Notes under the pieces: model-generated
What the model saw: the letters and a program-made list of their open reading frames with translations, nothing else
Database searches by the model: none
What the model was told of the DNA's origin: nothing
Origin: Microbacterium lacticum
GTDB taxonomy: Bacteria > Actinomycetota > Actinomycetes > Actinomycetales > Microbacteriaceae
Length of the DNA stretch: 64,000 bases
NCBI RefSeq assembly: GCF_006716815.1
Contig: NZ_VFPS01000001.1
Span: 186,001-250,000, forward strand
Direction: 5' to 3'
Position numbers and translations under genes: made by a program
Shown here: in pieces, positions 1-64,000 of the stretch
Position numbering within the stretch: position 1 is the stretch's first letter
Layout of the letters: each line of letters opens with the position of its first letter

Positions 1-744
1 GGCCGCGCCCGTCGGCGGGGAGAACGCGACCGAGGGCGAGCTGCAGCCAGGACGCGACGATGAACAGAAGGCCCGACCATCCACCGTGAGCGGGAATGTA
101 AGCGCTGATCGTGCAGGCGGCGGCGAACAGGCCGATCGACGAGACGGCGAGGCGGACGGTGTTCATCGATGCCGTCCGCACGACGTCGTCCCACGCGAGA
201 TCGACGGGCGTGCTCTCGCGCTGCGGTGAGGCGAGGATGCGCCGGTCGAGGAGGGGCAGGGCGGTGCACGCGCCGAGCGCCACGACGCTCCCGATGACCC
301 CGCCGAGGAGGAAGGCCGGTTGCAGCGGAGTGTTCCGTGCGACCGTGCTCGCCACAACCGCAGCGGCAGTGATGACGGCGGCGCCGAGGGCGAGGATCCA
401 CGGCAGCGCGATGCGACCGCGCCCGAGATAGTCGACGGCGCGGAGGGCGCGCACGTGCGCGACGCGCGGGGCGCCCGGCTCGGGGGTGAACACGGGTCGG
501 CGGACGACGATGAATGCGTCGGCGATGACGACGGCGATCATCACCGGCAGAATCACGGCCAAGACGAACGTGGTCCCGGAGCCGAGCGGTGTGAGCAAGA
601 GAGGGGCGCAGGCAGCGAGCGCGATGAGCACCGCGATCAGCTCCGCGATCGACTGACGTCGGAACCTCGCTGCCAGCTGGGTGCCCGTCCGCTCGTCGAG
701 CGGGAGCCCGGACCGCTCCGCGAGGTGAGGCCGGTGTCGCTCAT
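1..744 (-). CDS. multi-pass membrane protein, partial, start unresolved (possible frameshift)
   Basis: I do not recognise this family. The frame is open from the left edge and encodes a hydrophobic protein with about five or six membrane segments, then runs out of the window. That frame has no ATG, GTG or TTG before its first membrane segment. The promoter at 751-779 would place the transcription start on an ATG at 742-744, but that ATG opens a different frame (MSDTGLTSRSGPG...) that stops at 637-639 after 35 codons. The simplest reading is one indel around codons 10-20 joining the two frames, either a real lesion or a sequencing error. Alternatively translation starts at a non-standard codon. 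Function unknown; the operator-like repeat upstream suggests control by a local repressor outside the window. Confidence 0.5.
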
Positions 745-750
745 GACTCT

Positions 751-784
751 TTTGTATGCGCTTTGTATCAATGTGTCAATACAA
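751..784 (-). promoter_or_regulatory. strong leaderless promoter with TTGTAT/ATACAA inverted repeat
   Basis: On the minus strand there is a perfect -35 TTGACA (779-774), a 17-nt spacer and a -10 TACAAA (756-751). Six nt later comes ATG at 744. An inverted repeat TTGTAT (763-768) / ATACAA (779-784) overlaps the -35 and spacer, and a further TTTGTAT lies at 751-757. Dyads of this shape over a promoter are typical repressor operators, for example of GntR-type regulators. The regulator identity is inference. Confidence 0.65.
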
Positions 785-875
785 TTCCATCGCCGATGGA
801 CGGTGTGTGCCCGACCTTCGACGCCAGCGCGCCGCAGCGCCTGGTCCGCGCGGGCCGACCTAGACTTGTCGGGCC

Positions 876-2291
876 ATGATTCGACCCGACCTGACCCTCC
901 CGATCCCCGACGAGATCACCGCCGCGCACTTCATCGGCATCGGCGGCTCCGGCATGTCGGGGCTCGCGGGGATGTTCCTCGACCGTGGCATCCGGGTGTC
1001 GGGTTCGGACCGTGCCGACAGCGCGGCCCTCCGCGCGCTCGCCGCGCGCGGCGCCGACGTGCACGTCGGGCACGACGCGGCGAACCTGCCGGACGACGCC
1101 GACACCGTCATCCACACCGGCGCGATCTGGCCGGAGAACCCCGAGTTCCTCCTCGCCAAGGAGCGCGGCCTGCACGTCATCCACCGCTCGCAGGCCCTGC
1201 ACTGGCTGATCGGCGGTCGTCGCCTCGTGAGCGTCGCCGGCGCGCACGGCAAGACGACCTCGACGGGCATGATCGTCACGGCCCTCCGCGCCCTCGCCAC
1301 CGCCCCCACGTTCGTCAGCGGGGGAGTGATCGCCGACCTCGGCGTCTCAAGCGGCACCGGCTCCGACGACCTGTTCGTCATCGAGGCCGACGAGTCGGAC
1401 GGCACGTTCCTGCTCTACGACACGTCGATCGCGCTCATCACGAACGTCGACCCCGACCACCTCGACCACTGGGGCACCCGCGACGCGTTCTACGACGCGT
1501 TCGTGCGCTTCGGCGACGACGCCCGCGAGGCCGTCGTGATCAGCGCCGACGACCCCGGCGCGGCCCGGGTGCGTGCGGCGCTCAGCCACCCGCACGTGGT
1601 GACCTTCGGTGAGGATGCCTCCGCCGACGTGCGCGTCTCGGACATCACCACCGAGGGCCCGGTCTCGTTCACCCTCACGCACCAGGGCGTCTCCGCCCCG
1701 GGTCGGCTCGCCGTCCCCGGCGCGCACAACGCGGTCAACGCGGCCGGTGCGGTCGCGGTGCTGCTCACCCTCGGCTACGACCTCGAGCCGGCCCTGCGCG
1801 CCGTCGAGGGATTCGCGGGAACGGTGCGCCGGTTCGAGCTGCACGGCGTGCGCCGGGGCGTGAGCGTGTACGACGATTACGCGCATCACCCCACCGAGGT
1901 CGCCGCGGCCCTCGCCGCCGCCCGGAGCGTCGTCGGTGCGGGGCGCCTCATCGCGATCCAGCAGCCCCACACCTACTCGCGCACGCAGGAGATGTACCGC
2001 GAGTTCGCCGAGGTGCTCGAGGCGGCCGCGGACCACACCGTCATGCTCGACGTGTACGGCGCCCGCGAAGACCCGGTGCCGGGCGTGACCGGAGCGCTCG
2101 TCAGCGACGCGTTCGCCGACCCCGAGCACGTGCACTACGTGCCCGACTGGCAGCAGGCCGCCGACTACACGGCATCCATCGCCCGACCGGGCGACTACGT
2201 CATCACGCTCGGCTGCGGCAACGTCTACCAGATCATCCCGCAGGTGCTCGAGGCCCTCGCGGCCGAGCCCGCCGTCGAGACCGGGGCGTAG
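876..2291 (+). CDS. murC: UDP-N-acetylmuramate--L-alanine ligase MurC
   Basis: Adds L-alanine to UDP-MurNAc with ATP in the cytoplasm, the first peptide step of peptidoglycan synthesis. The 471 residues match the family. Visible: N-terminal nucleotide fold with GIGGSGMSG near residue 20, ATP loop [10 protein letters not shown] near 120, the Mur-ligase segment [12 protein letters not shown] near 187, and [10 protein letters not shown] near 331. The ATG at 876 is chosen because GIGGSG lies at the normal distance, and a TAGACT -10-like hexamer sits at 861-866 just upstream. It heads the run murC-ftsQ-ftsZ. Oddly, murG does not precede it; an unrelated gene runs in the opposite direction. Confidence 0.97.
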
Positions 2292-2294
2292 CGG

Positions 2295-3401
2295 ATGCGC
2301 CGGCCCGGCCCGATCCCCGCGGAAGAGGCCGCGCGGCACGAGCCCGCCCGCCGCCCCGCGCGCGGTCGATCGGCGGATGCCTCCGCGTCCCGCGTCTCCG
2401 CCGCCGAGCCCACGGCGGAGAGCGCCGACGACGCGGCGGTCGACGAGCTGTTCGGCGGGCCCGACCTCCTGCCCGCACCCCGTCCACTCGGCAGCCCGGC
2501 CCGTCCTGCGCCGTCGGCCACCGCGACCGCGCCGACGCGTCCGCGCGTGGACACGCCCGCAGGCCGGCCCGCGGCGGACGGTCGACCGGGCGGTATCGGC
2601 CCTGCGGCGGACGACGACGACGACTCGGCCGCCGATGGCATCGGCGTGCGCGACGTGTGGGCAGCGGCCCGCGCGCGTCGTCGCGCGCTCCGTGCCGAGG
2701 TGCGCCGCTTCACGGTTCGCCAACGCCGTCGCCGCCTGCTGTGGGGCGTCTCGCTCGCCGCGCTGCTGCTGCTCGTGCTCGGCACGATCGGCGCGGCCTA
2801 CAGTCCGCTCTTCGCCGTCGACAAGGTGAGCGTCGTCGGCACGAGCAGCCTCGATGCCGCCACCGTGGAGACCGCGCTCGCCGGCCAGCTCGGCACCCCG
2901 CTGCCGCTCGTCGACTCGTCGGCGGTCAAGGCCGTGCTCGTCGCCTTCCCGCTCGTCGAGTCGTACACGCTCGAGGCGCGGCCGCCGCACGAGCTCGTCG
3001 TCCGGATCGTCGAGCGCACCCCGATCGGCTCGATCCGCTCCGCAGCGGGGTACACGCTCGTGGATGCCGCGGGGGTCGCGCTCTCGACGACGCCCGATCC
3101 GGCGCCCGGGCATCCGGTGATCGTCGCCTCCGGCGGCGTGGGGTCGGAGGCCTTCCGGGCCATCGGCACCGTCTTCCGCTCCCTCCCCGCCGACATCCGC
3201 GCGCAGGTCACCGACATGACGGCGACGACCGCGAACGACGTCACCCTCACGCTCGGCGGCACCGGCACCGAGGTCGTCTGGGGCAACGCCGACGACTCGG
3301 CGTACAAGGCCGTCGTGCTCGCCAAGGCGATGACGGCGCGCCCGCCGGACGGCGTCTCGAGCTACGACGTGTCGTCGCCGAACGCCGTCGTCATGCGCTG
3401 A
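2295..3401 (+). CDS. ftsQ: cell division protein FtsQ/DivIB
   Basis: Bitopic divisome protein linking early and late division proteins. It has an unusually long, Ala/Pro/Asp-rich disordered cytoplasmic part (residues 1 to about 145), a basic stretch, one membrane helix at about 149-172, then an extracytoplasmic POTRA domain beginning near VDKVSVVGTSSLD and a beta domain to residue 368. It starts 3 nt after the murC stop, so it is probably co-translated with it. Sequence similarity in this family is low; the call rests on topology, POTRA features and position between murC and ftsZ. Confidence 0.93.
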   Translation: MRRPGPIPAEEAARHEPARRPARGRSADASASRVSAAEPTAESADDAAVDELFGGPDLLPAPRPLGSPARPAPSATATAPTRPRVDTPAGRPAADGRPGGIGPAADDDDDSAADGIGVRDVWAAARARRRALRAEVRRFTVRQRRRRLLWGVSLAALLLLVLGTIGAAYSPLFAVDKVSVVGTSSLDAATVETALAGQLGTPLPLVDSSAVKAVLVAFPLVESYTLEARPPHELVVRIVERTPIGSIRSAAGYTLVDAAGVALSTTPDPAPGHPVIVASGGVGSEAFRAIGTVFRSLPADIRAQVTDMTATTANDVTLTLGGTGTEVVWGNADDSAYKAVVLAKAMTARPPDGVSSYDVSSPNAVVMR

Positions 3402-3527
3402 CCCCGCTCGCGATCTGTCGCCCCGATCGGCGACGGCTGCCGGTTCTCCGACCGGTGCACGGGTTTCTGCGCGACACGCCCACCGCCTCGCCGGACGCGG
3501 CATCCGTGCCGCTTACTTTCAATCAAG

Positions 3528-3581
3528 GAATTGCATACTCGGCAATTCTTTAAACCTCAACTTGAGGTTCAAGGTTTGACA
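3528..3581 (+). promoter_or_regulatory. AT-rich ftsZ upstream region with two dyads and a TTGACA box
   Basis: The 210-nt ftsQ-ftsZ gap contains an AT-rich island. It holds an inverted repeat GAATTGC (3528-3534) / GCAATTC (3542-3548) and a perfect 17-bp palindrome AACCTCAA-c-TTGAGGTT (3553-3569). A TTGACA hexamer at 3576-3581 may be a -35, but no consensus -10 sits at the right spacing (CACAAT at 3596-3601 leaves only 14 nt). The CCTCAA/TTGAGG arms resemble MerR/SoxR-class operators, which is resemblance only. ftsZ very probably has its own regulated promoter here. Confidence 0.5.
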
Positions 3582-3611
3582 GTCAGGGTTCGGGACACAA
3601 TGGAGGCCGGC

Positions 3612-4754
3612 ATGAGCCAGAACCAGAACTACCTCGCGGTGATCAAGGTCGTGGGTGTGGGTGGCGGCGGCGTGAACGCCGTCAATCGGATGATCGAGCT
3701 CGGGCTGCGGGGCGTCGAGTTCATCGCCGTCAACACCGACGCGCAGGCGCTGCTGATGAGCGACGCCGACGTGAAGCTCGACGTGGGCCGCGAGCTCACG
3801 CGCGGACTCGGTGCGGGCGCCGACCCCGAGGTCGGTCGCCGTGCTGCGGAGGACCACGCCGAGGAGATCGAGGAGGCCCTCGCGGGCGCCGACATGGTCT
3901 TCGTCACGGCGGGCGAGGGCGGCGGCACCGGCACCGGCGGCGCGCCCGTCGTCGCGCGGATCGCCAAGTCGATCGGCGCCCTGACCATCGGTGTCGTGAC
4001 GCGTCCGTTCTCGTTCGAGGGTCGACGCCGGCAGAGCCAGGCAGAGGCGGGTGTCAACAAGCTCAAGGAAGAGGTCGACACCCTCATCGTCGTGCCGAAC
4101 GACCGTCTCCTCGAGATCAGCGACCGCGGCATCTCGATGATCGAGGCGTTCGCCACCGCCGACCAGGTGCTCCTGGCCGGCGTGCAGGGCATCACCGACC
4201 TCATCACGACGCCGGGTCTCATCAACCTCGACTTCGCCGACGTCAAGTCGGTGATGCAGGGGGCGGGCTCCGCGCTCATGGGCATCGGCTCCGCCCGCGG
4301 CGCCGACCGGGCGATCAAGGCGGCCGAGCTCGCCGTCGAGTCGCCCCTGCTCGAGGCATCCATCGAGGGCGCGCACGGCGTGCTGCTGTCGATCCAGGGC
4401 GGCTCGAACCTCGGCATCTTCGAGATCAACGACGCCGCGCAGCTCGTGCGCGAGGCGGCGCACCCCGAGGCGAACATCATCTTCGGAACGGTCATCGACG
4501 ACACGCTCGGCGACGAGGTGCGGGTCACCGTCATCGCCGCCGGCTTCGACGGCGGCGAGCCGCAGGCGCGCATCGAGCCGATCACGACGCAGCGTCCCGC
4601 CGTCGCACCGGTCGTGCCGGCGGTGCCGGCCGACGAGGCGGCCCGGGTCGCCGACGCGGGGGAGCGCGAAGCGGTGACGGTGTCGGCCTCGACCGACTCG
4701 CACGAGTCCGTCTACGGCGCCGACGACCTGGACATCCCCGACTTCCTCAAGTGA
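3612..4754 (+). CDS. ftsZ: cell division GTPase FtsZ
   Basis: Tubulin-like GTPase forming the cytokinetic Z ring. Seen: [11 protein letters not shown] at about residues 15-25, the tubulin signature [10 protein letters not shown] near 103-112, the catalytic T7 loop NLDFADV near 204, a variable Pro/Ala linker, and the C-terminal partner-binding peptide [10 protein letters not shown] at the very end. ATG 3612 is preceded by GGAGG at 3602-3606 and gives 380 residues, the usual length; an in-frame ATG at 3600 lacks such a site. Its stop overlaps the GTG start of the next gene. Confidence 0.98.
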
Positions 4755-5440
4755 GCTCCACGCTGGCGCAGCGGCTCGCCGACGTCGACGCGCGCATCGC
4801 CGATGCCGCGCGGTCGGCGGGCCGCGACCCGGCGGAGCTCACGCGCATCGTCGTGACGAAGTTCCACCCGGCGCAGCTGGTCGTGGACCTCGCCGCGCTC
4901 GGCGTGCGCGACGTCGGCGAGAACCGGCAGCAGGAGATCACCGCCGAGCGCGCCGAGCTCGCCGACCTCGACGGAGTGCGCTGGCACTTCATCGGCCAGG
5001 TGCAGACGAAGAAGGCGCGGGCCGTGCGCGCGGCATCCGACGCCGTCCACTCGGTCGACCGCGACCGTCTCGCCGATGCGCTGCACGCCGCCGACCCGGA
5101 CGGCAACCCGCTGGATGTCTGCGTGCAGGTGAACCTCACCGACGACCCCGGCCGCGGGGGAGTGGCGCCCGCCGGCACGGCCCGGCTCGCCGAGCACATC
5201 GCCGCGCGCTGTCCGTCGCTGCGGCTGCGCGGGGTCATGGCCGTCGCGCCGCTCGGCGAGGCCCCGGCGGCGGCGTTCACCCGCCTTGCCGCCTCCGCCG
5301 ACGCCGTGCGCGCGGTGGTGCCGGATGCCGCGTGGATCTCCGCGGGCATGTCGGGCGACTTCGCCGAGGCGATCGCCGCGGGCGCGACACACCTGCGGAT
5401 CGGTACGGCAATCACGGGCGCGCGCCCCGCCCACGGTTAA
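4751..5440 (+). CDS. YggS-family PLP homeostasis protein
   Basis: PLP-binding alanine-racemase-like single-domain protein (YggS/PLPBP/YlmE), involved in vitamin B6 homeostasis rather than racemisation. The 229 residues match the family. The PLP lysine lies in IVVTKFHP (about residue 36), followed by DVGENRQQE and [13 protein letters not shown], both characteristic; the C-terminal end has [12 protein letters not shown] and [12 protein letters not shown] 4751 overlaps the ftsZ stop by 4 nt (GTGA), so translation is coupled. The position between ftsZ and sepF is conserved in Gram-positive bacteria. Confidence 0.95.
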
Positions 5441-5471
5441 CCTCGACACAGACGAGCAAACGGAGGATGCG

Positions 5472-5936
5472 ATGTCGAACCCGCTCAAGAAGACCATGGT
5501 GTACCTGGGCCTCGCCGACGAGGAAGAGGTGTACGACGAGCCGGTCGCCGAGGCGCCCGTGCGCCGCGAGCGCACCGAGCGTGTCGTCGAGAAGGCGGCT
5601 CCCGTGACGCCGCTGCACCGCCCCGCCGTCGTGCGTCAGCCCACGGCCGGCACGGTGAGCGAGATCCTGACCGTCCACCCCAAGCAGTACCGTGACGCGC
5701 AGCTGATCGCCGAGAACTTCCGCGACGGCATCCCCGTCATCATCAACCTGTCGCAGATGAGCGACGCCGACGCGCGCCGTCTCATCGACTTCGCGAGCGG
5801 TCTGTCGCTGGGTCTCTACGGGCGCATCGAGCGGGTCACCAGCAAGGTGTTCCTGCTCTCGCCCGAGAACGTCGCGATCTCGGGCGACGGCACCCTGGCG
5901 CCGGCCGACCCCGAGGCGGCACCCTTCGCGCAGTAG
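5472..5936 (+). CDS. sepF: cell division protein SepF
   Basis: Cytoplasmic membrane-tethering partner of FtsZ. The 154 residues have the expected plan: an amphipathic N-terminus with MVYLGL, an acidic/basic linker to about residue 60, then the SepF (DUF552) core with [42 protein letters not shown] and [13 protein letters not shown] 5472 follows GGAGG at 5462-5466. A longer open frame upstream exists only because it runs through the end of the preceding gene. Likely co-transcribed with ftsZ. Confidence 0.96.
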
Positions 5937-5938
5937 TC

Positions 5939-6241
5939 GTGCAGTTCATGAGCCTGGCGGCGGCCGTCCTCAACACGCTGCTGCTGATCTACCTGCTGTT
6001 CCTGCTCGCCCGTCTCATCCTCGAGTACATCCCGATCTTCAACCGCGAGTGGCGGCCGAAGGGATTCGGCCTCGTGCTCGCCGAGGTCGTCTACACCGTC
6101 ACCGATCCGCCGTTGCGCTTCTTCCGGCGGTTGATCCGGCCGCTGCGGATCGGACCGATCGCGCTCGACCTCGGTTTTCCGATCACGATGCTCGTCGTGT
6201 TCGTGCTCCTGTCGATCACGGGTGCCATCGCCCGCATGTGA
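5939..6241 (+). CDS. YggT family membrane protein
   Basis: A 100-residue protein with two membrane segments (about residues 5-28 and 75-98) and the family core FNREWRPKGFGLVLAEVVYTVTDPPL followed by the R-x-x-R-P-L stretch. YggT proteins are found beside yggS/sepF in the division cluster and are linked to osmotic tolerance or division, but the biochemical role is unsettled. GTG 5939 is 2 nt after the sepF stop, which implies coupling; an internal ATG three codons later is an alternative start. Confidence 0.9.
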   Translation: MQFMSLAAAVLNTLLLIYLLFLLARLILEYIPIFNREWRPKGFGLVLAEVVYTVTDPPLRFFRRLIRPLRIGPIALDLGFPITMLVVFVLLSITGAIARM

Positions 6242-6288
6242 CGGGCTTCTCGCACGCCTCAGGTGTGCGGACTATGCTGTTCCAGTAC

Positions 6289-6309
6289 CGGACCGCGGAT
6301 CGCGGTCCG
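6289..6309 (+). promoter_or_regulatory. 9-bp hairpin in the divIVA leader
   Basis: A perfect inverted repeat (CGGACCGCG, 3-nt loop GAT, CGCGGTCCG) lies between yggT and divIVA, 43 nt before the divIVA ATG and just downstream of a TATGCT -10-like box at 6273-6278. No T-run follows, so it is unlikely to be an intrinsic terminator. It may stabilise or regulate the divIVA mRNA. Confidence 0.5.
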
Positions 6310-6351
6310 CCCCGATCGGTTCGCGTCGTGAGCCCCGAAAGAGGAAACACC

Positions 6352-6978
6352 ATGGCTTTGACCCCCGAAGACGTCGTCACCAAGCAGTTCCAGCACGTCC
6401 GCTTCAAGGAGGGCTTCGACCCGGACGAGGTCGATGACTTCCTCGACGAGATCGTCGTCGAGTGGCGCAAGACGATCGCCGAGAACGAGGAGCTCAAGGC
6501 GCGCGTCGCCGAGCTCGAGTCGGGCGCAGCGGCCGCCGCCGCTCCGGTCGCCGTCGTCGAGACCGCGCCCGAGGCCGTCGTCGAAGAGGTTCCCGCTCCG
6601 GTCGCCGCGGCTCCCGCCACCGGTGGTGCCGCCGCCTCGGCCGGCATCATCGAGCTCGCCCAGCGCCTGCACGACGAGCACGTCGCCGAGGGCCAGGCCC
6701 AGCGCGACAAGCTGATCTCCGACGCCCAGGCCCAGCGCGACAAGCTGATCTCCGACGCCCAGGCCGAGGCCGCCTCGATCCTCGCCGACGCCGAAGCCAA
6801 GGGCCGCGACGAGGTCGCCCGCCTCGACGCCGAGCGCGCGACCCTCGAGACCCGCATCAGCGAACTGCGTCAGTTCGAGCGTGACTATCGCTCGCAGCTG
6901 CGCGGCTTCATCGAGGAGAAGCTGCGCGACCTCGACGTCGCCGGCGCGACCTCGGGCTCGTCCGTCTCGGCTTCCTGA
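6352..6978 (+). CDS. divIVA: polar growth / septum scaffold DivIVA (Wag31)
   Basis: Coiled-coil scaffold that senses curved membrane at poles and septa and directs wall growth in actinobacteria. N-terminal DivIVA lipid-binding domain (about residues 1-65, ALTPEDVVTKQF and FDPDEVDDFLDEI), an Ala/Pro/Val-rich linker (about 66-105), then a coiled coil to residue 195 and a Ser-rich tail. The coil contains an exact tandem duplication of 11 residues, QAQRDKLISDA (33-bp units at 6694-6726 and 6727-6759). ATG 6352 follows AGAGGA. The 208 residues are short next to mycobacterial Wag31. Confidence 0.96.
   Translation: MALTPEDVVTKQFQHVRFKEGFDPDEVDDFLDEIVVEWRKTIAENEELKARVAELESGAAAAAAPVAVVETAPEAVVEEVPAPVAAAPATGGAAASAGIIELAQRLHDEHVAEGQAQRDKLISDAQAQRDKLISDAQAEAASILADAEAKGRDEVARLDAERATLETRISELRQFERDYRSQLRGFIEEKLRDLDVAGATSGSSVSAS
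6694..6759 (+). repeat. 33-bp perfect tandem duplication inside divIVA
   Basis: Two identical 33-bp units encode QAQRDKLISDA twice, directly followed by the related QAEAAS. Eleven residues is a hendecad, so the duplication keeps coiled-coil phase. Nucleotide identity, not just protein identity, points to a recent slippage event. Confidence 0.95.
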
Positions 6979-6986
6979 GCGGGCCG

Positions 6987-7601
6987 GTGGAAGGCCGCAC
7001 ACGACGACTGCGTCCCACGACGGCCGGCATCGTCATCGCGATCCTCGCGGTGGTGGTGCTGGCCGTCGACCAGTTCACGAAGCATCTCGCTCTGCAGAAC
7101 CTGCCGTATCAGCAGATCGTCCCGGTATGGGGCGATGTGCTGCAGTTCTATCTGACGCGCAACTCCGGCGCGGCGTTCTCGCTCGGCGAGGGTGTCACCT
7201 GGGTGTTCACGATCGTCCTCGCGACCGCCGCGCTGCTCATCGTCTTCCTCGCCGCCACGCGGGTGCGCGGGCGCTGGTGGGCGATCGTCCTGGGGCTCCT
7301 CATCGGAGGCATCCTCGGCAACCTCACCGACCGCCTGCTGCGCGAGCCCGGCTTCGCGATCGGCCATGTCATCGACTTCATCTACACCCCGTGGATGATG
7401 CCGGCGATCTACAACGTCGCCGACATGTTCATCGTCACGATGATGATCTGCGTCGCCCTGCTGGTGCTCCTCGGCGTGCGCCTCGACGGCACGCGTGAGC
7501 CGCGCGCCGTGAAGGAGACTCCGGCCGCCGACACCGCCGCGACCGACGACGCCGCTGCGGACGACGCGGATGCCTCGACCGCGCGTCGCACGGACCTCTA
7601 G
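6987..7601 (+). CDS. lspA: lipoprotein signal peptidase LspA
   Basis: Signal peptidase II, the membrane aspartyl protease that cleaves prolipoproteins before the lipid-modified cysteine. Four membrane segments; NSGAAFSLG near residue 58, and the two catalytic aspartates in GNLTDR (about 114) and YNVADMF (about 145). The tail after residue 170 is acidic and Ala/Thr-rich, longer than in many LspA. GTG 6987 lies 9 nt after the divIVA stop. Likely processes the lipoproteins in this window such as CtaC. Confidence 0.96.
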
Positions 7602-7602
7602 C

Positions 7603-8520
7603 GTGCCCTCCCGCAGCTTTCCCGTCCCCGAAGGACTCGATGGAGTCCGCGTCGACGCGGCCCTCGCGAAGCTGCTCGGCTTCTCGCGCACCTTCGCCGC
7701 GGACGTCGCCGAGTCGGGCGGCGTGCGGCTGGACGGCCGCGCCCTCGGCAAGAGCGACAAGCTGCGCGCCGACTCGTGGCTCGACGTCGACTGGCAGGAG
7801 CGCCGCGAGCCCGAGATCGTGCCGATCGCCGTGCCCGACCTCGGCATCGTCTACGACGACGACGACATCGTGGTCGTCGACAAGCCCGCCGGGGTCGCCG
7901 CGCATCCCTCCGTGGGCTGGGAGGGTCCGACCGTGCTCGGTGCCCTCGCCGCGGGCGGCTACCGCATCGCGACGACCGGTGCCGCCGAGCGCCAGGGTGT
8001 CGTGCACCGCCTCGACGTCGGCACGAGCGGGCTCATGGTCGTCGCCAAAAGCGAGCGCGCCTATACCGCGCTCAAGCGCGCGTTCAAGGAGCGCGAGGTC
8101 GAGAAGATCTACCACGCCGTCGTGCAGGGTCACCCCGATCCGCTCGCCGGCACGATCGACGCGCCGATCGGGCGGCACCCTTCGCACTCATGGAAGTTCG
8201 CCGTGACGCCGGACGGCAAGGACTCGATCACGCATTACGAGACGATCGAGGCCTTTCCCTCGGCATCCCTGCTCGAGATTCATCTCGAGACAGGACGCAC
8301 CCACCAGATCCGCGTGCACATGGCGGCGCACCGGCATCCGTGCGTCGGCGATCCGCTGTACGGCGCCGACCCGACCCTGTCGGCCCGGCTCGGGCTCACC
8401 CGGCAGTGGCTGCACGCGCACGAGCTCTCGTTCGCGCACCCGGTGACGACGGAGTGGGTGACGTTCACGAGCGACGACCCGGCCGACCTCGCCCACGCGC
8501 TCGAGGTGCTGCGCGGCTAA
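7603..8520 (+). CDS. RluA/RluD-family rRNA pseudouridine synthase
   Basis: Isomerises uridines in RNA, usually 23S rRNA. An S4 RNA-binding domain at about residues 15-65 is followed by the RluA catalytic domain with [15 protein letters not shown] (catalytic Asp about 136) and [10 protein letters not shown] near 230. The GTG at 7603, 1 nt after the lspA stop, is preferred over an ATG at 7570 that would overlap lspA by 32 nt. lspA next to an RluD-like gene is a widespread arrangement. Which uridines it modifies cannot be told from sequence. Confidence 0.93.
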
Positions 8521-8587
8521 GCCCCGGCGGGTCTCGACGCCCGAACGCATGCCCCTGCGCGCACGCTCGGGTGTCTACGCTCGGAGC

Positions 8588-10285
8588 ATGGATCAGCTCA
8601 GCGCACGCCCGTGGCTCGCCGCCTACGCCGACGGGGTGCCCGCCGAGATCGAGCCGGTCACGCAGACCCTCGTCGACATGCTCGACGACGCCGTCGCCCG
8701 CTACCCTCGCCGCCCGGCGCTGGAGTTCTTCGGCGCGGTGACCACCTATCGCGAGCTCGGGGAGGAGGTCGCCCGCGCCGCGGCGGGGCTCTGGCGCCTC
8801 GGCGTGCGGGCGGGTGACCGGGTGGCGCTGATCCTGCCGAACGCCCCGCAGCACGTCGTCGCGTTCTACGCGGCGCAGCGCCTCGGCGCGATCGTCGTCG
8901 AGCACAATCCCCGCTACACGCCGCCCGAGCTCCGCCACCTGTTCGAGGTGCACCACGCGAAGGTCGCGATCGTGTGGGACGCGGTCGCCGACGTCGTCGC
9001 GGAGTTCCCCTCCGACATCCGTCCGCAGCACATCGTCGCGGTGACGCTGCCGGATGCCATGCCGTGGCGTCTGCGGGCGCTCCTCCGCCTGCCCGTGCGC
9101 TCGGCGCGGGAGAAGCGGGCCGCGCTCACCGCGCGCCCGACCGCGAAGGGCATCCTGCCGTGGGCGAAGCTCGGCCGGCGCCGCCTGCCGAAGGCGGCGA
9201 GCCGTCCGACCCTCGACGACACCGCGGTGCTGCAGTTCACGAGCGGCACGACGGGGCGCCCGAAGGCGGCAGTGCTGAGCCACCGCAACCTCCGCTCGAA
9301 CGCGGCGCAGTCGGTCGCCTGGGTGCCGGACCTCGTCCTCGGCCGTGAGGTGTTCTACGGCGTGCTGCCGCTCTTCCACGCCTACGGGCTGACCCTGTGC
9401 CTCACGACCGCGCTGTCGATCGGCGCGCGGATCGTGCTCTTCCCGACCTTCGACGTCACGATGACCATCGACGCGATCCGGCGGACGCCCCCCACGTTCC
9501 TCCCGGCCGTGCCGCCGATCTACGACGCCCTCGCGCGGGCGACGGTGCGCCAGAAGGTCGACCTGTCGACGCTCCGCAACGCGATCTCGGGCGCCATGGC
9601 CCTCCCGGCATCCACCGTGCAGCGCTGGGAGGCGGCGACCGGAGGCATCCTCGTCGAGGGGTACGGCATGACCGAGTCCTCGCCGATCAGTCTCGGCAAC
9701 CCGATGGGACCGCGCCGGCGCGTCGGCACCGTGGGGGTGCCGTTCCCGAGCACCGAGATCCGGGTGGTCGACCCCGACGATCCCACCGCCGACCGTCCGC
9801 TCGGCGAGCCGGGCGAACTGCTCGTGCGGGGGCCGCAGGTCTTCCAGGGGTACTGGAACCAACCCGACGAGACCGCGCGCACCCTGCTCGAAGGGGGCTG
9901 GCTGCGCACCGGCGACATCGTGACGGCGGATGCCGACGGCTTCATCACGGTCGTCGACCGGCTGAAGGAGCTCATCATCTCGGGCGGCTTCAACATCAGC
10001 CCGAGCGAGGTGGAGCAGGCGCTCATGCTGCATCCCGACGTCGTCGACGCCGCCGTCGTCGGGCTGCCGCGCGCCTCGGGCGACGAGCAGGTCGCCGCCG
10101 CGGTGGCGCTGCGCGACGGGGCGGTCTTCGACGACGATGGGATCCGCGAGTGGACCCGCGGTCACCTCACCGGGTACAAGGTTCCGCGCACCATCGTCGA
10201 GTTCGACGAACTGCCGCGCTCCCTGGTGGGCAAGGTGCAGCGCCGCGAGGTGCGCGAAGAGCTGCTGCGGCGGCGCGGTCAGTAG
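8588..10285 (+). CDS. long-chain fatty-acid--CoA ligase (AMP-forming)
   Basis: ANL-superfamily adenylating enzyme that activates a carboxylic acid, probably a long-chain fatty acid, to its CoA thioester. Motifs: FTSGTTGRPKAAVLSHRN near residue 216 (AMP binding), GYGMTESSP near 358, GWLRTGDI near 437, VDRLKELIISGGFNISPSEVE near 457, and the C-terminal lysine in LVGKVQRREVR. ATG 8588 is preferred; a TACGCT hexamer at 8576-8581 ends 6 nt before it, suggesting a leaderless transcript. Monocistronic. Substrate chain length is not determined by the sequence. Confidence 0.92.
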   Translation: MDQLSARPWLAAYADGVPAEIEPVTQTLVDMLDDAVARYPRRPALEFFGAVTTYRELGEEVARAAAGLWRLGVRAGDRVALILPNAPQHVVAFYAAQRLGAIVVEHNPRYTPPELRHLFEVHHAKVAIVWDAVADVVAEFPSDIRPQHIVAVTLPDAMPWRLRALLRLPVRSAREKRAALTARPTAKGILPWAKLGRRRLPKAASRPTLDDTAVLQFTSGTTGRPKAAVLSHRNLRSNAAQSVAWVPDLVLGREVFYGVLPLFHAYGLTLCLTTALSIGARIVLFPTFDVTMTIDAIRRTPPTFLPAVPPIYDALARATVRQKVDLSTLRNAISGAMALPASTVQRWEAATGGILVEGYGMTESSPISLGNPMGPRRRVGTVGVPFPSTEIRVVDPDDPTADRPLGEPGELLVRGPQVFQGYWNQPDETARTLLEGGWLRTGDIVTADADGFITVVDRLKELIISGGFNISPSEVEQALMLHPDVVDAAVVGLPRASGDEQVAAAVALRDGAVFDDDGIREWTRGHLTGYKVPRTIVEFDELPRSLVGKVQRREVREELLRRRGQ

Positions 10286-10361
10286 GCCTCGCGCGGGCGC
10301 GGATGCGGCGCCCGGCGCCGCCTCGCGTCGCCGGGCACCGCGCGCCTCTGGGCGCCGCCGG

Positions 10362-10835
10362 TCACTGGCCGCCGAAGAACTCCGCGCTCTCGGTGTCGCG
10401 CAGGGCTGCCGCGATCTTCCGCCGGTGGAACTCGTCGACGTGGGAGAGATCGTCGAGCGCGAACCAGCCCACCTCGGTCAGCTCGCCGTCGGCGGGGTGC
10501 GGGTCGCCCGTCACCCACACGCACCGGAAGACGAGATCGAGGTAGTCCACCTGGTCGCCGTTGGCGTACGTAATGCGGTCGAGCTGCTGCACGAGGGCGA
10601 GCCGCGTCGCCCGCACCACGATGCTCGCCTCCTCGAGCGTTTCGCGCACCGCGGCATCCGCCGGCTCCTCACCGGGGTCGACGATGCCCGACACGCACTG
10701 CCACGCGCCGTTGTCCGCGCGGCGGCCGAGGAGCACCTCGCCGTCCCGCACGATCACGGCGGTCACCCCGACCAGCGGCAGGGGAGCGTGGCCGATGTGC
10801 TCGCGCAGCGACAGGACGAAATCAGGCGTGGCCAT
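10362..10835 (-). CDS. Nudix hydrolase
   Basis: Hydrolyses a nucleoside diphosphate linked to another moiety; substrate unknown. Nudix box GIVDPGEEPADAAVRETLEE at residues 50-69 with the REUxEE core intact, inside a 157-residue single-domain protein. On the minus strand TAGGCT (10847-10842) precedes the ATG by 6 nt, so it is probably leaderless. It lies between the acyl-CoA ligase (convergent) and dnaE (divergent) and is not in an obvious operon. Confidence 0.92.
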   Translation of the reverse strand: MATPDFVLSLREHIGHAPLPLVGVTAVIVRDGEVLLGRRADNGAWQCVSGIVDPGEEPADAAVRETLEEASIVVRATRLALVQQLDRITYANGDQVDYLDLVFRCVWVTGDPHPADGELTEVGWFALDDLSHVDEFHRRKIAAALRDTESAEFFGGQ

Positions 10836-10922
10836 GCCCTCAGCCTAGGTCCGGCCGTGCGAGATCCTGCCGCTCCGAGGGCCCTCAGCCCCGGTGTCAG
10901 ACGGTCGCCGTAGACTCGTCAG

Positions 10923-13900
10923 GTGGCATCCGACTCCTTCGTTCACCTGCACGTGCACAGCGAATACTCGATGCTCGACGGGGCCGCGAAGATCGGTGCG
11001 ATGACCCAGGCGGCCGCCGATTACGGCATGCCCGCCATCGCCGTCACCGACCACGGCAACACGTTTGCGGCGTTCGAGTTCTACAACGCGGCCAAGGCCG
11101 CCGGGGTCAAGCCGATCATCGGGCTCGAGGCCTACGTCACCCCCGGAACGCACCGCAGCGACAAGTCGCGTGTGCAGTGGGGTTCACCCGACCAGAAGAG
11201 CGATGACGTCTCCGGGTCGGGCGCCTACACGCACATGACGCTGTGGAGCCAGAACACCGCGGGCATGCACAACCTGTTCCGGCTCAGCTCGCTGTCGAGC
11301 ATGGAGGGCTACTACTTCAAGCCCCGCATGGACCGCGAGCTCCTGCAGACCTACGGCTCCGGGCTCATCGCCACGACCGGCTGCCCGTCGGGCGAGGTGC
11401 AGACGCGCCTGCGGCTCGGGCAGTACGACGCGGCGCGCGCGGCGGCGGCGGAGTTCCAGGACATCTTCGGCAAGGAGAACTACTTCGCCGAGATCATGGA
11501 CCACGGGCTCTCGATCGAGCGCCGCGTGATGACCGACCTGCTGCGGCTCGCGAAAGACCTCGACATCCCGCTCGTGGCGACCAACGACTCGCATTACACG
11601 CACCAGCACGAGGCCGACGCGCACGAGGCGCTGCTGTGCGTGCAGTCGGGCTCGACCCTCGACGACCCGAACCGGTTCAAGTTCGACGGCGACGGCTACT
11701 ACGTCAAGACGGCCGCCGAGATGCGCCAGATGTTCCGCGACCACCCCGAGGCGTGCGACAACACGCTGCTCATCGCCGAGCGGTGCGAGGTGGAGTTCAA
11801 CACCGCCGCCAACTACATGCCCCGCTTCCCGGTGCCGGACGGCGAGACCGAGGACAGCTGGCTCATCAAAGAGGTCGAGGCGGGGCTGCACTACCGCTAC
11901 CCGGACGGCATCCCCGACAAGGTGCGCAAGCAGGCAGAGTACGAGACCGGCATCATCCTGCAGATGGGGTTCCCGGGGTACTTCCTCGTCGTCGCCGACT
12001 TCATCAACTGGGCCAAGGACCACGGCATCCGCGTCGGCCCCGGCCGCGGCTCGGGTGCAGGATCGATGGTCGCCTACGCGATGAAGATCACCGACCTCGA
12101 CCCGCTCGAGCACGGACTCATCTTCGAGCGGTTCCTGAACCCCGACCGCGTCTCCATGCCCGACTTCGATGTCGACTTCGACGACCGGCGCCGCGGCGAG
12201 GTGATCGACTACGTCACCGAGAAGTACGGCTCCGAGCGCGTCGCGCAGATCGTCACGTACGGCACCATCAAGTCGAAGCAGGCGCTGAAGGATGCCGGGC
12301 GTGTGCTCGGGTTCCCCTTCAGCATGGGGGAGAAGCTCACCAAGGCCATGCCGCCCGCCGTCATGGGCAAGGACATGGAGCTCGGCGGCATGTTCGACCC
12401 CGAGCACAAGCGGTACAAGGAGGCGAGCGAGTTCCGCGCGCTCATCGAGAGCGACCCCGAGGCCAAGACCGTCTTCGACCGGGCGACCGGTCTCGAGGGC
12501 CTCAAGCGCCAGTGGGGCGTGCACGCGGCCGGCGTCATCATGTCGTCGGAGCCCCTGCTCGACATCATCCCGATCATGCGGCGCGAGCAGGACGGCCAGA
12601 TCGTCACGCAGTTCGACTACCCGTCGTGCGAGTCGCTCGGCCTCATCAAGATGGACTTCCTGGGGCTGCGCAACCTCACGATCATCTCCGACGCGCTCGA
12701 GAACATTCGCATGAACCGGGGGGAGGAGCTCGACCTCGAGCACCTCGCCCTCGACGACCGCCCCGCCTACGACCTGCTCACCCGCGGCGACACGCTGGGC
12801 GTCTTCCAGCTCGACGGCGGCCCGATGCGGTCGCTGCTGCGGCTCATGAAGCCCGACAACTTCGAGGACATCTCGGCCGTCATCGCCCTGTACCGGCCCG
12901 GCCCGATGGGCGCGAACTCGCACACCAACTACGCGCTGCGCAAGAACGGCCTGCAGCCGATCACCCCGATCCACCCCGAGCTCGAAGAGCCCCTCCGCGA
13001 CATCCTCGACACGACTTACGGCCTGATCATCTATCAGGAGCAGGTCATGGCCATCGCGCAGAAGGTCGCCGGGTTCTCGCTCGGCCAGGCCGACATCCTC
13101 CGCCGCGCGATGGGCAAGAAGAAGAAGTCCGAGCTCGACAAGCAGTACGAGGGCTTCTCCGGCGGCATGAAAGACCGCGGCTTCGGCGAGGGCGCGGTCC
13201 AGGCGCTCTGGGACATCCTGCTGCCGTTCTCCGACTACGCCTTCAACAAGGCGCACTCCGCCGCGTACGGGCTCGTCTCGTACTGGACCGCGTACCTCAA
13301 GGCCCACTATCCCGCCGAGTACATGGCGGCGCTCCTCACGAGCGTCGGCGACTCGAAGGACAAGATGGCGGTCTACCTCAACGAGTGCCGCCGCATGGGC
13401 ATCAAGGTGCTGCCGCCCGACGTCAGCGAGTCGATCCGCTACTTCGCCGCCGTCGGCGAAGACATCCGCTTCGGTCTGGGCGCCGTCCGCAACGTCGGCA
13501 GCAACGTCGTCGACGGCATCGTCGCCGCCCGCACCGACGCGCCGTACTCCTCGTTCCACGACTTCCTCAGCCGAGTGCCGATGCACGTTGCCAACAAGCG
13601 CACCGTGGAGTCGCTCATCAAGGCCGGCGCCTTCGACTCGATGGGCGACACCCGGCGGGCGCTGCTGGAGATCCACGAGGATGCCACGGAGGCGGCCGTC
13701 GGCCGGAAGCGCAACGAGGCGCAGGGCGCCATCGGCTTCGACTTCGACAGCCTGTACGACGCCGCGGAGGAGACCGTGCCGCCGAAGGTGCCGCCGCGCC
13801 CGGAGTGGACGAAGAAGGACAAGCTCGCCTTCGAGCGCGAGATGCTCGGTCTGTACGTCTCCGACCACCCCCTCGCGGGCCTCGAGATCCCGCTCGCCAA

Positions 13901-14441
13901 GCACGCCTCGACCTCGATCCACGACCTGCTCGCCGACGAAGACGTCTCCGACGGCGACATCGTCACGGTCGCCGGTCTCGTCACGAGCGTGCAGCACCGC
14001 GTCGCCAAGCAGAGCGGCAACCCCTACGGCATGATCACCGTCGAGGACTTCGACGGCGAGGTGACCGTGATGTTCATGGGGAAGACCTATACCGAGTTCC
14101 AGTCGATGCTCGTCGCCGACTCGATCCTCGTCGTGCGCGGGCGCGTCTCGCGCCGCGACGACGGGCTGAACCTGCACGGCCAGTCGGCTTTCACCCCCGA
14201 TCTCGGCGCGGTCGACGCCTCCGGTCCGCTGATCCTCCTCATGCCCGAACACCGCGCCACCGAGTCGACGGTGGGCGAACTCGCCCGCGTCTTCTCCCGG
14301 CATCCGGGGAGCACCGAGGTGACACTGAAGCTGCACAAGTCGGGCACCGCGAAGGTGTTCGAGGTGCCCGCCCGGGTCGGCGTGTCGGTCGATCTGTACG
14401 GCGAACTCAAAGGTCTGCTCGGACCGCAGTGTCTGGGGTGA
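10923..14441 (+). CDS. dnaE: DNA polymerase III alpha subunit DnaE
   Basis: Replicative polymerase catalytic subunit (DnaE1 type). N-terminal PHP domain with HLHVHSEYSMLDG, polymerase palm with the catalytic carboxylates in MPDFDVDFDD near residue 412-421, thumb/fingers, tandem HhH, and a C-terminal OB domain (about 1000-1075). At 1172 residues it has the usual length. GTG 10923 is preceded by TAGACT at 10911-10916, 6 nt away, with no Shine-Dalgarno: a likely leaderless mRNA. Followed closely by a membrane protein of unknown function. Confidence 0.98.
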   Translation: MASDSFVHLHVHSEYSMLDGAAKIGAMTQAAADYGMPAIAVTDHGNTFAAFEFYNAAKAAGVKPIIGLEAYVTPGTHRSDKSRVQWGSPDQKSDDVSGSGAYTHMTLWSQNTAGMHNLFRLSSLSSMEGYYFKPRMDRELLQTYGSGLIATTGCPSGEVQTRLRLGQYDAARAAAAEFQDIFGKENYFAEIMDHGLSIERRVMTDLLRLAKDLDIPLVATNDSHYTHQHEADAHEALLCVQSGSTLDDPNRFKFDGDGYYVKTAAEMRQMFRDHPEACDNTLLIAERCEVEFNTAANYMPRFPVPDGETEDSWLIKEVEAGLHYRYPDGIPDKVRKQAEYETGIILQMGFPGYFLVVADFINWAKDHGIRVGPGRGSGAGSMVAYAMKITDLDPLEHGLIFERFLNPDRVSMPDFDVDFDDRRRGEVIDYVTEKYGSERVAQIVTYGTIKSKQALKDAGRVLGFPFSMGEKLTKAMPPAVMGKDMELGGMFDPEHKRYKEASEFRALIESDPEAKTVFDRATGLEGLKRQWGVHAAGVIMSSEPLLDIIPIMRREQDGQIVTQFDYPSCESLGLIKMDFLGLRNLTIISDALENIRMNRGEELDLEHLALDDRPAYDLLTRGDTLGVFQLDGGPMRSLLRLMKPDNFEDISAVIALYRPGPMGANSHTNYALRKNGLQPITPIHPELEEPLRDILDTTYGLIIYQEQVMAIAQKVAGFSLGQADILRRAMGKKKKSELDKQYEGFSGGMKDRGFGEGAVQALWDILLPFSDYAFNKAHSAAYGLVSYWTAYLKAHYPAEYMAALLTSVGDSKDKMAVYLNECRRMGIKVLPPDVSESIRYFAAVGEDIRFGLGAVRNVGSNVVDGIVAARTDAPYSSFHDFLSRVPMHVANKRTVESLIKAGAFDSMGDTRRALLEIHEDATEAAVGRKRNEAQGAIGFDFDSLYDAAEETVPPKVPPRPEWTKKDKLAFEREMLGLYVSDHPLAGLEIPLAKHASTSIHDLLADEDVSDGDIVTVAGLVTSVQHRVAKQSGNPYGMITVEDFDGEVTVMFMGKTYTEFQSMLVADSILVVRGRVSRRDDGLNLHGQSAFTPDLGAVDASGPLILLMPEHRATESTVGELARVFSRHPGSTEVTLKLHKSGTAKVFEVPARVGVSVDLYGELKGLLGPQCLG

Positions 14442-14500
14442 GCGACGAGCGTGTGTGTAGGATCGCAGGCGACGGAACCGTCATGGAAGGACCGATCATC

Positions 14501-15559
14501 GTGACTGACGAGAACAACACCCCCCAGCCCCCCGAGACCGACTTCGACCGGCGCGTGCCCGAGGCATCCGCCGACCCCGACGTCACGTTCGACTTGGTCG
14601 GCGAGGCGTTTGCCGCCCTCACCGACGGCCCCGACGCCGTCGACGAGACCGCCCCGCCGCAGTACGGCGTCGGCCCGTTCTCGGTCCGCGAGGTGGCGCT
14701 CGGCGGCATCTGGGTGATCGCCTTCATCGTCTCGTTCTTCCCGATCTACAACGTCGGCGGGTCGTCGGTGTGGACCGCGGGCATCGACTGGGTGCTCACG
14801 ATCGGCGTGCCGACGGTGGCCGTCCTCCTGCTGCTGCTGCGCCGCCTGTCGCCGCAGGGCATCCGCCGGGTCGGCTCGCTCGGCATCGACCAGTTCGCCT
14901 CGGTCGCGTTCACGGTGTCGATGGTCGTCTGGCTCGGCATCCTCTGGGCCTCGTTCGTCTCGCTGGCCGGCCAGCGCCTGTTCTACGCGACGTGGGTCGT
15001 CTGGGTCGAGTTCATCCTCATGCTCGCGGGCGTGCTGCTGACCGTGTTCGCGCCCCTGTTCCCGACGATCGGCGAAGACTTCCGCCACCGCCGCGAGGTG
15101 CCCGCGCACCGCGTCGCGAGACCCGCGCGCCCGATCGTGGCGCGCCCGCGCACCCCGCGCCCCCAGGCCGCGCCCGCCGCCACACCGCCCGCCGGTGCCC
15201 CCGAGAGCGATTTCACCGCCGCGGACACCGCCGCGCCGGTCGGGCTGGCGTCGGAGGACGCGTCGCCCGCCGGCGACACCACGCAGATCACGCCGCTCGA
15301 CACGGTTGCCGCGGGCGTCGTCGAGGAGCCCGTCGCGGAGGTCGCGGAGACCACGTCCACTCCCGCCGCCTCGCAGGCGTTCTGGGCCCTCGCGCCGGTC
15401 GAGCGCGACGTCGTCGACGAGAACGGCACCCCGATCTTCACGATCGGACCCACCGCGTGGGCGCTCGTGATCGAAGACCGCGTCGACCGTTTCGTCGTGC
15501 GTCACGAAGACGGCCGCATCGGCTACCTGACCGACGTCTCCGGCGTCACGCGCGGCTGA
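14501..15559 (+). CDS. membrane protein of unknown function with four TM segments and C-terminal cytosolic region
   Basis: Not recognised. About 75 acidic N-terminal residues are followed by four clear membrane helices (roughly residues 68-92, 98-122, 128-152 and 160-185), a Pro/Ala/Arg-rich linker and a short, apparently folded C-terminal segment containing PIFTIGPTAWALVIEDRVDRF. GTG 14501 with GAAGGA upstream gives 352 residues; an ATG at 14483 would add six. A TAGGAT hexamer at 14458-14463 may be its promoter. It lies between dnaE and hisD on the same strand. Confidence 0.75.
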   Translation: MTDENNTPQPPETDFDRRVPEASADPDVTFDLVGEAFAALTDGPDAVDETAPPQYGVGPFSVREVALGGIWVIAFIVSFFPIYNVGGSSVWTAGIDWVLTIGVPTVAVLLLLLRRLSPQGIRRVGSLGIDQFASVAFTVSMVVWLGILWASFVSLAGQRLFYATWVVWVEFILMLAGVLLTVFAPLFPTIGEDFRHRREVPAHRVARPARPIVARPRTPRPQAAPAATPPAGAPESDFTAADTAAPVGLASEDASPAGDTTQITPLDTVAAGVVEEPVAEVAETTSTPAASQAFWALAPVERDVVDENGTPIFTIGPTAWALVIEDRVDRFVVRHEDGRIGYLTDVSGVTRG

Positions 15560-15589
15560 CCGCGCGCGGCGTTCGGTTAGCCTTTACGG

Positions 15590-16912
15590 ATGCTCCGCAC
15601 GATCGACCTCCGCGGCCGCGACCTGTCCACCGCCGAGCTGCTCGCCGCCGTTCCGCGCGCCCAGGCGGCGCGTGCCCAGGCGTTGAGCGCGGCCGCCGAC
15701 ATCGTCGCGGACGTGCGGGAGCGCGGCGAAGACGCGCTGCGTGAGCAGGCCAAGCGTTTCGACCGGGTCACCGGTCACGACATCCGCGTGCCCGCCGCGC
15801 ACCTCGACGAGGCGCTGGAGCGGCTCGATCCCACCGTGCGGGCCGCCCTCGAAGAGGCGATCCGCCGGGTGCGCGCCGCCTCGGCGGCCCAGGTGCCGGC
15901 GCCGGTGGTCACCGAGCTCGGCCCGGGCGCCGTCGTCGAGCAGCGCTGGCAGCCGGTGCGGCGTACCGGCGTGTACGTTCCGGGCGGAAAGGCCGTGTAT
16001 CCCTCGAGCGTCGTCATGAACGTCGTACCCGCGCAGGTCGCGGGCGTCGGCGAGGTCGCCCTCGCGTCGCCGCCGCAGGCGGAGTTCGACGGGCGGGTGC
16101 ACCCCGACATCCTCGCCGCGGCGAAGCTCCTCGGCATCGACGAGGTCTACGCGCTCGGCGGGGCGGGAGCCGTCGCCGCCTACGCCTACGGCGTCGCTTC
16201 GATCGGCCTCGAACCGGTCGATGTGGTCACCGGTCCCGGCAACAACTTCGTTGCTGCCGCCAAGCGCGCCGTCGCCGGTGTCGTCGGCACGGACGCCGAG
16301 GCCGGCGCGACCGAGATCCTCATCGTCGCGGACGGTGGGGCGGATGCCTCGCTGATCGCCGTCGACCTCATCAGTCAGGCGGAGCACGACGAACAGGCAT
16401 CTGCGGTTCTGGTCACCTGGTCGGAGGACCTGGCGCGCACCGTGCGTGCCGAAGTGGAGCGACGCGTCGACGCGACCCGCAACGGCGCCCGTGCCCGCGC
16501 GGCCCTGGAGGGTCCGCAGTCGGCCGTCGTGCTCGTCGACGACCGCGCCGCTGCCACCGCGTTCAGCAACGCGTACGCGCCCGAGCACCTCGAGCTGCAC
16601 GTCGTCGACCCTCGCCCGGAGGATTTCGTCAACGCGGGCGCCGTCTTCGTCGGCGCGTGGTCGCCGGTGAGTCTCGGCGACTACCTCGCCGGCAGTAACC
16701 ACGTTCTCCCCACCGGCGGTCAGGCGCGCTACGCGGCGGGGCTGTCGGCCTCGACGTTCCTCCGTCCCCAGCAGGTCATCGCCTACGACCGTGCGGCACT
16801 CGAGGCCGTCGGCGCGGAGATCGTCGCGCTGGCGGATGCCGAGGCGCTACCCGCCCACGGCGAGGCCGTCACCGCACGGTTCGCCGCGAACGCCACCGGA
16901 TCGGAGGACTGA
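15590..16912 (+). CDS. hisD: histidinol dehydrogenase
   Basis: Catalyses the last two oxidations of histidine synthesis (L-histidinol to L-histidine with two NAD+). The 440 residues match the family. Visible: RTGVYVPGGKAVYPSSVVMN near 124, VTGPGNNFVAAAKRAV near 210 and SQAEHDEQASAVL near 262, which carries Zn/active-site residues. ATG 15590 is preceded by TAGCCT (15578-15583), 6 nt away, so probably leaderless. No other his gene is adjacent on the right; nrdR follows with 3 nt spacing. Confidence 0.97.
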   Translation: MLRTIDLRGRDLSTAELLAAVPRAQAARAQALSAAADIVADVRERGEDALREQAKRFDRVTGHDIRVPAAHLDEALERLDPTVRAALEEAIRRVRAASAAQVPAPVVTELGPGAVVEQRWQPVRRTGVYVPGGKAVYPSSVVMNVVPAQVAGVGEVALASPPQAEFDGRVHPDILAAAKLLGIDEVYALGGAGAVAAYAYGVASIGLEPVDVVTGPGNNFVAAAKRAVAGVVGTDAEAGATEILIVADGGADASLIAVDLISQAEHDEQASAVLVTWSEDLARTVRAEVERRVDATRNGARARAALEGPQSAVVLVDDRAAATAFSNAYAPEHLELHVVDPRPEDFVNAGAVFVGAWSPVSLGDYLAGSNHVLPTGGQARYAAGLSASTFLRPQQVIAYDRAALEAVGAEIVALADAEALPAHGEAVTARFAANATGSED

Positions 16913-16915
16913 CCC

Positions 16916-17380
16916 GTGCACTGCCCGTTCTGCCGCCACGCCGACTCGCGCGTGATCGATTCGCGCACGAGCGACGACGGCCTGAGCATCCGCCGCCGTC
17001 GCCAGTGCCCCGAGTGCGGCGGCCGCTTCTCGACGATCGAGACGGCGAGCCTCAACGTCATCAAGCGCTCCGGCGTGATCGAGCCGTTCAGCCGCGAGAA
17101 GGTCATGTCGGGCGTCCGCAAGGCATGCCAGGGCCGGCCCGTGACCGACTCCGACCTGGCCGTGCTGGCGCAGGCCGTCGAGGAAGCGGTGCGCCAGACC
17201 GGGTCGTCGCAGATCGACACGAACGAGATCGGCCTCGCGATCCTCGGGCCGCTCCGCGAACTCGACGAGGTGGCCTACCTGCGGTTCGCGAGCGTGTATC
17301 AGGCGTTCGACTCGCTGGAGGACTTCGAGGCATCCATCGCGCAGCTGCGCGCCGACCACGCCGCGCGCGCCGAGGCGTAG
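16916..17380 (+). CDS. nrdR: transcriptional repressor NrdR
   Basis: ATP/dATP-sensing repressor of ribonucleotide reductase genes. N-terminal zinc ribbon with C3, C6, C31 and C34 (MHCPFC...QCPECGG), then an ATP-cone domain from about residue 46 to 136. The 154 residues are typical. GTG 16916 is 3 nt after hisD and the family always begins M-x-C-P-x-C, so the start is secure. Target NrdR boxes and nrd genes are outside this window. Confidence 0.97.
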
Positions 17381-17457
17381 GCGCCCGTCCGCGGTTCGCG
17401 GAATTCACGGCCCGCACATTTCCGGTGCCGCCGCGCGCGAGCCGTAGGCTGGTGCCG

Positions 17458-18492
17458 ATGTATCCGTTCATCTTCCGCACGTTCTTCTCGCGCATGGACC
17501 CCGAGGCGGCGCACCACCTGGTGATCCCCGTCATCCGTGTGCTCGGCGTCTGGCCGTTCGCGCCGATCGTGCGCGCGCTGACCCGCCCCGATCCGCGCCT
17601 GCAGACGCGGGCGCTCGGGCTCGTCTTCGACTCGCCGTTCGGCGTGGCGGCGGGCTTCGACAAGAACGCCGTCATGAGCGAGGGTCTCTACGCCCTCGGT
17701 TTCGGGCACGTCGAGGTCGGCACCGTCACGGCGATCGCTCAGGACGGCAACCCGAAGCCGCGCCTGTTCCGGCTCATCGAGGACCGCGCGCTGATCAACC
17801 GGATGGGTTTCAACAACGCCGGAGCCGCCGCGGCCGCCCGGCGCCTCGAGCGCTCGCGTCGCCGTCCCCGCCGCGCGGTGCTCGGCGCCAACATCGGAAA
17901 GAGCCGCGTCGTCGACGTCGACGCGGCGACCGCCGATTACGTGCGGAGCACGCGCGAGGTCGCGCCGGTCGCCGACTATCTCGTGGTGAACGTGTCGTCC
18001 CCGAACACACCCGGTCTTCGCGGCCTGCAGGCGGTCGAGACCCTGCGGCCCCTGCTCGAGGCGGTGCGGGATGCCGCGGGCACCACGCCGCTCCTCGTCA
18101 AGATCGCCCCCGACCTCCCCGACGACGAGATCGAGGCGATCACCCGGCTCGGGGTCGAGCTGCGGCTGGCCGGTCTCGTCGCGACGAACACGACGATCGC
18201 CCGCGAGCCGCTCACGACCGACCCCGAGGTCGTCGCCGCGATGGGCCCGGGCGGCCTGTCCGGTGCCCCGCTGCGGCAGCGCTCGCTCGCCGTGCTGCGG
18301 ATCGTGCGCGCCGCGGTTCCCGAGGAGGCGGAGGAGTTCTGCATCATCTCGGCCGGGGGAGTGGAGACCGCCGCCGACGTGCGGGGGCGCCTCGCCGCGG
18401 GCGCCGACCTCGTGCAGGGCTACACCGCCTTCATCTACCGCGGCCCGTTGTGGGCTCGGCAGATCAACCGGGGTCTCGCCGCCGCACTCTGA
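17458..18492 (+). CDS. pyrD: quinone-dependent dihydroorotate dehydrogenase (class 2)
   Basis: Membrane-associated flavoprotein oxidising dihydroorotate to orotate in pyrimidine synthesis, with quinone as acceptor. The N-terminal amphipathic helix (MYPFIFRTFFSRMDPEAAHH) marks class 2; NVSSPNTPGLR near 178 carries the catalytic serine, plus GFDKNA and SAGGVETAADV. ATG 17458 is chosen; TAGGCT at 17445-17450 ends 7 nt before it, indicating a leaderless mRNA. Convergent with the DUF3043 gene across a palindromic gap. Confidence 0.96.
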   Translation: MYPFIFRTFFSRMDPEAAHHLVIPVIRVLGVWPFAPIVRALTRPDPRLQTRALGLVFDSPFGVAAGFDKNAVMSEGLYALGFGHVEVGTVTAIAQDGNPKPRLFRLIEDRALINRMGFNNAGAAAAARRLERSRRRPRRAVLGANIGKSRVVDVDAATADYVRSTREVAPVADYLVVNVSSPNTPGLRGLQAVETLRPLLEAVRDAAGTTPLLVKIAPDLPDDEIEAITRLGVELRLAGLVATNTTIAREPLTTDPEVVAAMGPGGLSGAPLRQRSLAVLRIVRAAVPEEAEEFCIISAGGVETAADVRGRLAAGADLVQGYTAFIYRGPLWARQINRGLAAAL

Positions 18493-18564
18493 CCGCGCGC
18501 GGCGGCGCGGCATCCTCCCTTGGCTAGCGCGGCGCGGCGCGGTGGATGCCACGGCCCTGCGCAA

Positions 18565-18632
18565 CTGCGGGGATCTGCGCTCCTGCGGACACTCAGCGCG
18601 CAGGGGTCCGCAGATGTGCAGAACTCCGCGTG
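18565..18632. repeat. palindromic element between convergent pyrD and the DUF3043 gene
   Basis: The gap holds nested inverted repeats: CTGCGGAC (18583-18590) with GTCCGCAG (18606-18613), flanked by ATCTGCG (18573-18579) and CGCAGAT (18609-18615), and an imperfect outer pairing between 18565 and 18629. Alternative stems compete. It could be a bidirectional terminator or a dispersed REP-like element; no T-run is present. Only this copy occurs in the window. Confidence 0.5.
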
Positions 18633-18652
18633 AACGGGGCGCGGCGCGCGCC

Positions 18653-19213
18653 TCAGACCGGGTAGCCGCCGCGCTTGACCTGCGGCTTGGGGAGACGCAT
18701 GAAGCGCATCTGGATGGTGCGCATCGCGGCGTACCAGCCGAGGCCCTTCTCGATGCGGTCGCCGAACTTCTCGTGTGCGAGCTTCTTGACCCGGTGGCTC
18801 GTGATGATCATGTCGCCGACGACGAACAGGATGAACACCCACAGCGCCACGATCGAGTAGCCGAGGATGGCCTGGTTCTGCACGAGGCTCACCAGGATCA
18901 CGATCAGCATCAGCGGCATGAGCAGCTCGCCCAGGTGCCAACCCGCGTCGACGAAGTCGCGCGCGAACTTGCGCTGCGGACCCTTGTCGCGCGCCGGGAG
19001 GTACCGCTCGTCGCCCTGCGCCATGCCGATGCGGGCCTTCTCGCGCTGCGCGGCGAGGTCGGCCTTCGCGCGCGCGCGCGCCTCCTTCGTGTCGGCCACG
19101 AGGGGGCGCTTGCGTGCCGCCTCCTGCTCGGCGCGCGAGGGCGTCGGGCGGTTCTTGCCCGGCCCGGCGGGCACCTCGGGGGCGGTGTCGGGTGAAACGG
19201 GGTTCTTGGCCAC
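18653..19213 (-). CDS. DUF3043 family membrane protein
   Basis: Actinobacterial family without assigned function. A charged N-terminal half (about residues 1-85, rich in Lys/Arg/Ala, RAKADLAAQREKARIG) precedes RDFVDAGWHLGELLMP, two membrane helices (about 97-115 and 122-142), and a basic C-terminal tail with RTIQMRFMRLPKPQVKRG. GTG 19213 gives 186 residues. Divergent from the M20 peptidase and convergent with pyrD. Confidence 0.85.
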   Translation of the reverse strand: MAKNPVSPDTAPEVPAGPGKNRPTPSRAEQEAARKRPLVADTKEARARAKADLAAQREKARIGMAQGDERYLPARDKGPQRKFARDFVDAGWHLGELLMPLMLIVILVSLVQNQAILGYSIVALWVFILFVVGDMIITSHRVKKLAHEKFGDRIEKGLGWYAAMRTIQMRFMRLPKPQVKRGGYPV

Positions 19214-19276
19214 GGCGGGGGTCCTCAAAGATCTGGACGACTGGTGCGCGAAACGCGCCCCTTTAAGATTACCCGC

Positions 19277-20716
19277 ATGAGTTCCCCCGCGCCCCGGTCC
19301 GCCTCCTCCGCCCCCGAAACCTCCCGCCGCGACGCCGTCCGTTCCGCCGCCGAGGCGAGCGTTCCGGCGGCGCTCGGCGATCTCGGCCGGCTCGTGCGCA
19401 TCCCCTCGATCGCGTTCCCCGGCTTCGACCGCGCCGAGGTCGCACGCAGCGCCGCGGCGGTCAAGGAGCTCGCCGAGGGGCTCGGCATCTTCGACCGCGT
19501 CGAGGTGAAGACCGCGGTGATCCCCGAGACGGGAGCCGAGGGGATGCCTGCGGTGCTGGCATCCCGCGCCGCCAAGAACGGCAAGCCCACGATCCTCCTC
19601 TACGCGCACCACGACGTGCAGCCCGTCGGCGACGAGGCCCTCTGGGAGAGTGCGCCGTTCGAGCCGACCGTCCGCGACGGACGCCTGTACGGCCGCGGCG
19701 CGGCCGACGACAAGGCGGGGGTCATGGCGCACATCGGCGCGCTGCGCGCGCTCGTCGAGGCGCTCGGTGACGACTTCGACCTCGGCGTCAACCTCTTCAT
19801 CGAGGGGGAGGAGGAGGCGGGATCCGCCTCGTTCGCGGCGTTCCTCCGCGAGAACGCCGACGCCCTCCGCGCCGATGTGATCGTCGTCGCCGACTCCGGC
19901 AACTGGGACGCCGACACCCCTGCGCTCACCGTGTCGCTCCGCGGCAACGCGCGCTTCACCCTGACCGTGAAGACGCTCGAGCACGCGTCGCACTCCGGCA
20001 TGTTCGGGGGAGCGGTGCCCGACGCGATGCTCGCGACCGTCAAGCTGCTCTCGACGCTGTGGGACGAGGACGGCGCCGTCGCGGTGGAGGGGCTCCGCGA
20101 GCGGGATGCCGCGACGCCGGACTACTCCGAGGAGACCCTCCGCAGCGAGGCGGGCCTGCCCGCCGGCGTCAGCCCGATCGGGCGCGGCACGATCCTCAGC
20201 CGCATCTGGAACAAGCCCACCGTCACCGTGACCGGCATCGACTACCCCTCCGTGCGGAACGCCTCCAACACGCTGACCCCCGAGCTCTCGCTCGTGATCA
20301 GCGCGCGCGTCGCACCGGGGCAGGACGCACGCGAGGCCTACGAGGCGATCGAGGCGCACCTGCGCGCGCACGCGCCGTTCGGCGCCGAACTGACCTTCAG
20401 CGACGTCGACTGCGGAAACCCCTTCCTCGTCGACACGAGCGGCGCGGCGGTCGCCGAGGCGCGCGCCGCGCTCGAGACCGGCTACGGAACCTCCCCGGTC
20501 GACATCGGGGTGGGCGGGTCGATCCCGTTCATCGCCGATCTCGTGAGCGAGTTCCCGGCCGCGCAGATCCTCGTCACGGGCGTCGAAGACCCGCACGCGC
20601 GGGCGCACAGCCCGAACGAGTCGCTGCACCTCGACACGTTCCGCCGGGCGCTCGTCTCGGAGGCGCTCCTGCTCGAGAGCCTCGACTCCGGAGCCGACGG
20701 CGGCGAGGCCGCGTAG
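19277..20716 (+). CDS. M20-family metallopeptidase (dipeptidase)
   Basis: Zinc exopeptidase of the M20 family. The zinc-site motif LLYAHHDVQPVGD near residue 110, the GRGAADDKAGVMAH stretch, the general base in FIEGEEEAGS near 178, a dimerisation insert (about 230-330) with EHASHSGMFGG, and a final histidine in RAHSPNESLHL are all seen. 479 residues. ATG 19277 follows TAAGAT (19264-19269) by 7 nt, a likely leaderless start. Substrate not predictable beyond dipeptides or aminoacyl amides. Confidence 0.92.
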   Translation: MSSPAPRSASSAPETSRRDAVRSAAEASVPAALGDLGRLVRIPSIAFPGFDRAEVARSAAAVKELAEGLGIFDRVEVKTAVIPETGAEGMPAVLASRAAKNGKPTILLYAHHDVQPVGDEALWESAPFEPTVRDGRLYGRGAADDKAGVMAHIGALRALVEALGDDFDLGVNLFIEGEEEAGSASFAAFLRENADALRADVIVVADSGNWDADTPALTVSLRGNARFTLTVKTLEHASHSGMFGGAVPDAMLATVKLLSTLWDEDGAVAVEGLRERDAATPDYSEETLRSEAGLPAGVSPIGRGTILSRIWNKPTVTVTGIDYPSVRNASNTLTPELSLVISARVAPGQDAREAYEAIEAHLRAHAPFGAELTFSDVDCGNPFLVDTSGAAVAEARAALETGYGTSPVDIGVGGSIPFIADLVSEFPAAQILVTGVEDPHARAHSPNESLHLDTFRRALVSEALLLESLDSGADGGEAA

Positions 20717-20767
20717 AATCGTGGCATCCCGCCGGCTGAACCCGGCACGAGATCCCAGGAGAGTGCC

Positions 20768-21136
20768 ATGACCGACACCGCCATCACGAACGCGACCACC
20801 GCCGAGAAGGCGCACGGAGTCGGCCTCACCGACGCCGCGGCCGCCAAAGTCAAGAGCCTGCTCGACCAGGAGGGTCGCGACGACCTGCGCCTGCGGGTGG
20901 CCGTGCAGCCCGGTGGATGCTCGGGCCTGATCTACCAGCTCTACTTCGACGAGCGCTACCTCGACGGCGACCAGGCCGTCGACTTCGATGGCGTCGAGGT
21001 CATCGTCGACGACATGTCGGTGCCCTACCTCGACGGCGCGACGATCGACTTCAAGGACACCATCTCCGAGCAGGGCTTCACGATCGACAACCCGAACGCG
21101 GCCGGCAGCTGCGCCTGCGGGGACAGCTTCCACTGA
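20768..21136 (+). CDS. erpA: iron-sulfur cluster A-type carrier (ErpA/HesB family)
   Basis: Cytoplasmic A-type Fe-S carrier. A 122-residue protein with the three ligand cysteines: GGCSGLIY near residue 57, and CACG near the C-terminus (SCACGDSF). ATG 20768 is preceded by GGAGAG at 20759-20764. TAGAAT (20715-20720) overlapping the stop of the upstream peptidase gene looks like its -10, leaving a leader of about 45 nt with a small hairpin around GCCGGCTGAACCCGGC. Probably supplies the respiratory Fe-S proteins, for example the Rieske protein encoded nearby (inference). Confidence 0.92.
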   Translation: MTDTAITNATTAEKAHGVGLTDAAAAKVKSLLDQEGRDDLRLRVAVQPGGCSGLIYQLYFDERYLDGDQAVDFDGVEVIVDDMSVPYLDGATIDFKDTISEQGFTIDNPNAAGSCACGDSFH

Positions 21137-21375
21137 GGCGCCCACCCCCACCGATCAGACCCCGATCACCCACCGATCGCACCCCCTGCGGACGAGCCGA
21201 GCCGCCCAGTCGGCGACCCGTCCGTCCGTGCGCGCCCGCGCGCCGCGAACAGGCAGGATCAGCCCGCGAAACCCCCTCCGCACGCAGGGGACATCCTGGG
21301 CGCATGGCCTGAATCGCGTGGGAGGTTGCCCTAGACTGATCGGTGTTCGACCTTCATGACCCCGAAAGGTGCACC

Positions 21376-22272
21376 GTGCGCGTCACTCGCCGCCTCCGCC
21401 TCGCCGCCATCCCGCTCGGGATCGTCACGGCGGTCGCCCTCGCGGGCTGCACGACGACTCAGCTGAACGGGTTCCTGCCCGGCTTCACCGACGACGGCAC
21501 CCAGGCCACCAACCACACCGAGATGGTGTCGGGTCTGTGGGTCAACTCGTGGATCGTCCTGCTCGCCGTCGGCATGATCACCTGGGCCCTGATGGGCTGG
21601 GCGGCCATCGCCTACCGTCGCCGCAAGGGCCAGACCGGCCTTCCCGTGCAGCTGCGCTACAACATGCCGATCGAGATCTTCTACACGGTCGTGCCCCTCA
21701 TCCTCGTGCTGGGCTTCTTCGCCTTCACGGCACGCGTCCAGACGACGCTCGAGACCCAGTACGACGAGCCCGACGCCTGCATCACCGCGATCGGCAAGCA
21801 GTGGGCGTGGGACTTCCAGTACGCCCAGCAGGACTGCGACGACGCGTCCGACGCCGTCTGGACGATGGGCGTGCAGGCGCAGACGGATGCCAAGGGCGAC
21901 ATCACCAGCGAGCTGCCCACGCTCTACCTGCCGGTCGACAAGAAGGTGAAGATCAAGCTCACCTCGCGTGACGTGATCCACTCCTTCTGGATCATCGACT
22001 TCCTGTACAAGAAGGACATGTACATCGGCAAGGACAACTACTGGTCGTTCACGCCGACCCGCGTCGGCGAGTACGACGGCAAGTGCGCCGAGCTGTGCGG
22101 CCAGTACCACTCGATGATGCTCTTCAAGGTGAAGGTCGTCGAGCAGGCCGAGTACGACGCGTACCTCGACGGCCTGCGCGACGCCGGCCAGACGGGCGAC
22201 ATCAACGAGGCCTACAACCGCCTGCAGAACCTGCCGGGCACGGGCGCTTCCGAATCCGAGGGAGAACACTGA
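21376..22272 (+). CDS. ctaC: cytochrome c oxidase subunit II (lipoprotein)
   Basis: CuA-carrying subunit of the aa3 oxidase, accepting electrons from the bc1 complex. A lipoprotein signal ends in VALAGC (Cys25). Two membrane helices follow (about 54-78 and 98-118), then the periplasmic cupredoxin domain with CuA ligands in [12 protein letters not shown] near residue 237. GTG 21376 with GAAAGG upstream puts the lipobox at the right place. A TAGACT -10 lies at 21332-21337. Its stop overlaps ctaD. Confidence 0.97.
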
Positions 22273-24038
22273 TGGCGACGACGTCGCTCCCGCTCCAGGG
22301 CGAGGCTCCGCACCGCCCCACCACCCTGCCGCCGCGCCAGGCAGCTCTGCTGACCTCTTCGCGCGTCGAGCAGAAGGGCAACATCCTCGTCCGCTGGATC
22401 ACCTCCACCGACCACAAGACGATCGGGTACATGTACCTGATCGCGTCGGTGCTGTTCTTCCTGCTCGGCGGCGTCATGGCGCTCATCATCCGCGCCGAGC
22501 TGTTCGAGCCCGGCATGCAGATCGTGCCGACCAAGGAGCAGTACAACCAGCTGTTCACGATGCACGGCACGATCATGCTGCTGATGTTCGCGACGCCGCT
22601 GTTCGCGGGCTTCGCCAACGCGATCCTGCCCCTGCAGATCGGCGCGCCCGACGTGGCGTTCCCGCGTCTGAACGCCTTCGCGCTCTGGCTGTTCATCTTC
22701 GGCTCGCTGATCGCGGTCGCCGGCTTCCTCACCCCGCAGGGTGCGGCCGCGTTCGGTTGGTTCGCCTATCAGCCGCTCGCCGGCGCCACCTTCTCACCCG
22801 GTGCGGGTGGAAACCTGTGGATGCTCGGCCTCGGCATGAGCGGTTTCGGCACCATCCTCGGCGCCGTGAACTTCATCACGACCATCATCACGATGCGCGC
22901 GCCCGGCATGACCATGTGGCGCATGCCGATCTTCTCGTGGAACACGCTCGTCACGAGCATCCTGATCCTGATGGCCTTCCCGGTGCTCGCCGCGGCGATC
23001 CTCGCCGCCGCCGCCGACCGCGTGCTCGGTGCGCACATCTACGACCCGGCCAACGGCGGTGTGCTCCTGTGGCAGCACCTGTTCTGGTTCTTCGGCCACC
23101 CCGAGGTCTACATCATCGCGCTGCCGTTCTTCGGCATCGTCTCGGAGATCTTCCCGGTCTTCAGCCGTAAGCCGATCTTCGGCTACAAGACGCTCGTCTA
23201 CGCGACGATCGCGATCGCGGCGCTGTCGGCGTCGGTGTGGGCGCACCACATGTACGTCACCGGCGCCGTGCTGCTGCCGTTCTTCGCGCTCATGACGATG
23301 CTCATCGCGGTGCCGACGGGTGTGAAGATCTTCAACTGGATCGGCACGATGTGGCGTGGATCGATCACGTTCGAGACCCCGATGGTGTTCAGCCTCGGCT
23401 TCCTCGTCTCGTTCGTCTTCGGTGGCCTCACCGGCGTCATCCTCGCCTCGCCGCCGCTCGACTTCCACGTGTCCGACTCGTACTTCGTCGTCGCGCACTT
23501 CCACTACGTCGTTTTCGGCACGGTCGTGTTCGCGATGTTCGCCGGCTTCTACTTCTGGTGGCCGAAGTGGACGGGTCGGATGCTCAACGAGCGTCTCGGC
23601 ATGGTGCACTTCTGGATGCTGTTCATCGGCTTCCACATGACGTTCCTCATCCAGCACTGGCTGGGCGTGGAGGGCATGGTGCGCCGCTACGCGGACTACT
23701 CGGCGGCCGACGGCTTCACCTGGCAGAACCAGGTGTCCACGATCGGTGCGATGCTGCTCGGCGCCTCGATGATCCCGTTCTTCCTGAACGTCTGGATCAC
23801 GGCGCGCAAGGCACCGAAGGTCACCGTCAACGACCCGTGGGGCTACGGCGGATCGCTCGAGTGGGCGACCAGCTGCCCGCCGCCGCGCCACAACTTCACC
23901 TCGATCCCGCGCATCCGCAGCGAGCGTCCTGCGTTTGACCTGAACCACCCCGAGGCCGCCGTGCCGGTGGGCGTCGGTCCCGCGAAGGACGCGCCCGATG
24001 CGCCCGTGGTCGATGCGGCCGATGGAGAGGTGAAGTAA
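22272..24038 (+). CDS. ctaD: cytochrome c oxidase subunit I
   Basis: Catalytic subunit of the aa3-type terminal oxidase, reducing O2 and pumping protons. About 12 membrane helices; HGTIMLLMF (heme a ligand region), [10 protein letters not shown] near residue 272 with the His-Tyr cross-link pair, HHMY at CuB, and HFHYV near 412. 588 residues. ATG 22272 overlaps the ctaC stop (TGATG), so translation is coupled. A long N-terminal extension of about 35 residues precedes [14 protein letters not shown]. Confidence 0.98.
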
Positions 24039-24473
24039 GTGAAGACCAACGTCAACCTCTGGTGGATCCTTGCCGGGTTCTTCTTCCTCTGCTCCGGCCT
24101 GTACACCGGCTGGAACATCATCGAGCACTCGAGCCTGCCGTGGTACCACGCGACCGAGTGGGTCGGCAGTGTCGTGCTGCTGTTCACGGCGTTCATGGCG
24201 ATCATGATCGGCTTCTACGTCGACCGCGTGCACCGCGCGCAGGGCGGCGAGCTGCCCGAAGACGTGCTGACGAGCGACATCGACGACGGCGACCCCGAGA
24301 TGGGCGAGTTCAGCCCGTGGTCGTGGTGGCCGCTCGTGCTCGCGTTCTCGGCCGCGCTCGGCATGATCGGCCTGGCCGTCGGCAACTTCCTGCTGCCGAT
24401 CGCTGGGGCCGTCTTCCTCGTCGCGATCGTCGGCTGGGTGTACGAGTACTACCGCGGATACTTCGCGCGCTGA
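24039..24473 (+). CDS. ctaF: cytochrome c oxidase subunit IV (actinobacterial type)
   Basis: Small accessory subunit of the actinobacterial aa3 oxidase. The 144 residues show four membrane helices (about 5-27, 40-62, 97-117 and 118-138) with the conserved WWILAGFFF, YTGWNIIEH and SPWSWWPLVLAF segments. It begins with GTG directly after the ctaD stop, so it belongs to the ctaCDF operon. Confidence 0.94.
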   Translation: MKTNVNLWWILAGFFFLCSGLYTGWNIIEHSSLPWYHATEWVGSVVLLFTAFMAIMIGFYVDRVHRAQGGELPEDVLTSDIDDGDPEMGEFSPWSWWPLVLAFSAALGMIGLAVGNFLLPIAGAVFLVAIVGWVYEYYRGYFAR

Positions 24474-24493
24474 GCTGAGCTCTCCTCCCTGCG

Positions 24494-25285
24494 ATGGCCC
24501 TCTGTCTGTCGGCCGGTGTCCACAGCGACATCGGCGGATACCGTGACGTCAACCAGGACGCGGCGTTCGTCGCGCCCTGGGGCGCCGGAGTGGCCGACGG
24601 CGTCGGGGGAGGCCCCGCCGGCGATCTCGCCTCGGCGGCGCTCGTGCACCGCCTCGTGGCGGGCGGTGACCGGGTGATGGATGCCCCGGCGCTGGCCGTG
24701 CGCATCCGCGAAGCGAACTGGGATCTCGGCGCGCACGTGCGGCGCGACCCCGCCCTGGCGGGCATGGCGACGACCTTCACCGCCGTGTGGTTCAGCCAGC
24801 GGGGCACGCTGCTGCTCGCGCACACGGGCGATTCCCGTGCCTACCTCCTGCACGGCGGTGAGCTGATGCGCCAGACGCGCGACGACTCCTTCGTGCAGAC
24901 GCTCGTCGAGCAGGGCCTGGTGCGGGCAGAGGATGTCATGACCCACCCGCGTCGCAACATCATCACCGCATCGCTGCGCGGAGACGCGACCGACCTCGTG
25001 CGCGTCGCCGAGCGGGTGCCGGTCAGGGGCGACCGGTGGATGATCTGCAGCGACGGCGTGAGCGACTACCTGCCCGACGATGCCATCGCCGACGTGCTGC
25101 GCGGTGCCGGCGACCCGCAGGCGGCGGCAGACGAGATCGTGCGCCTCGCCCTCGACGCGGGATCGCGCGACAACGTCACCGCCGCGGTCGCCGACGTGGT
25201 CGACGGCGCGGCGGATGCTCGCCCGGTGCGCTTCGCCGGCGCGGCCGCGGCACGGTTCTCCGAAGAGCTCGACGCCGCCGTCTGA
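24494..25285 (+). CDS. PP2C-family serine/threonine protein phosphatase
   Basis: Metal-dependent Ser/Thr phosphatase. The core motifs are complete: RDVNQDA near residue 17, VADGVGGG near 34, ATTFTAVW near 93, HTGDSRAYLL near 111, CSDGVSDYL near 179, and SRDNVTAAV near 223. The 263 residues form a soluble catalytic domain without a membrane anchor, unlike PstP. It starts 20 nt after ctaF, so it may be read with the oxidase operon. Partner kinase not in the window. Confidence 0.93.
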   Translation: MALCLSAGVHSDIGGYRDVNQDAAFVAPWGAGVADGVGGGPAGDLASAALVHRLVAGGDRVMDAPALAVRIREANWDLGAHVRRDPALAGMATTFTAVWFSQRGTLLLAHTGDSRAYLLHGGELMRQTRDDSFVQTLVEQGLVRAEDVMTHPRRNIITASLRGDATDLVRVAERVPVRGDRWMICSDGVSDYLPDDAIADVLRGAGDPQAAADEIVRLALDAGSRDNVTAAVADVVDGAADARPVRFAGAAAARFSEELDAAV

Positions 25286-25348
25286 GGACGCCGGGCCGGA
25301 CCGGCGGGCTCGCGCTATCGCGCGCCGGTCGTCGCTCCCGCGAGGCCG

Positions 25349-25771
25349 CTAGCCCCTCTCGGACCTCTCGGGCCGCACGTACATCACCAGCGGGTCGAAC
25401 ACGCGGGGGAGGGGACCGTCTTCACCCTCGACCGGCAGCCCCTCCCGAGCCCAATACTCGTAGCCGCCGATCATCTCGCGCACCGAGAACCCCCGCTTCG
25501 CGAACTCCACGGCGCCCTTGGCGCCGGCGTTGCATCCCGGGCTCCAGCAGTACACGACGACGGGGACGGCCGGGTCGAACTCCGCCGCCCGGGCGGCGAT
25601 GTCGCGATACGGCACGTGGACGGCGCCCACGGCGTGCCCCTGCGCCCAGGCATCCGCGCTCCGGACATCCACCGGCACGAACGCGTCACCGGCCTGCTGG
25701 GCGGCGTACACGTCGGAGGCGTCGGTCTCGTGGGTGAGCTTGGCGGAGAAGTAGGCGAGGGCGTCGGTCAT
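25349..25771 (-). CDS. rhodanese-domain protein
   Basis: Single rhodanese domain of 140 residues, probably a sulfurtransferase. Active-site loop CWSPGCN with Cys75 as likely catalytic residue and a second Cys80; PVDVRS near 33 and GHAVGAVHVPYRDI near 45 are the usual CH2 motifs. ATG 25771 is preferred over a GTG at 25780 because TAGCGT (25784-25779) ends 7 nt before it, the leaderless pattern seen across the window. The region just upstream holds the qcrB terminator. Confidence 0.9.
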   Translation of the reverse strand: MTDALAYFSAKLTHETDASDVYAAQQAGDAFVPVDVRSADAWAQGHAVGAVHVPYRDIAARAAEFDPAVPVVVYCWSPGCNAGAKGAVEFAKRGFSVREMIGGYEYWAREGLPVEGEDGPLPRVFDPLVMYVRPERSERG

Positions 25772-25795
25772 GCCTCTCACGCTAGGGCAACCAGA

Positions 25796-25835
25796 AAGCG
25801 GCGAGGAGGACCGTGACGGTCACTCCTCGCCGCTT
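25796..25835 (-). terminator. intrinsic terminator of the ctaE-qcrCAB transcript
   Basis: AAGCGGCGAGGAG (25796-25808) pairs with CTCCTCGCCGCTT (25823-25835), extended by GACCG/CGGTC around a TGA loop with one bulged A, a stem of about 18 bp. It lies 17 nt beyond the qcrB stop, and on the minus strand CTTTCTGG follows. It also insulates the rhodanese promoter. Confidence 0.85.
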
Positions 25836-25852
25836 GTCTGCCAGATGAGCGG

Positions 25853-27673
25853 TCAGTCCTTCTTCGGCTCGTCGTCCGGGATGATGATGTTCGACGGACG
25901 GTTGGCCGTCTCCGGGTTGTGACCGTCGTCGATCGGGTGGTGCGGGGCATCCGGAACACCGGCGCGCTCGTGCATGCCCTGGAGCTCGAGGTTCTCCTCC
26001 TCGTCGATGTGCGCGAGCTCGTGGTGCGAGTGCGCCTCGGCGGCGTCGACGTCGGCCTGCGTGACGGGGACCAGCCGGTCTTCGAAGAACCAGCGCGACA
26101 GCGAGGCGCGGAAGTTCTCGTGCCACGGAATGCGGCCCTGGTCGTTCGGGCGCACCACGAGCGGCGCGTTGGTCTCGTAGTCGACCAGCTTGACCCGCTC
26201 GTACGCGTCGACGGGCTGGTGCACCTCGATGTACTCGCCACCGGGGAGGCGCACGATGCGGCCCGACTCGTAGCCGTGCAGCGCGATCTCGCGGTCCTTC
26301 TTCTGCAGCGCGAGGGCGATGCGCTTGGCGATGAAGTACCCGAGGATCGGGCCGACGATCAGCAGCGCCTGCAGCGTGTGGATGACGCCTTCCATCGTGA
26401 GGTGGAAGTGGGTCGCGATGATGTCGGACGAGGCGGCCGCCCACAGCACGGCGTAGAAGATCACGCCGGCGACACCGATCGCGGTGCGCGTCGGGGCGTT
26501 GCGGGGACGCTGGGCGATGTGGTGCTCGCGCTTGTCGCCGGTGACCCACGCCTCGATGAACGGGTAGATGAGCACCAGGACGATGAAGATCCCGATGATG
26601 CCGAGCGGCAGCAGGATGTTGAACGACCAGGTGCGGTCCCACAGCACGAACTCCAGGTGCGGCGGCACGAGACGAAGGGCACCGTCGGCGAAGCCGATGT
26701 ACCAGTCGGGCTGCGTGCCGGCAGACACCGGGGAGGGGTCGTAGGGACCGTAATTCCAGATCGGGTTGATCGTGAACAGCGAGGCGATCAGCACGATCAG
26801 GCCGAAGGTGAGGAAGAAGAATCCACCCATCTTCGTCATGTACACCGGCATCATCGGGTAGCCGACGACGTTGCTGTTCGTGCGGCCGGGGCCGGCGAAC
26901 TGCGTGTGCTTGTTGATGACCATCAGCATGAGGTGCGCCACGAGCAGCGCGACGAGGATCGCCGGCAGCAGCAGAATGTGCAGCGCGTACAGGCGACCCA
27001 CGATCTGCGTGCCGGGGAACTCGCCGCCGAACAGCAGGAACGAGGTCCACGTGCCGATCAGCGGGATGCCCTTGATCATGCCGTCGATGATGCGGAGGCC
27101 GTTGCCCGAGAGCAGGTCGTCGGGAAGCGAGTAGCCGGTGAAGCCCTCGGCCATCGCGAGGATGAACAGGATGAAGCCGATCACCCAGTTGAGCTCGCGG
27201 GGCTTGCGGAAGGCGCCGGTGAAGAAGACGCGCAGCATGTGCACGCCGATGCCGGCGACGAACATGAGCGCGGCCCAGTGGTGGATCTGACGCACGAGCA
27301 GACCACCGCGGATGTCGAACGACAGACGCAGGGTCGAATCCAGCGCTGCCGACATCTCGACGCCGCGGAGGGGCAGGAAGGCGCCCGCGTAGTGCGTTTC
27401 GACCATGGATGCCTGAAAGAAGAACGTCAGGAACGTGCCGGACAGCAGCACGGCCACGAAGCTCCACAGGGCGATCTCGCCGAGCATGAACGACCAGTGG
27501 TCGGGGAAGATCTTGCGTCCGAGCTCTTTGACGAGGCCGGAGAGGCTCGTCCGCTCGTCGATGTAGTTCGCGGCGCCCGCGAGGAACCGTCCGCCGAGCG
27601 GCTTCTCGCTCTGCGGATCGGTGCCGGGCCGTGCGGTGCTCGACGGGGACTCAGTGACGGTCGCGGTGCTCAA
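25853..27673 (-). CDS. qcrB: cytochrome bc1 complex cytochrome b subunit QcrB
   Basis: Membrane subunit carrying hemes bL and bH and the quinol sites of the bc1 part of the bcc-aa3 supercomplex. About nine membrane helices; heme ligands in RQIHHWAALMF and HILLLPAILVALLVAH; a PDWYIGF stretch, then a long hydrophilic C-terminal tail of about 150 residues as in other actinobacteria. TTG 27673 overlaps the qcrA stop and gives 606 residues; no ATG or GTG occurs before the conserved ANYIDERTSLSGLVKELGRK segment, so TTG is the best start. Confidence 0.96.
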   Translation of the reverse strand: MSTATVTESPSSTARPGTDPQSEKPLGGRFLAGAANYIDERTSLSGLVKELGRKIFPDHWSFMLGEIALWSFVAVLLSGTFLTFFFQASMVETHYAGAFLPLRGVEMSAALDSTLRLSFDIRGGLLVRQIHHWAALMFVAGIGVHMLRVFFTGAFRKPRELNWVIGFILFILAMAEGFTGYSLPDDLLSGNGLRIIDGMIKGIPLIGTWTSFLLFGGEFPGTQIVGRLYALHILLLPAILVALLVAHLMLMVINKHTQFAGPGRTNSNVVGYPMMPVYMTKMGGFFFLTFGLIVLIASLFTINPIWNYGPYDPSPVSAGTQPDWYIGFADGALRLVPPHLEFVLWDRTWSFNILLPLGIIGIFIVLVLIYPFIEAWVTGDKREHHIAQRPRNAPTRTAIGVAGVIFYAVLWAAASSDIIATHFHLTMEGVIHTLQALLIVGPILGYFIAKRIALALQKKDREIALHGYESGRIVRLPGGEYIEVHQPVDAYERVKLVDYETNAPLVVRPNDQGRIPWHENFRASLSRWFFEDRLVPVTQADVDAAEAHSHHELAHIDEEENLELQGMHERAGVPDAPHHPIDDGHNPETANRPSNIIIPDDEPKKD

Positions 27674-28749
27674 TGACGCTCCCAGAAGCTCGGGCCGACG
27701 GGCTCGGTGAAGTCGCTCTGCGCGACGAGGTAGCCCTCGTCGTCGACGGTGATCGGCAGCTGCGGCAGCGGACGGGCGGCCGGGCCGAAGATGACCGCCG
27801 CGGAGCGCGACACGTCGAACTGCGACTGGTGACAGGGGCACAGCAGGTGGTGGGTCTGCTGCTCGTACAGGGCCACGGGGCATCCGACGTGCGTGCACAC
27901 CTTGGAGTAGGCGACGATGCCGTCGTATGACCACTCCAGCTTGTTGTGCTCGGCGGGCAGCTGCTCGGGGAGCAGACGCATGAGGAGCACGATCGCCTTC
28001 GCCTTCTCCTCGAGGTAGCCGTCGTGGTGGCTGAGCGACGCAAGCGACTCGGGGATGACGTGCACGACCGAGCCGAGCGTCAGGTCGGCGGCGCGGATGG
28101 GCCTGCCGGACGGGTCGATCGCGAGGCGCTCGCCCTTCTTCCACATCGTGTGGCTGAGCAGCGCTACCGGGTCTCCGGCGATCGGGTTCTCGGGGCTCGA
28201 CTCGGGGGCGAGGCCGCGGAAGAGGGTGATTCCCGGGAGGATCGAAGCGACCAGCGCCGCGATGAGCGACCCGCGGATGGCGGTGCGGCGTCCGAAGCCG
28301 GACTCCTCGTTCGCCTCGCGGAATGCCTCGACGGCGCCTTCGCGGGTCGTATCGCGGCCGCGCGTCGCGTGGCGCGGCTCGACGAACTCCTTGTCGCTCA
28401 TGACGGCCTTCGACCAGTGGATCGCACCGATGCCGAGGGCCAGCAGCGCGAGCGCGATGCCGAGACCGATGAAGAGGTTGTTGTGGCGGATGTCGACCAT
28501 CCGGCCGCTCTCGATCGGGAAGAGCATGTAGGCGGCGATCGCCCAGATGCTGCCCGCGAGGGAGAGGTAGAAGAGGGTGTACACCGTGCGGACGGCGCGC
28601 TTCATGGCGGCCGGATCCTTGTCGGTGATGCGCTCCCGATGCGGCGGCAGACCGGGGTTCTGCACGGGGTCGGGAACCGCGACGGCGAGCCCGGGGGAGG
28701 GCTGCCATGAAGCCCTCTCGTGCTCGAGCGCATCTTCCTCGTGTGCCAT
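27670..28749 (-). CDS. qcrA: cytochrome bc1 complex Rieske iron-sulfur subunit QcrA
   Basis: Rieske 2Fe-2S protein moving electrons from quinol to cytochrome cc. Three membrane helices (about 53-75, 91-110 and 162-180), an actinobacterial trait, then the Rieske domain with CTHVGC near residue 284 and CPCHQSQFD near 303 providing the Cys2His2 ligands. 359 residues. Lies between qcrC and qcrB; the stop overlaps the qcrB TTG. Confidence 0.97.
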   Translation of the reverse strand: MAHEEDALEHERASWQPSPGLAVAVPDPVQNPGLPPHRERITDKDPAAMKRAVRTVYTLFYLSLAGSIWAIAAYMLFPIESGRMVDIRHNNLFIGLGIALALLALGIGAIHWSKAVMSDKEFVEPRHATRGRDTTREGAVEAFREANEESGFGRRTAIRGSLIAALVASILPGITLFRGLAPESSPENPIAGDPVALLSHTMWKKGERLAIDPSGRPIRAADLTLGSVVHVIPESLASLSHHDGYLEEKAKAIVLLMRLLPEQLPAEHNKLEWSYDGIVAYSKVCTHVGCPVALYEQQTHHLLCPCHQSQFDVSRSAAVIFGPAARPLPQLPITVDDEGYLVAQSDFTEPVGPSFWERH

Positions 28750-28779
28750 GGTGCGTCCGTTCCGTACGTCAGTGATCGA

Positions 28780-29580
28780 TCAGTTCGACTTCGCCGTGAT
28801 CCACACGGTGATGCCGATGAGTGTTCCGATGCCGAAGATCCAGATGAACAGACCCTCGGAGACCGGGCCGAGCGAGCCGAGCGACCAGCCACCGGGAGAC
28901 TCGTTCTCCCGCAGGTAGAGCAGTGCGGAGATGATGTCGCGCTTCTCCTCGGGCGTCAGCGTCATGTCGTTGAAGACCGGCATGTTCTGCGGGCCCGTCA
29001 CCATCGCGGCGTATATGTGCAGGGGGCTCGTCGACGTCAGGGCGGGGGCGTACTTGCCCCCCGTCAGGGCGCCACCGGCTGCGGCGACGTTGTGGCACAT
29101 CGCGCAGTTGATGCGGAAGAGCTCGGCGCCGTTGGCGACGTCACCCTTACCGTCGATGACCCAGGGATCCGGGTACGTCGGACCGGGGGAAACAGACTGC
29201 ACCCAGGCGGCGATCGCCTTGATCTGGTCTTCCGTGAACTGCGCAGGCTTCTGCGGAGCCTGGGGCCCCTGCATTTGCAGGGGCATGCGGCCGGTCGACA
29301 TCTGGAACTCGACCGCGAGCTCGCCCACGCCGTACAGCGGCGGGCCGTCGGCGGTGCCTTCGAGGTTCAGCCCGTGACAGGTCGCACAGTTGGCCTGGAA
29401 GAGCTTCTTGCCGTCCTCGAGGGTGAGCGTAGTGGATGCCGAGGTGGGCTCGGTCGCCGCCATCGCCGCGGAGGCGCCGGCGTAGATGCCGCCCGTGACG
29501 AGCAGGCCGATGCCGATCAGCGCGGCCGCGGCCCACTTGCTGCGACGGCCGGTCTTCTGGCGTGGGGTCTTCGAAGGCAT
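28780..29580 (-). CDS. qcrC: diheme cytochrome c subunit QcrC
   Basis: Membrane-anchored diheme cytochrome c that replaces cytochrome c1 and soluble cytochrome c in the supercomplex. Two heme-binding motifs, CATCH (C65, C68, H69) and CAMCH (C159, C162, H163), an N-terminal anchor helix about 17-40 and a C-terminal one about 243-263. 266 residues. Follows ctaE by 20 nt and precedes qcrA by 30 nt. Confidence 0.97.
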   Translation of the reverse strand: MPSKTPRQKTGRRSKWAAAALIGIGLLVTGGIYAGASAAMAATEPTSASTTLTLEDGKKLFQANCATCHGLNLEGTADGPPLYGVGELAVEFQMSTGRMPLQMQGPQAPQKPAQFTEDQIKAIAAWVQSVSPGPTYPDPWVIDGKGDVANGAELFRINCAMCHNVAAAGGALTGGKYAPALTSTSPLHIYAAMVTGPQNMPVFNDMTLTPEEKRDIISALLYLRENESPGGWSLGSLGPVSEGLFIWIFGIGTLIGITVWITAKSN

Positions 29581-29600
29581 GGAAGGAGTCAGCTCCGCTC

Positions 29601-30236
29601 TCACTTGACGACGTAGATGACGAAGAACAGGACGATCCAGACGACGTCGACGAAGTGCCAGTAGTACGACACGACGATCGCGGACGTCATCTCCTTGCGC
29701 CCGAAGTTCTTCACGGCGAAGGCGCGGCCGATCACGAGGAGGAAGGCGATGAGACCGCCCGTCACGTGCAGCGCGTGGAAACCGGTGGTGAGGTAGAACG
29801 CCGACGCGTAGGAGTTCGCGGTGATCGGCAGGCCCTCGGCGACGAGCGTCGCGTACTCCCACACCTGGCCGGAGACGAAGACGGCGCCCATGACGAAGGA
29901 GAGGAAGAACCACTCGACCATGCCCCACTTGCGGAACTGCCAGAACGAACCGGTGCGGTAGGGCTGGAAGCGCTCGGCGGCGAAGACGCCGGCCTGAGCG
30001 GTGAACGACGACAGCACCAGGATCAGCGTGTTGACCGCGGCGAACGGCACGTTGAGGTCCTGCGTGCTCTCGGCCCACAGGTCGGGGGAGGCGTTGCGCA
30101 GGGTGAAGTAGATCGCAAAGAGGCCGGCGAAGAACATGACCTCGCTGCCCAGCCACACGATGGTGCCCACAGCGACCGGATCCGGTCGCTTGACGGAGCG
30201 CAAGGCCTGGGAATAGGTCGCTGGAGTGGTCGTCAC
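29601..30236 (-). CDS. ctaE: cytochrome c oxidase subunit III
   Basis: Structural subunit III of the aa3 oxidase. Five membrane helices, [17 protein letters not shown] near residue 25, [14 protein letters not shown] near 145 and [14 protein letters not shown] at the end. GTG 30236 (211 residues) is chosen because a CATAAT -10 (30249-30244) ends 7 nt upstream; an ATG at 30245 would lie inside the promoter. First gene of ctaE-qcrC-qcrA-qcrB and divergent from trpD. Confidence 0.95.
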
Positions 30237-30377
30237 GCTCCCCATTATGGCGGATGCGGCGCCCAGTTTTCGCATCCCTGAAGGTCTCCGTGCGGATCAC
30301 CGGACTTTCGGGGGCATCGGAATGCGCTCGGAGCGCGCCGCGAGTGTGCTGGCAGTCTGCCGATAGGATCGACGGTC

Positions 30378-31451
30378 ATGGCGGAGCTCTTCTCGTGGCC
30401 GGAAATCCTCACCACGATCCTCGATCGGCGTGACCTCAGCGTGTCGGAGGCCACCTGGGCGATGCGGCAGGTGATGTCGGGGCGCGCGACCCCCTCGCAG
30501 CTCGGCGGATTCCTGCTGGCGCTGCGCGCCAAGGGCGAGACGGTCGACGAGATCGTCGGCTTCCGCGACGCCATCCTCGAGGCGGCGTTGCCGCTCCCCG
30601 TGCCGGCCGAGGTGCTCGACATCGTCGGCACCGGGGGAGACCGATTCGGCACCGTCAACGTGTCGACGATGTCGGCGATCGTGGCGGCGGCCACGGGCAT
30701 CCCTGTTGTCAAGCACGGCAACCGCGCGGCCAGTTCGGCCTCCGGATCGTCCGACGTGCTCGGCGCCCTCGGCATCGATCTGACCCTCTCGCCCGAGCGC
30801 GTCTCCGCGGTGCTCGGCGAGGTCGGCATCACCTTCGCCTTCGCCTCGGCCTTCCACCCCGGATTCCGTCACGCCGGACCCACCCGGTCGGAGCTCGGCG
30901 TGCCGACGGTGTTCAACTTCCTCGGGCCGCTCTGCAACCCCGCGCGCGCCGAGGCGAACGCGGTCGGCGTGGCGAACCTCGACCGCGTGCCGCTCATCAC
31001 CGGGGTGTTCCAGACGCGCGGCGCGACCGCGCTCGTCTTCCGCGGCGACGACGGGCTCGACGAGCTCACCACCACGGGGCACAGCCGGCTGTGGGAGATC
31101 AGCCGCGGCGACGTGCACGAGCACGACATCGACCCGCGGGACATCGGCATCCCCCTCGCCGACATCGACGACCTCCTCGGCGCCGACGCGCTCCACAATG
31201 CGGAGGTCGTGCGCCGGGTGCTCGGCGGGGAGCAGGGGCCGGTGCGCGACATCGTCCTGCTGAACGCGGCGGCAGGCATCGTGTCGTACGAGCTGTTCCG
31301 CGACGCGGCGCAGGTGCAGCGGCCGATCCTCGAGCGTCTCGCACAGGCGCGCGACCGCGCGGCGACGGCCATCGACGACGGCGCGGCCGACGGTGTGCTG
31401 GCGCGCTGGGTCGCCGCCACGCAGCGTGACGCGGCCGACGGCGAGGACTGA
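30378..31451 (+). CDS. trpD: anthranilate phosphoribosyltransferase
   Basis: Transfers phosphoribose from PRPP to anthranilate in tryptophan synthesis. The signature VGTGGDRFGTVNVST near residue 84 and KHGNRAASS near 112 are intact, with an N-terminal helical domain. 357 residues, typical. ATG 30378 follows TAGGAT (30364-30369) by 8 nt, consistent with a leaderless mRNA. The gene stands alone, away from other trp genes, a common actinobacterial layout next to ctaE. Confidence 0.96.
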   Translation: MAELFSWPEILTTILDRRDLSVSEATWAMRQVMSGRATPSQLGGFLLALRAKGETVDEIVGFRDAILEAALPLPVPAEVLDIVGTGGDRFGTVNVSTMSAIVAAATGIPVVKHGNRAASSASGSSDVLGALGIDLTLSPERVSAVLGEVGITFAFASAFHPGFRHAGPTRSELGVPTVFNFLGPLCNPARAEANAVGVANLDRVPLITGVFQTRGATALVFRGDDGLDELTTTGHSRLWEISRGDVHEHDIDPRDIGIPLADIDDLLGADALHNAEVVRRVLGGEQGPVRDIVLLNAAAGIVSYELFRDAAQVQRPILERLAQARDRAATAIDDGAADGVLARWVAATQRDAADGED

Positions 31452-31558
31452 CCGCACCGACCTCGGCCGGGTTTGTCCGGTCGCCTCTTTGGTGCCCTCC
31501 GCGGTGTGCCGGATACCGTGAACTCAACATCCCGGCATCCCCAGAGAGGAACGCCCCC

Positions 31559-32053
31559 ATGTCCGAAGAAGTGGTCGTCACGGCCGACACCATCGAGCCC
31601 CCGCAGAAGAAGGTCGGCATCGTCAAGGTCGCCGGCGTCCTCGGCATCCTGGGCGGCATCGCGCTCATCGTCGTGGGCATCGTCGTCTGGGTGATGGTCT
31701 CGACGCAGCTGCGCGCCGAGAACATCACGGTGCCCGACGACGCGATGGCCTTCCAGGGGCAGACCGTCGCCGGTCCCTTCACGGCGTACGTGCAGGCCGA
31801 CATCATCCAGCGCCACGCCCTCAAGATCTCGGGCGGCAAGACGTACGCCGAGCTCGCGCAGGACGACCCGGTACGCACCACGATGATGAACGCGTCGTTC
31901 CTGCGGACCTCGCTGTTCACCTCGGTCGTCTCGTTCGGCGTCGCCGCCTTCGCGATCGGCGTCGGCATCCTGTCGATCCTGTTCGGCTGGGCGCTGAACC
32001 GCCTGGCATCCGTCCCGGTCATCGTCCGTCGTTCGACGGTCACCCGGGCCTGA
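31559..32053 (+). CDS. actinobacterial two-TM membrane protein, often mislabelled LigA
   Basis: A 164-residue protein with one helix at about 22-48, an exposed middle segment (ENITVPDDAMAFQGQTVAGPF, ADIIQRHALKISGGKTYAEL) and a second helix at about 125-152. Related actinobacterial proteins are often annotated aromatic ring-opening dioxygenase LigA; nothing here supports a dioxygenase, as there are no metal ligands and it is mainly membrane-embedded. ATG 31559 has GAGAGGAA upstream. Followed by a strong terminator. Function unknown. Confidence 0.8.
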   Translation: MSEEVVVTADTIEPPQKKVGIVKVAGVLGILGGIALIVVGIVVWVMVSTQLRAENITVPDDAMAFQGQTVAGPFTAYVQADIIQRHALKISGGKTYAELAQDDPVRTTMMNASFLRTSLFTSVVSFGVAAFAIGVGILSILFGWALNRLASVPVIVRRSTVTRA

Positions 32054-32069
32054 GGCCTCACCCTTCGTT

Positions 32070-32107
32070 CGATGGGCCTGCGCGCGAGCGCGGGCCCATC
32101 GTGCTTT
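32070..32107 (+). terminator. intrinsic terminator
   Basis: CGATGGGCC (32070-32078) pairs with GGCCCATCG (32093-32101), with an inner GCGC/GCGC pairing, followed by TGCTTT. It ends the preceding small membrane protein gene. The GTG at 32101 falls in its 3' arm, which argues against that codon as the start of the next gene. Confidence 0.75.
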
Positions 32108-32118
32108 CGGAAGACACC

Positions 32119-33129
32119 ATGGAACCCGTCGACGCGCTCCTCGAGATCGCCGCGTTGCTCGAGCGCGAGCGTGCGTCTCGCTATCGGTCGAAGGCGTTCC
32201 GCACCGCCGCGGCGGCGATCGCCGAGCTGAGTCGCGAGCAGCTCGCCGACACCGCGGCGCTGCGGCGGCGCGAGGGGATCGGCGATTCGTCGCTCGCGGT
32301 GATCGGCCAGGCGCTCGCGGGCGAGGTGCCGGACTACCTCGCGCGGCTGCGCGAGCGGTATGCGCCGGCCCGCTCGGCGCTCCGCGGGCTCCTGCGCGGT
32401 GACCTGCACTGCCACTCCGACTGGTCGGACGGCACCACCTCGATCGCCGAGATGGCCGCGGCGGCGCGGGCGCTCGGTCACGAGTACCTCGCGCTGACGG
32501 ACCATTCGCCGCGGTTGCGGGTCGCGAACGGGCTCAGTGCCGAGCGCCTGCGCGAGCAGCTGGAGGTCGTGGCCGAGCTGAACGCCGCTGGCGGGGACGG
32601 CGCGGCCGGGTTCACGCTGCTGAGTGGCATCGAGGTCGACATCCTCGACGACGGTGCGCTCGACCAGGACGACGCGCTGCTCGGCGAGCTCGACGTGGTG
32701 GTCGCGTCGGCGCATTCGAAGCTGCGGATGGATGCCGTGCCGATGACGCGGCGACTGGTGGCTGCGGCATCCCATCCTCGGGTCGACGTGCTCGGTCACG
32801 TCACCGGGCGCCTCATCGCGGGCGAGCGGGGGACGAGGCCGCCGTCGACGTTCGACGCCCGGGCGGTGTTCGACGCGTGCGCCGCGCACGGTGTCGCCGT
32901 CGAGATCAACGCGCGCCCGGAGCGCGAGGACCCGCCGGACGAGCTGATCGCCGTCGCACTCGAGGCAGGATGCCTCTTCTCGATCGACTCCGACGCGCAC
33001 GCCCCCGGGCAGCTCGGGCTGCTCGATGAGGGCGCTGCCCGCGCCGAGCGCGCGGGCGTTCCGGCCGAGCGGATCGTGACCACCTGGCCGCTCGACCGGC
33101 TGCGCGCGTGGACGGCGCGGGCGCGCTGA
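32119..33129 (+). CDS. helix-hairpin-helix plus PHP domain protein (PolX-like without polymerase core)
   Basis: N-terminal helical HhH-like domain (residues 1-90, KAFRTAAAAIAELSREQL and REGIGDSSLAVIGQAL) resembling the 8-kDa/HhH part of X-family polymerases, then a PHP phosphoesterase domain from DLHCHSDWSDG (about 95) through LTDHSPRL, ASAHSKLRMD, LGHVTGR and IDSDAHAPGQL near the end. Metal-ligand histidines and aspartates look complete. No Pol X palm domain is present, so it is probably a nuclease or phosphatase. ATG 32119 has GGAAG 5 nt upstream. Confidence 0.85.
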   Translation: MEPVDALLEIAALLERERASRYRSKAFRTAAAAIAELSREQLADTAALRRREGIGDSSLAVIGQALAGEVPDYLARLRERYAPARSALRGLLRGDLHCHSDWSDGTTSIAEMAAAARALGHEYLALTDHSPRLRVANGLSAERLREQLEVVAELNAAGGDGAAGFTLLSGIEVDILDDGALDQDDALLGELDVVVASAHSKLRMDAVPMTRRLVAAASHPRVDVLGHVTGRLIAGERGTRPPSTFDARAVFDACAAHGVAVEINARPEREDPPDELIAVALEAGCLFSIDSDAHAPGQLGLLDEGAARAERAGVPAERIVTTWPLDRLRAWTARAR

Positions 33130-33189
33130 GTCGGCGCGGGTTGCGGGGAACGCGGCCGCTCGGCTTGATCCGCGTTCGCGGGTTCGCGG

Positions 33190-34107
33190 TCAGTGCTGGG
33201 CGCTGATGGCCGCCACGGCCCGGTCGAGGGAGGAACCGAGGTTCCATTCGGCGCCGAGGCTTGCGACCGTGGCGGCGTCGGGGGTGCGCAGCTGAGTGTC
33301 GACGACGGGCAGGTCGAGTGTGCGGACCACCTCGACCACGGTGGGGGCGACGGCGAGGTAGTCGGCAGCGGCGAGCAGCTTCGCCCGCACGCCGGCGGTC
33401 ATCCCGGTGCCGGTCTCGGCGGCGGCCAGGATGCCGGTGAGGTCGCCGTGCGCGGCGAGGAGGGTCGCGGCGGTCTTCTCGCCGACGCCGGCGACGCCGG
33501 GCAGCCCGTCGGAGGCGTCGCCGCGCAGCACCGCATAGTCGGCGTACTGCGCGGGCAGCACACGATACTTCTCGACGACGGCGGCTTCGTCGAGCACCTC
33601 GAGGTTGCTCATGCCGCGGCCGGTGTAGATGACGCGGATGCCGTGGGCGTCGTCGACCAGCTGGAAGAGGTCGCGGTCACCGGTGACGATGTCGACGGGC
33701 ATCGCCGACTGCGCGGCGAAGCTCGCGATGACGTCGTCGGCCTCGTGCGCCGGAACTCCGGCGACGGGGATGCCGAGGGCATCGAGCGCGGCGCGGATGA
33801 CGGGGATCTGCGCCTCGAGGGGGTCAGGCACCTCTTCCACATCGGGGGCGGTCTCGACGAGTTCGGCGACGCGGTGCGCCTTGTAGCTGGGGATGAGGTC
33901 GACGCGCCACTGCGGGCGCCAGTCGTCGTCCCAGCAGGCGACGAGGTGGGTCGGCTCGTACGTCATCACGAGCTTCGCGATCATGTCGAGCAGTCCGCGC
34001 GCGGCGTTGACGGGACGGCCGTCGGCCGCCTTCACGGTGTCGGGCACGCCGTAGAACGCGCGGAAGTAGAGGCTGGCGGTGTCGAGCAGCATGAGGCGGT
34101 CGGTCAC
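33190..34107 (-). CDS. standalone 5'-3' exonuclease (FEN/PolA-N family)
   Basis: Matches the N-terminal exonuclease domain of DNA polymerase I as a separate 305-residue protein. Visible: LMLLDTASLYFRAFYG, ACWDDDWRPQWRVDLIPSYKAHR (arch region), EADDVIASFA near 135, TGDRDLFQLVDD near 155, and the HhH segment DGLPGVAGVGEKTAATLL near 210. GTG 34107 follows CAGGAT (34119-34114) by 6 nt, so leaderless. Likely removes RNA primers or flaps alongside PolA. Confidence 0.92.
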   Translation of the reverse strand: MTDRLMLLDTASLYFRAFYGVPDTVKAADGRPVNAARGLLDMIAKLVMTYEPTHLVACWDDDWRPQWRVDLIPSYKAHRVAELVETAPDVEEVPDPLEAQIPVIRAALDALGIPVAGVPAHEADDVIASFAAQSAMPVDIVTGDRDLFQLVDDAHGIRVIYTGRGMSNLEVLDEAAVVEKYRVLPAQYADYAVLRGDASDGLPGVAGVGEKTAATLLAAHGDLTGILAAAETGTGMTAGVRAKLLAAADYLAVAPTVVEVVRTLDLPVVDTQLRTPDAATVASLGAEWNLGSSLDRAVAAISAQH

Positions 34108-34144
34108 GCGATCATCCTGACACGCGGCCGCTGCGCGTGGCGGG

Positions 34145-34963
34145 TCAGCAGCCGATGCCGCTGGGGTTTTCGAGGCAGGTCTTGTCGACGAGGGCGGTGC
34201 GCACCTCGAAGATCTGGACGTCGCCGGCGGTGGTGGGGATCTCGAGGGTGCCGGGGACGGTGATCCATCCACCGCCGAAGTTCACGTCGGCGGCGTAGCG
34301 GACGGCGGCGGAGGCGGTGTAGGTGCCGCGGGTGGAATACGCGTGGCTGGTCGATGTCGCGCTGAACTGGGCGAGTCCGAGCGTCGCCCAGGATTGGCCG
34401 CCGTCGTCGGATTCGCGGCTCGTGCCGTCGCCGTGCACGAAGAGGACGGATGTCGGGGTGAACCGGACGGTCACCGGCAGGTCGAACAGCGTGCCGGTGA
34501 CTTCGTGCGTGGTGGCGTCGACGACGAAGTTCATCGGCATGCCCACCACGCCGACGCCGTCGGGTTCGTCGATCAGGGGAGCGGATGCCGGGGCGAACCG
34601 GGCCACGTCGCTCAGCGTCGGCTGGGGGATCGCCGGCGGCGGGTCGGGCTGCACCCTGCAGGAAGCCGGATCGGTAGGACGGCAATCATCGACGGGCGGC
34701 GTGGCTGGTGCCGGGGGAGTCGTCTCGGGCGAGGGAGTGTCGTCGGAGTCGTCACCATATCCGTCGCCTTCTGGCCACGCGTTGCCCGTCTGCGACTCGC
34801 CGGGTCGCTCGCCACTTATCACTACCTCCGTACCGGTGTTCTCAAGGACGGGGCATTCGCCCCGGGCGATCTCGACCGCCGAGCAAGTCTTAACGAGCGG
34901 TGCTGATGACATATGCTCCGTCGTAGAAAGGGCCAGGGCCGCGAGTAGCGTCAGGGTGAGCAC
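34145..34963 (-). CDS. exported protein with PKD-like domain, unknown function
   Basis: A 272-residue protein starting with a short hydrophobic leader (LTLTLLAALALS), then a low-complexity Pro/Thr/Asp region to about residue 115 with several cysteines (TCSAVEIARGEC, DCRPTDPASC), a beta-rich part, and a PKD-like signature (VLFVHGDGTS ... SHAYSTRGTYTASAAV). It ends KTCLENPSGIGC, suggesting disulfides. The GTG start overlaps the stop of the upstream lipoprotein gene by 13 nt, so the two are coupled. Base composition around the junction looks less GC-rich than its neighbours. No enzymatic motif seen. Confidence 0.75.
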   Translation of the reverse strand: MLTLTLLAALALSTTEHMSSAPLVKTCSAVEIARGECPVLENTGTEVVISGERPGESQTGNAWPEGDGYGDDSDDTPSPETTPPAPATPPVDDCRPTDPASCRVQPDPPPAIPQPTLSDVARFAPASAPLIDEPDGVGVVGMPMNFVVDATTHEVTGTLFDLPVTVRFTPTSVLFVHGDGTSRESDDGGQSWATLGLAQFSATSTSHAYSTRGTYTASAAVRYAADVNFGGGWITVPGTLEIPTTAGDVQIFEVRTALVDKTCLENPSGIGC

Positions 34964-35493
34964 GCCCCACCGTCCGTGGCGGTCGCACTGCTGAGAGCCA
35001 ACGCTGTAGGTGTCTCGCTTCCCGTGAAGGCCAGGTTGAGGGCAATCACGGGCGGCCGGTCCGGCGCAACCGTCGACTTGCCGGTGGAGTCGAGAACGTC
35101 GGTACCGGACACGTCAAGGCAGGTGCTCGCCCGAATCGTCGTGTTCTGCTCGTCATATGAGACCCCAGTGAACGACGCGACCTTGAAGCTGCCTTCGAAC
35201 GTGACACCCTCTGCGTGCGATGCGGAGAAGTCTTTCCGGTCTGCTGCGTTCGCGTCACCCGTCGTCCACGCGAGTGCAGGTTCGAACGACATCGGCTGAG
35301 CGAAGTCGACGTCGTTCAGCGCGTCGACGTACGCGCGGTAGGTGGCCTCCGCGGCGGCGAAGGCGTCTTCTTCGGAGGCGAAGCCGGTGGGTGTGGGGCT
35401 GGGTGCCGGGTCGGGTGTGCACGCCGTGGTGAGCGCCAGCGCGAGTGCGGTGGCCGCTCCCGCGAGAATCGTGCGTCGCATGCGGTGTGCCAT
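34951..35493 (-). CDS. small exported lipoprotein, unknown function
   Basis: 180 residues. A signal peptide (RRTILAGAATALALALTTAC) ends in a lipobox-like LTTAC, then a Pro/Thr/Ser linker and an alpha/beta domain beginning ASEEDAFAAAEATYRAYVDALN, similar in style to NTF2-like folds (inference), with TTIRASTCLDVSGTDV later. ATG 35493 is chosen over an ATG at 35517: TAGCGT (35506-35501) ends 7 nt before it. Coupled to the PKD-like gene downstream; the two probably act together at the cell surface. Confidence 0.75.
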   Translation of the reverse strand: MAHRMRRTILAGAATALALALTTACTPDPAPSPTPTGFASEEDAFAAAEATYRAYVDALNDVDFAQPMSFEPALAWTTGDANAADRKDFSASHAEGVTFEGSFKVASFTGVSYDEQNTTIRASTCLDVSGTDVLDSTGKSTVAPDRPPVIALNLAFTGSETPTALALSSATATDGGACSP

Positions 35494-35560
35494 GGTGCTA
35501 ACGCTAGCCAATGGCATCCGCCTTCCGTCCGGTTATCCACAGACGCGTACGCTCGAAAGC

Positions 35561-35980
35561 ATGTCTTTCGGAACAGCTGCCGAGCGCCGGTCGCGTCCGG
35601 CGCCGGACGACCCCTGCCCGTGCGGCGGAGGGACGTTCGGCACCTGCTGCGGTCGGATCCTCGCGGGGAGGCCGGCGCCGACAGCCGAACAGCTCATGCG
35701 CTCGCGCTACACCGCCTTCGCGGTGGGCGACGCGGCGCACCTGCGCGCGACGTGGCATCCGTCCACGGCGCCGGAGAGCCTCACTCTCGACCCCGCGATG
35801 CGATGGGACGGCCTCGACATCATCGACGCGACGACCGCCGCCGACGACCGCCGCGCCACGGTCGAGTTCCGCGCGCGGTGGCACGACGCACCCAGCGGTC
35901 AGCGCGGGGTGCTGCACGAGGTGAGCAGGTTCCGCCGCGCGGCGGGGCGCTGGTATTACCTCGACGGCGAGGTCTCCTGA
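35561..35980 (+). CDS. YchJ/UPF0225 family SEC-C motif protein
   Basis: A 139-residue YchJ-like protein. N-terminal SEC-C zinc motif DDPCPCGGGTFGTCC (about residues 16-30), then an NTF2-like domain with LMRSRYTAFAVGDAAHLRATWHP, VEFRARWHD, LHEVSRFRRAAGRWYYLDG. Zinc ligands complete. Function of the family is not established. ATG 35561 follows TACGCT (35548-35553) by 7 nt. It is followed closely by the CDF transporter, which has its own -10-like element. Confidence 0.92.
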   Translation: MSFGTAAERRSRPAPDDPCPCGGGTFGTCCGRILAGRPAPTAEQLMRSRYTAFAVGDAAHLRATWHPSTAPESLTLDPAMRWDGLDIIDATTAADDRRATVEFRARWHDAPSGQRGVLHEVSRFRRAAGRWYYLDGEVS

Positions 35981-36010
35981 CGCGTCGCGGCGTGAGAGTA
36001 GTGTGTGGTC

Positions 36011-37006
36011 ATGCCCACGCGACCTGACCGCGCGGCGGCAGCAGCCGCCGACGTCGAGCCTGCGTCGATGCTCACGGTGTTGATCGCCCTCGGCGCGAAC
36101 CTGCTGATCGCGATCGCCAAGACGATCGCCGCGGCCCTCACCGGAGCGGCGTCGATGGTCGCCGAGGCGGCGCACTCGTGGGCCGACACCGGCAACGAGA
36201 TCTTCCTCTACGTCGCCGCGCGACGGAGCGTCAAGCCGGCCGACGCGAGCCATCCCGTCGGCTACGGCCGCGAGGCCTACGTGTGGTCGCTGTTCGCGGC
36301 GTTCGGCCTCTTCGTCGTCGGCGCCGGCGTCTCGATCATGCACGGCGTGCAGGAGCTGTTCGATCCCGAGCCCGCCGACCGGTTCGGCATCTCGTATGCG
36401 GTGCTCGCTATCGCCTTCGTGCTCGAGGGCACCTCGTTCCTGCAGGCGTGGCGTCAGTCGCGTCGCGAAGCATCCGCGTCGCACCGCGACGTGCTCGACC
36501 ACGTCATGAGCACGTCCGACCCGACGCTGCGCGCGGTGTTCTTCGAGGATGCCGCGGCGCTGATCGGTCTCGTCATCGCCTTCGTCGGCATCCTGCTGCA
36601 CCAGATCACGGGGTCGGCGGTGCCCGACGCGGTCGGGTCGATCCTCGTCGGTCTGCTGCTCGCCGTCGTCGCCTACGTGCTCATCCGGCAGAACCGCCGC
36701 TTCCTCATCGGCGTGGCCGTCGAGCCCGACGTGCGCGCCGCCGCGCTGCAGCGGCTGCTCGCCCACCCGGCGATCGCGCAGATCACCTACCTGCACATCG
36801 AGTACGTCGGCCCCGGGCGGGTGTTCGTCGTGGCCGCCGTCGACCTCGCCGGCGACACCGCCGAGCACGAAGTCGCGGCGACCCTCAACGAGATCGAGGA
36901 CGAGGTCGCCACGAGCCCGCGGGTGGCCTGGGTCGTGCTCACTCTTTCGCGGCCCGACGCCCCGGCCCTGGATCCGCAGAACCCGGCCGACTCGCTGCAC
37001 GGCTGA
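36011..37006 (+). CDS. cation diffusion facilitator family transporter
   Basis: Membrane antiporter of divalent metals. Six membrane helices in the first 220 residues, with the family segment EAAHSWADTGNEIFLYVAARRS near residue 55 (helix II metal site) and HPVGYGREAYVWSL after it; a second histidine/aspartate-containing site in helix V (VPDAVGSILVGLLLA); and a cytoplasmic C-terminal domain. 331 residues. ATG 36011 follows TAGTGT (35999-36004) by 6 nt; GTG 36005 is the alternative. Metal specificity unknown. Confidence 0.92.
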   Translation: MPTRPDRAAAAAADVEPASMLTVLIALGANLLIAIAKTIAAALTGAASMVAEAAHSWADTGNEIFLYVAARRSVKPADASHPVGYGREAYVWSLFAAFGLFVVGAGVSIMHGVQELFDPEPADRFGISYAVLAIAFVLEGTSFLQAWRQSRREASASHRDVLDHVMSTSDPTLRAVFFEDAAALIGLVIAFVGILLHQITGSAVPDAVGSILVGLLLAVVAYVLIRQNRRFLIGVAVEPDVRAAALQRLLAHPAIAQITYLHIEYVGPGRVFVVAAVDLAGDTAEHEVAATLNEIEDEVATSPRVAWVVLTLSRPDAPALDPQNPADSLHG

Positions 37007-37011
37007 CGCGC

Positions 37012-37362
37012 TCACATCATCCACTGCAGCACCATCACCACCGCGGCGATCACCGGCAGCTGGCAGACGATCGAGGCGATCGACAGCCACATCGCGATGT
37101 TCTCGCCGCGGCGGGCGCACAGGGCGGCGAGCACGACGGCGAAGCCGACGAGCAGCACGAGGGGGAGGATCGCGCCGAGCGCGAGCAGCCCCATCAGCAG
37201 TGCGAAGTCGCCCTGCGCGGCGGAGCTGAACCACAGCACGACGAAGAGGAGCCCCATGCCGCCCGAGAGGACGAGCGTCATGACGGACAGCACCATCGGC
37301 CACTGCGGGCGGCGCGGTGCGGACGAGGCGGCGGGAGCGGTGCGCGGAGTTGTCGTTGTCAT
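37012..37362 (-). CDS. small three-TM membrane protein, unknown function
   Basis: 116 residues: a Thr/Pro/Ala-rich N-terminus of about 20 residues and three membrane helices (roughly 24-48, 54-80 and 90-116). It ends without a tail. ATG 37362 is chosen because a CAGGCT hexamer (37374-37369) ends 6 nt before it. Convergent with the CDF gene, only 5 nt apart. Not recognised. Confidence 0.7.
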   Translation of the reverse strand: MTTTTPRTAPAASSAPRRPQWPMVLSVMTLVLSGGMGLLFVVLWFSSAAQGDFALLMGLLALGAILPLVLLVGFAVVLAALCARRGENIAMWLSIASIVCQLPVIAAVVMVLQWMM

Positions 37363-37407
37363 GGGCCGAGCCTGACGCGTCGGCCAGGCCGGGAATGCCC
37401 ACCGGCA

Positions 37408-37435
37408 CCGATCTGTGGACAGATCCGCAGATCGG
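37408..37435. repeat. inverted repeat CCGATCTG / CAGATCGG
   Basis: Perfect 8-bp arms at 37408-37415 and 37428-37435, separated by 12 nt that contain a further GATCTG/CAGATC pairing. It lies between the small membrane protein gene and the rpsA promoter. It could be an operator for either gene or a hairpin; no flanking T-run. Confidence 0.45.
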
Positions 37436-37485
37436 CCGGTTGGGGAGGAGGCGACGGCGTCCGGACGGGGCGGAGCCGGTTCTGA

Positions 37486-37635
37486 TAGCATGAAATGTCA
37501 CGCCTGTGGCCATTCGGCATGCGTGCGTGACACCGCAAGAGAATCCAACCGCTGCAGTCCCTGGCATCCGTTCGCCCCCGTGCGTTCGGACGGGACTCGG
37601 CCCGACACCACAACCACCCAAGGACAACCCACTAC
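37486..37635 (+). promoter_or_regulatory. rpsA promoter and structured 140-nt leader
   Basis: A GATAGCAT -10-like element (hexamer TAGCAT at 37486-37491) precedes a long leader. Just inside the leader TGTCACGC (37496-37503) pairs with GCGTGACA (37525-37532) around a loop with a small GCC/GGC inner stem. The ATG of rpsA at 37636 has AAGGA upstream. Autoregulation of S1 through its own leader is known in E. coli; here it is inference from the unusual leader length and structure. Confidence 0.55.
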
Positions 37636-39090
37636 ATGACTACCGCAACGACCGCCCCGGCCACCAAGCAGGTCGCCATCAACGACATCGGATCTGCTGA
37701 GGACTTCCTGGCCGCGGTCGAGAAGACGCTCAAGTTCTTCAACGACGGAGACCTCATCGAAGGCACCGTCGTCAAGATCGACCGCGACGAGGTCCTCCTC
37801 GACGTCGGTTACAAGACCGAGGGCGTCATCCCCTCGCGCGAGCTTTCGATCAGACACGACGTCGACCCCAACGAGGTCGTCAAGGTCGGCGACGAGGTCG
37901 AGGCCCTGGTCCTTCAGAAGGAGGACAAGGAAGGCCGCCTGATCCTCTCCAAGAAGCGTGCGCAGTACGAGCGCGCGTGGGGCGACGTGGAGCGCATCAA
38001 GGAGAACGACGGCGTCGTCACCGGTCAGGTCATCGAGGTCGTCAAGGGTGGCCTCATCGTCGACATCGGCCTGCGCGGCTTCCTCCCCGCCTCGCTCATC
38101 GAGCTGCGTCGCGTCCGCGACCTCACGCCGTACCTCGGCCAGGAGATCGAGGCCAAGATCCTCGAGCTCGACAAGAACCGCAACAACGTCGTGCTCTCGC
38201 GCCGCGCCCTGCTCGAGCAGACGCAGTCCGAGTCGCGCACCACGTTCCTCAACAACCTGCACAAGGGCCAGGTCCGCAAGGGCGTCGTCTCGTCGATCGT
38301 CAACTTCGGTGCGTTCGTCGACCTCGGCGGCGTGGACGGCCTCGTGCACGTCTCCGAGCTCAGCTGGAAGCACATCGAGCACGCCTCCGAGGTCGTCGAG
38401 GTGGGCCAGGAGGTCACCGTCGAGATCCTCGAGGTCGACCTCGACCGCGAGCGCGTCTCGCTGTCGCTGAAGGCGACGCAGGAGGACCCGTGGCAGGTCT
38501 TCGCCCGCACGCACGCGATCGGTCAGGTCGCACCGGGCAAGGTCACCAAGCTCGTCCCGTTCGGCGCGTTCGTGCGCGTCGCGGACGGCATCGAGGGCCT
38601 CGTGCACATCTCGGAGCTCTCCGGCAAGCACGTCGAGCTCGCCGAGCAGGTCGTCTCGGTCGGCGAAGAGGTCTTCGTCAAGATCATCGACATCGACCTC
38701 GAGCGTCGCCGCATCTCGCTGTCGCTCAAGCAGGCCAACGAGTCGGTCGACCCCAACGGCACCGAGTTCGACCCGGCGCTGTACGGCATGACGACCGAGT
38801 ACGACGAGAACGGCGAGTACAAGTACCCTGAGGGCTTCGACGCCGAGTCGGGTGCCTGGCTCGAGGGCTTCGACGCTCAGCGCGAGAAGTGGGAGCAGGA
38901 GTACGCCGCTGCCCAGGCTCGCTGGGAGGCGCACAAGGTCGCCGTCGCTAAGGCCCTCGAGGCCGAGGCGAACGCGCCGACCGAGACCACCTCGGCGTCG
39001 TCGTCGTTCACCTCCGACCTCGGCGGTGGCGGCACCCTCGCCGACGACGAGGCGCTCGCGGCTCTGCGCGAGAAGCTCTCGGGTCGCTGA
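37636..39090 (+). CDS. rpsA: 30S ribosomal protein S1
   Basis: RNA-binding ribosomal protein. Four S1 repeats are visible, beginning near GDLIEGTVVKIDRDEVLLDV (about 36), NDGVVTGQVIEVVKGGLIVDI (about 122), KGQVRKGVVSSIVNFGAFVDL (about 207) and IGQVAPGKVTKLVPFGAFVRV (about 293), followed by an acidic C-terminal tail ending LAALREKLSGR. Fewer S1 repeats than E. coli S1 (six), as usual in actinobacteria; 484 residues. Followed by a strong terminator. Confidence 0.97.
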   Translation: MTTATTAPATKQVAINDIGSAEDFLAAVEKTLKFFNDGDLIEGTVVKIDRDEVLLDVGYKTEGVIPSRELSIRHDVDPNEVVKVGDEVEALVLQKEDKEGRLILSKKRAQYERAWGDVERIKENDGVVTGQVIEVVKGGLIVDIGLRGFLPASLIELRRVRDLTPYLGQEIEAKILELDKNRNNVVLSRRALLEQTQSESRTTFLNNLHKGQVRKGVVSSIVNFGAFVDLGGVDGLVHVSELSWKHIEHASEVVEVGQEVTVEILEVDLDRERVSLSLKATQEDPWQVFARTHAIGQVAPGKVTKLVPFGAFVRVADGIEGLVHISELSGKHVELAEQVVSVGEEVFVKIIDIDLERRRISLSLKQANESVDPNGTEFDPALYGMTTEYDENGEYKYPEGFDAESGAWLEGFDAQREKWEQEYAAAQARWEAHKVAVAKALEAEANAPTETTSASSSFTSDLGGGGTLADDEALAALREKLSGR

Positions 39091-39106
39091 TCCGCAGCAT
39101 CCTTCT

Positions 39107-39149
39107 GACAGGGGTCGTGGCCTTCGGGCCGCGGCCCCTGTCGCTTTTT
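39107..39149 (+). terminator. strong intrinsic terminator of rpsA
   Basis: GACAGGGG at 39107-39114 pairs with CCCCTGTC ending at 39142; the stem continues inward with minor mismatches to GGCC/GGCC closed by a TTCG tetraloop, and the run GCTTTTTG follows. It is a textbook Rho-independent terminator. Confidence 0.95.
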
Positions 39150-39177
39150 GTGCGGCAGGATGGGACCGGTGTGGAGG

Positions 39178-39210
39178 GATAACACTGGTGAGGAGCGATA
39201 ACGTCGGTGT
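39178..39210 (+). promoter_or_regulatory. direct repeats upstream of the histidine kinase gene
   Basis: Two GATAAC....GGTG half sites occur at 39178-39190 and 39197-39209, exactly 19 nt apart. The second includes TAACGT (39199-39204), a -10-like hexamer ending 7 nt before GTG 39212. Tandem repeats about two helical turns apart are typical of response-regulator sites; the regulator is unknown. Confidence 0.45.
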
Positions 39211-39211
39211 T

Positions 39212-40885
39212 GTGAAGCGTTTCCAACGGGCGTCCACCCACCGCGCCGCGCTCACCTCGCAGCAGCGCCCGCGGCGCGACGGGCAGCGATTCGACCTGCG
39301 CGACCGCACTGCGGCGGCCAACCAGCTGCTGCTGTGCGCGATCGTCGCGGTGCTGTTCGTCGTCGGTCTCGTAGGCGGCTTCATCCATCGCCCCGAGCTG
39401 TTCGCGCTCGGCGCTCTCCTCATCGGCCTCGGCGGCATCGCCGCGCTCGCCGTGCCGTGGACGAGCATTCCCGCCGGCTGGGTCGCCGTGCTGCCGCTCG
39501 TCGACATCGTCGCGATCGCGCTGATGCGCCAGGCCGATCCCATCGGGGGGCTCGGGCTGCTCTGGGTGTTCCCGGCGATGTGGCTCGCCACGCTCGGGCG
39601 TGCCGGGCTCATCACGAGCTGCGTGCTCATCCCGGCGCTGTACTGGTCGCTGATCGCGCTGGGCCCGGAGCCGGTGTTCAGCTTCGCGTCCTTCCTCTTG
39701 CCCCTCGTCATCATCGCGATCAGCAGCGCGGTGTACGCCTCGGCGCGTCGCTTCGCGGCGCAGCGAGACCTCCTCGACGCGCAGGCCGCGCGCCTCGCCT
39801 TCGCGCGCTCCGCCGCCGTGCAGCAGGAGCAGCTGGTCACCGAGGTGCTCGACACCGTCGACTTCGGCGTGGTGCGCTTCTCGGTCGGCGGCGACGTCGT
39901 CTACGAGAACGACGCCGTCGGACGTCTCGGCGGATCCATGCCCCGACTGCACGCCGCGGGCGAGACCCGGGTGCTGCTGCAGGAGGACGGCGAGACGCCG
40001 CTCGACGCGCACGACCATCCGCTGGCGCGGGCGCGCCGCGGCGAAAGCTTCGAGGACGAGACCGTGTGGTCGCAGGATGCCGAGGGGCGGCGCGTCGCGC
40101 TGACGTTCACCGCCCGTCGGCTGCTCGATCACCGGGGGGCCGACGCCGGCGGCGTGCTCGTCGCGCGCGACGTCACCGCGGAGCAGGAGGCGCTGCGCGC
40201 GCGCGACGACCTCGTCGCGTCGGTCTCGCACGAGCTGCGCACCCCGCTCACCTCGGTGCTGGGGTACCTCGAGCTCGCCATCGACGAGGACGATCACTCC
40301 GAGCGCGTCCGGCGATACCTCGACACGGCTCTCGGCAGCGGCGAACGCCTGCTCGCGATCATCTCCGACATCCTGCTCACCTCGCGGCGGTCGCGCACCT
40401 CGGTGGAGGCCGCCGTGCACCCTCGCGAGATCGACGCGGTCGAGCTCGTGCGCGAGTCGGTGCTCGCGCTCGGCCCGGTCGCTGCCGACCGGGTGATCAA
40501 GGTGAGCGTGACGGAGACGGGGCACGCCGTCGTGTACGCCGACCCCGGCCGGCTCCGCCAGGTCATCGACAACCTCCTCGGCAACGCCATCAAGTTCAAC
40601 CGCGACGGGGGAGCGGTGGATGTCACGGTGTCGACCGACGGCGAAGCCACGACCATCGCGGTGCGCGACACCGGCGTGGGCATCGCCGCCGAAGACCAGG
40701 AGCACGTCTTCGAGCGCTTCTTCCGCGCGTCGGAGGACGTCGCCGGCAACGGGCTCGGCCTCGCGATCAGCGCCGACATCATCAAGGCGCACGACGGCAC
40801 GCTCACGGTCGCCTCAGATCCGGGTGTCGGGTCGACCTTCACCATCGTGCTCCCCGCGCACGCCGAGACGAGGATGAGCCGATGA
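39212..40885 (+). CDS. sensor histidine kinase (multi-TM, PAS-like)
   Basis: About six membrane helices (residues 30-185), a coiled linker, a PAS-like domain (about 205-320), HisKA with SVSHELRTPLTSV (phospho-His about 340), and HATPase with DNLLGNAIKFN near 453, DTGVGIAAED and GNGLGLAISADIIKAH. 557 residues. GTG 39212 is preferred over GTG 39188 by spacing to the TAACGT -10. No response regulator is adjacent; the next gene, overlapping by 4 nt, encodes a degenerate GGDEF membrane protein. Confidence 0.92.
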   Translation: MKRFQRASTHRAALTSQQRPRRDGQRFDLRDRTAAANQLLLCAIVAVLFVVGLVGGFIHRPELFALGALLIGLGGIAALAVPWTSIPAGWVAVLPLVDIVAIALMRQADPIGGLGLLWVFPAMWLATLGRAGLITSCVLIPALYWSLIALGPEPVFSFASFLLPLVIIAISSAVYASARRFAAQRDLLDAQAARLAFARSAAVQQEQLVTEVLDTVDFGVVRFSVGGDVVYENDAVGRLGGSMPRLHAAGETRVLLQEDGETPLDAHDHPLARARRGESFEDETVWSQDAEGRRVALTFTARRLLDHRGADAGGVLVARDVTAEQEALRARDDLVASVSHELRTPLTSVLGYLELAIDEDDHSERVRRYLDTALGSGERLLAIISDILLTSRRSRTSVEAAVHPREIDAVELVRESVLALGPVAADRVIKVSVTETGHAVVYADPGRLRQVIDNLLGNAIKFNRDGGAVDVTVSTDGEATTIAVRDTGVGIAAEDQEHVFERFFRASEDVAGNGLGLAISADIIKAHDGTLTVASDPGVGSTFTIVLPAHAETRMSR

Positions 40886-42057
40886 CCCTCGATCTGTTCA
40901 CCGTGACGGTGATGACCGCGATCGTGGCATCCGTGGCGAGCATCACGTACATCCTGGAGACGATCTTCCGGCGCGACGCCGGGCCGGGGCGGCTCTGGGC
41001 GGTGGCGTTCTTCTGCGGGCTGTCCACGACCATCGCCTACATGGCCTGGTCGTCGGGCGTCGGTGGGTTCGTCTCGGTGGCCGTCGGCAACAGCCTCTTC
41101 GTGCTGGTGCCCGGGTTCTTCTGGCTCGGGGCGCGCCGCTTCAACGATCGGCCGATCGGCTGGTCGCTCGTGCTCGTGGTCGTCTTCGCGCTGGCGAGCT
41201 TCGCCGCCGCGCTGATCCAGGCCGACGATTGGGGCAGCTGGGGCGGGTGGACGACGATGGCGGCGTGTCTGGTCGCGTTGTTCGTCGCCGCCGCCGTCGA
41301 GGCGCTCCGGGCGCCGCTCGGGCACATCCGAAGCGGGTGGGCGCTCGCGGCTGTGCTGCTGTTCGCGGCACTCTTCTACGCGGTGCGGCTGGTGCTCTTT
41401 CTCGCCGCCGGTCCGGCGAGCCCGCTGTTCAGCCGCTGGTTCGGCTCGATCAGCGCGAACATCGTGACTGTCGTACTCACCGTCGTCGCCGCGATCGTCA
41501 CGTCGGTGCTGCGCTCGCACCGGAGCGCCGAGCAGCGCTACGAGTGGCTGACCGAGCGGGGCGTCGCATCGGACGGGGTCATGCTCGCGCGCACCTTCGT
41601 GGCCGCGAGCGCGGACATCATCGAACGTGCCTCGTGGCGGTCCGAGGGCGTCGCGATCGTCGTCATCCGCGTCGAGGGCCTCGCCGAGATCCGCACCGCG
41701 TTCGGGCAGGAGGCCGCCGACGACATCAGCGGCGCCTGCCGCCAGGCGGTGCGCCGCTACGCCCCGGCCTCGGCGATCGTCGGCGAGGACGACGAGCACC
41801 GTCTCGCCGTCGCGGCACTCGCCCCGACCGCCGCCGACGCGCGCCGCCTCGGCGCGATGATCTACCGCGGATGCATGGATGAACTGGCCCGCGCCGATTC
41901 GGGGCTGTTCCCGTTCGTCGGCGTGGGCGTCGCGTTCACCGGCGACGTCGGCTACGACCCCGGGGCGCTCCTGCGCGGGGCCCGCGCTGCGGCGCGACGG
42001 GCGGCGGCCACGCCGGGCGCGTCGGTGCTGGTCGATGCGCCGGCCGCGTCATCGTGA
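40882..42057 (+). CDS. membrane protein with degenerate GGDEF-like domain
   Basis: 391 residues: six or seven membrane helices in the first 220 residues, then a soluble domain (about 230-380) with GGDEF-like architecture (VAIVVIRVEGLAEIRTAFGQEAADDI, AVRRYAPASAIVGEDDEHRLAVAAL, FVGVGVAFTG). At the place of the GGDEF signature it reads GEDDEH, so diguanylate cyclase activity is unlikely. ATG 40882 overlaps the kinase stop (ATGA), implying a shared function. Could be a GTP sensor or scaffold. Its stop is 13 nt before coaE. Confidence 0.8.
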   Translation: MTLDLFTVTVMTAIVASVASITYILETIFRRDAGPGRLWAVAFFCGLSTTIAYMAWSSGVGGFVSVAVGNSLFVLVPGFFWLGARRFNDRPIGWSLVLVVVFALASFAAALIQADDWGSWGGWTTMAACLVALFVAAAVEALRAPLGHIRSGWALAAVLLFAALFYAVRLVLFLAAGPASPLFSRWFGSISANIVTVVLTVVAAIVTSVLRSHRSAEQRYEWLTERGVASDGVMLARTFVAASADIIERASWRSEGVAIVVIRVEGLAEIRTAFGQEAADDISGACRQAVRRYAPASAIVGEDDEHRLAVAALAPTAADARRLGAMIYRGCMDELARADSGLFPFVGVGVAFTGDVGYDPGALLRGARAAARRAAATPGASVLVDAPAASS

Positions 42058-42070
42058 CAGGCTGGCATCC

Positions 42071-42673
42071 GTGCCCCTCATCGCGCTGACCGGTGGAATC
42101 GCCTCCGGCAAGTCCACGATCGCCCGCCGCCTCGCCGATCGGGGGGCCGTCGTCGTGGACGCGGACGCGATCGTCCGCGACGTGCAGGCGGTCGGCTCGC
42201 CCGTGCTCGACGAGATCACCGCGGCCTTCGGCGAGGACGTGATCACCGCCGACGGGGCGCTCGACCGCGCCGCGCTCGGCGCGCGGGTGTTCGGCGACGA
42301 CGAGGCGCTCGCGCGGCTCAACGCGATCGTCCACCCGGCCGTCCGCGCCGAATCGGCGCGGCGGTTCGCGGCCGCATTCGACGCGGATCCGGCTGCCGTG
42401 GTCGTCTACGACGTGCCCTTGCTCGTCGAGGCGCGCGTGGATGACCCGTGGGACCTCATCGTCGTCGCCGACGCCCCGGCGGCGTTGCGCGCGGGGCGGC
42501 TCGTCGACGAGCGTGGACTCAGTGAATCGGATGCCGCGGCGCGCCTCGCCTCGCAGGTGAGCGACGACCGGCGCCGCGCGATCGCCGATGTCGTGATCGA
42601 CACGGCGGGCTCGCTCGAAGAGACGCTGACCCAGGCCGACGCGCTGTGGGAGCGCCTCACCGCGACGCGCTGA
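42071..42673 (+). CDS. coaE: dephospho-CoA kinase
   Basis: Last step of coenzyme A synthesis. P-loop GGIASGKST near residue 8, DADAIVRDV near 32, HPAVRAESARRF near 96 and DVPLLVEARV near 116 are as in the family. 200 residues. GTG 42071 is preceded by CAGGCT (42059-42064), 6 nt away, suggesting an independent leaderless transcript even though it closely follows the GGDEF-like gene. coaE beside uvrB is common in actinobacteria. Confidence 0.96.
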   Translation: MPLIALTGGIASGKSTIARRLADRGAVVVDADAIVRDVQAVGSPVLDEITAAFGEDVITADGALDRAALGARVFGDDEALARLNAIVHPAVRAESARRFAAAFDADPAAVVVYDVPLLVEARVDDPWDLIVVADAPAALRAGRLVDERGLSESDAAARLASQVSDDRRRAIADVVIDTAGSLEETLTQADALWERLTATR

Positions 42674-42737
42674 CCCCGGACGGCCGAGGAAGTCTGGACG
42701 GCCGGTCGGGCGGATGCCCTCGGCATCCTCGCGGCGA

Positions 42738-42759
42738 CCGGTCACCGCCCAGTGACCGG
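42738..42759. repeat. hairpin in the coaE-uvrB gap
   Basis: CCGGTCAC (42738-42745) and GTGACCGG (42752-42759) form a perfect 8-bp stem with a 6-nt loop, 65 nt after the coaE stop. No T-run. The 366-nt gap 42674-43039 also holds the small ORF at 42846 and a second small hairpin ACACCG/CGGTGT (42999-43014) before the uvrB promoter. Confidence 0.5.
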
Positions 42760-42845
42760 CCCGCAACGCCCCGTTCATATCGCGGGGCTACTCTCGGTGG
42801 CATGACCTGAGTTCCACGACGCTCCATCGACGATCGGAGACGACC

Positions 42846-42947
42846 ATGCCCCACCTTTTCAGCGCAGCGCGGCGGTCCGACCCGGAGTTCGAATGGGACG
42901 ACTTCGCGACCGGCGACTTCGAATCGGGCGACGACCCCGACGCGTGA
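42846..42947 (+). CDS. putative 33-residue acidic small protein
   Basis: An ATG with a good ribosome binding site (GGAGA, 42836-42840) opens a 33-codon frame ending TGA at 42945-42947. The product begins MPHLFSAARRSDPEFEWDD and ends in a strongly acidic part (about 11 Asp/Glu against 2 Arg). A TACTCT hexamer at 42789-42794 could be its -10. No homologue is known to me; the evidence is only the RBS and composition, so it could be spurious. Confidence 0.4.
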   Translation: MPHLFSAARRSDPEFEWDDFATGDFESGDDPDA

Positions 42948-43039
42948 ACGGCCGCTCCGTGGCATCCGCCGTCTGCGGCGTTCTGCCGCCGTCGGCGAAC
43001 ACCGCCCCCGGTGTCGGTGGGTCGGCATAGCCTGGTCTG

Positions 43040-45121
43040 ATGCAGACCACGCGTTCCGTCCGCCCGTTCGAGGTGATCAGCGAGTACGAGCCCAGCGGCG
43101 ATCAGCCGCAGGCGATCGCGGAGCTCGCGGCACGTGTCAACGCCGGCGAGACCGACGTCGTGCTGCTCGGTGCGACCGGCACCGGCAAGTCGGCGACGAC
43201 AGCCTGGCTCATCGAGCAGGTGCAGCGCCCGACGCTCGTGCTCGCGCACAACAAGACCCTCGCCGCGCAGCTCGCGAACGAGTTCCGCGAGCTCATGCCC
43301 AACAACGCGGTCGAGTACTTCGTCAGCTATTACGACTACTACCAGCCCGAGGCGTACGTGCCGCAGACCGACACCTTCATCGAGAAGGACTCGTCGATCA
43401 ACGCCGAGGTCGAGCGGCTGCGGCACTCGACGACCAACTCGCTCCTCAGCCGGCGCGATGTGGTCGTGGTCTCGACGGTGTCGTGCATCTACGGCCTCGG
43501 CGCGCCGGAGGAGTACCTGCGCGCGATGGTGGCCCTGCAGGTGGGCGAGCGCTACGACCGCGACGCGCTCATCCGCAAGTTCATCGCGATGCAGTACAAC
43601 CGCAACGACGTCGACTTCTCCCGCGGCAACTTCCGCGTGCGCGGCGACACGATCGAGATCATCCCGGTGTACGAGGAGTACGCCGTGCGCATCGAGCTGT
43701 TCGGCGACGAGATCGAGGCGCTGTACATGCTGCACCCGCTCACCGGCGAGATCGTGCAGAAGATGGACAGCGTGCCGATCTTCCCCGCCTCGCACTACGT
43801 CGCGGGCACCGACACCGTGCAGCGCGCGATCGGCACGATCGAAGAAGAGCTCGCGGTTCGACTGAAGGAGCTCGAGGGGCAGGGCAAACTCCTCGAGGCG
43901 CAGCGGCTGCGCATGCGCACCACGTTCGACCTCGAGATGCTGCAGCAGCTCGGCTTCTGCTCGGGCATCGAGAACTACTCCCGCCACCTCGACGGGCGCG
44001 CGCCCGGCGAGCCGCCGCACACGCTGCTCGACTTCTTCCCCGACGACTTCCTGATGGTCATCGACGAGTCGCACGTGACGGTGCCGCAGATAGGCGCGAT
44101 GTACGAAGGGGATGCCTCGCGCAAGCGCACCCTCGTCGACCACGGCTTCCGGCTGCCGAGCGCGCTCGACAACCGGCCACTGCGCTTCGACGAGTTCAAG
44201 CAGCGCATCGGGCAGACCGTCTACCTGTCCGCGACGCCCGGCCGCTACGAAATGGGCATCGCGGACGGCGTGGTCGAGCAGATCATCCGCCCGACGGGGC
44301 TCGTCGACCCCGAGATCATCGTGAAGCCGTCGAAGGGCCAGATCGACGACCTGCTCGAAGAGATCCGGGTACGCGTCGAGCGCGACGAGCGCGTGCTCGT
44401 GACGACGCTGACGAAGAAGATGGCGGAGGAGCTCACCGACTTCCTCGGCGAGCACGGCGTGCGGGTGCGTTACCTGCACTCCGACGTCGACACCCTCCGC
44501 CGGGTCGAGCTGCTCACCGAGCTGCGGCAGGGCGTCTACGACGTGCTCGTCGGCATCAACCTGCTGCGCGAGGGTCTCGACCTGCCCGAGGTGTCACTCG
44601 TGGCGATCCTCGACGCCGACAAGGAGGGGTTCCTCCGCAGCGGCACGTCGCTCATCCAGACCATCGGGCGCGCGGCGCGCAACGTGTCGGGTGAGGTGCA
44701 CATGTACGCCGACAACATGACCGACTCGATGCGCTCCGCGATCGAGGAGACCGACCGCCGCCGCGAGAAGCAGATCGCCTACAACCTCGAGAACGGCATC
44801 GACCCGCAGCCGCTGCGCAAGAAGATCGCCGACATCACCGACGCGCTCACCCGCGAGGCATCCGACACCAACGACCTGCTGAGCGGCCGCGCGACCGCGA
44901 AGAACAAGTCGGGCAAGGGCAAGTCGCCGACCCCGCAGCTGCGACGCGAAGGCATCGCCGCCGAGGGGGCGATGCAGCTCGAGGCGACGATCCAGGACCT
45001 GTCGAATCAGATGCTCGCCGCCGCGTCGGAGCTCAAGTTCGAGCTCGCCGGGCGGCTCCGCGACGAGGTGCAGGACCTCAAGAAGGAGCTGCGCGCGATG
45101 GAGAAGGCGGGGCACGCCTGA
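43040..45121 (+). CDS. uvrB: excinuclease ABC subunit B
   Basis: Damage-verification helicase of nucleotide excision repair. Walker [19 protein letters not shown] near residue 39, beta-hairpin [12 protein letters not shown] near 96, DESH near 340, helicase motifs [14 protein letters not shown] and QTIGRAARN, and a C-terminal UVR domain that contacts UvrC. 693 residues. ATG 43040 is preceded by TAGCCT (43028-43033), 6 nt away. uvrA and uvrC lie 4.6 kb downstream. Confidence 0.98.
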
Positions 45122-45242
45122 CCCCGGCTGGATGACCGGTGACCAGGGTCGCACGCGGCGGCGCTGAGCCGGCTCCGACCCGGCGTTTGGTATCGTCGTG
45201 TGGTTGGCAAGACGTTCGCCCGAGAGGGCGCGAGAGGCATCT

Positions 45243-46763
45243 GTGACGAACGAATCCCGGCGACAGCAGCACGACGAACGGCCGGACGCGACGTTCACCC
45301 ACCCCTTGGCGGACATCGCCGCGCAGGTCGACGGCGAACTCGTCACGGACGGTCCGGCGGTGACCGGCATCGCGCTCAGCACGCAGGGCGTCCGCCCCGG
45401 CGACCTGTTCGTCGCGGCGGGCGGCGCGAGCACGCACGGCGCGCGGTACGCCTCCGACGCCCTCGCCGCGGGCGCGGTCGCCGTGCTCACCGACCCCGAC
45501 GGTGCCGCGCTCGTTCCGGGCGGGGTGCCGATCATCGTCGTCGCCGACCCGCGTGCCGTGCTCGGCCGCCTCTCGGTGTGGTTCTACGACCGGCCCGCCG
45601 ACGCGCTGAAGACCATCGGCGTCACCGGCACGCAGGGCAAGACCTCGACGACGTTCCTCATCGACGCGGCGCTCGGCGAGCACCACAGCGGGCTCATCGG
45701 CTCGATGGGCTCGAAGATCGACGGCGTCCCGGTGCCCACGAAGCTCACCACTCCCGAGGCGCCCGCCATGCAGGCGCTCCTCGCCCGCATGCGGGAGCAG
45801 GGCGTGCGCTGGGTGTCGTCGGAGGTCTCGAGCCAGGCGATCTCGATGCGCCGCGTGGATGGCCTCGTGTTCGACGTCGCGGTGTTCCTCAACCTCGGTC
45901 ACGACCACCTCGACTTCCACGGCTCGCAGGAGAACTACCGGGCCGCGAAGCGCGAGCTGCTCACCCCGGCGATGTCGCGACTCGCGCTCGTGAACATCGA
46001 CGATCAGGCCGGCCGCCGCTTCCACGACGACCCGGAGCTGAACACCGAGTCATTCTCGATCACCGGCCGCGACGCCGACTGGCGCGCCGTCGACATCGAG
46101 CTCGGGCCGGACGGCTCGGCCTTCACCGTCGTCGGCCCCGAGGGGCAGTCGGCGCGCTTCACGACCCCGATCATCGGCACCTTCACGGTGAGCAACATCC
46201 TCGCCGCCGTCGCCGCACTCGACCGGGTGGGATACCCGCTCGAGCGCTCGGTCGCCGGCCTCGCCGACTTCACCGGGCCCGAGGGGCGCGTGCAGTTCGT
46301 GCCCGTCGACGCGGACTTCCGTGTCGTGATCGACGCGGGCCACAAGCCGGAGGCGATCAACGCGCTGCTGTGTGCGCTCCGCCCCGCGACCCCCGGCCGC
46401 ATCATCACGGTGATCGGCTCGAACGGCAACCGCGACGCCCACAAGCGCCCGCTGATGGGGCGCTTCTCGGCCATGGCATCCGACGTCGTCGTCGTCACCG
46501 ACGACAACCCGGCCGACGAAGACCCCGCCATGATCCGTCGAGCCGTCGTCGCGGGCACGCGCGGCTCGCGCGCCGAGGTGTTCGACGTGGCGGGCCGGGC
46601 CGAGGCGATCCACCACGCGGTCGACCTGGCGCAGCCCGGTGACCTGCTCGTCATCGTCGGCAAGGGCGACGAGCGGCACCAGATCACGGCGCACGGCATC
46701 GTGCCGCACAGCGACCCCGACGAGGTCGAGTGGGCTCTGGCGCGTCGACGCGCCGCGAACTGA
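45243..46763 (+). CDS. murE: MurE-family UDP-MurNAc-tripeptide synthetase (DNPA type)
   Basis: Adds the third amino acid of the peptidoglycan stem peptide. Mur domains in order: N-terminal UDP-binding (about 20-110), ATP loop GTQGKTSTT near 129, carbamoylated-lysine segment YRAAKREL near 235, and C-terminal domain. The selectivity motif reads DNPADEDP near 420, where diaminopimelate enzymes have DNPR; DNPA is known from L-lysine-adding MurE. The usual DYAH-x-P motif reads DAGHKPEA. GTG 45243 with GAGAGG upstream. Located outside the division cluster. Confidence 0.88.
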   Translation: MTNESRRQQHDERPDATFTHPLADIAAQVDGELVTDGPAVTGIALSTQGVRPGDLFVAAGGASTHGARYASDALAAGAVAVLTDPDGAALVPGGVPIIVVADPRAVLGRLSVWFYDRPADALKTIGVTGTQGKTSTTFLIDAALGEHHSGLIGSMGSKIDGVPVPTKLTTPEAPAMQALLARMREQGVRWVSSEVSSQAISMRRVDGLVFDVAVFLNLGHDHLDFHGSQENYRAAKRELLTPAMSRLALVNIDDQAGRRFHDDPELNTESFSITGRDADWRAVDIELGPDGSAFTVVGPEGQSARFTTPIIGTFTVSNILAAVAALDRVGYPLERSVAGLADFTGPEGRVQFVPVDADFRVVIDAGHKPEAINALLCALRPATPGRIITVIGSNGNRDAHKRPLMGRFSAMASDVVVVTDDNPADEDPAMIRRAVVAGTRGSRAEVFDVAGRAEAIHHAVDLAQPGDLLVIVGKGDERHQITAHGIVPHSDPDEVEWALARRRAAN

Positions 46764-46772
46764 GCTCGGGGA

Positions 46773-47030
46773 TCAGCTCACGCTCGGGACGCCGTCGGGG
46801 CAGTGCATGAGCGGCTTCGGGCCGGATCGGTCGAAGGTGTGCTGCGACATCGGCGCTTTGCACAGGGGACAAGCGCGCTCGGTGCGCGCCGGCTCGGGTG
46901 CGGTGTCGTAGGGGCCGACGGATGCCGGGCCGGCGAAACGGATCAGGCGGTTGTTGAGGTAGGCGTACCAGCCGCCGCCGGCTCGCGCGCGTTCGCGCAG
47001 CGACGGCCGGTCGCGATCGCTTCGTGTCAT
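46773..47030 (-). CDS. small zinc-ribbon-like protein divergent from the OhrR-like regulator
   Basis: 85 residues: a basic N-terminus (TRSDRDRPSLRERARAGG), a GWYAYLNNRLIRFAGPASVGPYD middle and a CPLCKAPMSQH ... PKPLMHCPDG tail whose cysteines and histidines could bind a metal. TACACT (47043-47038) ends 7 nt before the ATG. It shares the operator at 47036-47047 with the divergent regulator gene, so it is probably part of the same peroxide response (inference). Function unknown. Confidence 0.75.
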   Translation of the reverse strand: MTRSDRDRPSLRERARAGGGWYAYLNNRLIRFAGPASVGPYDTAPEPARTERACPLCKAPMSQHTFDRSGPKPLMHCPDGVPSVS

Positions 47031-47035
47031 GATGA

Positions 47036-47062
47036 TTAGTGTACTAACGAATCGCGTAGAAT
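47036..47062. promoter_or_regulatory. divergent promoters with TTAGT-gt-ACTAA operator
   Basis: A 12-bp palindrome TTAGTGTACTAA (47036-47047) lies between the small zinc-ribbon gene and the MarR/OhrR gene. It covers the minus-strand -10 (TACACT, 47043-47038) and the region upstream of the plus-strand -10 (TAGAAT, 47057-47062). Both start codons are 7 nt from their -10. The arrangement predicts autorepression and co-repression by the OhrR-like protein. Confidence 0.7.
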
Positions 47063-47069
47063 GCGGCGC

Positions 47070-47507
47070 ATGGACCCGCGCGACGATCTGCTGAAACTCG
47101 AGAACCAGCTCTGCTTCGCGCTCGTCACCGCTGCGCGCAACGTCGTCTCGATCTACCGCCCCGTGCTCGAGCCCCTCGGGCTGACGCACCCGCAGTACCT
47201 CGTCATGCTCGCGCTGTGGGAGCACGCGCCGCGGGCGCTCGGCGAACTCGCCGACGAGCTCGCGATGGAACCGGCGACCCTCTCGCCGATCGTCAAGCGG
47301 CTGGAGGGGCAGGGTCTCGTCACGCGGGCCCGGAGCGCCGCCGACGAGCGCGTGCTCGAGATCGCGCTCACCACCGAGGGCGCCGAGCTGCGCACCGTCG
47401 CCCTGGCCGTCCCCGAGCAGATCATGGCGCGGGTGGCGATGGATGCCACAGAGCTCGCCGCCCTCCGCGACGGTCTCGCTCCGTTCTCCGGCCGGCGAAG
47501 CGGCTGA
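47070..47507 (+). CDS. OhrR-like MarR family redox regulator
   Basis: Winged-helix repressor of 145 residues. The N-terminus KLENQLCFAL contains a single cysteine at position 15, the peroxide-sensing Cys position of OhrR, followed by PQYLVMLALWEH and a recognition region TLSPIVKRLEGQGLVTRARSAADER, all close to Bacillus OhrR. No second cysteine, so it would be a one-Cys type. ATG 47070 is chosen over ATG 47061 by -10 spacing. No ohr/osmC gene is adjacent; a catalase is convergent downstream. Confidence 0.9.
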   Translation: MDPRDDLLKLENQLCFALVTAARNVVSIYRPVLEPLGLTHPQYLVMLALWEHAPRALGELADELAMEPATLSPIVKRLEGQGLVTRARSAADERVLEIALTTEGAELRTVALAVPEQIMARVAMDATELAALRDGLAPFSGRRSG

Positions 47508-47539
47508 GCGGCCGGCCGGCGACCCGCCGGAGCGGCCGC
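47508..47539. terminator. GC-rich hairpin between convergent genes, possible bidirectional terminator
   Basis: GCGGCC (47508-47513) and GGCCGC (47534-47539) enclose an inner CCGGC/GCCGG pairing, immediately after the regulator stop and 24 nt before the catalase stop on the other strand. No T-run on either side, so termination is uncertain. Confidence 0.4.
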
Positions 47540-47562
47540 CGACCGAATGCTCGGTGCCGGCG

Positions 47563-49437
<1,875 letters not shown>

Positions 49438-49729
49438 CGGCCCGCGCGGACCCGCCTTCAGGGAGTGGTCGGTGTCGCCCAGCCGCAGCCCCTGGGCCGT
49501 CGTCAGGCGGTCGCCCTGCTGAGCGCTCGCGCGCGCGGCATCCGCCGACGGCGCCCCGGTGGGGGTGCGCGGCTCGGGAGCCTCCTGGTCGGCCTTTTCG
49601 GGCAGGGGACCGGCCGGCGTCGTCGGCTCGTCGAGGGAGGGCGGCGCCGAGGCGGGCTACCCCGTGCGCGAGGCTTCGCCCTGAGCGCAAGGCGGGCCCG
49701 ACGTCGGAGGCCCCGCCTAAGCTTGAGGA

Positions 49730-52656
<2,927 letters not shown>

Positions 52657-52657
<1 letters not shown>

Positions 52658-54651
52658 TGGCGAACGCCCTGCCTTACAAGCCGAAGCCGGGGGAGATCCC
52701 GACCCAGCCCGGGGTGTACCGGTTCCGCGACGCGGAAGGTCGCGTGCTCTACGTCGGCAAGGCGAAGAACCTCCGGGCGCGGCTGTCGAACTACTTCGCG
52801 CCCCTGCACACGCTGCACGAGCGCACCCGGCGCATGGTCACGACCGCGACCTCGGTGGAGTGGACCGTCGTCGGCAGCGACGTCGAATCGCTGCAGCTCG
52901 AGTACATGTGGATCCAGGAGTTCTCTCCGCCGTTCAACGTGCGCTACAAGGACGACAAGTCCTACCCGTACATGGCGATCACCCTCGCCGACGAGGCTCC
53001 GCGCGTGATCGTCACCCGCAACCGGCGCATCCCCGGCGCCCGCTACTTCGGCCCGTACCCGAAGATCTGGGCCGTGCACGACACGATCGACCTCATGATC
53101 AAGGTGTTCCCGATCCGCACGTGCTCGGATGCCTCGTACAAGAAGGCGATGGCGACGGGCCGTCCGTGCTTCCCGGGGCAGATCGGCCGCTGCGGCGGGC
53201 CGTGCTCCATGAAGGTGACGGTGGAGGAGCACCGCGCGATCGTGGATGACTTCGTCGCGTTCATGTCGGGGGGCGACGCCCGGTTCACGCGAGAGCTCAC
53301 GGCGCGCATGCGCGAGGCATCCGCCGCCATGGACTACGAGTCGGCCGCCGTCTACCGCGACCGGCTGCAGGCGATCGACGCCGTGCTCAGCCGGAGCGCG
53401 CTCGTGCTGCCGAGCGACACCGACGCCGACCTGTTCGGCATCGCCGAAGACGAGCTGTCGGCCGCCGTGCAGCACTTCGTCGTGCGCGGCGGCCGCGTGC
53501 GCGGCGTGCGAGCGACGACGATCGACAAGGAGCTCGACATCTCGGGGGCCGACCTCGTCGACCAGGTGCTCCAGCGCACCTACGGCGGCGCCGGCGCGGG
53601 CGAGATCCCGCGCCAGGTGCTCGTGCCAGAGCTGCCGGGCGACGCCGCCGACCTCGAGGAGTGGCTGCAGGAGCGACGCGGCAAGCGCGTGAGCATCCAG
53701 GTCGCCCAGCGCGGTGCCAAGGCGGATCTCCTGCGCACGGCGACGATCAACGCGCAGCAGGCGCTGATGCTGCACAAGACCCGCCGCACCTCGGACTACA
53801 CGTCGCGCACGAAGGCGCTCACCGACCTGCAGCTCGCGATCGGACTCGACGAGGCGCCGCTGCGCATCGAGTGCTACGACGTCTCGCACCTGTCGGGCAC
53901 GAACGTCGTGGCATCCATGGTCGTCTTCGAAGACGGCCTGCCGCGCAAGGACCAGTACCGCTCGTTCGGCGTGCCCGAGACCACCGACGACACCGATTCG
54001 CTCTATCAGGTGCTCATGCGCCGGCTCGCGCACGTCGACCGCGACGACCCGGCCGAGGTCGTCGGGGCCGAGGTCGTGGCCGCGGAGGTCGTGGCCGCGG
54101 AGGTCGTGGAGGCGGTGGAGGCCGTTGAGGTGGCCGCGGCTGTGGAGGCCGAGGCTGTCGAGGTCGTGGAGGCCGTCGAAGAGCCCGTCGTCACCGAGCG
54201 CAAGCGGCCGCGCTTCGCCTACCGCCCGCAGCTGCTCGTCGTCGACGGCGGCGCGCCGCAGGTGGCGGCGGCGGCGCGCGCCCTCGAAGACTCCGGGCAC
54301 ACCGAGATCGCCCTGTGCGGCATCGCGAAGCGGCTGGAGGAGATCTGGCTGCCGGGGGAGGAGTACCCCGTCATCCTGCCCCGCACCTCCGAGGCGCTGT
54401 ACCTGCTGCAGCGGCTGCGCGACGAGGCGCACCGGTTCGCGATCACGCACCAGCGCAAGCGGCGCAAGCGCGACATCACCACGGTGCTCGGCGAGGTGCC
54501 CGGCCTCGGCGATGCGCGCACCAAGGCGCTGCTGAAGCACTTCGGGTCGGTCGCCGCCCTCAGCCGCGCGAGCGCGGAAGAGATCACCGCCCTCCCCGGC
54601 ATCGGCCCGAAGCTCGCCGCCGCGATCGAGCAGCGTCTCGCCAATCGGTAG
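52657..54651 (+). CDS. uvrC: excinuclease ABC subunit C with repeat insertion
   Basis: Dual-incision nuclease. GIY-YIG domain at about 15-95 ([27 protein letters not shown]), UVR segment near 205-240, RNase H-like domain from about 375 with [16 protein letters not shown] and [14 protein letters not shown], and C-terminal tandem HhH ([29 protein letters not shown]). Between DDPAEVV and RKRPRF (about residues 467-513) lies a Val/Glu/Ala repeat insertion encoded by 15-bp units at 54055-54114. 664 residues. Coupled to uvrA. Confidence 0.97.
54055..54114 (+). repeat. 15-bp tandem repeats inside uvrC
   Basis: Four consecutive 15-bp units (54055, 54070, 54085, 54100), each starting GAGGTCGT; the second and third are identical (GAGGTCGTGGCCGCG). 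They encode [20 protein letters not shown]. More degenerate Val/Glu/Ala codons continue to about 54185. Confidence 0.9.
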
Positions 54652-54720
54652 GCTGTGCCCGTGCGCTCTCGCGCCGGGCAGAGTCGACTGCCGAACCGAG
54701 GGAGAGACGGGAACACTGGG

Positions 54721-55596
54721 GTGGATGAAGAGCAGGCGGCCGGCGAGATCCTGATCGTCACCGGCATGTCCGGCGCCGGTCGGACGACGGCGGCGAACGC
54801 CCTCGAAGACCTCGGCTGGTACGTCGTCGACAACCTGCCGCCGCAGATGCTGCGCCCCCTCCTCGACCTCACAGGCCTCGCGGCCGGCGCGCTGCCGAAG
54901 ATCGCTGCGGTCGTCGACGTGCGCGGGCGCGACCTGTTCGGCGAGCTGCCGGCGATCGCGAGCTCGCTGCGCACGGGCGGCCAGCTGCGCGTGCTCTTCC
55001 TGGATGCCTCCGACGAGGTGCTCGTGCGCCGCTTCGAGTCGGTGCGCCGCCCGCATCCCCTGCAGGGCGACGGCACGATCCTCGACGGCATCCGGCGCGA
55101 GCGCGAGCGCGTCGCGGTGATCCGCGAGAGCGCCGACGTCATCGTCGACACCAGCGCCCTCAACATCCACCAGCTCGCGAACCGCATCGTCGACCTGTTC
55201 AGCGAGGAGGGGCAGGCGCGGCACACGGTCACGGTGATGAGCTTCGGGTTCAAGTACGGGCTGCCCACCGACGTCGACCTCGTCGCCGACATGCGCTTCC
55301 TGCCGAACCCGTTCTGGATCCCCGAGCTGAAGGGACTCACCGGCGAGGAGGGGCCGGTGCGCGATTTCGTGCTCTCGCAGGACGGAGCGCTCGAGTTCAT
55401 CGACGCGTACGCGCTCGCCCTGCACCCGGTGCTGGAGGGCTATCAGCGCGAGAACAAGCGGCACTCCGTCGTCGCGATCGGCTGCACCGGTGGCAAGCAC
55501 CGGTCGGTCGTCACCGCGATCGAGCTCGCCCGTCGGCTCGCCGAGGTGCCGGGCGTGGCAGTGCGCGTGAAGCATCGCGACCTCGGTCGCGAGTAG
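54721..55596 (+). CDS. rapZ: RapZ/YvcJ-family nucleotide-binding protein
   Basis: P-loop protein (RNase adaptor RapZ in E. coli, YvcJ in Bacillus). N-terminal P-loop [41 protein letters not shown], and the C-terminal half with [26 protein letters not shown] and [12 protein letters not shown]. The P-loop has Arg where Lys is usual. GTG 54721 gives 291 residues, the usual length; GTG 54661, 6 nt after a TAGGCT at 54649-54654, would add 20 unconserved residues. Followed by whiA as in most Gram-positives. Confidence 0.93.
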
Positions 55597-55638
55597 GCTG
55601 GACGTTCGTCCCCCCCACCTGAACACCGAAGGATCGCT

Positions 55639-56616
55639 GTGCCGCCCACCGCCGATGTCAAGTCCGAGCTGGCCGCGGTCCGCGACCCTCGTCCGACGGC
55701 ACGGGTGGCCGAATTGACCGCGATCCTGCGCTTCTCGGGTGGGCTCCACTCGATCGCCGGCCGCGTCGCCGTCGAGGCCGAGCTCGACTCCGATCAGCTC
55801 GCCCGCCGCGTCGCGCGCGACATCATGGAGCTGTACGGGGTGCGCCCCGAGCTCCACCGCGTCCAGGCATCCGGCGGCCGCACGGGCGGCTCGTTCGCCG
55901 TGCGCGTGATCGACGGTGGCGAGACCCTTGCCCGCCAGACGGGACTCCTCGACCAGCGCCGCCGCCCCGTGCGCGGCCTGCCGAACAAGCTGACGACGGG
56001 CGCCCGCCCCGACCTCGCCGCGGTGTGGCGCGGGGCGTTCCTCGCCGCCGGCACGCTCTCCGAGCCCGGCCGGTCGGCCGCGCTCGAGATCGCCTGCCCG
56101 TCGGGCGAGGCCGCGATGGCCCTCGTCGGCGCGGCGCACCGGCTGGGCATCTCCGCGAAGGCGCGCGAGGTGCGCGGCGTGCCGCGCGTCGTCGTGCGCG
56201 AGGGCGATGCGATCCGGGTCGCGCTCGCCGAGATGGGCGCCGTCCGCACCGCGCAGGCGTGGGAGGAGATGCGCCAGCGCCGCGAGGTGCGCGCCGGGGT
56301 GAACCGGCTGGTCAACTTCGACGACGCGAACCTCCGCCGCTCCGCGCAGGCCGCCGTCGCCGCGTGCGCGCGGGTCGAACGCGCCCTCGAGATCCTCGGC
56401 GACGAGGTGCCCGAGCACCTCCGCGAGGCGGGGGAGCTGCGCCTGTCGCACCGCGACGCGAGCCTCGACGAGCTGGGCCACCACGCCGATCCGCCGCTGA
56501 CGAAGGACGCCGTCGCCGGCCGCATCCGTCGCCTGCTGGCGATGGCCGACAAGAAGGCGACCGCCGAGGGCATCCCCGGCACCGAGTCCGCCGTCCCCGA
56601 GGGCTTCGAGGACTGA
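55639..56616 (+). CDS. whiA: DNA-binding protein WhiA
   Basis: Sporulation/division regulator conserved in Gram-positives. N-terminal WhiA domain ([16 protein letters not shown] to about 100), LAGLIDADG-like core with [25 protein letters not shown] near 132, and a C-terminal helix-turn-helix with [22 protein letters not shown] and [24 protein letters not shown] near 280. 325 residues. GTG 55639 preceded by GAAGGA. Commonly works with divisome genes, some of which are in this window. Confidence 0.95.
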
Positions 56617-56771
56617 CGCGTCCGCGCGCCTGGCGACCCCTCTCCGAGCGGTCGGGCCGTCGCATACCGTCACCCGGGGAACAACCCCCTGACGAGGGCG
56701 TTGCACCTCAATAGGATGGAAATCGTCCCCTCGCCGCGTTCGCAGCGCGGCGCGAACAGGAAGAAGAGAAC

Positions 56772-57401
56772 ATGGCGAAGTACACACTGCCCGACCTCCC
56801 CTACGATTTCGCAGCGCTCGAGCCGCACATCAGCGGCAAGATCATGCAGCTGCACCACGACAAGCACCACCAGGCCTACGTGACCGGTGCCAACACCGCC
56901 CTCGAGCAGCTCGCCGAGGCCCGCGAGACCGGCAACCTGGCGAACGTCAACAAGCTCGAGAAGGACCTCGCGTTCAACCTCGGCGGTCACGTCAACCACT
57001 CGATCTTCTGGACGAACCTCGCGCCGGCGAACGACGGCGGCGGCGGAAAGCCCGAGGGCGAGCTCGCGGCGGCGATCGACGAGTTCTTCGGCGGCTTCGA
57101 CAAGTTCCAGGCGCACTTCACCGCGGCGGCCACCGGCATCCAGGGCTCGGGCTGGGCGGTGCTCAGCTGGGACCCGATCGGCGAGCAGCTGATCATCCAG
57201 CAGCTGTTCGACCAGCAGTCCAACACCGCGCAGGGCACGATCCCCGTGTTCCAGCTGGACATGTGGGAGCACGCCTTCTACCTCGACTACCTGAACGTCA
57301 AGGCGGACTACGTCAAGGCGGTCTGGAACATCGCCAACTGGGGCAACGTCGCCGAGCGCTTTTCGACGGCTCGCGACAAGACGGCGGGCCTTCTCAAGTA
57401 G
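56772..57401 (+). CDS. sodA: superoxide dismutase (Mn/Fe)
   Basis: Detoxifies superoxide. N-terminal hairpin domain with LEPHISGKIMQLHHDKHHQAYV (first metal His near residue 28), NHSIFWTNL (second His), GSGWAVLSW, and the C-terminal ligands in LDMWEHAFYLDY. 209 residues; Mn versus Fe cannot be decided here. ATG 56772 follows AGGAAGAAG. A TAGGAT at 56712-56717 gives a leader of about 50 nt containing a GTTCGC/GCGAAC inverted repeat. Ends at a very strong terminator. Confidence 0.96.
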   Translation: MAKYTLPDLPYDFAALEPHISGKIMQLHHDKHHQAYVTGANTALEQLAEARETGNLANVNKLEKDLAFNLGGHVNHSIFWTNLAPANDGGGGKPEGELAAAIDEFFGGFDKFQAHFTAAATGIQGSGWAVLSWDPIGEQLIIQQLFDQQSNTAQGTIPVFQLDMWEHAFYLDYLNVKADYVKAVWNIANWGNVAERFSTARDKTAGLLK

Positions 57402-57418
57402 TAGTGTCATGACCAGGT

Positions 57419-57470
57419 GAGGATGCCGGGTCTCCGCCCGGTGACGGGGGAGACCCGGCATCCTCTTCTC
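57419..57470 (+). terminator. very strong intrinsic terminator after sodA
   Basis: A perfect 17-bp stem (57419-57435 with 57449-57465, GAGGATGCC...GGCATCCTC) encloses an inner CCCG/CGGG pairing around GTGA, followed by TTCTC. It separates sodA from the glycolytic operon. Confidence 0.93.
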
Positions 57471-57501
57471 ACATCAGACGATCGCTTCGCGGAGCTCCTG
57501 A

Positions 57502-58545
<1,044 letters not shown>

Positions 58546-58555
58546 GCTGATCTCC

Positions 58556-59773
58556 ATGGCTCTGCGCACCCTCGACTCCCTGGGTTCGCTGGCCGGTAAG
58601 CGTGTCATCGTCCGTGTTGACTTCAATGTCCCTCTCAAAGAGGGCGTCATCACGGACGATGGCCGTATCCGGGCGGCTCTTCCCACGCTGAACAAGCTCA
58701 TCGACCAGGGCGCCCGCGTCATCGCGTGCTCGCACCTGGGTCGTCCCGACGGCGCCCCCGACCCCAAGTACAGCCTCGAACCGGTCGCCCAGCGGCTCTC
58801 GGAGCTGCTCGGGAAGCCGGTCGCGTTCGCGCGCGACACGGTCGGCACCTCCGCCCAGGAGGCCGCTGCGGCACTCGAAGACGGCGACGTCGCGGTGATC
58901 GAGAACCTCCGCTTCAACCCGGGCGAGACGGCGAAGGATGCCGGTGAGCGCCGCGCCTTCGCGGAGCAGCTGGCCGCGCTCGGCGAGGCCCTCGTCTCCG
59001 ACGGCTTCGGCGTCGTGCACCGCAAGCAGGCCTCGGTCTACGAACTCGCGAAGATCCTGCCGTCGGCGGCGGGTCTGCTGATCGAGAAGGAGGTCGACGT
59101 GCTCGACCGCCTCACCGAGAACCCCGAGCGCCCGTACGCGGTCGTCCTCGGCGGGTCGAAGGTCAGCGACAAGCTGGGCGTCATCGAGCACCTGCTCCCG
59201 CGCGCCGACAAGATCCTCGTCGGCGGCGGCATGATGTTCACGTTCCTCGCCGCACAGGGCTTCCCCGTCGGCAAGAGCCTGCTCGAGCCCGACCAGATCG
59301 ACACGGTCAAGGGCTACATCCAGACGGCGGCCGACAAGGGCGTGGAACTGATCCTCCCCGTCGACGCGGTCATGGCCTCCGGCTTCGCCGCCGACGCCGA
59401 CCACGTCGTCGCCCCCGCCGATGCGCTGGAGGACACCCCCTTCGGCGCGGACGGCATGGGTCTCGACATCGGTCCCGACACGGCGACGACCTTCGCCGAG
59501 GCGATCCGCTCGTCGACGACGGTGTTCTGGAACGGCCCGATGGGCGTGTTCGAGTTCCCCGCCTTCTCGGGCGGCACCCGCGCCGTCGCGCAGGCGCTCG
59601 CCGAGGTCGACGGCCTCTCGGTCGTCGGCGGCGGCGATACCGCCGCGGCCGTCCGGCAGCTCGGCTTCCACGACGAGCAGTTCGGTCACATCTCCACCGG
59701 TGGTGGGGCGAGTCTGGAGTTCCTGGAGGGCAAGAAGCTCCCCGGGCTCGAAGTCCTGGGATGGGAGAGCTGA
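58556..59773 (+). CDS. pgk: phosphoglycerate kinase
   Basis: Produces ATP from 1,3-bisphosphoglycerate. [17 protein letters not shown] near residue 18, SHLGRPDG near 62, ENLRFNPGE near 118, [11 protein letters not shown] near 198, [13 protein letters not shown] near 324 and the hinge/phosphate region [11 protein letters not shown] near 360. 405 residues. Starts 10 nt after gap; its stop overlaps the tpiA start. Confidence 0.98.
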
Positions 59774-60555
59774 TGGCCCGCACACCGCTCATCGCCGGCA
59801 ACTGGAAGATGAACCTCGACCATCTGCAGGCGGTCGCCTACGTGCAGAAGCTGCACTGGACGCTGAAGGATGCCGCGCACGACGACGCCTCCGTCGAGGT
59901 CGCCGTCTTTCCGCCGTACACAAGCATCCGCTCGGTGCAGACGCTGCTTGACGCCGACAAGATCCCGTTCGCCCACGGCGCGCAGGACCTCTCGATGCAC
60001 GATGCGGGCGCATACACGGGTGAGGTCTCGGGGGCGTTCCTGGCGAAGCTCGGCTGCGCGTATGTGATCATCGGGCACTCCGAGCGTCGCGAGTACCACC
60101 ACGAGACCGACGAGATCGTCGCCGCCAAGGTGCAGGCCGCACTGAGGCACGGGCTCGTCCCCGTCATCTGCGTCGGCGAGACGCTGGAGCAGCGTGAGGA
60201 GTCCGGCCCCACCGCGGTGTCGGTTGCGCAGCTGCAGGTGGCGCTTGAGGGCGTGCCGGCCGACGCAGACATCGTCGTGGCCTACGAGCCCGTCTGGGCG
60301 ATCGGCACCGGTCAGGTGGCCTCGCCCGAGCAGGCGCAGGAGGTCTGTGCCGCCGTGCGCCAGGTCGTCGCCGACAAGCTCGGTGCGGATGCGGCGGCGC
60401 GCACGCGCATCCTGTACGGCGGGTCCGTGAAGTCGGGCAACATCGCGAGCTTCATGCGCGAGCCCGATGTCGACGGTGCGCTGGTGGGTGGTGCGAGCCT
60501 CGTCGCCGAAGAGTTCGCCGCGATCATCCGCTACCAGAAGCACGTCGGCGTCTGA
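59773..60555 (+). CDS. tpiA: triosephosphate isomerase
   Basis: Interconverts the triose phosphates. GNWKMN near residue 10, [12 protein letters not shown] near 98 (electrophilic His), [13 protein letters not shown] near 172 (catalytic Glu and loop 6), YGGSVKSGN near 217 and VGGASL. 260 residues. ATG 59773 overlaps the pgk stop (TGATG) and has GGGAGAG upstream; an ATG at 59761 would overlap pgk further. Confidence 0.97.
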
Positions 60556-60624
60556 CGCCGCTCGATGGGCTCGGGGTCGGTGGGGCGTGAGCCCCGCCGG
60601 CCCTGAGCCTGTCGGAGGCACCGG

Positions 60625-60668
60625 TATACTCGTACCCTGTGCGCCCTGCGGTGGGCGCCGCGAAAGGC
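60625..60668 (+). promoter_or_regulatory. secG-rbpA promoter and leader
   Basis: TATACT at 60625-60630 is the most consensus-like -10 in this part of the window. GAAAGG (60661-60666) serves as ribosome binding site for GTG 60679. A GGGGC/GCCCC hairpin at 60582-60595 upstream may weakly terminate the glycolytic operon. Confidence 0.55.
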
Positions 60669-60678
60669 TTTCTCGACT

Positions 60679-60927
60679 GTGGACATCCTCGAGTTCGTGC
60701 TGCAGGTGCTGCTGGGCATCACCAGCCTCCTGCTGACCCTCCTGATCCTGCTGCACAAGGGCCGCGGTGGCGGTCTGTCTGACATGTTCGGCGGCGGCAT
60801 GAGCTCGGCGATGGGATCGTCGGGACTGGCCGAACGCAACCTCAACCGCTTCACGGTCGTGCTCGCGCTCGTGTGGTTCGTCTCGATCGTGGCGCTCGGC
60901 CTGATCACGAAGTTCCGGGGGATCTGA
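60679..60927 (+). CDS. secG: preprotein translocase subunit SecG
   Basis: Small SecYEG subunit. 82 residues with two membrane helices (about 5-25 and 55-76) joined by the Gly/Ser-rich loop HKGRGGGLSDMFGGGMSSAMGSSG typical of SecG. GTG 60679; stop overlaps rbpA (TGATG). tpi-secG order is conserved in actinobacteria. Confidence 0.95.
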   Translation: MDILEFVLQVLLGITSLLLTLLILLHKGRGGGLSDMFGGGMSSAMGSSGLAERNLNRFTVVLALVWFVSIVALGLITKFRGI

Positions 60928-61283
60928 TGGCTACCGGAGGAAACGCAATCCGCGGCACCCGTGTCGGCGCCGGCCCGATGGGCGAGCAGGATCACGGCCA
61001 CCACGCCGACCGCGTCGCCATCTCGTACTGGGATGCGCTCGGCAACGAGACCGTCCGCTACTTCGCCGCGGGGATTCCCGAGGAGGAGATCCCCGAGGTC
61101 ATCGACTCGCCGCACTCCGGCCTTCCCGCCGGTCGCGACAAGGAGAACCCGCCCGCTGTCGCCAAGACCGAGCCCTACAAGACGCACCTCGCGTACGTGA
61201 AGGAGCGTCGCACCGAGGAAGAGGCCGACGCCCTCCTCGACGACGCGCTGCAGCAGCTGCGCGAGCGCCGCGGCCAGGCCTGA
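60927..61283 (+). CDS. rbpA: RNA polymerase-binding protein RbpA
   Basis: Actinobacterial transcription factor binding RNAP and group I/II sigma factors to stabilise open complexes. 118 residues: N-terminal tail with GGNAIRGTRVGAGPMGEQDHG, a core with RVAISYWDALGNETVRYFAAGIPEEEIPEVIDSPHSG (given as two parts: RVAISYWDALGNETVR then YFAAGIPEEEIPEV), a basic linker, and the C-terminal sigma-interacting helix KERRTEEEADALLDDALQQL. The zinc cysteines of Streptomyces RbpA are absent. ATG 60927 overlaps secG. Confidence 0.93.
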   Translation: MATGGNAIRGTRVGAGPMGEQDHGHHADRVAISYWDALGNETVRYFAAGIPEEEIPEVIDSPHSGLPAGRDKENPPAVAKTEPYKTHLAYVKERRTEEEADALLDDALQQLRERRGQA

Positions 61284-61338
61284 CCCGCCTCGACGACCCA
61301 CTGTTGATCGAGTGCCGGCGCGACCGGTGGGGCTCGAC

Positions 61339-62118
61339 TCAGAACTCCTGGTCGATGAGCTCGGGCGGGACGTTGGCGGCGGCAGCCTCGTCGACGAAGA
61401 AGAGCGTGCGCTTGCGGCCCTTCGCGCCTGCTGCGGGGACGCTCTCATAACTCGCACCCGCGAGAGCGAGCCCCAGGGCCGCGGCCTTGTCGGTGCCCGA
61501 GACGACGAGCCACACGCACCGCGCTGAGTTCAGCACGGGACGCGTGAGCGTCAGCCGCTCCGACGGGGGCTTGGGCGCGCCGGAGACCGGCAGCACGACG
61601 GCATCCGTCGACTGGATCTCACCGCGGTCGGGGAACAGCGAGGCGATGTGGCCGTCCGGACCGACGCCGAGGAAGCACACGTAGAACGACGGCCACTCCT
61701 GGTCGTCGGCCGCGAACATCGCGAGCTCGCCCGCGTACGCTTCGGCCGCGGCCGCCATGTCAACGCCGCTGTCGGCGCCCGCCATCGCGTGCACGTTCCC
61801 GGCCGGGATGTCGATGTGGTCGATCAGCGCGCGATGCGCCCGCACGTCGTTGCGCTCGGGGTCGGATGCCGGCAGGAACAACTCGTCGCCCCACCACAGG
61901 TGCACGGTCGACCAGTCGACCTTCGTGCGCGCGGGACTCGCACCGGCGGCGCGCAGCACAGCCGTGCCGATGACGCCGCCGGTGAGCAACACGTGGCTCG
62001 TCTTCCCCGCCCCTGAGCGGCGCGCGAGCCGCTCGAGGAGACGCCCGGCGACAGCGGAAGCCAGTGTCTGCGCGTCGGGGCTGATCACGACACGTTTCTC
62101 GGTCCACAGCTGCGCCAT
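61339..62118 (-). CDS. pgl: 6-phosphogluconolactonase
   Basis: Second step of the oxidative pentose phosphate pathway. SVRE-type sugar phosphate isomerase fold with LLTGGVIGTAVLRAA near residue 45, VHLWWGDELFLP near 75, ERNDVRAHRALIDH near 92, LGVGPDGHIASLFPD near 160 and LTLTRPVLNSARCVWLVVSG near 195. 259 residues. ATG 62118 lies 8 nt after the opcA stop. Last gene of zwf-opcA-pgl. Confidence 0.95.
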   Translation of the reverse strand: MAQLWTEKRVVISPDAQTLASAVAGRLLERLARRSGAGKTSHVLLTGGVIGTAVLRAAGASPARTKVDWSTVHLWWGDELFLPASDPERNDVRAHRALIDHIDIPAGNVHAMAGADSGVDMAAAAEAYAGELAMFAADDQEWPSFYVCFLGVGPDGHIASLFPDRGEIQSTDAVVLPVSGAPKPPSERLTLTRPVLNSARCVWLVVSGTDKAAALGLALAGASYESVPAAGAKGRKRTLFFVDEAAAANVPPELIDQEF

Positions 62119-62126
62119 CGCGACTC

Positions 62127-63068
62127 CTACGACTCGGTGGTGGTCGGGGGCCCGAGGAGCTCCCAGCCCTCCGTGATCACTCGACCATACAGGACGTCCG
62201 GATCCAGCCGACGCAACTCCTCGGCGAGGCACTCGCGCAGGGTGCGGCGCGGCAGCACGATGTCGTGCGACGGCTGTCCCGGCTGGGTGAGAGTTGCGTC
62301 GATGTCGTTGCTGCGCTGCAGCAGGATGTCGCCACTGGGACGCGTGAGACGGACGAACTGGATGCCGTGCTCCCACTCGTCGGGGTCAGCCGAGCGCCAG
62401 CTCACGGGCACGTCCAGCTTGAGCCGCAACCACGCGGCCATCAGTCCCGTGGAGGGGGAGCTGCCGGCGCCCACGACTTCGACGGCCGTGACCGGCTCGT
62501 ACGGAGGCTGGTCCAGCACGGCGGCGAGCTGCTCACGCCAGCGCGTCAGACGAGTCCAGGCGAGATCGGTGTCGCCGGGTGCGTAGGTCGCACCCAGCTG
62601 GCTGAGCCGGGTCTTCGCGAACGGCGGTGTCGACGCATCCGTGATGCGACGCTGCGCGACACGTCCCACTTCGGAGGTCGAGGGGGAGACCGGCGGGTGA
62701 TCGGGCCACCACGCGACAACCGGAGCGTCAGGCAGCAGCAGGCCGGTGATGAGACCCTCCTGGCTCGCCGCGGCGGGACCATGTGCGCGCAGCACGATGA
62801 CCTCGCTCGCGCCGGCGTCGCCGCCCACGCGAATCTGCGCGTCGAGCTTCGGCTCGCCCGTGGGATCGGCGATCAGCACGATGACGCGCATCGGGTGCTC
62901 GCGGGAGGCGTCGTTGGCGGCCTCGATGGCTTCTTCCTGCAGGCCGTCGGCCGTCACGATGATGAGGGTCAGCACGCGGCCCAGCGCGACCGCACCGCCC
63001 TCTTCACGCACGCTCACGAGCGAGCGCGCGATCTTCGAGACGGTGGTATCGGGCAGATCGACGATCAT
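62127..63068 (-). CDS. opcA: glucose-6-phosphate dehydrogenase assembly protein OpcA
   Basis: Allosteric/assembly partner of G6PDH in cyanobacteria and actinobacteria. 313 residues with an N-terminal DLPDTTVSKIARSLVSVREEGG, a central ARPLDPATS-like part (SREHPMRVIVLIADP), LLPDAPVVAWWPDHPP near 112 and RWREQLAAVLDQPPYEP near 180. ATG 63068 overlaps the zwf stop (ATGA), so they are translationally coupled. Confidence 0.95.
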   Translation of the reverse strand: MIVDLPDTTVSKIARSLVSVREEGGAVALGRVLTLIIVTADGLQEEAIEAANDASREHPMRVIVLIADPTGEPKLDAQIRVGGDAGASEVIVLRAHGPAAASQEGLITGLLLPDAPVVAWWPDHPPVSPSTSEVGRVAQRRITDASTPPFAKTRLSQLGATYAPGDTDLAWTRLTRWREQLAAVLDQPPYEPVTAVEVVGAGSSPSTGLMAAWLRLKLDVPVSWRSADPDEWEHGIQFVRLTRPSGDILLQRSNDIDATLTQPGQPSHDIVLPRRTLRECLAEELRRLDPDVLYGRVITEGWELLGPPTTTES

Positions 63069-64000
63069 GGACGCCTCCAGACGCGGCCGTCGCGGGCCAG
63101 GAGCTCATTGGCGGAAGAGGGGCCCCATGAACCGGGGGCGTACTGCTCGAGCGGACCACCGACGGCGGCCCAGTACTCCTCGACGGGGTCGACGATCTTC
63201 CACGACAGTTCGACCTCTTCGTGACGGGGGAACAGCGGTGGGTCGCCGAGCAGGACATCCAGGATGAGGCGCTCGTACGCCTCGGGGCTGGACTCGGTGA
63301 AGGCGTGCCCGTAGCCGAAGTCCATCGTGACGTCGCGCACCTCATTCGCCGCGCCGGGAACCTTCGAACCGAACCGGATCGTGACGCCCTCGTCGGGCTG
63401 CACGCGGATCACGAGCGCGTTCTGGCCGAGCTCGAGCGTCTGATTGCGCTGGAACAGGTGCTGCGGCGCGCGCTTGAAGACGACCGCGACCTCGGTGACG
63501 CGGCGCCCGAGCCGCTTACCGGTGCGGAGGTAGAACGGGACGCCCGCCCAGCGGCGCGTGGCGATCTCGAGCTTGATGGCGGCGTAGGTCTCGGTCGTCG
63601 ACTCGGGGTTTATGCCGTCCTCGTCGAGGAACGCCGTGACCTCCTCGCCGCCCTGCCAGCCCCCGGCGTATTGTCCGCGGGCAGTCGCGGTGGACAGGTC
63701 CTCCGGCAGGCGGACCGCGGCGAGCACCTTCTCCTTCTCGGCGCGCAGGTGCGAGGCATCCATCGAGATGGGCTCCTCCATCGCGGTCAGAGCCAGCAGC
63801 TGCAGGAGGTGGTTCTGGATGACGTCGCGCGCGGCGCCGATGCCGTCGTAGTACCCGGCGCGGCCGCCGACGCCGATGTCCTCGGCCATCGTGATCTGCA
63901 CGTGGTCGACGTAGTTGGCGTTCCAGATCGGCTCGTACAGCTCGTTGGCGAAGCGCAGCGCGAGGATGTTCTGCACCGTCTCCTTGCCGAGGTAGTGGTC
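63065..64000 (-). CDS. zwf: glucose-6-phosphate 1-dehydrogenase, partial (C-terminal part)
   Basis: Entry enzyme of the pentose phosphate pathway. The window edge cuts inside the active-site motif DHYLGKETVQN, so about the first 200 residues are outside. Seen: YEPIWNANYVDHVQITMAED, GGRAGYYDGIGAARDVIQNH, PFYLRTGKRLGRRVTEV, and the C-terminal DGRVWRRP. Upstream genes are probably other pentose phosphate enzymes, as in related genomes. Confidence 0.97.
   Translation of the reverse strand, partial: DHYLGKETVQNILALRFANELYEPIWNANYVDHVQITMAEDIGVGGRAGYYDGIGAARDVIQNHLLQLLALTAMEEPISMDASHLRAEKEKVLAAVRLPEDLSTATARGQYAGGWQGGEEVTAFLDEDGINPESTTETYAAIKLEIATRRWAGVPFYLRTGKRLGRRVTEVAVVFKRAPQHLFQRNQTLELGQNALVIRVQPDEGVTIRFGSKVPGAANEVRDVTMDFGYGHAFTESSPEAYERLILDVLLGDPPLFPRHEEVELSWKIVDPVEEYWAAVGGPLEQYAPGSWGPSSANELLARDGRVWRRP

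Follow-up and report, generated by a model that had tools for sequence, protein, structure and literature searches.

A redox-sensor-like gene in Microbacterium lacticum and in many related bacteria seems to be devoted to switching on one tiny protein. In the window (the whole 64,000-nucleotide stretch analyzed here, part of a 3.09-Mb genome), a one-cysteine OhrR-like gene and a small CPLC zinc-ribbon-like gene are divergently transcribed across one palindrome, just where an earlier sequence-only reading had placed them (Table 1). We give a probability of roughly two in three to a dedicated, self-regulated switch with one output, in which the regulator would repress both genes, modification of Cys15 would release it, and the small protein would be the output. 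The two genes, their operator, the conservation of the pair, the separate clade of the regulator, and the lack of a second operator in the genome are all features of the sequences compared here.

RESULTS

The locus and its operator

Table 1. Features of the locus and of the canonical pair in the same genome (window positions unless a contig is named)
Feature	Position	Strand	Description
MurE-like ORF	45198-46763	+	convergent with the small gene, 9 bp from the small-gene stop
Small protein gene, 85 aa	46773..47030	-	start ATG 47030; N-terminal helices, GPASVGP core, C-terminal CxxC...H...C half
Cys77 codon	46800-46802	-	candidate zinc ligand
His64 codon	46839-46841	-	candidate zinc ligand
Cys57 codon	46860-46862	-	candidate zinc ligand
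Cys54 codon	46869..46871	-	invariant candidate zinc ligand
Operator TTAGTGTACTAA	47036..47047	.	unique in genome; in 129/149 genus genomes; putative protein-binding site
TACACT, likely -10 of small gene	47038..47043	-	inside operator; read by eye
TAGAAT, likely -10 of ohrR-like gene	47057..47062	+	putative
OhrR-like MarR regulator gene, 145 aa	47070..47507	+	one cysteine; His at Tyr40 position; alternative ATG 47061
Cys15 codon	47112..47114	+	aligned with OhrR sensing Cys; Cys in 113/113 tree rows
His40 codon	47187..47189	+	Tyr in canonical OhrR
Catalase ORF	47563-49437	-	convergent, 55 bp past the regulator gene end
Canonical ohrR-ohr pair	contig C6 18594-19510 (L005 1498-2417)		same genome

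The small protein follows the pattern GGWYAYLN...AGPASVGPYD...CPLC...H...CP, and its gene is taken as coding because third-position changes are in excess against relatives (relative to L101, 21 third-position changes, 2 first, and 2 second over 70 codons). The MurE-like ligase ORF adjoins apparent uvrB and coaE genes (by eye), not a division cluster. The catalase ORF matches HPII from profile position 101 on; its N terminus is perhaps shorter, or its start lies further upstream.

The operator consists of 5-bp arms (TTAGT/ACTAA) flanking a non-palindromic GT. With up to two mismatches allowed, the window contains two matches where 0.05 would be expected; one is the site and the other its reverse. 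In the genome search for the 12-bp operator proposed by the sequence-only reading, the exact word occurs once in the 3.09 Mb, and no further occurrence of TTAGTNNACTAA was found elsewhere in the same genome. When up to two mismatches are allowed, the genome yields 7 matches, including the operator counted once on each strand, whereas the reversed control yields 15; we therefore claim no further targets and see no wider regulon.

By eye, TACACT would imply a leaderless start at the small-gene ATG, and TAGAAT, 7 nt before the regulator ATG, places the operator near the ohrR-like -35. This placement, on the probable -10 of the small gene and near the putative -35 of the regulator, agrees with the earlier claim that the palindrome overlaps both core promoters. 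Across the genus, the small-gene ATG lies within 6 nt of the exact 12-mer in 29/29 loci (own included), and a Shine-Dalgarno-like word is present in 6/29 loci with the exact 12-mer. On the regulator side, TANNNT occurs 4 to 9 nt ahead of an in-frame ohrR start in 20/29 genus loci and is absent in 9/29.

The operator forms observed include TTAGTGTACTAA, TTAGTGCACTAA, and TTAGTATACTAA, with TTGGTGCACCAA and TTGGTGTACCAA in other families. In the latter two, an A-to-G change in one arm is matched by a T-to-C change in the other, which would suit a site read by a symmetric dimer. Two copies stand 15 bp apart in L234 and L341, and an extra ATTAG follows the operator in many Microbacterium loci. In a tally of the best-scoring word in about 300 bp at each of 102 loci, made with a motif picked post hoc and without a shuffled control, a degenerate 12-mer palindrome has a full match in 69 loci (symmetric arms in 66) and no full match in 33.

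A distinct His-type regulator

The regulator matches Pfam PF01047 (MarR) at 52.6 bits, against a gathering score of 24.6; PHROGs and PADLOC gave only weak matches for it, to other winged-helix or unknown families. OhrR is the textbook peroxide sensor and its output is Ohr; Tyr29 and Tyr40 surround its sensing cysteine, and Tyr40 hydrogen-bonds that residue. Cys15, the sole cysteine of the window regulator, is by alignment the counterpart of the one in 1-Cys OhrR. The Cys15 and Tyr29 positions match in the alignments with the Xanthomonas and Bacillus structures (1z91 itself has Ser at 15), Tyr29 is kept, and position 40 is His, aligned with Tyr in both the Bacillus (40) and the Xanthomonas (47) OhrR. 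Because Tyr40 is replaced by His, organic-peroxide sensing is not to be assumed. The residues reported to contact DNA in Bacillus OhrR, namely Thr39, Gln42, and Arg94 (PMC4737184, PMC2650471), are retained. Against the NCBIfam OhrR model NF052638 the regulator reaches 138 bits, below the cut-off of 200; we read little into this shortfall because the canonical OhrR of the same genome scores lower still (110).

In a tree of 113 regulators, 83 His-type rows are split from 30 canonical OhrRs of the same family by a branch with support of 100/99. The description "OhrR-like," with a single cysteine, stands, with the amendment that the regulator falls in a His-type clade of its own. Thirty tree rows from other families were selected by a His-containing pattern; their His is uninformative because that pattern demands it, and they are excluded from the His count. 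In the His clade the recognition helix starts with LEPAT, LDPGT, or a related sequence, compared with LDSGT in 27/30 canonical rows, a difference in keeping with the different operators of the two clades. A clear Ohr adjoins 21 of the 30 canonical regulators and a weak OsmC-like match another 7; 2 have neither as a neighbor. Neither TTAGTNNACTAA nor TTGGTNNACCAA was found in their loci (0/30).

No ohr was found at the small-protein/regulator locus. The genome carries three OsmC-family genes, all away from this locus; one, on contig C6, is an Ohr above the family cut-off and lies beside a Tyr40-type OhrR that has 40 to 46% identity to the window regulator, with 43% in one of the comparisons. 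Upstream of this ohrR-ohr pair is ACAACTTGATTGC (by eye). The earlier statement that the usual ohr partner is absent is correct for the locus but not for the genome, in which ohr has its own OhrR. An ordinary ohrR-ohr pair with another operator is present, and the window pair is therefore a second, parallel module; likewise, a zinc-ribbon protein "instead of Ohr" describes the locus and not the cell. The sequence-only reading had named, as the outcome that would count against it, an ohr elsewhere with the same operator together with an unconserved partner. That outcome did not occur: the ohr found has a Tyr-type OhrR and a different upstream sequence, and the zinc-ribbon partner is conserved. 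With ohr beside its own OhrR and the palindrome nowhere else in the genome, ohr appears not to be a target of the window regulator through this operator, although control in trans through another sequence may occur.

These features bear on what the regulator senses. The signal may be something other than organic peroxide, such as a quinone, sulfane sulfur, hypochlorite, or a metal; His40, near Cys15, would then adjust the thiolate or take part in a Cys-His site. We give this possibility a little less than an even chance. His40 is found in 53/53 rows that were chosen via the small protein and so regardless of this residue (10/10 Microbacterium, 43/43 other), compared with Tyr in 30/30 canonical OhrRs from that family. 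The genome already carries an ordinary ohrR-ohr module, and MarR proteins that sense sulfane sulfur are described in print (PMC11211675). Set against this are the retention of Cys15 in 113/113 and of Tyr29 in 111/113 rows and the identity of the closest solved relatives, both of them OhrRs: 2pfb from Xanthomonas, at E 4e-34, and 1z91 from Bacillus, at E 3e-29.

The small protein

The CxxC, His, and Cys residues are invariant in 19/19 and 31/31 alignment rows and may bind a metal. Scores listed against Pfam zinc-ribbon models are far below cut-off. We found no OsmC domain with Pfam or NCBIfam, no NCBIfam match of any kind, two sub-threshold Pfam matches only, and no match in PHROGs or PADLOC; Rfam gave nothing at gathering score on five loci. 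AlphaFold2 (31 rows) returned a model with a pLDDT of 74 and a pTM of 0.35, for which the best Foldseek match in the PDB has an E value of 3.4 and VIA-align found no match with Z >= 2. Given this middling model without a PDB match, we build nothing on structure.

Conservation of the pair in genus and family

In the genus survey, the small protein is matched at E <= 0.001 in 32/35 members (own included). Thirty loci were examined, one per genome, and 29 of them (own included) carry the divergent regulator and the exact 12-mer; at L033, from a 77%-complete genome, the small-protein locus has neither regulator nor operator. The 12-mer is constant across the 29, and the surrounding bases vary. It occurs exactly in 129/149 genus genomes (own included) and is lacking in exact form from 20/149; it was counted 130 times in all, and the reversed word 8 times. 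It is present once per genome in 128 of the 129 and twice in one. When genus loci were fetched by the 12-mer alone, blind to genes, 30/30 carried the divergent pair.

The best 80 of 231 named loci, headed by M. paulum and M. hominis, have a divergent LTHPQYL regulator in 80/80 cases, with the exact 12-mer in 69 and one mismatch in 11. Their flanks (up to 4 kb) hold a MurE-like gene in 7/80 and a catalase in 0/80, and in the genus set (1.5-kb flanks) the 29 other loci have an adjoining catalase in 2 (L013, L014) and a MurE-like gene in 1 (L025). As the neighbors change while the pair stays, the pair is not a by-product of frozen gene order. Catalase as a member of the module is disfavored by its absence from all 80 named loci within flanks of up to 4 kb, although it adjoins the two genus loci just mentioned.

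For the family, a typed consensus query for the small protein (E <= 0.001) found it in 130/199 genomes. Among the 28 best loci from other genera, the regulator lies on the opposite strand in 26 (not in L085 and L091). Twenty lower-scoring loci picked by hand have a regulator in 17 cases, of which 14 are divergent, 2 tandem with the small gene first (L245, L253), and 1 convergent (L257); no regulator was found in the stretch examined at L241, L255, and L256. The palindrome TTAGTGCACTAA precedes the small gene in L257, where the regulator is convergent, and in L255, where it is not adjacent. In these two loci, therefore, the operator goes with the small gene and not with the regulator. A variant operator precedes the small gene in both tandem loci.

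These loci are not independent, as many come from close relatives and several genomes are in more than one set. Within that limit, the conservation of the divergent pair that the earlier reading asked to see is borne out (29/30 genus loci, 26/28 from other genera, and all of the best 80 of 231 named loci). It is highly improbable that the pair is ordinary synteny within one genus, without a regulatory link. MarR genes are common and often adjoin small genes, as is generally known, but this pair outlasts change of both flanks, recurs across families, and keeps its 12-mer in 29/29 genus loci while nearby bases vary.

Some further loci deserve mention. At L250 (G199) and at G274:C1:660691-661153, two zinc-ribbon small proteins stand in tandem, resembling a local duplication; in L250 they adjoin the regulator. 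L155 (JACEFY010000265.1), a 3.8-kb contig labeled Stenotrophomonas maltophilia, carries a Microbacterium-like pair and is probably assembly contamination. Zinc-ribbon-like small proteins are also present at L202-L203 (family f5) and L205-L207 (family f16), with no OhrR-like match in the stretch covered.

Partner types beyond the family

A 21-base degenerate LTHPQYL pattern is found in 87/297 genomes of the order and a 30-base one in 95/394 genomes of the class (own family included in both). Thirty loci from other families of the order (L211-L240) have a GP-core small protein beside the regulator in 27 cases: it is divergent in 24, downstream in L235, and upstream on the same strand in L237 and L238. 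No GP-core partner was found in L236, L239, and L240. The C-terminal half in the 27 loci is not a zinc ribbon but a ...PDGHSYVVE-like end or a basic DPRARxKREY...RRR tail, and these loci rule against a zinc ribbon as the universal partner.

The GP-core regular expression, written after looking, has at least 25 matches across L211-L240; of those listed, 24 fall at the partner. A hidden Markov model (HMM) of the 27 N-terminal columns of the Microbacteriaceae small-protein alignment gave 15 matches at E <= 1 in 1505 six-frame fragments of the 30 order loci, of which 14 are the partner ORF; the single E values are weak (0.01 to 0.54), and shuffled fragments gave 0 matches. The noisier full HMM gave 24 matches on the same fragments (0.011 to 0.98); the partner accounts for 20 and other ORFs for 4, and shuffled fragments yielded 4 as well (best, 0.035). 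We ignored a set of "zr" matches that lie antisense to the regulator in L211-L240, attributing them to an over-long query ORF (L073, 309 aa).

Outside the order, 27 loci chosen by the His pattern (L324-L350) have a GP-core partner in 15 (12 by pattern; L338, L339, and L345 by eye) and DUF5313 beside the regulator in 6. No partner was found in L336, L337, L340, and L348 (for L340 and L348, by automatic searches only). In L341 and L342 (family f35), a tiny, apparently one-helix membrane protein with HGPAKW is divergent from a His-type regulator (by eye).

A class-wide blind test applied the full Microbacteriaceae small-protein HMM to 1595 six-frame fragments from 31 loci (L302, L303, L322-L350). 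In 10 loci, belonging to four further families, it picked out the ORF that diverges from the regulator, with E values from 2e-17 to 2e-6; all 10 ORFs carry CxxC...H...C, and no other fragment scored below 0.01. Shuffled fragments gave 3 matches (best, 0.031). With the N-terminal HMM, 5 of 7 matches are the partner (best, 4e-4), against 2 in shuffled fragments (best, 0.057). The 10 matches indicate that zinc-ribbon pairing itself spans the class, with other C-terminal halves in some lineages. Confinement of the zinc ribbon to Microbacteriaceae, an idea that arose from its detection in 27/297 genomes of the order with 5 outside the family, is rejected by the matches in four further families. The zinc-ribbon partner of the original claim is conserved, but what it shares with the partners in other families is the N-terminal GP-core, to which different C-terminal halves, the zinc ribbon among them, are joined. 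The partners thus form a family of small proteins united by the GP-core, with a zinc-ribbon-like C-terminal half in this genome and in four further families of the class and other sequence elsewhere; in the scans made, the GP-core family is covered by no Pfam or NCBIfam model.

Plasmid records matched the regulator in 556 cases, five of which were examined. In Arthrobacter sp. ERGS1:01 (L296), the regulator diverges from two GP-core proteins in tandem and TTAGTGCACTAA is present; the unannotated record of Arthrobacter sp. StoSoilB13 (L297) shows a single GP-core protein and the same palindrome; Microbacterium sp. NIBRBAC000506063 carries the pair on a 465-kb plasmid record; and the records of Rhodococcus pyridinivorans and Tsukamurella tyrosinosolvens have the LTHPQYL regulator followed by DUF5313.

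The diversity of partners also bears on whether the small protein could be an antirepressor or resetting factor that binds its paired regulator and tunes or ends the response. The single operator, the single target, the tight co-conservation, and the small size of the partner would all suit such a role, for which the 53-residue ArmR acting on MexR offers a precedent (PMC4737184). We nonetheless consider it unlikely: from lineage to lineage the partner has entirely different C-terminal halves although its regulator changes little, the Rhodococcus and Tsukamurella records have DUF5313 proteins in its stead, and copies of the small protein exist with no regulator in the stretch examined (L085, L091, L241, L255, L256, L202, L203, and L205-L207).

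DISCUSSION

We favor the self-regulated switch with the small protein as output, and we infer repression, Cys15 chemistry, and small-protein action in the following form. A homodimer of the His-type one-Cys OhrR-like regulator would bind TTAGTGTACTAA, covering the small-gene -10 and its own -35 region and repressing both genes. Oxidation of Cys15, or its modification by mycothiol or an electrophile, would release the repressor, and the freed promoter would yield a probably leaderless mRNA and from it the small protein, presumably the sole output of the module. The operator on one -10 and near the other -35, the one target, and the conserved single Cys argue for thiol-controlled repression of both genes. 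Within the small protein, the N-terminal helices and GP-core may form the shared working part and the C-terminal half a lineage-specific attachment. Our guess is that it is induced by stress and binds at the surface of membranes or ribonucleoproteins, and that it is not a peroxidase, as no catalytic-looking residue is common to the C-terminal types (by eye).

A broader reading is that, in the class Actinomycetes, a His-type one-Cys OhrR clade is devoted to GP-core microproteins (60 to 100 aa) whose C-terminal half is exchanged (zinc ribbon, PDG-Y type, or basic tail), with DUF5313 in some lineages; we regard this as an even bet. If true, the thiol-stress response of actinobacteria would have a new branch, working via microproteins instead of a peroxidase. 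The His-type clade, by the strict DNA pattern present in those 95 of 394 class genomes, pairs with a tiny protein in many lineages, and the pairing suggests a thiol or peroxide stress role for a family without a Pfam or NCBIfam model. One sensor, one operator, and one small output make a clean, testable system, for example in Microbacterium or Arthrobacter.

In open-licence PubMed Central, we found no OhrR with a zinc-ribbon partner, no paper on the GP-core small-protein family, and, by title, no bacterial paper for the operator words or LTHPQYL. The closest known arrangements are partial likenesses. SCO3205-sco3204 of Streptomyces coelicolor, characterized by surface plasmon resonance (SPR) and crystallography (PMC3737563), likewise has a MarR regulator with operators between divergent genes. 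It differs in its consensus, TTnAAnnnTCAA, and its dioxygenase-like partner (PMC3737563), and its entry 3zpl is absent among the 53 PDB matches listed for the window regulator. OhsR of Corynebacterium glutamicum, which senses organic peroxide via S-mycothiolation (PMC6306002), is comparable by its title only, and that title names it an activator. The MarR-DUF5313 operons of the Rhodococcus and Tsukamurella plasmid records have a regulator with LTHPQYLVML (outside the 113-row tree) and a similar operator-like sequence upstream. In contrast to the window pair, their partner is DUF5313 (PF17240), of about 130 aa and mid-hydrophobic (by eye), and it lies on the strand of the regulator.

The nearest well-known system is OhrR itself. 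The window regulator is like the 1-Cys OhrR of Bacillus subtilis (PDB 1z91/1z9c) in fold family, length, Cys15, Tyr29, Thr39, Gln42, and Arg94; the Xanthomonas OhrR (PDB 2pfb/2pex) is of the 2-Cys kind (PMC3469484). It differs in having His for Tyr40, a small-protein partner and not Ohr, and the operator TTAGTGYACTAA, compared with the published OhrR box ACAATTNAATTGT (PMC6034001); the palindrome TTAGTGTACTAA is not like the boxes given in that source. The module would resemble that of OhrR in its working but is not classed with it, because Tyr40 and the OhrR box are lacking and ohr is apparently not its target. The canonical ohrR-ohr pair of the same genome is a further comparison. Both pairs have a one-Cys-type OhrR beside a redox gene, and the canonical pair differs in its Tyr40, its Ohr neighbor, and the upstream ACAACTTGATTGC, which resembles Streptomyces OhrR boxes (PMC6034001).
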